Shown here: one piece after another, positions 1 through 23,533 of the stretch
Layout of the letters: the number at the start of each line of letters is the position of its first letter
Numbering within the stretch: the stretch's first letter is position 1
Source of the DNA: a virus
Strand: one strand, 5' to 3'
DNA length: 23,533 nucleotides
Virus record (IMG/VR): IMGVR_UViG_3300035438_001056
Coordinates: 1 to 23,533 of that record
Notes under the pieces: generated by a model
What the model was told of the DNA's origin: nothing
Seen by the model: only the letters and a program-made list of their open reading frames with translations
Database searches by the model: none
Translations under genes and position numbers: made by a program

Positions 1-2
1 TC

Positions 3-608
3 ACTGGTACTGTAAATAAGAATGGTTGTATTCTTAATAAGGTGGGCGAAACTATTGAAGTCGCTCGCAACAGTGTTGATGATAACAAAGACAATCATTG
101 TTCTCATGGCTTGCACATTGGCAGCTATGACTATGCAAAGGATTGGGCTGGTAACGACGGCCATCTAATGATGGTTGAATTTAATCCTTGTGATGCAGTT
201 AGTGTGCCTACTGATTGCAACTTCCAGAAGCTTCGCGTTTCTAAGTACAAGGTCATTGGTGAAGTTCCTTTCGAGCGCGTTAAGGAAACTGAAGCTCCGC
301 TCAATGAGCCTTATTACAACACTGAAGAAGAAATCAGCGTCGATGACGATTGTGGTTGCAATATCAGTGAAGGCCACAACTATAGCGATTCTACTTATCT
401 CGCTATCAAGAATTACGTTGAGGGTCGTATTGAGGCTGGATTGCCTCCTACTCTCAAATCCATTCAATCCCGTCTAAAGGGTATTTTTATCACTTGTCAA
501 GAAATCAAGGATATTTGTTTGGACCTAGAATTTACGGTTCAGGAAGATGATGATACTGCTTTGTCGAACAGTGTTGTAACTATCGGTTCAGAGTCTGATG
601 ATCAGTAA
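3..608 (+). CDS. rIIB: RIIB-like protein, C-terminal part (5' end outside window)
   Basis: The frame is open from the window edge, so the gene is truncated by the window; 201 residues are visible. An internal GTG at 42 is not needed as a start. The segment reading E-V-x-R-N-x-V-D-D-N, then C-S-H-G-L-H-x-G-S-Y-D-Y-A, then V-x-F-N-P-x-D-A-V-S-V-P-T-D, then R-V-x-K-Y-x-V-I-G-E is the conserved core of phage RIIB proteins. In T4, rIIB acts with rIIA in lysis inhibition and exclusion phenotypes at the membrane; its biochemical role is unsettled. The acidic C-terminal tail after about residue 100 is less conserved. No rIIA is visible; it would be expected upstream, outside the window. Confidence 0.8.
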   Translation, partial: TGTVNKNGCILNKVGETIEVARNSVDDNKDNHCSHGLHIGSYDYAKDWAGNDGHLMMVEFNPCDAVSVPTDCNFQKLRVSKYKVIGEVPFERVKETEAPLNEPYYNTEEEISVDDDCGCNISEGHNYSDSTYLAIKNYVEGRIEAGLPPTLKSIQSRLKGIFITCQEIKDICLDLEFTVQEDDDTALSNSVVTIGSESDDQ

Positions 609-618
609 TATAAAATAT

Positions 619-882
619 ATGAGTGAAAAGACTGATGTTATTACACAACCAGTTGCCTTGACTAATGCAATTACTAAGGCGACTCCAGAACAAGTTGACA
701 CATTGTGGTCAATTCTAAAGTACAAGGAGATTGGCATCTACCGAAAGATTAAGTGCATGAGTTCTGTGCTTGGACTTAATTTTGATAAGGTAGTTACAGA
801 TCTCCCGAAGGACGAGACTGGTCGAATTCTTGACCATAAGACTCGTCATCTAATTCACGACATTCTAATTCAAAACTCTTAA
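619..882 (+). CDS. Small hypothetical phage protein (87 aa)
   Basis: The start at 619 gives a protein beginning MSEKTDV, 10 bases after the rIIB-like stop. An in-frame ATG at 598 would overlap the upstream gene by 11 bases and is less natural. The product is soluble and mixed-charge, with a helical middle (residues about 20-55) and no recognisable motif. There is no Shine-Dalgarno sequence; the start follows an A/T-only run, as for most genes here. Function unknown. Confidence 0.6.
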   Translation: MSEKTDVITQPVALTNAITKATPEQVDTLWSILKYKEIGIYRKIKCMSSVLGLNFDKVVTDLPKDETGRILDHKTRHLIHDILIQNS

Positions 883-883
883 T

Positions 884-1078
884 ATGAACAAGCGTTATAT
901 TGTCAGAGACCGAGATGGTGCGTATCAGTCAGCCTATAATCTTGCGCTAGGAAAGAAGCAAGCGTATGATTGGGCTATGCAGTGCGCTAAATCTGTAAAC
1001 GGCGTAATTTATTATGTCGAAGGCGACATGAGTAAAGAGCAAGAAGTTTTTCGCGCTCCTGAGCCTCGCAGGTTTTAA
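884..1078 (+). CDS. Small hypothetical phage protein (64 aa)
   Basis: Starts one base after the preceding stop (TAA-T-ATG). The product is basic, reads M-N-K-R-Y-I-V-R-D-R-D-G at its N-terminus and ends in a proline/arginine tail. The pattern of a short beta strand, a helix rich in A/K, then a second strand (V-I-Y-Y-V-E-G) suggests a small alpha/beta fold. No family recognised. A hairpin terminator candidate follows at 1090-1117. Confidence 0.55.
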   Translation: MNKRYIVRDRDGAYQSAYNLALGKKQAYDWAMQCAKSVNGVIYYVEGDMSKEQEVFRAPEPRRF

Positions 1079-1089
1079 TTAAAAAGGTT

Positions 1090-1117
1090 TGCGGTTATCC
1101 TTGAAACCGCATATTAT
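1090..1117 (+). terminator. Putative intrinsic terminator
   Basis: A 7-bp stem (TGCGGTT at 1090-1096 with AACCGCA at 1105-1111) closes an 8-base loop and is followed by an A/T run containing TTTT. It lies directly after the gene ending at 1078 and just before the next start at 1124. The U-tract is imperfect, so termination may be partial. Confidence 0.5.
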
Positions 1118-1123
1118 TTTTAT

Positions 1124-1342
1124 ATGGCTCACTTTGTAAAATTAAACGTATTAGATCCCGGTCATGACGACTTGGTAAATAAAACTAATAGACAATACAA
1201 TCCTCAACTCATTAATTTAGATATGGTTGTTAATGTAGAACAGTCTCATATTCATAGTCTGATTTTTACTAAAAATAGTACCATGCATCCAATTAGAGTA
1301 AAAGAGAGCTTAGACGAAATTCTTAAATTATCCGCTCTATAA
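1124..1342 (+). CDS. Small hypothetical protein, FlbD-like pattern (72 aa)
   Basis: The order of I-N-L-D-M-V-V-N-V-E, a short beta strand (S-L-I-F-T-K-N), then I-R-V-K-E-S-L-D-E-I-L resembles the small FlbD-like domain common in phages and flagellar loci. That likeness is by eye only. It sits 7 bases after the hairpin at 1090-1117 and its stop overlaps the next start (TAATG), which suggests translational coupling to the zinc-ribbon gene at 1342. Function unknown. Confidence 0.6.
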   Translation: MAHFVKLNVLDPGHDDLVNKTNRQYNPQLINLDMVVNVEQSHIHSLIFTKNSTMHPIRVKESLDEILKLSAL

Positions 1343-1485
1343 TGAACTGCGATTACTGCGGCAAAAAAACCGCATTTTTAGAAGATTTGAATTATTGTTC
1401 TGTTTGCATAGACTGTCTTGGAGAAATCGAAGAACAAGACGAAAACCCTTTTGATTTAAACAAAAAAGATAAATACAATGACTAA
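1342..1485 (+). CDS. Small zinc-ribbon protein (47 aa)
   Basis: Starts on the last base of the upstream stop codon (TAATG) and overlaps the following gene by 8 bases. The 47-residue product has C3-x-x-C6 and C19-x-x-C22 pairs, followed by an acidic stretch, as in zinc-ribbon mini-proteins found in many phages. The pairs could bind one zinc ion. Similar small two-knuckle proteins recur in this window at 12341, 19324 and 23109. Function unknown. Confidence 0.65.
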   Translation: MNCDYCGKKTAFLEDLNYCSVCIDCLGEIEEQDENPFDLNKKDKYND

Positions 1486-1849
1486 CAAGAATAGCGATAA
1501 ACTAATTAATAGATTTCCTGACATCTTTAAGGAGAATTTTTATTTTGAATGTGATGATGGATGGTTTGATATTATCTTTGATCTTTGCAAAGACATGCAA
1601 CATGAAATTAATAACTCTGGTTGCCAACAAGTCGTCGCGGCTCAAGTCAAGGAGAAATTTGCAGGACTTCGGTTTTATGCGAGCGGCGGAAATGAAGTGA
1701 CCTCTGCTATGATTGACAAGTATGCGAAACTTTCATCTAAAACTTGTGAAGTGACTGGCGGCAAAGGACATCTTTGCGAAAAACATGGATGGTACAAAAC
1801 ACTATCTACACAATCGGCAATACTGCTGGGTTTTAAAAAGTGTGAATAA
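1478..1849 (+). CDS. Conserved phage hypothetical protein (123 aa)
   Basis: The order F-P-D-I-F, F-E-C-D-D-G-W-F-D-I-I-F-D-L-C-x-D-M-Q, then V-K-E-K-F-A-G-L-R-F-Y matches a family I recognise from many tailed phages and mobile elements, though I know no assigned function. The C-terminal part carries C-E-V-T-G-G-K-G and a W-Y-K-T-L motif. In relatives this region often has a paired-cysteine zinc knuckle; here the cysteines are partly replaced (C-E-V-T), so metal binding may be lost. It overlaps the preceding zinc-ribbon gene by 8 bases. Confidence 0.7.
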   Translation: MTNKNSDKLINRFPDIFKENFYFECDDGWFDIIFDLCKDMQHEINNSGCQQVVAAQVKEKFAGLRFYASGGNEVTSAMIDKYAKLSSKTCEVTGGKGHLCEKHGWYKTLSTQSAILLGFKKCE

Positions 1850-1898
1850 TTAACTTGTTTGTGACTTACAAATTCAATTTTTTATATAAAATATTTTA

Positions 1899-2198
1899 AT
1901 GATGAATACTTTTCTAAAAAATCTTAAATCTATATTTTTAAGTGAAAATAAACAGATTAAAGAGATCGCAGATAAGCAAGCATCGTTACAAAAACAAATA
2001 GAACATATTATGTCCTCACTAACTAACCTACAAGACGCTATCACCCGCCTATCTTCAATCACTGATCAGGCCGTAAAGGTGCTAAACACTCCACATCCTA
2101 CTGAAGAGGCTATTCAAGCAGCCGCAGACGTAATCAACGCTCAAGCAGATCGTCTACAAGCTGCTTCTGACAACGATTCAAATACAGTTTCTGAGTAA
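1899..2198 (+). CDS. Hypothetical coiled-coil protein (99 aa)
   Basis: Two adjacent ATG codons (1899 and 1902) can start the gene. Residues about 12-80 form a likely long helix with heptad-like spacing of I/L, including a stretch of alternating L and I around L-T-N-L-Q-D-A-I-T-R-L-S-S-I. The tail is acidic. This resembles small phage scaffold or chaperone-like coiled-coil proteins, but no family is recognised. A strong terminator lies 19 bases after the stop. Confidence 0.6.
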   Translation: MMNTFLKNLKSIFLSENKQIKEIADKQASLQKQIEHIMSSLTNLQDAITRLSSITDQAVKVLNTPHPTEEAIQAAADVINAQADRLQAASDNDSNTVSE

Positions 2199-2216
2199 TT
2201 ATTGATATAAGCAAAC

Positions 2217-2247
2217 AACCCACAGAGTTAAATCTGTGGGTTTTTTA
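2217..2247. terminator. Bidirectional intrinsic terminator
   Basis: A 10-bp perfect stem (AACCCACAGA at 2217-2226 with TCTGTGGGTT at 2233-2242) encloses a 6-base loop and is followed by a T run on the + strand. A-rich flanking sequence on the other side gives a U-tract for the minus strand too. It lies between two convergent genes (ending at 2198 on + and 2248 on -), so it probably stops both. Confidence 0.85.
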
Positions 2248-2514
2248 TTAATTTTTTCTTGGAGAAGGCGGGCCTTTTGGTCCTCTGCGAGGTGGACCCA
2301 CCTTTTTGCGATCTTCAGAGGAAATTTTAGATCTTTCTTCTTTATCTAATTTTCCATCTTTATTCGTATCGTATTTTTTTAGCATCTCTTCTCGAAATTC
2401 TTTCGAAATTTCAGGAGGTTTGCGACGATTTTCCCCTTGACCGGGAGGATTTTCTGGTTTACCTTGTGCGCTGAGTGAAAGAGTCAGCGCGATAATTGAT
2501 AGTAGATATTTCAT
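2248..2514 (-). CDS. Secreted single EF-hand protein (88 aa)
   Basis: The start at 2514 gives a clean signal peptide (MKYLLSIIALTLSLSAQG), with cleavage likely after the S-A-Q-G region; an upstream start at 2541 would bury it. Residues 49-60 are a canonical EF-hand loop (D1-T-N3-K-D5-G6-K7-L-D9-K-E-E12). The flanks are rich in proline, lysine and arginine. Calcium binding outside the cytoplasm is the natural prediction. Small secreted EF-hand proteins of this style are common in Verrucomicrobiota and Planctomycetota genomes and unusual in phages. It is alone on the minus strand, which suggests a host-derived moron-type insertion. Confidence 0.75.
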   Translation of the reverse strand: MKYLLSIIALTLSLSAQGKPENPPGQGENRRKPPEISKEFREEMLKKYDTNKDGKLDKEERSKISSEDRKKVGPPRRGPKGPPSPRKN

Positions 2515-2525
2515 ATCTACAATAA

Positions 2526-2556
2526 TTGACACGTTAAACAATCAAAAAGATACAAT
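2526..2556 (+). promoter_or_regulatory. Putative promoter of the methyltransferase gene
   Basis: TTGACA at 2526-2531 is followed after 17 bases by GATACA, or after 19 by TACAAT at 2551-2556. Neither spacing is perfect. The methyltransferase ATG follows at 2580. The divergent EF-hand gene begins at 2514, so this short gap must also hold its promoter. Confidence 0.4.
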
Positions 2557-2579
2557 TTTTACATTTCCTTTACAAATTT

Positions 2580-3269
2580 ATGAAATTACTTGATTTATTT
2601 TGTTGCGCTGGTGGAGCCAGCATGGGTTACAGCCAAGCAGGATTCGAAGTGACCGGAGTTGATATTAAAGATCAGCCTAGTTATCCTTTTAAATTCATTA
2701 AAGGAGATGTAATGGAAATCCTGAAAGATAAAGAGTTTCTTGGCTCATTTGACGTTATTCACGCATCACCTCCTTGTCAGGGATATAGTAACGCTACAAA
2801 GCCTGATTCAGTCTACGTTCATTACTCTCAAGGCAAAGACACGCCAAAACTAATTGAGCCAGTTCGCAGTGCGCTAATCAATACTGGTAAATATTATATT
2901 ATTGAAAACGTTGCTGGCGCAAAAGAATATCTTATAGAACCGTTTAAGTTAACTGGCTATATGTTTAATATGCCAATCGAAAGAACGCGATATTTTGAAT
3001 GTAATTTTCCAGTTGCAGAATTAAAAAGCATTACTAAACGTGGATATTCTAAAAAATACGCCGAAGATAATGGCATCGATTATCGCGACATGAGCGTTAC
3101 CGGCAAGAGTCGTCGCAAAGGCTCAATCGATGTTTGGCGCAAGGTAATGGATATGCCTTGGGCAGGTCGTGGTTGGGAATTAACTGAAGCCATTCCTCCT
3201 GCGTATACTAAATACATTGGTGAACAAATTTTAAAATATGAAAGCAATCTTAGAATTCAATCTACCTGA
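2580..3269 (+). CDS. DNA (cytosine-5) methyltransferase
   Basis: Transfers a methyl group from SAM to cytosine C5 in DNA. Motifs in order: motif I F7-C-C-A-G-G-A-S, motif IV S-P-P-C66-Q-G-Y-S with the catalytic cysteine, motif VI E109-N-V, motif VIII E-R-T-R-Y-F around 134-139, and motif IX/X-like R-x-W-E-L-T-E-A-I-P-P-A-Y-T-K-Y-I-G. At 229 residues it is shorter than typical restriction-linked enzymes, leaving a small target recognition domain between about 145 and 190; this size is usual for phage orphan methyltransferases. No restriction partner is adjacent. It probably protects phage DNA from host restriction. The next gene starts inside its last 32 bases. Confidence 0.88.
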   Translation: MKLLDLFCCAGGASMGYSQAGFEVTGVDIKDQPSYPFKFIKGDVMEILKDKEFLGSFDVIHASPPCQGYSNATKPDSVYVHYSQGKDTPKLIEPVRSALINTGKYYIIENVAGAKEYLIEPFKLTGYMFNMPIERTRYFECNFPVAELKSITKRGYSKKYAEDNGIDYRDMSVTGKSRRKGSIDVWRKVMDMPWAGRGWELTEAIPPAYTKYIGEQILKYESNLRIQST

Positions 3270-3459
3270 AGATCAAAAAGAATTTGAGATAGCAAATCAA
3301 TCTGCTGATATGCATGCAGTAATTTGCCATCTTGCTGAAAGATTAAGAAGCTACCGCAAGCACGGTAATGATTTCGAAAATGTGAGCGAAGCTCTTGACA
3401 CCATCCATACAATTTTGTATGATGAACTTAACGCTCGACACATAGATATTCATGACTGA
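3238..3459 (+). CDS. Conserved small phage protein (73 aa)
   Basis: The N-terminus reads M-K-A-I-L-E-F-N-L-P-E-D-Q-K-E-F-E, a pattern I recognise from a widespread small phage protein family of unknown function; the rest is helical with H-A-V-I-C-H-L-A-E-R-L-R-S-Y-R-K-H-G. It overlaps the methyltransferase by 32 bases and the next gene by 8, so it is probably co-translated with both. A promoter-like sequence is embedded near its 3' end (3395-3423). Confidence 0.7.
   Translation: MKAILEFNLPEDQKEFEIANQSADMHAVICHLAERLRSYRKHGNDFENVSEALDTIHTILYDELNARHIDIHD
3395..3423 (+). promoter_or_regulatory. Putative internal promoter
   Basis: TTGACA at 3395-3400, a 17-base spacer and TATGAT at 3418-3423 lie within the upstream coding region, 28 bases before the ATG at 3452. 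The match to a sigma-70 promoter is good, but codon constraint could produce it by chance. Confidence 0.4.
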
Positions 3460-3736
3460 TATACAAAAAGATATAGTAAAGTTATCTGAACAATGGCACG
3501 ATCTTATTAGCGGCGATCACCATAAAGATAAAGACTGTCATTGGTATATAGAAACGCGCTGGTCTTATGGCGAGCAGCCAAAATATAGAGTGTTACATCA
3601 TGGATATGTCACCGATAATATAGAAATAACTTGTGTTTCTTACGAGACAGCACTAATGGAGTTAAAAACCATTTTAAAACGAGCTATTGAAAGACAAAAA
3701 GAGTTAGAAAAACTACCAAAATATAATGATTGGTAA
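3452..3736 (+). CDS. Hypothetical phage protein (94 aa)
   Basis: The product is soluble and rich in aromatic and charged residues: a short N-terminal helix, then C-H-W-Y-I-E-T-R-W-S-Y-G-E-Q-P-K-Y-R-V-L-H-H-G-Y as beta strands, then a C-terminal helix rich in lysine and glutamate. The layout looks like a small alpha/beta protein. No family recognised. It overlaps genes on both sides (8 bases upstream, 11 downstream). Confidence 0.6.
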   Translation: MTDIQKDIVKLSEQWHDLISGDHHKDKDCHWYIETRWSYGEQPKYRVLHHGYVTDNIEITCVSYETALMELKTILKRAIERQKELEKLPKYNDW

Positions 3737-4142
3737 ATCCAAAGGGTTTACTCTTATAGAGATAGTATTGGCAACTACGATTTTATTATCAATAATTGCC
3801 GCGATTGTTATTAATTTTGATTCTTTCAACGGAAACAGGTATCAAGAAGCGCGAGAGAATTTAAAAACATTTTTAATAAACAAACGTCATCAAGCAGCAT
3901 ACCATCAAAAAGATATTGAATTATCTTTCGATGAAGAATACACTATAAACTCTCTTGAGAATCCAGATGAACTCGCCGCAATAACTAACGATTTAAAAAT
4001 TATAGAATCATCTGCAACAAAAATTATTTTTTTTCTTGACGGTACGATTGAAGAGAGCTACATTATAACCAGTTCTAATGATGGAAAAGTAACTAATACT
4101 TTTCGCATAAACGTCATTGGAAAAATAGATTATGACAAGTAA
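3726..4142 (+). CDS. Type IV pilin-like / pseudopilin protein (138 aa)
   Basis: Residues 3-25 carry a class III prepilin signal: a short basic leader ending in K6-G7, then F8-T-L-I-E12, then a hydrophobic helix. The glutamate is at position 5 of the predicted mature protein, as in type IV pilins and type II secretion pseudopilins. A prepilin peptidase would cut between G7 and F8 and methylate F8. The remaining 110 residues form a small variable domain; size and layout suit a GspH/FimU-like minor pseudopilin. The gene overlaps its upstream neighbour by 11 bases. No pilus assembly gene is present, so it would depend on the host machinery. Confidence 0.75.
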   Translation: MIGKSKGFTLIEIVLATTILLSIIAAIVINFDSFNGNRYQEARENLKTFLINKRHQAAYHQKDIELSFDEEYTINSLENPDELAAITNDLKIIESSATKIIFFLDGTIEESYIITSSNDGKVTNTFRINVIGKIDYDK

Positions 4143-4153
4143 AGTTATAATAT

Positions 4154-4531
4154 ATGAGTATGAAATTCACTCGTAAGGGATTCTTTAAATCTATATTCGG
4201 CGGTTTTGTAGCGGCAGCAGCGACTCCATCTCTAATCAAAGCAGAAGAGAATATTCAACCGTCAAAAGATTTTTCACTTAATAATGGCAATCTTGGTATT
4301 GGAGGATCAGATAACGTTGGATTAGGAACTAGTATGCCCATTACTAAGCTCCATGTCCACGGTATTATTTTTCATGTTAATGATCGAACGCTAGAAATGA
4401 GTGGAAATGAAAAAGGCGACTTTGAAGTCAAATGGTTAGAAGTTAAAGAAAACGAAACTAATACAAGAATCATAATCAGCAAACCAACGATTGATCCTTT
4501 TAAAACACAATTTAGAAATGACATTCGATAG
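4154..4531 (+). CDS. Tat-signal-like exported protein with tail-fibre-like motif (125 aa)
   Basis: The N-terminus reads T-R-K-G-F-F-K-S-I-F-G-G-F-V-A-A-A-A-T-P-S, which resembles a twin-arginine signal with one arginine replaced by lysine, followed by a hydrophobic stretch and an A-E-E cleavage region. Residues about 46-70 read N-L-G-I-G-G, V-G-L-G-T-S-M-P-I-T-K-L-H-V-H-G, a motif found at the start of phage tail-fibre or spike segments and exported repeat proteins. The start could be 4154 or the ATG at 4160. It overlaps the phosphoesterase gene by 14 bases. Role unknown; a virion adhesin fragment or an exported protein are both possible. Confidence 0.6.
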   Translation: MSMKFTRKGFFKSIFGGFVAAAATPSLIKAEENIQPSKDFSLNNGNLGIGGSDNVGLGTSMPITKLHVHGIIFHVNDRTLEMSGNEKGDFEVKWLEVKENETNTRIIISKPTIDPFKTQFRNDIR

Positions 4532-5288
4532 TCACAATAAGAAAATAGTATTACTTTCTGATCTTCACAATAACATTGAGAAGTTCAATAAGATTATTCA
4601 GCACGAATCGGCAGACATAAATATTTGTCTTGGCGATTGGTTTGATAGTTTTAATTTGGACGATTCCGATGATTACAAAAAGACTGCTGATTATTTGATG
4701 CGATATCTATCTGCGCCAAATAATTATACTCTTTTTGGTAATCATGATTTGCATTATTTATTCAATAATCATTATACTATATGTAGTGGATATGAAGATA
4801 GAAAGTATTTTGCTATCGATGAAATACTAGGATCTGAGCGTCAGAATATTACCAACAAATTCAAATGGCGTTTTTGGATTGATGACTATCTTTGTACTCA
4901 TGCTGGACTGTTTTCTGATTACATAGATCCATCTGTTAAAAATAATGATGACTTGAATCTATTTTTTGTGAAAGAAATAGAACGCGCAAACATTGCTTTA
5001 CGGACAGATCAAAATCATTGGTTTTATTATGCTGGCCGAAGTCGAGGTGGTCCCAAGAAAGGTGGAGGAATTGTTTGGCTAGATTTTAAACAAGAGTTTC
5101 AACCTATTGAAGGATTAAAACAAATCGTTGGTCACACTTATCATAAAAACGGTAGAGTTAATCCTCATCATTTAGATGGCAATGTGAATCCAGCAGATTG
5201 CGACAATCTTTGCATTGACAACGGACTAAATGAGTATATAGTATTTAGCAACGGTAAGTTAGAAATAAAAAAATTCTCAAATATATAA
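4518..5288 (+). CDS. Calcineurin-like metallophosphoesterase (256 aa)
   Basis: The start at 4518 puts a beta strand and the first metal motif close to the N-terminus. Motifs: D15-x-H17 in L-L-S-D-L-H-N-N, G39-D40 in C-L-G-D-W-F-D, G-N75-H76-D in L-F-G-N-H-D, then T-H-A-G-L, and V-G-H-T-Y-H near the C-terminus. These supply the two-metal site of the PPP/calcineurin-like family, covering protein phosphatases, nucleotidases and Ap4A hydrolases; the substrate cannot be told from sequence. It overlaps the upstream gene by 14 bases and lies 3 bases before the nuclease gene. Confidence 0.85.
   Translation: MTFDSHNKKIVLLSDLHNNIEKFNKIIQHESADINICLGDWFDSFNLDDSDDYKKTADYLMRYLSAPNNYTLFGNHDLHYLFNNHYTICSGYEDRKYFAIDEILGSERQNITNKFKWRFWIDDYLCTHAGLFSDYIDPSVKNNDDLNLFFVKEIERANIALRTDQNHWFYYAGRSRGGPKKGGGIVWLDFKQEFQPIEGLKQIVGHTYHKNGRVNPHHLDGNVNPADCDNLCIDNGLNEYIVFSNGKLEIKKFSNI
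5215..5242 (+). promoter_or_regulatory. Putative internal promoter
   Basis: TTGACA at 5215-5220, a 16-base spacer and TATAGT at 5237-5242 lie near the end of the phosphoesterase gene, 49 bases before the nuclease start. The match is good, but the site is inside coding sequence. Confidence 0.4.
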
Positions 5289-5291
5289 TTT

Positions 5292-5747
5292 ATGCCTTTC
5301 GAATATCACGCAAAAGTAAATAAAGTAATAGACGGCGACACTATCAATGTCGATCTTGATCTAGGATTTAATGTAGTATTGTCCAATCAAAGTGTACGTC
5401 TTCTTGGGATCGACACTCCTGAAAGCCGAACATCCGATAAGGCAGAAAAAGTTTTCGGGACTCTCAGTAAAAATAAAGTCAAAGAATTCATTGACAAATG
5501 CGAAGGTCAAATTATCCTACAGACTGTACTAAGTGACAGCGAAGAAAAGTTTGGACGTTTGCTTGGCAAAATTATTAATCCAAAAGATAATACTGTTCTT
5601 AATGATTGGTTGATTATTAGTCATTATGCAGTAGCTTACAATGGAGAAAATAAAGACAAAGTCGCACAAGCTCATTTATCTAATCGTAAATTCTTGATTA
5701 ATAACAAGGAAGTGTCTATGACTTACGTTGAAGCAGGGATAAAGTAA
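5292..5747 (+). CDS. Staphylococcal-nuclease-like (TNase) protein (151 aa)
   Basis: Contains V-I-D14-G-D16-T17, the strand S-V-R36-L-L-G-I-D41-T-P-E44, and K-F-G-R89-L-L-G, which correspond to the calcium-binding and catalytic residues of the thermonuclease family (Arg, Asp/Glu and second Arg). The enzyme hydrolyses DNA or RNA phosphodiester bonds with calcium. There is no signal peptide, so it acts inside the cell, perhaps in host DNA breakdown. The length fits a single OB-fold nuclease domain. It sits 3 bases after the phosphoesterase and one base before thyX. Confidence 0.88.
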   Translation: MPFEYHAKVNKVIDGDTINVDLDLGFNVVLSNQSVRLLGIDTPESRTSDKAEKVFGTLSKNKVKEFIDKCEGQIILQTVLSDSEEKFGRLLGKIINPKDNTVLNDWLIISHYAVAYNGENKDKVAQAHLSNRKFLINNKEVSMTYVEAGIK

Positions 5748-5748
5748 A

Positions 5749-6423
5749 ATGATTAACGATAAAAACGACAACAAAGTTCAGTTGCTTGGCTATTATGGCA
5801 ATGATCAAGTTCATGCTTGTTCAGCTTGGACTTCTACAAGCCGAGATTTAAATGAAGATAAAATTAATAGAATCCCTAAGCTCCTTAAGATGCTCGCTGA
5901 TGCGGGGCATCATACTCCCTTTGAAAAGTCTAGCATTCACTTCTTAGTAGATACTGATATTGCTAGTCACATTCATCTTCTTAAGCATCGAGTCGGCGTA
6001 TCTATTAATGGAGAGTCTGCTAGGTACAAGGAGATAAAGGAAGATAAGTATTTGATTCCTAGTGATTGGGGAGATATTGAATCTACCTTTGATAAAGAAG
6101 GAGTCCAAAATAGTAAATGGACTACAATACTTGAAGATTACACTCACCTTGGCAATACTCTTTATCATCAATGCGTTAAAGATCTTGAACCAAGTTTAGG
6201 TCGCAAGCGAGCTAAGGAATCTGCTCGATTCTTTAAGGCTTATAATTCTCAAATTCAAGCTGACGTTATGTTTAATTGGCGCAGTTTTTATCACTTCCTT
6301 GAGCTTCGCAACAAGCCTGATGCTCAGAAAGAAATCCGAGAGATTGCTGCTGAGATGTTAAATCTAGTAAAGAATATAGAAGGCAACCCTTTCCAACATA
6401 CAATTGCCGCATTTGAGCTATGA
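5749..6423 (+). CDS. thyX: Flavin-dependent thymidylate synthase ThyX (224 aa)
   Basis: Makes dTMP from dUMP using FAD, NADPH and methylene-tetrahydrofolate, independently of ThyA. The signature region reads K79-H80-R81-V-G-V-S-I-N-G-E-S90-A-R-Y, a variant of the R-H-R-x(7-8)-S motif with the first arginine replaced by lysine. The upstream G-H-H-T-P-F-E-K-S also fits ThyX, where it contributes to the flavin site. Length is normal for the family. The gene supplies thymidine for AT-rich phage DNA. Its stop overlaps a short ATG reading frame at 6420. Confidence 0.92.
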   Translation: MINDKNDNKVQLLGYYGNDQVHACSAWTSTSRDLNEDKINRIPKLLKMLADAGHHTPFEKSSIHFLVDTDIASHIHLLKHRVGVSINGESARYKEIKEDKYLIPSDWGDIESTFDKEGVQNSKWTTILEDYTHLGNTLYHQCVKDLEPSLGRKRAKESARFFKAYNSQIQADVMFNWRSFYHFLELRNKPDAQKEIREIAAEMLNLVKNIEGNPFQHTIAAFEL

Positions 6424-6521
6424 TAACTAAATATAATATTTTTCTTGATGATAATTTCGTTTTTGAGTGTAACATAGTTAGTGAACATAAAGAGTCCATT
6501 AAATCAAAGCGGAATTTATAA
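6420..6521 (+). pseudogene. Short ORF, possible remnant interrupted by GIY-YIG gene
   Basis: A 33-codon frame begins with an ATG overlapping the thyX stop (ATGA), the coupling style of real genes here, and reads M-I-T-K-Y-N-I-F-L-D-D-N-F-V-F-E-C-N before stopping inside the GIY-YIG gene. It could be the 5' piece of a small gene cut by insertion of the homing endonuclease, or a chance frame. No matching 3' piece is seen after 7239. Confidence 0.3.
6445..6473 (+). promoter_or_regulatory. Weak promoter candidate for the GIY-YIG gene
   Basis: TTGATG at 6445-6450, a 17-base spacer and TGTAAC at 6468-6473 are followed 7 bases later by the GTG start at 6481. The spacing to the start matches other short-leader promoters in this window, but both boxes are weak. 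Confidence 0.3.
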
Positions 6522-7239
6522 AATAACTAACAAAATAACTCAAAAAATTTATATTGGTAGTTCTAAAAATATTAGAAAAAGATGGAAAGCGCATAGAACT
6601 CTTTTGAATAGAGAAAAACATTATAATGAACATTTGCTTGCTGCGTATAAAAAATACGGAAAAGAAAATTTTAGTTGGGAAGTTGTAGAATTTATTGACG
6701 TTAATAATCTTCAAGAAAGAGAACAATATTGGATTGATTTTTTTGGAAGTTCTGACAGAAAAAAAGGATATAATTTATGCCCAGCAGCTTATTCGAATTT
6801 AGGACTAAAGCATACAGACGAAAGTCGCCGAAATATGAGTCTAGCTCATTTAGGTCATAAACATACTTCAGAAAGCAAAAAGAAAATATCAGAATCTCAA
6901 TATAAAACTGTTTATCAATTTGATTTAAAAGGTAATTTTATAAAAAAATACGATTCTTTATTAGATGCTGAAAATAAAACTGGAATTCAACACCAAGCTA
7001 TATCTGGATGCTGTAGAAAAATAACTAAAAGCGCAAAAGGATATTTTTGGTCTTTTGAAAATTTATTTATTGAATACAAAAAGAATCATTTTACTGAAGC
7101 TCCTTGGAGATGGAGGAGCATCAAATGCCCCAAAACCTTAAAGATATGGAAATCAATAAAAGAAGCAGCAAACGAATTAAACTTGACTATTCATCAAGTT
7201 CACTTTAAAATAAAAAAGGGATTATTTAATTATGTATAA
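6481..7239 (+). CDS. GIY-YIG homing endonuclease with NUMOD domains (252 aa)
   Basis: GTG start. The catalytic domain spans about residues 10-95: G11-I-Y, then Y24-I-G, then R-K-R-W-K-A-H-R, and later a conserved glutamate region (L-Q-E-R-E-Q-Y-W). Residues about 110-140 hold two NUMOD3-type copies (H-T-x-E-S-x-x-x-M/I-S), and about 140-175 a NUMOD1-type V-Y-Q-F-D-L-K-G-N-F-I-K-K-Y module with a second DNA-binding helix near the C-terminus (I-K-E-A-A-N-E-L-N). Such proteins nick or cut DNA and copy themselves into intronless or allele-free sites. It is free-standing: its end overlaps the next gene by 8 bases, and no intron core was seen beside it. Confidence 0.9.
   Translation: MNIKSPLNQSGIYKITNKITQKIYIGSSKNIRKRWKAHRTLLNREKHYNEHLLAAYKKYGKENFSWEVVEFIDVNNLQEREQYWIDFFGSSDRKKGYNLCPAAYSNLGLKHTDESRRNMSLAHLGHKHTSESKKKISESQYKTVYQFDLKGNFIKKYDSLLDAENKTGIQHQAISGCCRKITKSAKGYFWSFENLFIEYKKNHFTEAPWRWRSIKCPKTLKIWKSIKEAANELNLTIHQVHFKIKKGLFNYV
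7183..7211 (+). promoter_or_regulatory. Putative promoter upstream of the cREC gene
   Basis: TTGACT at 7183-7188, a 17-base spacer and TAAAAT at 7206-7211 lie at the end of the GIY-YIG gene, 20 bases before the ATG at 7232. Confidence 0.4.
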
Positions 7240-7606
7240 TTTATGGCTTGATGATATTCGCGTCCCAACCGATGTCACTTGGGTTAACATACCAGTTGAT
7301 CAACATTATTCTGTTGTACGAAGCTACAAGGAATTTGTAGATTTAATCACGTTGAGAAGAGAAGTTCCAAAGTATGTTTGTTACGATCACGATCTAGCAG
7401 ATATTCATTACGGCCACGGTTTAAATAACGATGATATTCCTTATGATTCTTATAAGGAAAAGACAGGATATGACGCAGCTAAATGGTTAGTAAATTACTG
7501 TATGGAGCGTGGAATTAAACATCCACCGTATGTTGTGCATTCTATGAATCCCATAGGAAAATACAATATAGAATCTTATATTGATTCTTATAATAAAACA
7601 CTATGA
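7232..7606 (+). CDS. Cyclic-phosphate processing receiver-like (cREC) protein (124 aa)
   Basis: The N-terminus L-W-L-D-D-I-R-V-P, the middle motif C-Y-D-H-D-L-A, the T-G-Y-D-A-A-K-W-L-V segment and the C-terminal V-H-S-M-N-P-I-G-K-Y-N-I match the receiver-like domain called cREC, found in phages and bacteria and proposed to act on cyclic phosphates of RNA ends or signalling nucleotides. That role comes from family-level inference, not from this sequence. It overlaps the GIY-YIG gene by 8 bases and the next gene by 4 (ATGA). Confidence 0.75.
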   Translation: MYNLWLDDIRVPTDVTWVNIPVDQHYSVVRSYKEFVDLITLRREVPKYVCYDHDLADIHYGHGLNNDDIPYDSYKEKTGYDAAKWLVNYCMERGIKHPPYVVHSMNPIGKYNIESYIDSYNKTL

Positions 7607-8271
7607 GCTATCAATTACAATTTGATTTCGAAACGCTAGAACAAAAAGAAAAACGTCTTAAAGACTGGCATGATCAACAAGTAAAACTAGACAAGATGTT
7701 TGAAGGAAAAGCTAATGATTATTATATTTATAATAAATATGTAGATGAGTTTATTGATTTTCTTCCTTATCGACTTGGATGGGGACTCAGAGGAAATTAT
7801 AATGAATTGCGTTGGTGGATCAAATGCCAATATCAGAAATTCCGTTATGGAGTTTCCGATGATGAAGTTTACTCTTTAGAAACTAATATTGCTAAATATA
7901 TGGTTCCTCGTTTGCAATATTTTAAGAAAAAAGGTAAGATGGGTATCCCAATGAAATTTTTGCCTAGTAATTATGACAATCTACAAGATGAAGATAGAGA
8001 AAAAGCGGAAAAGATCGGTGAAAAAGAAATCAATCGCATTTTGGATGAAATGATTTTTGCTTTTGATTATATTATCGATCCTGATAAGTATGCACCTTTT
8101 CCTAAATCGTGTAGTTCGGACATTAAAGATAAAAATTACTTCAATAGAGAAAGAACTCTTGAAGCAAAACAAGCTTGGGACGAATATACAAAAACATGCG
8201 ATCAACTCGAAACTCGTAAAAAACAAGGTTTACAATTATTCGTAGACCACATGGATATGCTGTGGATATAA
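7603..8271 (+). CDS. Conserved phage hypothetical protein (222 aa)
   Basis: The central region reads W-W-I-K-C-Q-Y-Q-K-F-R-Y-G-V-S-D-D-E-V-Y-S-L-E-T-N-I-A-x-Y-M-V-P-R-L-Q-Y-F-K, then I-N-R-I-L-D-E-M-I-F-A-F-D-Y-I, which I recognise from a phage family with many members but no known function. The protein is mostly helical and very rich in tyrosine and charged residues. It starts by ATGA overlap with the cREC gene and ends directly before the next start. Confidence 0.7.
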   Translation: MSYQLQFDFETLEQKEKRLKDWHDQQVKLDKMFEGKANDYYIYNKYVDEFIDFLPYRLGWGLRGNYNELRWWIKCQYQKFRYGVSDDEVYSLETNIAKYMVPRLQYFKKKGKMGIPMKFLPSNYDNLQDEDREKAEKIGEKEINRILDEMIFAFDYIIDPDKYAPFPKSCSSDIKDKNYFNRERTLEAKQAWDEYTKTCDQLETRKKQGLQLFVDHMDMLWI

Positions 8272-8610
8272 ATGAAACTACTATTAGCAATATTATTACT
8301 TAGCTTAGTTTATGTAATTGGATGGTATCAAATACATGGACAATTTTTATCTGAATGGTTTAAGAAGTATGAATACTATTTAATATGGATAAGCGTACCA
8401 TCAACTTTAATATCTATTCGCGCAATCAAACTAATCAATGAACACTTTAACGGATTAATTTGGCCGAATAGAATACTTACATTCAGTATCGGTATAGTAT
8501 TATTTACAATTTTAACTTCTTATCATTTTGGTGAAAAATTAAACTTAAAGACGTTGACATTGTTATTTTTTTGCGCTAGTATAGTCGCGCTTCAAATATT
8601 TTGGAAATGA
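8272..8610 (+). CDS. Phage integral membrane protein (112 aa)
   Basis: Predicted membrane segments lie at about residues 2-18, 36-52, 66-84 and 92-110, giving three or four helices. The pattern M-K-L-L-L-A-I-L-L-L-S-L, G-W-Y-Q-I-H-G-Q-F, L-I-W-P-N-R-I and I-V-L-F-T-I-L-T is shared with a small membrane protein family found in many large phages. Function unknown; related genes often lie in accessory regions. Its start immediately follows the upstream stop and its stop overlaps the next ATG. Confidence 0.75.
   Translation: MKLLLAILLLSLVYVIGWYQIHGQFLSEWFKKYEYYLIWISVPSTLISIRAIKLINEHFNGLIWPNRILTFSIGIVLFTILTSYHFGEKLNLKTLTLLFFCASIVALQIFWK
8554..8582 (+). promoter_or_regulatory. Putative internal promoter
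   Basis: TTGACA at 8554-8559, a 17-base spacer and TAGTAT at 8577-8582 lie near the end of the membrane-protein gene, 24 bases before the ATG at 8607. Confidence 0.4.
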
Positions 8611-8801
8611 AATTTACACCCCAACAATACGAACTGATTTGCAAAACCCGTGATGAAATCAGAGATATGAATGCCAAACAGCACGCATTATACGACAATC
8701 TAACAAAAGAATTAAATATAACTATTTACGCCGAAGATTGGCTGTTTGATTATATTTATAATGAGTATGGTTCGATAGATGATATAGAAGCGAGGATGTA
8801 A
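8607..8801 (+). CDS. Small hypothetical protein (64 aa)
   Basis: The ATG at 8607 overlaps the upstream stop (ATGA); a TTG two codons earlier is not needed. The N-terminal half is a likely amphipathic helix (residues 4-36), followed by I-T-I-Y-A-E-D-W-L-F-D-Y-I-Y-N-E-Y. The product is acidic. No family recognised. Its stop shares a base with the next start (TAATG). Confidence 0.6.
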   Translation: MKFTPQQYELICKTRDEIRDMNAKQHALYDNLTKELNITIYAEDWLFDYIYNEYGSIDDIEARM

Positions 8802-9160
8802 TGGACTTAACTTCAGCAATCATAGGACATTTAGTAGCAGATTATCTGCTGCAATTTGATTTTATCGCTGAAAACAAGAAAAAAGATAATTACATTTGTG
8901 CGCTTCACTGTTTAATTTGGGCGAGTTGCGTATGTTTAATGGGTTCTATATGGAACCCTACAGCGTTTATCGTTTTATTTATAACACATTACATACAAGA
9001 TAGATGGCAATTAATACCTTGGTACATGAGAACTATAGGGCAAAAGAATTTCACAAAACCACCTCTTGCACCGTGGTCATTAATCGTTGTTGATAACGTG
9101 TGGCACATTTTTACTATCTGGATAATATTCAAGCTATATTTAAACCAAATTTTTATTTAA
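8801..9160 (+). CDS. DUF3307-like membrane protein (119 aa)
   Basis: The N-terminus I-I-G-H-L-V-A-D-Y-L-L-Q-F-D-F-I-A, the A-L-H-C-L-I-W segment, T-H-Y-I-Q-D-R-W and the terminal D-N-V-W-H-I-F-T match DUF3307, a polytopic membrane family with conserved histidines and aspartates at membrane edges. Three to four hydrophobic helices are visible. Family members occur in phages and bacteria; function unknown. Confidence 0.75.
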   Translation: MDLTSAIIGHLVADYLLQFDFIAENKKKDNYICALHCLIWASCVCLMGSIWNPTAFIVLFITHYIQDRWQLIPWYMRTIGQKNFTKPPLAPWSLIVVDNVWHIFTIWIIFKLYLNQIFI

Positions 9161-9163
9161 CTC

Positions 9164-9334
9164 ATGATTGAACAATCTATAGAACGTCTTCGCGCATACA
9201 ATAAATGGCGTACCGGAGAAGATGACCGCACGATGGATGAAGTCGGAATCCAACCTAGCCAATTAACCGCAGATATTAAAACCGTCTGTGACGAACTCGA
9301 AAAACTAATTTCAATATATGCAAGTCGTAATTAA
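9164..9334 (+). CDS. Small phage protein, Ea-like pattern (56 aa)
   Basis: Begins 3 bases after the preceding stop and reads I-E-R-L-R-A-Y-N-K-W-R-T-G-E-D, later D-I-K-T-V-C-D-E-L-E-K-L. This L-R-x-Y-N-x-W-R-R-G layout is common in small early phage proteins. Probably helical and DNA- or protein-binding in style, but no function is known. The next gene starts inside its last 17 bases. Confidence 0.65.
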   Translation: MIEQSIERLRAYNKWRTGEDDRTMDEVGIQPSQLTADIKTVCDELEKLISIYASRN

Positions 9335-9611
9335 TACTTCTTATAGTAATTTTGCTATAAGTGCTGATGCTATATCACTTATTCAAAAAAAGATAAAAAA
9401 CCCAAAAGCCAAGTCGCAAATAAATGCTTATGCTTTTGATAATGATAGAAGTCATCCTTTACTTGTAGAAGCTGTGCAAAAACTTGGTGCTAAAGCCAAT
9501 GGTTTGTATACTACATTAAAGATTGTAGAAATACCAGATGATGTTGAATGGCGGGTCGATGCTATAAATGGAAAAGAAGTTATCCGTGAAAAACATCGTA
9601 TCTGGTCGTAA
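9318..9611 (+). CDS. Conserved phage protein, paralogue of the gene at 18972 (97 aa)
   Basis: Opens with M-Q-V-V-I-N-T-S-Y-S-N-F-A-I-S and ends with L-K-I-V-E-I-P-D-D-V-E-W, then E-K-H-R-I-W-S. These match a widespread phage protein family of unknown function. A second copy lies at 18972-19319 with the same opening, the same D/H-P-x-L-V-E-x-V-x-x-L-G-x-x-A-N core and the same W-S ending. The present copy is shorter in the variable middle. It overlaps the upstream gene by 17 bases and abuts the deaminase gene. Confidence 0.75.
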   Translation: MQVVINTSYSNFAISADAISLIQKKIKNPKAKSQINAYAFDNDRSHPLLVEAVQKLGAKANGLYTTLKIVEIPDDVEWRVDAINGKEVIREKHRIWS

Positions 9612-10004
9612 ATGAAGTTGCGAATATTGAAACGAGCGGTTGAAACCGCGCACGCTTTATGCCCCACCAATTGGAAGAACGTAAACAATTCTCATATAGC
9701 TTTTCTTATCAAGAAAAATAAGATAGTTAAAATTGGTTGGAATAGAAAAAGAACTCACCCCAAAATCGCGAAACATCCGTATCACGATGGATACGTTGGC
9801 ACTCATGCGGAGTTAGATGTCATTCTCAAATCAGGGCTTGACAATCTCGACGATCACTCTATGATCGTTCTTAGAGTTGACAGGAAAGGCCGTTTAGCTA
9901 ACAGTAAACCGTGTCCCGGCTGTTTGAGCTTAATTAAGTCATACAACGTCAATGAGGTTTTTTATTCAGACACTGAAGGTAATATTGAAAAATTATCAAA
10001 TTAA
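9612..10004 (+). CDS. Cytidine/deoxycytidylate deaminase-like protein (130 aa)
   Basis: The zinc-dependent deaminase signature is present as H65-A-E67 (T-H-A-E-L-D-V-I) and P100-C101-P-G-C104. The glutamate is the proton shuttle and the histidine plus two cysteines hold zinc. Phage members usually convert dCMP to dUMP, which would feed the ThyX encoded upstream; a nucleic-acid-directed activity cannot be excluded. The protein is on the short side but has the whole core. Starts directly after the previous stop. Confidence 0.8.
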   Translation: MKLRILKRAVETAHALCPTNWKNVNNSHIAFLIKKNKIVKIGWNRKRTHPKIAKHPYHDGYVGTHAELDVILKSGLDNLDDHSMIVLRVDRKGRLANSKPCPGCLSLIKSYNVNEVFYSDTEGNIEKLSN

Positions 10005-10006
10005 CC

Positions 10007-10034
10007 TTGACTATGTCTAAGCATAGATTATTAT
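10007..10034 (+). promoter_or_regulatory. Short-leader promoter
   Basis: TTGACT at 10007-10012, a 16-base spacer and TATTAT at 10029-10034 are followed by only 7 bases before the ATG at 10042. It sits in a real intergenic gap and supports 10042 as the start. The transcript would be nearly leaderless. Confidence 0.6.
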
Positions 10035-10041
10035 AAACGAA

Positions 10042-10272
10042 ATGATTAAAGATTTATATATGAAGAATATTAATGACAAGATACTTGTTCAAAGTGACGA
10101 TTTAAAGTATGATGGAAAGAATATTATTATTCCATCTTATTATGTTGATACCATCTTGGACTATGTTAAAGATTACAAGCTTAATGGAGTGCCTTTAGTC
10201 GATATTGAGGATTATCAGTTGTTTCGCAATTTCTTGTATGATGTGCAAGAGTTTAAAAATAAAGGAAATTAA
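10042..10272 (+). CDS. Small hypothetical protein (76 aa)
   Basis: The start at 10042 is supported by the promoter 7 bases upstream; ATG at 10060 is an alternative. The product is acidic, with a beta-rich first half (K-I-L-V-Q-S-D-D, N-I-I-I-P-S-Y-Y-V) and a helical second half. No family recognised. Confidence 0.6.
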   Translation: MIKDLYMKNINDKILVQSDDLKYDGKNIIIPSYYVDTILDYVKDYKLNGVPLVDIEDYQLFRNFLYDVQEFKNKGN

Positions 10273-10275
10273 TTT

Positions 10276-10866
10276 ATGGGAATGTATAATAGTGTAGATT
10301 GTTATTTTCCATTGCCAATGCCAGAAGACCCAAAAGGTTATACTGGTTCGCATGGCTTTCAAACTAAAGATTTTGAATGCGCTTTAGATGTTTATATTAT
10401 TGATAAAGATGGTCAATTGCTTATTGAACGTCGAGATACAGAATGGATAGAAGGAGATCCAAATGGCGAAGGCTTCCTAAGTAAAATAGGTCATTTAAAA
10501 ACCATAAAGACTTGGCTTGAACCTTTGACTAATACTTGTACAATACAATTTTATGATTTTATTGATTCTAATAAGACTGATTATGATTACTTCATAACTT
10601 ACGAAGCTGTATTTATTAACGGCAAAATATCTTCAGTAAAGATTATTAATTTCGAAGCGAATGAAAACGCCAAAAGAAAGATCCGAGATGCCGAGTTTGC
10701 CAAGAAAAATAAAGAAAACTATCAATTTAGACAGACTTGGAAATACAAGTATTTTGTAAAGCCGTATAATCGCAGCGTTAGTTTTATATTCTTTAAAACC
10801 ATTAAAGTTTTATCTTTCTTATCTACTACGCTTTATAAGATAGAAAGAAATATCAGAATAGAATGA
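10276..10866 (+). CDS. Conserved phage hypothetical protein (196 aa)
   Basis: The N-terminus M-G-M-Y-N-S-V-D-C-Y-F-P-L-P, then F-Q-T-K-D-F-E-C-A-L-D-V-Y-I-I, matches a family found across many tailed phages, in which residues 1-60 are the conserved part. The middle is beta-rich, and the C-terminal 50 residues are basic with one hydrophobic stretch (S-F-I-F-F-K-T-I-K-V-L-S-F-L) that may contact a membrane. No known function. Confidence 0.7.
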   Translation: MGMYNSVDCYFPLPMPEDPKGYTGSHGFQTKDFECALDVYIIDKDGQLLIERRDTEWIEGDPNGEGFLSKIGHLKTIKTWLEPLTNTCTIQFYDFIDSNKTDYDYFITYEAVFINGKISSVKIINFEANENAKRKIRDAEFAKKNKENYQFRQTWKYKYFVKPYNRSVSFIFFKTIKVLSFLSTTLYKIERNIRIE

Positions 10867-11117
10867 AAGAAGAAAAAGATTCGGCATTTCTTATTTGCGA
10901 TTGTTTTAGTCATGGACTTCTTGTCGAGAAGTTCGAAGGCGAAGAAGAAGTGTGTTTGAGTCTATTTGAAAGAGGAATGGATGGCAGAATCTTAAGATGG
11001 TCAGAAAGATTAAGATGGTGTTGGCAAATCCTTAGATACGGAAAGCCTTGGTCTGATTTTATAATATTAAATACAGATAATCAAAAAAGATTAAAACAGT
11101 TCTTAGAAAACAAATGA
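10863..11117 (+). CDS. Conserved small phage protein (84 aa)
   Basis: Contains I-C-D-C-F-S-H-G-L-L-V-E, then V-C-L-S-L-F-E-R-G, then R-L-R-W-C-W-Q-I-L-R-Y-G-K-P-W-S-D. This arrangement is a family frequently seen in phage accessory regions. The C-x-C-x-x-H cluster could bind a metal. Function unknown. It starts by ATGA overlap with the upstream gene and overlaps the SET-domain gene by 4 bases. Confidence 0.75.
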   Translation: MKEEKDSAFLICDCFSHGLLVEKFEGEEEVCLSLFERGMDGRILRWSERLRWCWQILRYGKPWSDFIILNTDNQKRLKQFLENK

Positions 11118-11485
11118 ATTATTTTATTTCTTCTTCTTTAGAGATTAGAAATACTACGCGAGGTCTTGGTGTCTTTACAAAAATACATCATTGTGCTGAT
11201 GTCATAGTGGAACATTCTCCATTTAGCAGTTGTTGGGCTAGTAAATGGCAAGATACTCCTGAAAATCTTAGAAAAATTGTTTTTTCTTTTCCTAAAAACG
11301 AAGATAATTATGTTATTGCATTGGGTCACATCTCAATTTACAATCATAACGATAATAATAATGCTATATGGGTAACTACAAGTAATGGTATTTGCATAAA
11401 AACAATAAAAGAAATAAATGCTGAAGAAGAAATTTTTATTCACTACGGAGATGATTATTGGTCAGGAGGCTGGTCTAAATATTAA
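11114..11485 (+). CDS. SET-domain protein (putative lysine methyltransferase, 123 aa)
   Basis: SET signatures are visible in order: R16-G-L-G-V-F near the N-terminus (the SAM-binding G-x-G), I-Y-N77-H78-N in the middle (the N-H motif), and I-N-A-E-E-E-I-F-I-H-Y111-G112-D-D-Y-W at the end (the E-E-x-x-x-x-Y-G motif with the catalytic tyrosine). The protein is a bare SET core without pre- or post-SET cysteine clusters. SET proteins transfer methyl groups from SAM to protein lysines. A phage copy could modify host or virion proteins; the target is unknown. Overlaps the upstream gene by 4 bases. Confidence 0.78.
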   Translation: MNYFISSSLEIRNTTRGLGVFTKIHHCADVIVEHSPFSSCWASKWQDTPENLRKIVFSFPKNEDNYVIALGHISIYNHNDNNNAIWVTTSNGICIKTIKEINAEEEIFIHYGDDYWSGGWSKY

Positions 11486-12016
11486 ATGAAAACTATAACA
11501 ATTACAAAAAAAGAAATAAATTACATATTAGCTTTGGCTAAAAAAAGGCACGATGCTAAATCAGATAATATAAAAAATACTGGAATATTAATGGATAGAG
11601 ATCTTAATAATCCAGTCGAGAACTATTTGCCTCATTTTATAGGTATAGTTGGCGAATATGCGTGGGCCAAGCACACAAATCGATCTGTTGATGAAAATAT
11701 ATATGAAGTACGAGACTCTGAAGATTTTGATGGTGAGGAAATTAAAACAATAACTTATTATGGTTATGGCGAACCAGAGTTAAAAATAAAAGTTACAGAG
11801 TTTGACTCTAAAAAGCCAAAAAAATACATTTTAGCGAGAACAAATAAAGAAAAAATCTTAAAAGCGTTAACAGTAAATGCAGAAAATGCAATTGATATCG
11901 AACTACTAGGCGTTATCTCAAGAAACGATTTCGATACAAATAAAACAATAAAGCGTTACGGAGCTAAAAATCCATTGAATTATATCGTTGGTCTATCTAA
12001 AATGAACGAAGTATGA
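11486..12016 (+). CDS. Putative PD-(D/E)XK nuclease-like protein (176 aa)
   Basis: The order H-F-I-G-I-V-G-E57-Y-A-W-A, then S-E-D80-F-D82-G-E-E85-I-K87-T-I, followed by basic beta strands (K-I-K-V-T-E-F, K-K-Y-I-L-A-R) resembles small PD-(D/E)XK nucleases, with E57 in the first helix and D..E-x-K as the metal site. The assignment rests on this spacing only. Candidate roles are host DNA degradation or recombination. Starts directly after the SET gene and overlaps the following gene by 4 bases. Confidence 0.5.
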   Translation: MKTITITKKEINYILALAKKRHDAKSDNIKNTGILMDRDLNNPVENYLPHFIGIVGEYAWAKHTNRSVDENIYEVRDSEDFDGEEIKTITYYGYGEPELKIKVTEFDSKKPKKYILARTNKEKILKALTVNAENAIDIELLGVISRNDFDTNKTIKRYGAKNPLNYIVGLSKMNEV

Positions 12017-12288
12017 AATTCAAGAATTTCGAGGGTGTAGAATATACAGTTAATTATAATAAACCATTAGGGCGACAAAACGCTTCTGGTTTGTGCGATT
12101 CTCCAGAAATAGAAAACCCTCAAATTCATGTTGATCCTAGATTATTAACTCGCCGCCAACTTAACGTATTGATTGAAGAAGTATTTCATGCTCATCTATT
12201 TGATTTACCAGAAAGAAAAGCCAGAAAGTTCGCCGCCAATCTAGGTAAACTTGTATATAATAAGTTTATCGCAAAAAGTAAAGAATAA
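12013..12288 (+). CDS. Metalloprotease-fold phage protein with altered HExxH motif (91 aa)
   Basis: The region S-G-L-C-D-S-P-E, I-H-V-D-P-R-L-L-T-R-R-Q-L, then L-I-E55-E56-V-F-H59-A-H-L-F-D-L matches a small phage family in which this helix carries a zinc-binding H-E-x-x-H. Here the first histidine is glutamate (E-E-x-x-H), so zinc binding and protease activity are probably altered or lost. Overlaps the upstream gene by 4 bases. Confidence 0.65.
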   Translation: MKFKNFEGVEYTVNYNKPLGRQNASGLCDSPEIENPQIHVDPRLLTRRQLNVLIEEVFHAHLFDLPERKARKFAANLGKLVYNKFIAKSKE

Positions 12289-12340
12289 TGTTTTATTTTT
12301 TCCCATTTACTTGTATGATATGTACAAATAGAATATAAGT

Positions 12341-12511
12341 ATGAAAAAATGTTTATACTGCAACGAATTTATCGACACTGAAAACGACGATTACCAAAAA
12401 GTCGGTAAAAAGATAGTTTGCATATTTTGCTACGAAGATTATGCAGATGAAATAGACAACAATCTTACAGATGATGATGAAGAAGAAGATAATTGTCGTG
12501 AAAATGAATAA
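12341..12511 (+). CDS. Small acidic zinc-ribbon protein (56 aa)
   Basis: C4-x-x-C7 and C27-x-x-C30 pairs form a likely zinc knuckle, followed by a very acidic tail (D-D-D-E-E-E-D). Start ATG at 12341 follows a short A/T-rich gap of about 50 bases. Similar in design to the protein at 1342. Function unknown; acidic zinc ribbons of this size may mimic nucleic acid or bind polymerase, but nothing shows that here. Confidence 0.6.
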   Translation: MKKCLYCNEFIDTENDDYQKVGKKIVCIFCYEDYADEIDNNLTDDDEEEDNCRENE

Positions 12512-12576
12512 ATAGTGTAATATATATTAGCGCAACATAAACTGTTTAAACTTTGATCTATTGATTAAAAAACAGC

Positions 12577-12622
12577 AAGACCCGAAGCGCATCAAGCTTG
12601 TGTTTGATATCGGGTCTTTTTT
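12577..12622 (+). terminator. Intrinsic terminator
   Basis: A 9-bp outer stem (AAGACCCGA with TCGGGTCTT) holds an inner 5-bp hairpin (ATCAA with TTGAT) and is followed by a run of T. It ends the long + strand transcription unit before the promoter at 12666. Confidence 0.8.
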
Positions 12623-12665
12623 CGTCCCCACTCCTCACTTTTTTCAAAAAATCTTGCGTAAGCCG

Positions 12666-12693
12666 TTGACAACCTCTAAAAACCTGCTAAAGT
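12666..12693 (+). promoter_or_regulatory. Strong short-leader promoter
   Basis: TTGACA at 12666-12671, a 16-base spacer and TAAAGT at 12688-12693 are followed by 8 bases and the ATG at 12702. The position after a terminator and before two coupled genes makes this one of the clearest promoters in the window. Confidence 0.75.
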
Positions 12694-12701
12694 CATCTCG
12701 T

Positions 12702-12953
12702 ATGGAAAACCCATCAGCTAAAAAAGGTCGTGGTCGCCCCATTGGTGCAACCTCCACTATTGAAATCACGTTGGCCGAGCTTCTCGCGAAGCTTAACAAC
12801 GATGTGAATGCCACTGTTACTGTTGGCCGTGTTTGGTATGGCAAGTACAGCAACGTTCCTACAGCGTCGGTTCAGGACGGTGATTCGATTCCTCAAGACA
12901 TTCTGAATCAGCTTGACGAAGAGCCTGTTGCAGAGTTTACTATCTCTCAGTAA
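12702..12953 (+). CDS. Small AT-hook-like basic protein (83 aa)
   Basis: The start at 12702 is set by the promoter 8 bases upstream; earlier in-frame codons run through the terminator and are rejected. Residues 7-13 read K-K-G-R-G-R-P, the core of an AT-hook, followed by T-S-T-I-E-I-T-L-A-E-L-L-A-K-L-N as a helix and a short beta-rich tail. Minor-groove binding to AT-rich DNA is possible. Its stop overlaps the RuvB-like gene start (TAATG), so the two are translationally coupled. Confidence 0.65.
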   Translation: MENPSAKKGRGRPIGATSTIEITLAELLAKLNNDVNATVTVGRVWYGKYSNVPTASVQDGDSIPQDILNQLDEEPVAEFTISQ

Positions 12954-13882
12954 TGAATCACTTCGCTGAACTTGTTGGACAAGAAGAAGTTAAACGCAAG
13001 CTTTCCTTTTATTTGGAAGCTCACGCTAAGACTGAACTTGTACCGTTTTTAAACTTCGTTGGTGCAAAAGGTTTAGGTAAGACCGCGTTTGTTCGCGAAT
13101 TTGCTAAGAACATTTATAACACCACCGGAGTTAATAAGCCACTACTTGAACTAAATAGTTCTAGTATTAAATCGGGGAATCAGTTTTTCGAACAAGTTTT
13201 TCTGCCCCACATTCAAGATCAAGAAATTATTTGTTTCTTTGATGAAGCGCATTGTTTGCCAAGAGATTTTAGTTATGCACTACTATCTATTCTATCTACA
13301 GAGAAAGATCATGTAATAGAATATAATGGCGGCAAAAATAATTACATCTTCAATTTCAAGAAGCATCATTTTATATTCGCGACAACTGAATCAGATAAGC
13401 TATTTATTCCGTTGCGTGATCGATTGACGACGATTGAATTTGCAGATTATAATACGAGCGAGTTGAGAGAGATCTTTCAAAAGTCTTTGCCAAATATTAA
13501 TTTTGATGAAGATGCTCTTTCAATGTTGTCCGAAACATCCAGAGGTAACGCACGGTCTTGCGTCCTTCGCGCTAAAGAGGTTAAGTTATATACAGATAGA
13601 TACGAGATAACTGACTTCACAAAAGAAGATGCACAAAAGCTTTTCTTTATTCTTGGTATTTTACCTTATGGTTTAAATAGAATTGAATGGCAGATATTAA
13701 ATATCTTGCGTAAAGAAGGTAGCTGTACTCTTTCTATGCTCGCTGCAAAAACTGGTTTGTCAAGAACCGCGATTCAGCGCGATCATGAATTGTATTTAAT
13801 TCGTAAAGGCTTTATTAGTATTGATAGTATTAGATATATTACTACTAATGGATGTAAAGCTTTAGAAACTATAAAGAAATAG
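12953..13882 (+). CDS. RuvB-like AAA+ ATPase (309 aa)
   Basis: Walker A G37-A-K-G-L-G-K43-T44, Walker B I-I-C-F-F-D97-E98-A-H, sensor 1 F-I-F-A-T-T-E-S, an arginine-finger region P-L-R155-D-R and sensor 2 S-R-G-N-A-R201 are present. The C-terminus (about 235-309) is a winged helix with G-L-N-R-I-E-W-Q-I-L and L-I-R-K-G-F-I, which strongly recalls the RuvB C-terminal domain. RuvB drives Holliday junction branch migration with RuvA; no ruvA or ruvC is seen here, so it may borrow host RuvA or load a phage helicase. Length is slightly short of bacterial RuvB. Confidence 0.8.
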   Translation: MNHFAELVGQEEVKRKLSFYLEAHAKTELVPFLNFVGAKGLGKTAFVREFAKNIYNTTGVNKPLLELNSSSIKSGNQFFEQVFLPHIQDQEIICFFDEAHCLPRDFSYALLSILSTEKDHVIEYNGGKNNYIFNFKKHHFIFATTESDKLFIPLRDRLTTIEFADYNTSELREIFQKSLPNINFDEDALSMLSETSRGNARSCVLRAKEVKLYTDRYEITDFTKEDAQKLFFILGILPYGLNRIEWQILNILRKEGSCTLSMLAAKTGLSRTAIQRDHELYLIRKGFISIDSIRYITTNGCKALETIKK

Positions 13883-13900
13883 TGTAAGATATTCAAGCAA

Positions 13901-13975
13901 GCTTCGCAAGCATAGATGGCGATGCAGAGGTTTTGTAAACCTCAGAGCAGAGTTCAAGTCTCTGGCGAAGCTCCA
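13901..13975 (+). tRNA. tRNA-Thr(UGU)
   Basis: Full cloverleaf: acceptor GCTTCGC/GCGAAGC, D stem GCAT/ATGC, anticodon stem GAGGT/ACCTC with loop TTTGTAA (anticodon TGT), T stem CAGAG/CTCTG with loop TTCAAGT. CCA is encoded and a short T run follows. It lies 18 bases after the RuvB-like gene and 6 bases before an HNH gene, without its own boxA-like motif. Confidence 0.9.
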
Positions 13976-13981
13976 ATTTTT

Positions 13982-14446
13982 ATGAAAAGAAGTTTGTATA
14001 AAGAAGAAATCCTCAGATTAAGATCTGAGGGCAAAACAGGAAATGAAATTTCTAAGCTTCTCAAATGTTCAAGAACATTAGTTTCTTATTACATAGATCT
14101 AGGTTATCAAAAAAGCCATCAAAATCGATCTAAGACTTTTAAAAAGACTAATAGATTTGCAAAGAAAGAAGAAGTAAGAAATAAGTTTGGCGGCAAATGT
14201 CAAATTTGTTCTTATGATAAGTGTCAAAGCGTACTGAGTTTTCATCATCTTCCCGGTACAAATAAAAAGTTTACTATTTCAGATGCGATAGTAAGAAAAA
14301 GAAAATCAGATGAAGAATTAGTGAATGAGTTGAAAAAATGTATTTTGGTTTGTGCGAATTGTCACGGTGAGATTCATGCGGGGATCACAGAAATTCCAGA
14401 AGGTATCAAGAATCCCTTGACAATCAGTGAAAGTATGATAAATTGA
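13982..14446 (+). CDS. HNH homing endonuclease with N-terminal HTH (154 aa)
   Basis: The start at 13982 lies just after tRNA-Thr; an upstream frame start at 13916 would run through the tRNA and is rejected. Residues 5-40 form a helix-turn-helix (I-L-R-L-R-S-E-G-K-T-G-N-E-I-S-K-L-L-K-C-S). The nuclease domain has C-Q-I-C, S-F-H-H-L-P-G and C-I-L-V-C-A-N-C-H-G-E-I-H, the H-H...N...H metal finger with two zinc CxxC pairs. It is a free-standing homing endonuclease type and shares layout with the minus-strand gene at 15063. A promoter begins in its 3' end. Confidence 0.88.
   Translation: MKRSLYKEEILRLRSEGKTGNEISKLLKCSRTLVSYYIDLGYQKSHQNRSKTFKKTNRFAKKEEVRNKFGGKCQICSYDKCQSVLSFHHLPGTNKKFTISDAIVRKRKSDEELVNELKKCILVCANCHGEIHAGITEIPEGIKNPLTISESMIN
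14417..14444 (+). promoter_or_regulatory. tRNA-cluster promoter 1
   Basis: TTGACA at 14417-14422, a 16-base spacer and TAAATT at 14439-14444, followed by exactly 6 bases and a GTTCTTT motif at 14451. It overlaps the end of the HNH gene. Confidence 0.7.
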
Positions 14447-14450
14447 TCGT

Positions 14451-14457
14451 GTTCTTT
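14451..14457 (+). promoter_or_regulatory. boxA-like motif 1 (GTTCTTT)
   Basis: First of twelve copies in the RNA region, 6 bases after a -10 box, so close to the transcription start. It is followed by GGATGCAGCA, which resembles the 3' end of the tRNA-Lys downstream, perhaps a deletion scar. About 50 bases of imperfect repeats (GGTAGTTGAA, GGTAGTTTGAA) follow. Confidence 0.55.
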
Positions 14458-14505
14458 GGATGCAGCAGGTAGTTGAAGGTAGTTTGAAGTTTCTGCTAAG
14501 TCCGC

Positions 14506-14533
14506 TTGACAATTGAAGAAAGTGTGATAGATT
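14506..14533 (+). promoter_or_regulatory. tRNA-cluster promoter 2
   Basis: TTGACA at 14506-14511, a 16-base spacer and TAGATT at 14528-14533, again followed by 6 bases and GTTCTTT at 14540. The layout duplicates promoter 1, which lies 89 bases upstream. Confidence 0.75.
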
Positions 14534-14539
14534 GTCAAT

Positions 14540-14546
14540 GTTCTTT
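14540..14546 (+). promoter_or_regulatory. boxA-like motif 2 (GTTCTTTCAATAA)
   Basis: Six bases after promoter 2 and 7 bases before tRNA-Lys. The extension CAATAA is shared with motifs 6 and 12. Confidence 0.6.
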
Positions 14547-14553
14547 CAATAAT

Positions 14554-14628
14554 GCATCCGTGGCGCAATGGCAGCGCAGCGGCCTTTTAAGCCGTTGGTT
14601 GTGAGTTCGAATCTCACCGGATGCACCA
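14554..14628 (+). tRNA. tRNA-Lys(UUU)
   Basis: Acceptor GCATCCG/CGGATGC, D stem GCGC/GCGC, anticodon loop CTTTTAA (anticodon TTT), T stem GTGAG/CTCAC with loop TTCGAAT, discriminator A, encoded CCA. A T run and a boxA-like motif follow directly. Confidence 0.93.
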
Positions 14629-14637
14629 ATTTTTTCA

Positions 14638-14644
14638 GTTCTTT
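14638..14644 (+). promoter_or_regulatory. boxA-like motif 3 (GTTCTTTTACAATTTA)
   Basis: Follows the T run of tRNA-Lys. Its extended form is close to the E. coli rrn boxA (GCTCTTTAACAATTTA). It precedes the unassigned structured RNA at 14653. Confidence 0.65.
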
Positions 14645-14652
14645 TACAATTT

Positions 14653-14783
14653 AAATTAGAAGATAGATGGCCCCATCTGAGGTTAGAATCCTTTTAGCAA
14701 AAGATGCGTATATGGGCTGAACGGAAGGATCTAAAAAATCTATTGAGCCTAATTAGCTCGCCGTGAAATCCTTAATCTAATTT
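14653..14783 (+). ncRNA. Unassigned structured RNA with pseudoknot (candidate)
   Basis: No tRNA or ORF fits. A closing stem pairs AAATTAGA (14653-14660) with TCTAATTT (14776-14783). Inside lie a hairpin AGATG/CATCT (14665-14678), a 10-bp stem TTAG-a-ATCCTT (14683-14693) with AAGGATCTAA (14725-14734), and a hairpin GAGC/GCTC (14745-14759). The hairpin loop GCCC (14670-14673) can pair with GGGC (14714-14717), giving a pseudoknot. It is flanked by boxA-like motifs, like the tRNAs. I do not recognise a known class; ribozyme, regulatory RNA or a processing element are open. Confidence 0.45.
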
Positions 14784-14792
14784 TATAATTTT

Positions 14793-14862
14793 AAGCAGTG
14801 AAGTCACTATCATTATAACGTGTGTTATTTATGATAGATGGAAATACGTTTCCCGCTGCTTA
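14793..14862 (+). ncRNA. Unassigned tRNA-sized structured RNA (candidate)
   Basis: A 70-base segment closes with AAGCAGT (14793-14799) and GCTGCTT (14855-14861), a 7-bp acceptor-like stem followed by A. Inside are a long hairpin CTATCAT..ATGATAG and a short hairpin GGAAA/TTTCC, but there is no D arm, no normal T-loop and no clear anticodon arm. It could be a decayed tRNA or a distinct small RNA. A boxA-like motif follows 10 bases later. Confidence 0.4.
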
Positions 14863-14871
14863 ATATATTTC

Positions 14872-14878
14872 GTTCTTT
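14872..14878 (+). promoter_or_regulatory. boxA-like motif 4 (GTTCTTTAAAATTTAA)
   Basis: Between the structured RNA at 14793 and tRNA(CAU) at 14905. No -10 box lies at the expected place, so it is an internal copy. Confidence 0.6.
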
Positions 14879-14904
14879 AAAATTTAATATGTAGTAGTTT
14901 CTAT

Positions 14905-14981
14905 GGGCCGTTAGCTTAAACTGGACTTAAAGCAGCATTCTCATAAAATGTTGATTGTCGATTCGATCTCGACACGGCCCA
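14905..14981 (+). tRNA. tRNA with CAU anticodon (Met or Ile2)
   Basis: Acceptor GGGCCGT/ACGGCCC, D stem GCTT/AAGC with GG in the loop, anticodon stem GCATT/AATGT with loop CTCATAA, T stem GTCGA/TCGAC with loop TTCGATC, discriminator A. CCA is not encoded; the discriminator is followed by CAGAG, the same as after tRNA-Leu. Whether it reads AUG or, after lysidine modification, AUA cannot be told by eye. Confidence 0.88.
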
Positions 14982-15006
14982 CAGAGACTATTGCATATTT
15001 CTTGTT

Positions 15007-15084
15007 GGTCTGGTAACTCAACTGGTTCAGAGTACATGCTTTATAAGCGTGAAGTTGCGGGTTCAAGCCCCGCTCAGACCACCA
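15007..15084 (+). tRNA. tRNA-Ile(UAU)
   Basis: Acceptor GGTCTGG/TCAGACC, D stem ACTC/GAGT, anticodon stem CATGC/GCGTG with loop TTTATAA (anticodon TAT), T stem GCGGG/CCCGC with loop TTCAAGC, discriminator A and encoded CCA. The minus-strand HNH gene ends inside its 3' part. Confidence 0.9.
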
Positions 15085-15641
15085 ATTTTAATTTGTTCTT
15101 TTAAATCTACTAATCCATGATGCACTTCAGCGTGACAGTTTTTACAAAGCAGAACGCATTTATTCAATTCCTTAGTTAAGAATTCTAAACTATAACTTCT
15201 TAGTTGAGCTATATTAAATTCTTTTTCTTCTGGGTTTATATGATGAAAATCTAATGCACCAATATATTTATCGTAATTGCAAACAATGCATTTGCCTCCT
15301 TTATATTTCACACATTCTACTTTTCTAGCTAATTGTTTTTCATAAGTGATTTTATTATTACACGGCTTACACCATCCATGAACATCACCATTTTTAGAAG
15401 TGTAAAATTCATTTTGCAAGTTTTTCACTCCTTCACATTTAGGACATTTCTTGAATTGTATATCATTAATAAGTACAATACTTTTAGTTCGTGGCTGTTC
15501 TTTAAAAGATTTGTTTTTAGTTTTTAAATCAAATTTTTTAAGCCAATGGCGAATGCTCGTTCTACTTTTGTTAGTAATTTTTGAAATTTGTCCGAGTGAA
15601 AGTCCTTGACTAACGTAGGTCTCTAGTGTAGATTTATCCAT
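15063..15641 (-). CDS. HNH homing endonuclease, antisense to the tRNA cluster (192 aa)
   Basis: An N-terminal helix-turn-helix (Q-G-L-S-L-G-Q-I-S-K-I-T-N-K-S-R-T-S-I) precedes a C-P-K-C/C-K-P-C zinc pair and the HNH core C-I-V-C, D-F-H-H-I-N-P, C-V-L-L-C-K-N-C-H-A-E-V-H-H. It resembles the HNH protein at 13982 in domain order and core motifs. Its last seven codons (G-G-L-S-G-A region) overlap the 3' end of tRNA-Ile by 22 bases on the opposite strand. Insertion between tRNA-Ile and tRNA-Glu suggests homing into the tRNA cluster. Confidence 0.87.
   Translation of the reverse strand: MDKSTLETYVSQGLSLGQISKITNKSRTSIRHWLKKFDLKTKNKSFKEQPRTKSIVLINDIQFKKCPKCEGVKNLQNEFYTSKNGDVHGWCKPCNNKITYEKQLARKVECVKYKGGKCIVCNYDKYIGALDFHHINPEEKEFNIAQLRSYSLEFLTKELNKCVLLCKNCHAEVHHGLVDLKEQIKIGGLSGA
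15095..15101 (+). promoter_or_regulatory. boxA-like motif 5 (GTTCTTTTAAA)
   Basis: Follows the T-rich tail of tRNA-Ile on the + strand and lies inside the 3' end of the antisense HNH gene. Confidence 0.5.
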
Positions 15642-15681
15642 AGTTCAATTCTTATTACACATTATTATAAGACTTGGGCTA

Positions 15682-15688
15682 GCTCTTT
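15682..15688 (+). promoter_or_regulatory. boxA-like motif 6 (GCTCTTTCAATAAAATTTT)
   Basis: The GCTCTTT form is identical to the E. coli rrn boxA core. It stands 15 bases before tRNA-Glu; a possible TATAAG lies at 15666-15671. Confidence 0.6.
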
Positions 15689-15703
15689 CAATAAAATTTT
15701 AAC

Positions 15704-15778
15704 GGTCCATTAGTCTAGTGGTTATGACACTGCCCTTTCACGGCGGGAACAAGAGTTCGATTCTCTTATGGACTGCCA
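15704..15778 (+). tRNA. tRNA-Glu(UUC)
   Basis: Acceptor GGTCCAT/ATGGACT (first pair G-T), D stem GTCT/TGAC region, anticodon loop CTTTCAC (anticodon TTC), T loop TTCGATT, discriminator G as usual for Glu, and encoded CCA. Followed by a T run and a promoter for the next tRNA. Confidence 0.9.
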
Positions 15779-15789
15779 ATTTTTTCCCC

Positions 15790-15818
15790 TTGACAGGGGC
15801 CATAATCTCTAGTAGATT
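15790..15818 (+). promoter_or_regulatory. tRNA-cluster promoter 3 (upstream of tRNA-Leu)
   Basis: TTGACA at 15790-15795, a 17-base spacer and TAGATT at 15813-15818, followed by exactly 6 bases and GTTCTTT at 15825. This is the third case of the same promoter-to-motif spacing. Confidence 0.75.
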
Positions 15819-15824
15819 GTGCGT

Positions 15825-15831
15825 GTTCTTT
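15825..15831 (+). promoter_or_regulatory. boxA-like motif 7 (GTTCTTTACAA)
   Basis: At the expected transcription start of promoter 3 and 23 bases before the intron-containing tRNA-Leu. Confidence 0.6.
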
Positions 15832-15854
15832 ACAACTGAATAAGAAAGTTCTGT

Positions 15855-16227
15855 CCAGCGATGGCGAAATGGCAGACGCAGCGGACTCTTAAGGGTCCAT
15901 ACATGAGAAATTGTGTATGAGTATGGTGTAAATTCGGTGAACGGTTCATAGTGCAACCCCTTAGCAGAAATGGTTTGGGGAGAGATTGAAATAATATCTT
16001 ACTATATCCCAACGCCGAGCCAAGCTTAATTGAAGTTGTCAATTTAAATCAGCTTCAATTGATAAGGTGTAGAGACTATAATCACCCTCCTAAGATTGAC
16101 TTGAAATCAATACGGAGAAGGCATAGTCCAGACCACAAACAGAGAAATCTGGTAGTGAAAACTATAGTGGCAGGTAAAATCCGCAGGTGCTAATAACACT
16201 GTGGGGGTTCAAGTCCCCCTCGCTGGA
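15855..16227 (+). tRNA. tRNA-Leu(UAA), interrupted by a group I intron
   Basis: Exons 15855-15887 and 16175-16227 join to an 86-base type II tRNA. Acceptor CCAGCGA/TCGCTGG, D stem GCG/CGC with the Leu-type AAATGGCAGA loop, anticodon stem GCGGA/TCCGC, spliced loop CTTAAAA (anticodon TAA), a variable arm with a GTG/CAC stem, T stem GGGGG/CCCCC with loop TTCAAGT, discriminator A. CCA is not encoded; CAGAG follows. Before splicing the anticodon does not exist, so function depends on the intron. Confidence 0.92.
15888..16174 (+). ncRNA. Group I intron in tRNA-Leu(UAA), 287 bases, no ORF
   Basis: The 5' exon end GGACT pairs with GGTCC at 15894-15898, giving P1 with the expected U-G pair at the splice site. 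The intron ends in G (16174). Core elements: a P-like AAATTCGGTGAA and Q-like CGCCGAGCCAAGC that form P4, an R-like segment GTGTAGAGACTATAA (from 16067), and an S-like AAGGCATAGTCC (16118-16129). P7 pairs GACTAT (16074-16079) with ATAGTC (16123-16128). P8 pairs CTCC with GGAG around an ATTGA/TCAAT hairpin; P9 has a CAGA-GAAA-TCTG tetraloop hairpin. It should self-splice by two transesterifications. Confidence 0.9.
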
Positions 16228-16239
16228 CAGAGCTTTTTT

Positions 16240-16246
16240 GTTCTTT
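16240..16246 (+). promoter_or_regulatory. boxA-like motif 8 (GTTCTTTTAATAATTTT)
   Basis: Directly after the T run following tRNA-Leu, with no promoter nearby. It precedes the long structured non-coding segment. Confidence 0.6.
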
Positions 16247-16254
16247 TAATAATT

Positions 16255-16345
16255 TTGCAGCAATGAGGGCAGTCGTCACTAAGACGTAGTTTGAGGTACT
16301 GGAAATAATCCGGTATATTAGACAACTGAGCGACCTGATCTGCGA
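16255..16345 (+). ncRNA. Unassigned structured RNA (candidate)
   Basis: Part of a roughly 500-base stretch (16228-16731) without a credible gene. TTGCAG (16255-16260) pairs with CTGCGA (16340-16345); next come AGG and TCG pairing with CGACCT (16331-16336), a CGTC/GACG hairpin, and a stem TACTGG/CCGGTA with the 7-base loop AAATAAT, which is sized like an anticodon arm but lacks U33. It could be a decayed tRNA or a small RNA of another kind. Confidence 0.35.
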
Positions 16346-16354
16346 AAAAACATA

Positions 16355-16395
16355 CAGTGCGCCCAAGTGATAATGTTTCTAGTCACTTTACACTG
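16355..16395 (+). other. Two-step hairpin
   Basis: CAGTG (16355-16359) pairs with CACTG (16391-16395) and AAGTGA (16365-16370) with TCACTT (16383-16388). An A run follows, so on the + strand it is not a standard terminator. Confidence 0.5.
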
Positions 16396-16417
16396 AGAAA
16401 AAAATGGGTATTAATTT

Positions 16418-16587
16418 TGACCATTGGTGTATAGAATTATAGCACACTACAAGACAGTAGAAGAGACTGAAATTGAACGAGAAGACATTTGGAAAAAAAG
16501 TACATATATGTTCGAAAGTAAATGTATTGATTTTCCATAATATATGGAACAATAGTGAAATCCTCGTATATTCGCAAGTCATGGTCA
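16418..16587 (+). ncRNA. Unassigned structured segment (candidate)
   Basis: TGACCAT (16418-16424) can pair with ATGGTCA (16581-16587) around three local hairpins: a GTG-TATA stem, CTAC/GTAG, and a perfect TTCCATA/TATGGAA. It ends 5 bases before the next boxA-like motif. The reading frame on the minus strand in this interval has no protein-like features. Function unknown. Confidence 0.3.
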
Positions 16588-16591
16588 TCCA

Positions 16592-16598
16592 GTTCTTT
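16592..16598 (+). promoter_or_regulatory. boxA-like motif 9 (GTTCTTTAAATAATTTA)
   Basis: Extended match to the rrn boxA. It lies between two structured segments with no tRNA next to it. Confidence 0.6.
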
Positions 16599-16608
16599 AA
16601 ATAATTTA

Positions 16609-16680
16609 TCTCATTAGAAGGACAAGGGGCTTCATGCCCCGTTCTTTAAAAAGACTTACTTCTAGTGGGATTTAATTTTT
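16609..16680 (+). terminator. Long-stem structure with embedded boxA-like motif, possible terminator
   Basis: CTCATTAGAAG (16611-16621 region) pairs over 11 positions, with G-U pairs, with CTTCTAGTGGG just before a T run. Inside are a GGGGC/GCCCC hairpin and the unpaired GTTCTTTAAAAA motif. The T run after the stem would allow termination before the promoter at 16694. Confidence 0.4.
16641..16647 (+). promoter_or_regulatory. boxA-like motif 10 (GTTCTTTAAAAA)
   Basis: Lies immediately 3' of a GGGGC/GCCCC hairpin, within the larger stem described at 16609. Confidence 0.5.
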
Positions 16681-16693
16681 TTATAAAAAATCG

Positions 16694-16722
16694 TTGACTT
16701 CCCTGAAGAATTCCTGTAGGAT
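16694..16722 (+). promoter_or_regulatory. Short-leader promoter
   Basis: TTGACT at 16694-16699, a 17-base spacer and TAGGAT at 16717-16722, 9 bases before the ATG at 16732. Confidence 0.7.
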
Positions 16723-16731
16723 GTATCCAAG

Positions 16732-16938
16732 ATGAAATTGTTCTACGCTTTTGTTGAGTTTAAGACGGGTGAAACTAATCAGTGGGGCGATGAGCTTACT
16801 GAGACTGGTTATGTAACTGAAAGTATTCTCAAAAAGAACAAAAATCAACAGGTCAAAGTGTATTGCTGTGGATTGATAATTAAATATACTAAAGTTGTTA
16901 AACTCAAGAATATTGTTACTATCATTCCTCAGTATTAA
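16732..16938 (+). CDS. Small hypothetical protein in the tRNA region (68 aa)
   Basis: A predicted beta-rich protein: K-L-F-Y-A-F-V-E-F, T-G-Y-V-T-E-S-I-L, Q-V-K-V-Y-C-C-G-L-I-I, K-N-I-V-T-I-I-P. No family recognised. It has its own promoter 9 bases upstream and sits alone between RNA genes. The first part resembles phage proteins that carry a short SH3-like barrel, but that is a guess. Confidence 0.6.
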   Translation: MKLFYAFVEFKTGETNQWGDELTETGYVTESILKKNKNQQVKVYCCGLIIKYTKVVKLKNIVTIIPQY

Positions 16939-16955
16939 AACAATTTTTAAAACTA

Positions 16956-16983
16956 TTGACTTGTCTGAAAACTCTGATAAACT
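16956..16983 (+). promoter_or_regulatory. Short-leader promoter
   Basis: TTGACT at 16956-16961, a 16-base spacer and TAAACT at 16978-16983, 9 bases before the ATG at 16993. Confidence 0.7.
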
Positions 16984-16992
16984 ATTAAAACT

Positions 16993-17301
16993 ATGATTAC
17001 ATATACTGTAACTGTTGACGAATACGGAACCAAGCTTTGGCGTTTCAATGACAAGCTCCATTGTGAACATGGACCTGCTGTTGAATATTCTGATGGAACC
17101 AAGTTTTGGTATTTGAATGGTGAGCGTGATCGTACTGATGGACCTGCTGTGGAATGGGCGAATGGAAACAAGTTTTGGTATTTGAATGGCAAAGAACTAA
17201 CTGAAACTGACTGGCGCAAGCAAATTCAAAAGACTAAGGCTCCTTGTGTAGGCAAGATAGTGGAAATTGATGGTGTAAAATATAAGCTTGTTGAAGCTTA
17301 G
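16993..17301 (+). CDS. MORN-like repeat protein (102 aa)
   Basis: Contains about three tandem repeats of the pattern W-Y/R-L/F-N-G/D-x-x-H/D-x-x-x-G-P-A-V-E-x-x-x-G-x-K, for example H-G-P-A-V-E-Y-S-D-G-T-K-F-W-Y-L-N-G and D-G-P-A-V-E-W-A-N-G-N-K-F-W-Y-L-N-G. The two units are nearly identical at the DNA level too. This repeat family is common in large phages and giant viruses and forms beta-hairpin arrays; binding partner unknown. The C-terminal 25 residues (V-E-I-D-G-V-K-Y-K-L-V-E) form a small separate strand pair. Confidence 0.75.
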   Translation: MITYTVTVDEYGTKLWRFNDKLHCEHGPAVEYSDGTKFWYLNGERDRTDGPAVEWANGNKFWYLNGKELTETDWRKQIQKTKAPCVGKIVEIDGVKYKLVEA

Positions 17302-17307
17302 TTCTTT
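17301..17307 (+). promoter_or_regulatory. boxA-like motif 11 (GTTCTTTTTTAAA)
   Basis: Overlaps the last base of the MORN-like gene and lies just upstream of the promoter at 17320, so it acts, if at all, on transcripts from upstream. Confidence 0.45.
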
Positions 17308-17319
17308 TTTAAAAAACTA

Positions 17320-17347
17320 TTGACAATACTATAATAGAGTATAAGAT
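17320..17347 (+). promoter_or_regulatory. Promoter of the Arg-Asn-Tyr tRNA group
   Basis: TTGACA at 17320-17325, a 16-base spacer and TAAGAT at 17342-17347, 15 bases before tRNA-Arg. No boxA-like motif follows it, unlike the three promoters upstream. Confidence 0.7.
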
Positions 17348-17362
17348 AGTTGTAGATTTTAC

Positions 17363-17439
17363 GTTCCCGTAGCTCAGTTGGATAGAGCATCCGCCTTCTA
17401 AGCGGATGGTCGCAGGTTCAAATCCTGCCGGGAACGCCA
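17363..17439 (+). tRNA. tRNA-Arg(UCU)
   Basis: Acceptor GTTCCCG/CGGGAAC, D stem GCTC/GAGC, anticodon stem TCCGC/GCGGA with loop CTTCTAA (anticodon TCT), T stem GCAGG/CCTGC with loop TTCAAAT, encoded CCA. Reads AGA, a favoured Arg codon in AT-rich phages. Confidence 0.95.
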
Positions 17440-17446
17440 CTTTAGT

Positions 17447-17521
17447 TCCAGAGTAGCTCAATGGTAGAGTAGCGCACTGTTAATGCGCGTGTTGGAGGTT
17501 CGAATCCTTCCTCTGGAGCCA
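17447..17521 (+). tRNA. tRNA-Asn(GUU)
   Basis: Acceptor TCCAGAG/CTCTGGA, D stem GCTC/GAGT, anticodon stem GCGCA/TGCGC with loop CTGTTAA (anticodon GTT), T loop TTCGAAT, discriminator G as usual for Asn, encoded CCA. Only 7 bases separate it from tRNA-Arg. Confidence 0.95.
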
Positions 17522-17531
17522 TTTTTTTAAC

Positions 17532-17613
17532 TGGAGTATCGTATAGCAGCAATTACAGGAGACTGTAAATCTCCCGGCGCAAGCCTACGCTAGTGCAAGT
17601 CTAGCTACTCCAA
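17532..17613 (+). tRNA. tRNA-Tyr(GUA) with unusual D- and T-loops
   Basis: Acceptor TGGAGTA/TACTCCA, D stem GTA/TAC, anticodon stem GGAGA/TCTCC with loop CTGTAAA (anticodon GTA), a 14-base variable arm with GGC-GCAA-GCC, and T stem GCTAG/CTAGC. The T-loop is TGCAAGT instead of TTCAAGT, and the D-loop (TAGCAGCAAT) lacks the usual GG, so the normal D-loop/T-loop contact is changed on both sides. Ends are uncertain by one base; CCA is not clearly encoded. Confidence 0.75.
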
Positions 17614-17619
17614 CTCTTT
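17613..17619 (+). promoter_or_regulatory. boxA-like motif 12 (ACTCTTTCAATA)
   Basis: Directly after tRNA-Tyr. It overlaps the end of the convergent protease gene. The extension CAATA matches motifs 2 and 6. Confidence 0.45.
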
Positions 17620-18533
17620 CAATACATTTTAAATCCACTCAAGTCTACTTCATTAACTTTATATCCACTACTTAATGATGTTATTGTGTTATTTACTTCA
17701 GTTATATAACTAGGAATATTTGTGCCTAAACCGGCCATAGCTCCAAATGTCATATACCAAGCACCAATTAATACCACCTCATTATTAATAATAGTAGAAA
17801 CAATATTGCCACTGTCGCCGCCAATAACTGGTTCAAAATATTGCGCTCTATTAGGGTCTTTAGACATATTTATTAATGTATTTGTTGATCCATAAGTAAT
17901 ATTAATTAAACCATTTTCGCCAATCAAAGCTTTTCTTTCTTGATCAGAATACAACAAAGGAAAATTAATTTGCTTATCAAAGTATTTAAGATAATTAGCT
18001 GGCAACACACTGCAAACTTTTAGTGAAGAATCTACTTCTTTATCTAATTCACCAATTAATATATCAGTATTGGCGACTCGCTTTGTTTTCATGACGTTAT
18101 AAACAAGTGACACATTATTATTGTTTATAAAGAAAATCATAAATGGCGAATTTGAATAAGGCACATGATTAGATAATAATACATGTTTCTTAGTTATAAG
18201 TGTTCCGCCGCCAACTCCTCCGAGAGGAACAATGCAAGCAGCATATCCAGTTAGATCTAAACTTTTTGCCCAACAATTAGTATTTCTGGGCCAATTATAA
18301 GGATTAGCATACGGTGTCAGCATTTCTTTATCTTTTTTTTCTTTAATGAGATTATCAAAGTTACTAGATATGTGAGAAAATAGATCTAATTTTGTTTGAA
18401 CGGGAGGAATGCTAGAATTTGTGATTGTAATTTTTGTTTTGGGCGCATCATTTAAAGCTTCGTTCTTAGCTTCTGCGATTATTTTTTGAATTAAAATTGT
18501 GTGATCTGCGAGTAGTTGTTCTAGGGTTGTCAT
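17619..18533 (-). CDS. Trypsin-like serine protease (304 aa)
   Basis: The start at 18533 is chosen because a minus-strand promoter ends 7 bases upstream; a start at 18569 would overlap that promoter. Residues 1-75 are helical (possible coiled coil or oligomerisation part). The protease domain has G108-G-G-T-L-I-T-K-K-H-V-L-L-S-N-H123 (catalytic His), T-D157-I-L-I-G (Asp) and G-G-D-S241-G-N (Ser), the full chymotrypsin-type triad. There is no signal peptide. Phage trypsin-like proteases are uncommon outside prohead maturation; this gene lies beside tRNAs, so a defence-related or host-directed role is conceivable. Confidence 0.8.
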   Translation of the reverse strand: MTTLEQLLADHTILIQKIIAEAKNEALNDAPKTKITITNSSIPPVQTKLDLFSHISSNFDNLIKEKKDKEMLTPYANPYNWPRNTNCWAKSLDLTGYAACIVPLGGVGGGTLITKKHVLLSNHVPYSNSPFMIFFINNNNVSLVYNVMKTKRVANTDILIGELDKEVDSSLKVCSVLPANYLKYFDKQINFPLLYSDQERKALIGENGLINITYGSTNTLINMSKDPNRAQYFEPVIGGDSGNIVSTIINNEVVLIGAWYMTFGAMAGLGTNIPSYITEVNNTITSLSSGYKVNEVDLSGFKMY

Positions 18534-18540
18534 ACATATT

Positions 18541-18569
18541 TTCTTACACCGAAAAACTCCGCTTGACAA
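18541..18569 (-). promoter_or_regulatory. Minus-strand promoter of the protease gene
   Basis: On the minus strand TTGTCA (18569-18564), a 17-base spacer and TAAGAA (18546-18541) lie 7 bases before the ATG at 18533. The -35 box overlaps the + strand TTGACA at 18563-18568, so the two promoters share one element. Confidence 0.6.
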
Positions 18570-18591
18570 GGTGAATTTTTTCTGCCATCAT
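18563..18591 (+). promoter_or_regulatory. Plus-strand promoter divergent from the protease promoter
   Basis: TTGACA at 18563-18568, a 17-base spacer and a weak CATCAT at 18586-18591, 12 bases before the ATG at 18604. Confidence 0.5.
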
Positions 18592-18603
18592 GTTCGCACG
18601 ATT

Positions 18604-18975
18604 ATGAGTGATGCAAATTTTTTCGAATTAAAGGGTCAGATCGTTAAAGAAATAACTGGTTTAGAAAAAAACAGCCCAGAAGTACATATTGTAACCAATC
18701 AAACAACTTATAAATTATATCACGAACAAGATTGTTGCGAAAGCGTTTTCGTCGAAAATGTTATTGGAGACGAGAAAGATATTCTTAATGAAGAAATAAT
18801 CTTTGCTGAAGAAGATGCTGGCGCAAATGATCCTGATTGGTATGGTGACAATTATAATGATTGTCATACTTGGACTAAGTATGTTTTAAAAACTAAAAAC
18901 GCCAGTTTAGAGTTTTGGTTTCTTGGCGAATCAAATGGTTATTATAATGAAAACGTTAGTATTGAAAAGATATGA
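18604..18975 (+). CDS. DUF7448-like phage protein (123 aa)
   Basis: The start at 18604 (MSDANFF) follows the promoter; a GTG at 18571 lies inside the promoter and is rejected. The pattern L-K-G-Q-I-V-K-E-I, Y-K-L-Y-H-E-Q-D-C-C-E-S-V-F-V-E-N-V-I-G-D, I-I-F-A-E-E-D, T-W-T-K-Y and L-G-E-S-N-G-Y-Y-N-E matches a domain frequent in phage accessory proteins. The D-C-C-E and S-N-G-Y-Y motifs are its hallmarks. Function unknown. It overlaps the next gene by 4 bases. Confidence 0.75.
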   Translation: MSDANFFELKGQIVKEITGLEKNSPEVHIVTNQTTYKLYHEQDCCESVFVENVIGDEKDILNEEIIFAEEDAGANDPDWYGDNYNDCHTWTKYVLKTKNASLEFWFLGESNGYYNENVSIEKI

Positions 18976-19319
18976 AAATAGTAATTAATAAAAAACACGG
19001 CGACTTTCTTCTTAGCGAAGAAGCTGTTCTATTATATGGTGATAAGAAAGGTCTTAACATCATAGCTAAACAAGATCAAGCAATTAAAACCATTACTCAT
19101 TACTTTCTAAATGAAGTAAAAAACGAAAATTTATTTGCAGAATGGGAGATCGAAAGAAATGATCCAGTTCTCGTTGAAGTTGTCGAACAGCTTGGCGATT
19201 TAGCTAATAGTTGTTATACTAAATTGAAGATTGTTGAAGTGCCTGATGATGTTAAATGGTATATTCACAATTATTACGGGAATGAAGAAGTCCATGAAGA
19301 GCATAGAAAGTGGTCCTAA
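18972..19319 (+). CDS. Conserved phage protein, paralogue of the gene at 9318 (115 aa)
   Basis: Begins M-K-I-V-I-N-K-K-H-G-D-F-L-L-S-E-E-A-V and ends L-K-I-V-E-V-P-D-D-V-K-W, E-E-H-R-K-W-S, the same frame as the protein at 9318. This copy keeps the full-length middle region, including R-N-D-P-V-L-V-E-V-V-E-Q-L-G. Function unknown. Overlaps the upstream gene by 4 bases. Confidence 0.75.
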   Translation: MKIVINKKHGDFLLSEEAVLLYGDKKGLNIIAKQDQAIKTITHYFLNEVKNENLFAEWEIERNDPVLVEVVEQLGDLANSCYTKLKIVEVPDDVKWYIHNYYGNEEVHEEHRKWS

Positions 19320-19323
19320 TAAT

Positions 19324-19527
19324 ATGAAATACAGATGCGTCTTTTGTTGCAAAGATAGTGCAGAAATTCCTTGCCAAAACTGTGGCAACGATCATACTCT
19401 CTACGTTAAAGGCGAAAAGCACACTTGTCAGTGGAGTCGAAGAACTATTTCCTCGATGGAATGTAAAGTGTGTGATAGAGTGATTAGTAACAAGGATTAT
19501 TTTTCAGGTAATATAAAAGATATATGA
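19324..19527 (+). CDS. Cysteine-rich zinc-ribbon protein (67 aa)
   Basis: The ATG at 19324 follows the previous stop by 4 bases. Cysteine motifs C5-x-x-C8-C9, C-x-x-C in P-C-Q-N-C-G-N-D-H, and C-K-V-C near residue 50 can build a double zinc knuckle. The upstream frame of the same strand from 19231 covers the preceding gene and is rejected. Overlaps the next gene by 4 bases. Confidence 0.65.
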   Translation: MKYRCVFCCKDSAEIPCQNCGNDHTLYVKGEKHTCQWSRRTISSMECKVCDRVISNKDYFSGNIKDI

Positions 19528-19709
19528 AACCAACACCGGGAGACAAATTGATTCATACCGACATTATTGGTAGGAAACAAACAGTAACATACCTCGGCAT
19601 TCGTCGAGAGGTTAAAGGATGTGAATTTGAGTTTTTTGTAGATGATAAAGGAGATAGTTGTTTTTTTACTGATACAGAAGTGAAGAAGATGAAAAGGCTA
19701 GAAGAATGA
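19524..19709 (+). CDS. Small hypothetical protein (61 aa)
   Basis: Reads P-T-P-G-D-K-L-I-H-T-D-I-I-G-R-K-Q-T-V-T-Y-L-G-I-R, then F-E-F-F-V-D-D-K-G-D, F-F-T-D-T-E-V-K-K, a likely five-strand SH3-like small barrel. No family recognised. ATGA overlaps join it to both neighbours. Confidence 0.6.
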   Translation: MKPTPGDKLIHTDIIGRKQTVTYLGIRREVKGCEFEFFVDDKGDSCFFTDTEVKKMKRLEE

Positions 19710-19912
19710 ACGAACTCGAACTCTCTAATCTTTATCGCGAAACTTGCGGTGCTTATAACAAAGCCAAAGACGCACAAGACTTAATCATAATGATGAACGT
19801 ATTGCATCTTAGACTTGAGCATAATATGGCATATCATAAGATTGCAAAAAGATGTGGTATTAAAGTGAATAAGGTGAAGTTGATTTTATTTAATTATCAG
19901 AATGAAAAATGA
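19706..19912 (+). CDS. Small helical protein with HTH-like region (68 aa)
   Basis: All-helical by appearance. Residues about 42-62 read M-A-Y-H-K-I-A-K-R-C-G-I-K-V-N-K-V-K-L-I-L, which fits a helix-turn-helix with a glycine in the turn. It may be a small DNA-binding protein. Overlaps genes on both sides by 4 bases. Confidence 0.55.
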   Translation: MNELELSNLYRETCGAYNKAKDAQDLIIMMNVLHLRLEHNMAYHKIAKRCGIKVNKVKLILFNYQNEK

Positions 19913-20112
19913 AAGTTTATCTTGCTTTTTTACCGGGAGATGTTGTAGGAGGCGTTTTCAAAAACAAAAGAGACGCTTTTAAATACATTGAGACGACACT
20001 TTATAATACCAAAAAGCTAAATCACATCAAGAATTCTATTGGATTAGAATACACTAATAGTCAAATTAAACAATTAATTAATGGGTGTATTGATGAATTT
20101 GAGCTTCAATAA
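19909..20112 (+). CDS. Small phage protein (67 aa)
   Basis: The N-terminus M-K-V-Y-L-A-F-L-P-G-D-V-V-G-G-V-F-K-N-K-R-D-A-F-K-Y-I-E resembles short phage proteins (DUF7336-like) in which a strand, a glycine-rich turn and a helix form a small alpha/beta unit. Identification is tentative. Confidence 0.6.
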   Translation: MKVYLAFLPGDVVGGVFKNKRDAFKYIETTLYNTKKLNHIKNSIGLEYTNSQIKQLINGCIDEFELQ

Positions 20113-20126
20113 TTAAAAAATATTAT

Positions 20127-20330
20127 ATGACTCCAGATAATTTATGGCGAGAAATCCCTCAAGAAGTCAAGGACGCAGCCCTGCTCCTTGGAAATTATTT
20201 CAAGAAACAAGGTATTGACAACTGGGCCTTGTATGATGTATGTTCGCGCAAGTCGCTTGACAATCTTGAAAAGCAAGTCAAAAATCTTGAAACGTGGAAA
20301 AATAAACAAGTAAATGGATTTATAGATTAA
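20127..20330 (+). CDS. Small hypothetical protein (67 aa)
   Basis: Contains L-L-G-N-Y-F-K-K-Q-G-I-D-N-W-A-L-Y-D-V-C-S-R, a pattern seen in other phage small proteins, followed by a charged helix. No known function. Confidence 0.6.
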   Translation: MTPDNLWREIPQEVKDAALLLGNYFKKQGIDNWALYDVCSRKSLDNLEKQVKNLETWKNKQVNGFID

Positions 20331-20335
20331 ATAAT

Positions 20336-20542
20336 ATGAAATACAAATACGATAAGAAGAACCTAGCCGATGCGTTCAAGAATCTAGCTGTATGGGTTGA
20401 GAATCTTGATGCCAAATCTAACAAAGATGTGATTGATGCCACTTGGGATAGGCTGGAGAGTTTGATGGAGAAAACCCAAGAGGATCATTGTGACATCTTT
20501 GGTACTGAGGGTTATGAGTTCAGCATTATGGGAAAAGATTGA
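20336..20542 (+). CDS. Small hypothetical protein (68 aa)
   Basis: Helical and charged: Y-D-K-K-N-L-A-D-A-F-K-N-L-A-V-W-V-E-N-L, then a second helix to about residue 50, then G-T-E-G-Y-E-F. The tryptophans and leucines are spaced as in a two-helix bundle. No family recognised. Confidence 0.55.
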   Translation: MKYKYDKKNLADAFKNLAVWVENLDAKSNKDVIDATWDRLESLMEKTQEDHCDIFGTEGYEFSIMGKD

Positions 20543-20584
20543 AAAAAGTCAAAAAACCTTGAAAGATTCACTCGACTCGCAACG

Positions 20585-20590
20585 TATAAT
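20585..20590 (+). promoter_or_regulatory. Putative -10 box in the 20543-20641 intergenic region
   Basis: TATAAT stands 52 bases before the ATG at 20642. A TTGAAA lies 20 bases upstream, too far for a normal spacer. The leader between them contains a CGCT/AGCG hairpin with outer CTTC/GAAG arms, the longest leader of any promoter here. Confidence 0.4.
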
Positions 20591-20641
20591 TAGTGTAGAC
20601 TTCGCTCCAAGCGAGTAGAAGACTCAAAAAAAATAAATAAT

Positions 20642-20932
20642 ATGAGCCGCGAAACGACCAACGAAACAGTAAATTATTCTGAAATGTATGGCGATCAATC
20701 CAATAAATTTATCGCAAAAGAACATAAAAATAACGAACTAGACAATTTATACTATGCCCTTTATCGATTGTCCAACGCTACCAATGCTGTAGTTTCATTT
20801 ATTAAAACAAATAATGACGCAATACAATCTGCGACGTTTGCAATCAATTCAAGAGCCATAGAACTAGAAAAATCAATTGGCCTCAATGAACCAGCATCAG
20901 GCCAAATACCTGCCACACCTAATGTAAATTAA
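20642..20932 (+). CDS. Hypothetical protein (96 aa)
   Basis: Residues about 30-80 form a probable long helix (N-E-L-D-N-L-Y-Y-A-L-Y-R-L-S-N-A-T-N-A-V-V and onward) flanked by a polar N-terminus and a proline-rich tail. It may be a small structural or chaperone-like protein. No family recognised. The stop overlaps the next start (TAATG). Confidence 0.6.
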   Translation: MSRETTNETVNYSEMYGDQSNKFIAKEHKNNELDNLYYALYRLSNATNAVVSFIKTNNDAIQSATFAINSRAIELEKSIGLNEPASGQIPATPNVN

Positions 20933-21126
20933 TGTCAGCAAATTTGCTATTGGGCCTACTTTGGGTATTAGGTGTATTAGTTTTTATTTTGATTTGGTTT
21001 ATTTGTGGTATGATATATTTGATTGATAAAGATCCAATCGAATATTCAGAAGGAGCAGATAAATTAAATATAATCAAAGAGTATCTCATTTTAGGTCCGA
21101 TGGCGTTTTTTATTGATTTTCTGTAA
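20932..21126 (+). CDS. Small membrane protein (64 aa)
   Basis: One clear transmembrane segment at residues 4-30 (L-L-L-G-L-L-W-V-L-G-V-L-V-F-I-L-I-W-F-I) and a second hydrophobic stretch near the end (L-I-L-G-P-M-A-F-F-I). The short acidic part between them lies on one face of the membrane. No family recognised. Confidence 0.6.
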   Translation: MSANLLLGLLWVLGVLVFILIWFICGMIYLIDKDPIEYSEGADKLNIIKEYLILGPMAFFIDFL

Positions 21127-21145
21127 AATCAATAATAAGTTAAAT

Positions 21146-21409
21146 ATGAAAAACAAAGCTAAGTTAATCAATATTAAGATTCCTGAATATTGGATTGAAA
21201 CGGCAATGGATTATCACGAATTTGAAAATATTGCATATAATTTAAATAGAATCGGCATTAATATCAAGTATGAAGAAATAGGACGTTTTAGAGATAGGCC
21301 TGAAAGCCGTGAATGTTATGAACTTTACGCTACCTATAACTATAAAGCTGTTTTTTGGATTGGAAAGAAACCAGTAGATTTCATCAAAGAAAATAAGATA
21401 TATTATTAA
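21146..21409 (+). CDS. Hypothetical protein (87 aa)
   Basis: The start at 21146 (MKNKAKL) is preferred over a TTG-type start at 21113 because it leaves the previous gene intact. The product is alpha/beta with many tyrosines (Y-E-L-Y-A-T-Y-N-Y-K-A-V-F-W-I-G). No family recognised. Confidence 0.55.
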   Translation: MKNKAKLINIKIPEYWIETAMDYHEFENIAYNLNRIGINIKYEEIGRFRDRPESRECYELYATYNYKAVFWIGKKPVDFIKENKIYY

Positions 21410-21420
21410 TATAAAATAAC

Positions 21421-21588
21421 ATGGAAACTAAAGAGCGAGTCTTCTGTAAAAAGAACAACAGAGAATCCACTTTGATCGAATCGCCAGTTTGCTGGAGTGG
21501 CGACACCTTGACCACCTGCAATTCTTGCAGAATGACTGTTTGGGATCGTGGGTTCAAAGAGCTTCATTCAGAACTAGTTGCAGATTAA
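21421..21588 (+). CDS. Small cysteine-containing protein (55 aa)
   Basis: C9, C24, C33-N-S-C36 and a final acidic helix. C24-W-S-G-D and C33-x-x-C36 could bind one zinc. The frame is complete with its own ATG and stop, 11 bases after the upstream gene. Confidence 0.5.
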   Translation: METKERVFCKKNNRESTLIESPVCWSGDTLTTCNSCRMTVWDRGFKELHSELVAD

Positions 21589-21595
21589 TCTTGCA

Positions 21596-21778
21596 ATGAA
21601 AAAAACGGCTAGAAAATACATAAAGAATACTACTCAAGCCTCGCCAAAATGCAGATTTATTATTGATTATAATACAAACGCTGTTAGATGCAATGCTCCA
21701 GCGACTCATAATTGTTCTGAATTTGGAATGTCGCTCTGTAATTTTCATTACTTTCAAAATTTGAAAGAGCTTGTTTAG
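21596..21778 (+). CDS. Small cysteine/histidine protein (60 aa)
   Basis: Basic N-terminus followed by C19-R-F-I-I-D-Y, C32-N-A-P-A-T-H-N-C40 and C48-N-F-H-Y. The C/H spacing is typical of a small zinc-binding fold seen in phage proteins. The ATG at 21596 follows the previous stop by 7 bases. Confidence 0.5.
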   Translation: MKKTARKYIKNTTQASPKCRFIIDYNTNAVRCNAPATHNCSEFGMSLCNFHYFQNLKELV

Positions 21779-21834
21779 ACTTATCAGTTAGTCAAAAAAA
21801 TAATTAAATTCTCAGTAAAGATTATTAATGAAAT

Positions 21835-22395
21835 ATGAATATCAGCACAAATAATCAAGAAGTCATAATAAATATAAACGGCGTTAACTACTCATGGTCT
21901 ATGTTTGTTAATGGGTTCAAATATAGGTTTTTAGACGATAAAATCCAAGAAATAACCACGATAAAAAAAGAAAATAAGAAAATAAATAATATGTTTCCCG
22001 CTTATTATAAATCTATTCGTAGTAATCTTGTCGTTTTGGCTACTGGTTCCACTAGCGGAATTGTAGTTATTGGCAACAATCATCATAAATTAGGATTCAT
22101 GTCTTCAACTTGGGTGGATTTTAATGGCGATTCGGATTGGATTAAAATTAATCAAGATGAATTCAATAAAATTAAAGCCGAACAAAATACTTCTGACCCA
22201 ACAAACTCGAAATACAATAGTCTACAACTCCATTGCTACGAGCAAAGTCAGGAGATTAACGAATTGCATGGACGTATCAAGCTGCTGGAGAGTCACATTG
22301 AAACCCTTGAGGAATGTGGAAATTCTTTGTTTAATGGACTAACGAGAGATGAGGCTATGAAAAGATGGGAAAAAGCAAAGGAGACCAAGCCGTGA
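21835..22395 (+). CDS. Hypothetical protein with C-terminal coiled coil (186 aa)
   Basis: Residues 1-110 are alpha/beta with V-N-Y-S-W-S-M-F-V-N-G and a tryptophan/glycine-rich segment. Residues about 130-170 (Y-E-Q-S-Q-E-I-N-E-L-H-G-R-I-K-L-L-E) form a coiled coil. It ends E-K-A-K-E-T-K-P, where the last codons form the Shine-Dalgarno repeat of the cassette that follows. The next gene overlaps its stop (GTGA). Confidence 0.6.
   Translation: MNISTNNQEVIININGVNYSWSMFVNGFKYRFLDDKIQEITTIKKENKKINNMFPAYYKSIRSNLVVLATGSTSGIVVIGNNHHKLGFMSSTWVDFNGDSDWIKINQDEFNKIKAEQNTSDPTNSKYNSLQLHCYEQSQEINELHGRIKLLESHIETLEECGNSLFNGLTRDEAMKRWEKAKETKP
22378..22394 (+). repeat. Shine-Dalgarno repeat unit 1
   Basis: AAGGAGACCAAGCCGTG encodes K-E-T-K-P of the upstream protein, the ribosome binding site and the GTG start of the next gene. 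It is the first of five related units in this cassette. Confidence 0.75.
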
Positions 22396-22589
22396 CTATC
22401 ACAATCAAATCGTGGATCATACCAATACTTATTACAGTAATTATGTTGTGCGTCATGTTCAGGCCATACCGTTCCAGTGGGCAATATGACTTTGGAATGG
22501 TCTTTCGGCTGTTTTGGCTGATACCTATTGGAGCCGTTTGGATAATTTATATGGGAATTCTTTTAATTATTAAGGAGGCAAAGCCGTGA
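22392..22589 (+). CDS. Small membrane protein (65 aa)
   Basis: The GTG at 22392 is chosen because it sits 8 bases after a strong AAGGAG and overlaps the upstream stop; an ATG at 22365 would run into the upstream gene. Two membrane helices are visible: I-I-P-I-L-I-T-V-I-M-L-C-V-M-F and L-F-W-L-I-P-I-G-A-V-W-I-I-Y-M-G-I-L-L. Ends in K-E-A-K-P. Function unknown. Confidence 0.65.
   Translation: MTITIKSWIIPILITVIMLCVMFRPYRSSGQYDFGMVFRLFWLIPIGAVWIIYMGILLIIKEAKP
22572..22588 (+). repeat. Shine-Dalgarno repeat unit 2
   Basis: AAGGAGGCAAAGCCGTG, with a perfect AAGGAGG and a 7-base spacer to the GTG start at 22586. Confidence 0.8.
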
Positions 22590-22774
22590 AAGAGTTTTAT
22601 GAATCAGCAGTCTACGGATTTTTCATTGGGTTTTTTATTCTTATATGTTTTCTGTGCGGTGTACATCTTGGCAAGAACAGCATTAAAAAAGAAGCCGTGG
22701 AATATAATCATGCCGCATGGGTTGTGTCAGTAGATGGGAAAACTACGTTCAAATGGAAGGAGGCTAAGCCATGA
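22586..22774 (+). CDS. Small membrane protein with phage C-terminal motif (62 aa)
   Basis: GTG start. One transmembrane helix at about residues 10-30 (F-F-I-G-F-F-I-L-I-C-F-L-C-G-V), then K-E-A-V-E-Y-N-H-A-A-W-V-V-S-V-D-G-K-T-T-F-K-W. The A-V-E-x-x-A-A-x-W-x-x-x-x-G-K-x-x-F-x-W pattern is shared with small phage proteins of unknown function. Ends in K-E-A-K-P from the repeat unit. Confidence 0.65.
   Translation: MKEFYESAVYGFFIGFFILICFLCGVHLGKNSIKKEAVEYNHAAWVVSVDGKTTFKWKEAKP
22757..22773 (+). repeat. Shine-Dalgarno repeat unit 3
   Basis: AAGGAGGCTAAGCCATG, with a perfect AAGGAGG and a 7-base spacer to the ATG at 22771. Confidence 0.8.
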
Positions 22775-23112
22775 CCGACCTAGAAATCAATATCGCAATT
22801 GCTGAAATGTGTGGCTGGGGATTTCTTTCAAAAGATAAATTTATTGTTATACCGCCCAATAGTCCGTATAGCGTTCAACCGCTTTCAACAATTCCTGATT
22901 ATGTTAACGATCTCAATGCGATGGCGGAAGCAGAGCAGTTTCTGGACTCTACGAATGGAGGAATCACAGACCCAAGTTGCTTGCGCTACGCATACGGCAG
23001 TGAGATCTACCGTATCGTTCCAAATGATATTCAACCATTCAGGGCATCAGCCCGTCATCGTGCAGAAGCGTTCTTACGCACAGTTGGAAAGTGGAAGGAA
23101 GTAAAACTATGA
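22771..23112 (+). CDS. Conserved phage protein, DUF2591-like layout (113 aa)
   Basis: Contains I-A-I-A-E-M-C-G-W-G-F, P-D-Y-V-N-D-L-N-A-M-A-E-A-E-Q-F-L and a final R-H-R-A-E-A-F-L-R-T-V-G-K-W-K-E. This N-terminal helix with C-G-W, D-L-N-A-M-x-E-A-E and the A-E-A-F-L-x-T-x-G-x-W-x-E ending is typical of a family in many phages, of unknown function. The usual W-K-E ending is again the site of the Shine-Dalgarno unit. Confidence 0.75.
   Translation: MTDLEINIAIAEMCGWGFLSKDKFIVIPPNSPYSVQPLSTIPDYVNDLNAMAEAEQFLDSTNGGITDPSCLRYAYGSEIYRIVPNDIQPFRASARHRAEAFLRTVGKWKEVKL
23095..23111 (+). repeat. Shine-Dalgarno repeat unit 4 (degenerate)
   Basis: AAGGAAGTAAAACTATG, keeping the AAGGA part; start at 23109. 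Confidence 0.65.
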
Positions 23113-23213
23113 AATACCCAAGTTACTGCTGCCAAAAGTGCGGCGAATTAATTGGATGGATGGGAAGATTTATGTTTCCATTTTTACATAAATGTAAGTG
23201 CAAAAAGAAATAA
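23109..23213 (+). CDS. Zinc-knuckle mini-protein (34 aa)
   Basis: The frame starts by ATGA overlap with the previous gene and has a degenerate Shine-Dalgarno unit 7 bases upstream. It reads Y-P-S-Y-C7-C8-Q-K-C-G, and ends H-K-C-K-C-K-K-K, giving paired cysteines at both ends. It is short, but coupling and cysteines argue for a real gene. Confidence 0.55.
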   Translation: MKYPSYCCQKCGELIGWMGRFMFPFLHKCKCKKK

Positions 23214-23221
23214 ATAAAAAT

Positions 23222-23431
23222 ATGATACAAGAATCATCAATGCAATCAGCATTAGACAATATAGAACAATTAGAACTAAAACTTGAATCGGCAAAATCAC
23301 GCATTATTAATCTTGAAGATTACATTCATCGACTTGAAAAAGCGGCGGATGATTTGAGTGATTGCAAAGATACTTCTAAATATTCAATCGCAATTCTAAA
23401 ATTTAAAATAGTAAAAGAAACAAAACCATGA
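23222..23431 (+). CDS. Small coiled-coil protein (69 aa)
   Basis: The ATG at 23222 follows an A/T-only spacer 8 bases after the upstream stop; an earlier start at 23198 would overlap that gene. Heptad-like L-E-L-K-L-E-S-A-K-S-R-I-I-N-L-E-D-Y-I-H-R-L-E indicates a coiled coil of about 40 residues. Ends in K-E-T-K-P. Confidence 0.6.
   Translation: MIQESSMQSALDNIEQLELKLESAKSRIINLEDYIHRLEKAADDLSDCKDTSKYSIAILKFKIVKETKP
23414..23430 (+). repeat. Shine-Dalgarno repeat unit 5 (weak)
   Basis: AAAAGAAACAAAACCATG-type sequence in the same position as the other units, with the purine core weakened to AAAAGAAA. Start of the next gene at 23428. Confidence 0.5.
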
Positions 23432-23533
23432 ACGAAAACTTTCATCTTCAAGAAATTGAAGGAATAAACAAAACAAATTACGAACTGCAAAATCGCATTC
23501 GCCAGCTTGAAAAGGTTTCAGCATCACTTATTG
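23428..23533 (+). CDS. Coiled-coil protein, 3' end outside window
   Basis: Begins by ATGA overlap and runs to the window edge (35 codons visible). Reads M-N-E-N-F-H-L-Q-E-I-E-G-I-N-K-T, then Y-E-L-Q-N-R-I-R-Q-L-E-K-V, a likely coiled coil similar in style to its upstream neighbour. Function unknown. Confidence 0.55.
   Translation, partial: MNENFHLQEIEGINKTNYELQNRIRQLEKVSASLI

Follow-up and report, generated by a model that had tools for sequence, protein, structure and literature searches.

We found that positions 15855-16227 of the window, which is a metagenomic fragment and the entire IMG/VR record of 23,533 bases (34% G+C), very probably represent a phage tRNA-Leu(UAA) gene that carries a 287-nt group I intron of a mobile lineage between U33 and U34 and would be spliced to a normal tRNA. 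ARAGORN detected eight plain tRNA genes at positions 13901-17614 of the window and made no tRNA-Leu call on the unspliced sequence. A ninth, split tRNA gene sits between those for tRNA-Glu and tRNA-Arg. When 15855-15887 and 16175-16227 were joined, ARAGORN returned an 86-base tRNA-Leu(UAA) with a complete cloverleaf, which bears out, at exactly these coordinates, the initial annotation that a clean tRNA-Leu of this length appears once 15888-16174 is removed. The 5' exon (15855-15887, plus strand) comprises tRNA positions 1-33 and ends in GGACU with U33 as its last base, the same rule being followed in the relatives. The 3' exon (16175-16227, plus strand) comprises positions 34-73; according to ARAGORN on the spliced sequence and direct reading, it contains the anticodon UAA, the long variable arm, the T arm, and A73, and CCA is not encoded. 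The intron (15888-16174, plus strand) starts with CUUAAG, ends with the omega G, and is matched by the covariance models R2 and RF00028.

Direct reading gave three candidates for the U that ends exon 1 (15887, 15889, and 15890) and two for the G that ends the intron (16173 and 16174). Only the combination of 15887 and 16174 yields an exon-final U, an intron-final G, and a seven-base anticodon loop (CUUAAAA), which places the break between U33 and U34, as had been proposed before. ARAGORN run in intron mode on the unspliced gene preferred a tRNA-Lys(CUU) with an intron at 37|38. With this cut, however, both the exon and the intron would have A as their last base, which violates the group I rules, and the class II body that is left has an anticodon stem, a long variable arm, and an A73 that fit tRNA-Leu. 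Moreover, in 15 relatives split at the same site, the tRNA reads as tRNA-Leu(UAA). The tRNA-Lys(CUU) reading, which we consider extremely unlikely, was therefore dropped for breaking the splice-site rules, and the gene is treated as tRNA-Leu(UAA) in the following.

A covariance model search with RF00028 matched 15878-16154 over the full model length (31.8 bits, E 4.1e-6). Since this score lies below the gathering score of 50, which is a curation threshold and not a mechanistic feature, the default Rfam search of the window gave no intron match. The model R2 was based on 20 related introns, all of them located in tRNAs other than tRNA-Leu; relatives had been gathered from IMG/VR and bacterial genomes via a conserved 3'-end pattern, after which their exons were joined and the tRNAs re-identified. 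R2 matched 15880-16180 over its full length with 143.5 bits (E 4.6e-40) and the same intron boundaries. The comparison with group I covariance models that the initial annotation had suggested thus gave a match below the cut-off for RF00028 and a strong one for the independent R2. A protein-spliced archaeal bulge-helix-bulge intron would likewise be located in the anticodon loop of a tRNA, but a full-length match to a group I family model, a length of 287 nt, and a covarying P3/P7 core leave this origin with virtually no probability and argue for a group I intron. A second R2 match at 21736-21763 (E 1.5e-4), an AT-rich fragment of 28 bases, was taken as chance and rejected as an intron.

The fold of the precursor was stronger than that of 100/100 shuffled sequences (z -3.67). 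P1 (15883-15898, plus strand as for all elements of the intron) is formed by the exon sequence GGACU (15883-15887) and the guide GGUCC (15894-15898), with a U-G pair at the splice site and the extension pair C15888-G15893; it is seen in the fold and in covariation over 33 introns. P2 is a hairpin with a GAAA loop (15899-15918), which is present in the fold and shows two-sided changes at 7/7 pairs. The 5' strand of P3 (GGUG, 15925-15928) pairs with CACC at 16083-16086 in a pseudoknot with P7, while that of P4 (UCGGUG, 15934-15939) pairs with CGCCGA at 16013-16018 (98.6% of cells paired, with compensatory changes). The fold also contains a P6 extension hairpin at 16026-16060, in which AAUUGAAG pairs with CUUCAAUU. 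In P7, the guanosine-binding helix, GACUA (16074-16078) pairs with UAGUC (16124-16128), with 99.4% of cells paired, two-sided changes at 3/5 pairs, and a G-C as the first pair in 35/35 introns. The covarying P8 hairpin (16087-16117) pairs CUCC at 16087-16090 with GGAG at 16114-16117 (100% of cells paired, two-sided changes at 3/4 pairs). Finally, consensus fold, fold, and covariation support a P9 domain (16133-16170), in which CCAC and GUGG enclose P9a (CAGA-GAAA-UCUG) and P9b (GUAGU-GAAA-ACUAU). P10, inspected by eye, is not among the helices proposed.

An unsupervised consensus fold of 35 introns recovered P2, P4, P5, P6, P7, P8, and P9 together with the two hairpins of the latter. In this alignment, 96.2% of the cells were paired, compared to 78.3% after shuffling and no more than 41% when the partners were slid, and the covariation score of the structure was 0.519 versus 0.177. 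The pseudoknot helix P3 reached 488 in a separate test against a shuffled mean of 305 (sd 14, maximum 346). The P3-P8/P4-P6 core with its P3/P7 pseudoknot is therefore present, P4 to P8 by covariation and P3 by the separate test. The exon-guide pairing was Watson-Crick at -2 in 32/33 introns (shuffled mean 21.4, maximum 28) and at -3 in 31/33 (shuffled mean 13.7, maximum 24), the combinations observed being ACU/GGU, GCU/GGC, CCU/GGG, and CUU/GAG. The ends of the intron are likewise those of group I, with the U-G pair of P1 at the splice site, the terminal G16174, and the conserved G-C of P7. Hence, the P1 of GGACT and GGTCC with its U-G splice pair, the final G, and the drawable P4, P7, P8, and GAAA-capped P9 of the initial annotation were all recovered, and P2, P3, P5, and P6 were added. 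Its identification as a group I intron in a phage tRNA-Leu(UAA) likewise stands, based on the R2 match, the spliced tRNA, and the exon-guide covariation.

We infer splicing activity from the observed fold, covariation, and splice-site rules. In the standard group I mechanism, an exogenous G attacks the 5' splice site, after which the exons are ligated. Accordingly worded for the window, the precursor would fold into P1 to P9 around the P3/P7 core, a guanosine would be bound in P7, and the cut would occur at the U-G pair of P1, directly behind U33; this base would then be joined to U34 and the intron released after its terminal G, yielding an 86-nt tRNA-Leu. A decayed intron that has lost splicing and left a dead tRNA gene could be envisaged, as the relatives have intact intronless tRNA-Leu(UAA) genes. 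Yet every helix is intact, including P3, P7, and P1 with its 5-bp exon match, the tRNA body is complete, and a promoter-like site lies upstream, which makes decay improbable and favors an intron that can be spliced. This site is a candidate sigma-70-like promoter (TTGACA-17-TAGATT, 15790-15818, plus strand) just upstream of the tRNA gene, found by consensus scan and direct reading; similar boxes precede tRNA-Lys (14506) and tRNA-Arg (17320). Gene kinship was tried as a guide to the host and pointed to none: ThyX is 64% identical to that of an unassigned phage and 46% to those of Nodularia phages, and a clamp-loader-like ATPase is less than 30% identical to anything among the matches listed. 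Until it is spliced, the intron might conceivably hide the anticodon loop from anticodon nucleases; the bond that PrrC cuts in tRNA-Lys is likewise U33|U34.

Group I introns in the anticodon loops of bacterial tRNAs are already known, and that of cyanobacterial and plastid tRNA-Leu(UAA) occupies the textbook position U34|A35. Our method re-derived U34|A35 for every cyanobacterial tRNA-Leu locus analyzed, which validates it for finding sites and agrees with the earlier statement that these introns lie one base later than that of the window; it placed the intron of cyanobacterial tRNA-fMet at U33|C34. The cyanobacterial and plastid intron shares the tRNA type, the anticodon loop, and the group I core with the window intron and is found by the same covariance model. 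However, it differs in its position and forms a separate, fully supported branch. In a tree built on 165 core columns, the intron of the window grouped with those of L017 (tRNA-Leu) and L081 (tRNA-Lys) inside a phage-rich U33|34 set of tRNA-Leu, tRNA-Lys, and tRNA-Met/Ile2 introns, apart from the cyanobacterial Leu clade, the branch supports near the window being moderate (86/95).

A cyanobacterial or plastid intron that entered the phage together with its tRNA gene, and whose splice site then slid by one base, would explain the same tRNA type and the neighboring site. In line with this, the AU test did not reach rejection when the window row alone was placed with the cyanobacterial Leu rows (p-AU 0.12). 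The phage Leu U33 set as a whole with cyanobacterial Leu was rejected, however (p-AU 0.0021), as were all Leu introns as one clade (p 7e-6). The guides differ as well, being GGUC in the window versus GAGC or GAGU in U34 introns. Together with the position of the window in the tree, among the U33|34 introns that phages carry in their Leu, Lys, and Met/Ile2 tRNAs, these results make a slid site improbable. They support the insertion separate from the cyanobacterial one that had been suggested at the outset, for the phage set more firmly than for the window intron taken alone.

The insertion position itself is not new, since bacterial tRNA-fMet introns occur at U33|C34. These tRNA-fMet(CAU) introns from cyanobacteria, Bacteroidota, and Patescibacteria use the same U33|N34 site and belong to the same family by model score. 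They reside in another tRNA, though, and several contain an endonuclease ORF, which the window intron lacks. The best PDB match of such an ORF was 2OST (E 1.7e-57), the PD-(D/E)XK homing endonuclease I-Ssp6803I. As far as could be found, the U33|U34 site is thus new for tRNA-Leu and common to tRNA-fMet. The introns of Azoarcus tRNA-Ile(CAU) and of Agrobacterium and cyanobacterial tRNA-Arg(CCU) are also small bacterial group I introns of the anticodon loop; they differ from the window intron in the tRNA and in their position, which is U36|A37 in Azoarcus and Agrobacterium. We recovered the Arg(CCU) site 36|37 in one cyanobacterium (L249) and read it in Microcoleus phage My-WqHQDG.

With a 3'-splice-site pattern ending in GTAAA, all other loci found in IMG/VR (15/15) were tRNA-Leu(UAA) introns, re-derived at U33|U34. 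Two further tRNA-Leu(UAA) introns at U33|U34 lie on gammaproteobacterial MAG contigs (L161 and L171), and a search with exon 1 plus C found no further U33|34 tRNA-Leu introns readable by ARAGORN. One kind of 3' end alone led to split tRNAs in 70 virus and 38 bacterial-genome loci, numbers that include a few copies of one contig or near-identical contigs. The family occupies sites after U33, U34, U35, or U36 in at least 10 tRNA types of phages and bacteria. We observed introns after U33 in Leu(UAA), Leu(CAA), Ile2/Met and fMet (CAU), Arg(UCU), and Lys(UUU); after U34 in Leu(UAA), Ser(UGA), Ile(UAU), Arg(UCU), Glu(UUC), Lys(UUU), and UCA-anticodon tRNAs; after U35 in Asn(GUU) and Tyr(GUA); and after U36 in Arg(CCU). 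The exon-final U and the intron-final G were required by the family search and are not independent findings there; because the U before the cut was imposed, it is a rule that was used and not a discovery.

Several loci of the family stood out. The viral contig L099 (10313 bases) has group I introns in four different tRNAs, namely at 34|35 in Leu(UAA), Ile(UAU), and Glu(UUC) and at 35|36 in Tyr(GUA). Class II-length UCA-anticodon tRNAs, selenocysteine-like or opal-reading, are split at U34|C35 in phage contigs (L096, L104, L115, L116, L126, and L127) and in bacterial MAGs of Ezakiella and Bacilli (L176 and L183), several of the introns encoding an I-Ssp6803I-like PD-(D/E)XK endonuclease. In addition, a phage tRNA(CAU) intron (L118:3175-3741) contains what may be an ORF for an HNH endonuclease, running antisense to the tRNA.

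In four relatives that are 96-98% identical to the window phage over thousands of bases (L073, L077, L080, and L082), this slot is occupied by an unrelated tRNA-Leu(UAA) gene that lacks an intron. A sister phage (L081), whose long matches are 80-88% identical, has a group I intron at U33|U34 of tRNA-Lys(UUU) (L081:11209-11792), and its Leu slot is filled by an intronless class I tRNA of 76 bases with the anticodon UAA (L081:13169-13244). Introns were 91.6% and exons 72.1% identical between L017 (Leu) and L081 (Lys); the corresponding values were 92.3% and 77.1% between the window and L017, and 94.8% and 74.1% between L009 and L015. Judged by this comparison of sequences, the intron lineage is mobile and was gained or lost recently in the phage group of the window. 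The tRNA genes in the Leu slot look as if they were exchanged as cassettes, the near-identical phages having unrelated tRNA-Leu(UAA) genes at window 15831-16235, L073:12547-12635, and L082:13170-13256. Because the exons of the window gene differ too, its history fits cassette exchange and intron insertion alike.

The presence and absence of the intron are observed; the way in which it spread is inferred. The family inserts behind a uridine of the anticodon loop (U33, U34, U35, or U36) and fits its guide to the 3' side of the anticodon stem, and a near relative of the window intron is located in tRNA-Lys(UUU) of the sister phage. Candidate routes of spread are a homing endonuclease encoded elsewhere and acting in trans, an exchange of the complete tRNA cassette, or reverse splicing. 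As a tentative and rather doubtful proposal, a phage-borne anticodon-loop lineage might move between tRNA types at the RNA level, entering tRNA-Leu, tRNA-Lys, and tRNA-Ile2/Met by reverse splicing with a GGUC guide that recognizes GACU|N. This motif, common to the target tRNAs, would be made up of the 3' side of the anticodon stem together with the universal U33.

With regard to homing, the 2OST-type PD-(D/E)XK endonucleases of some relatives indicate that DNA-level homing probably occurs in parts of the family. In the window intron, the longest ORF has 51 codons and lies on the minus strand, so that we found no PD-(D/E)XK endonuclease ORF and no sizeable ORF at all. This agrees with the initial annotation, which had also pointed to HNH genes nearby; PHROG HNH families identified two, and the window additionally contains one GIY-YIG gene. 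The first free-standing HNH gene (15063-15641, minus strand, E 1.1e-32) overlaps the end of tRNA-Ile and is a possible mobility partner of the intron. The second (13916-14446, plus strand, E 7.2e-25) overlaps tRNA-Thr and occurs in intronless relatives too. The overlap of both with tRNA genes suggests that they were inserted next to tRNA ends. As movers of the window intron, however, we rejected the HNH genes: the intronless L073 retains one at 98.9% identity, along with a relative of the second at 54%, and a link between HNH genes and intron is therefore not demonstrated.

Phage group I introns are known from protein genes such as td, nrdB, and the DNA polymerase gene. The crAss-like helicase introns (L002 and L003) are also group I introns, with a P9 domain like that of the window and R1 matches of 95-100 bits; they differ in that they lie in protein genes with a GIY-YIG endonuclease gene close by. 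According to a review from 2014, the phage group I introns known up to that time were without exception located in protein genes, even though phages have many tRNA genes (PMC3984707). The main text of the huge-phage paper does not mention introns (PMC7162821), and the word "intron" is absent from that of the Atu_ph07 paper (PMC6102473). We found no description of group I introns in phage tRNAs in the literature searched, subscription journals being largely outside its reach. As far as could be found, the site in a phage tRNA-Leu and the family's spread across tRNAs of phages are therefore new.

A DNA similarity search against named phages gave only short 3'-end matches, among them Agrobacterium phage Atu_ph07 (87.9% identity with the window across 66 bases). 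Both Atu_ph07 and the 735-kb metagenomic phage LR756501 have a phage tRNA-Leu(UAA) with an intron of the same family as that of the window (156.4 and 185 bits), but these introns are unannotated and sit at U34|A35 instead of U33|U34. In the Atu_ph07 record (MF403008), a hypothetical protein crosses the 3' end of the split tRNA-Leu(UAA) (L001:1245-1606). The GenBank record of Microcoleus phage My-WqHQDG annotates a 286-base tRNA-Arg across such an intron without remark.

Since default ARAGORN and Rfam searches missed the copy in the window, tRNA counts for phages are probably underestimates. The mixed sites, the single guide rule, and the many tRNA types of the family provide a natural experiment in site choice and site change by introns, and phages are possible carriers of bacterial tRNA introns. 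A further observation concerns the region downstream of the tRNA-Leu gene (16236-16680), which has no strong gene candidate and no Rfam match at the gathering score. It is 98.2% identical in L073 despite the different adjoining tRNA gene and is possibly an unrecognized RNA or regulatory element.
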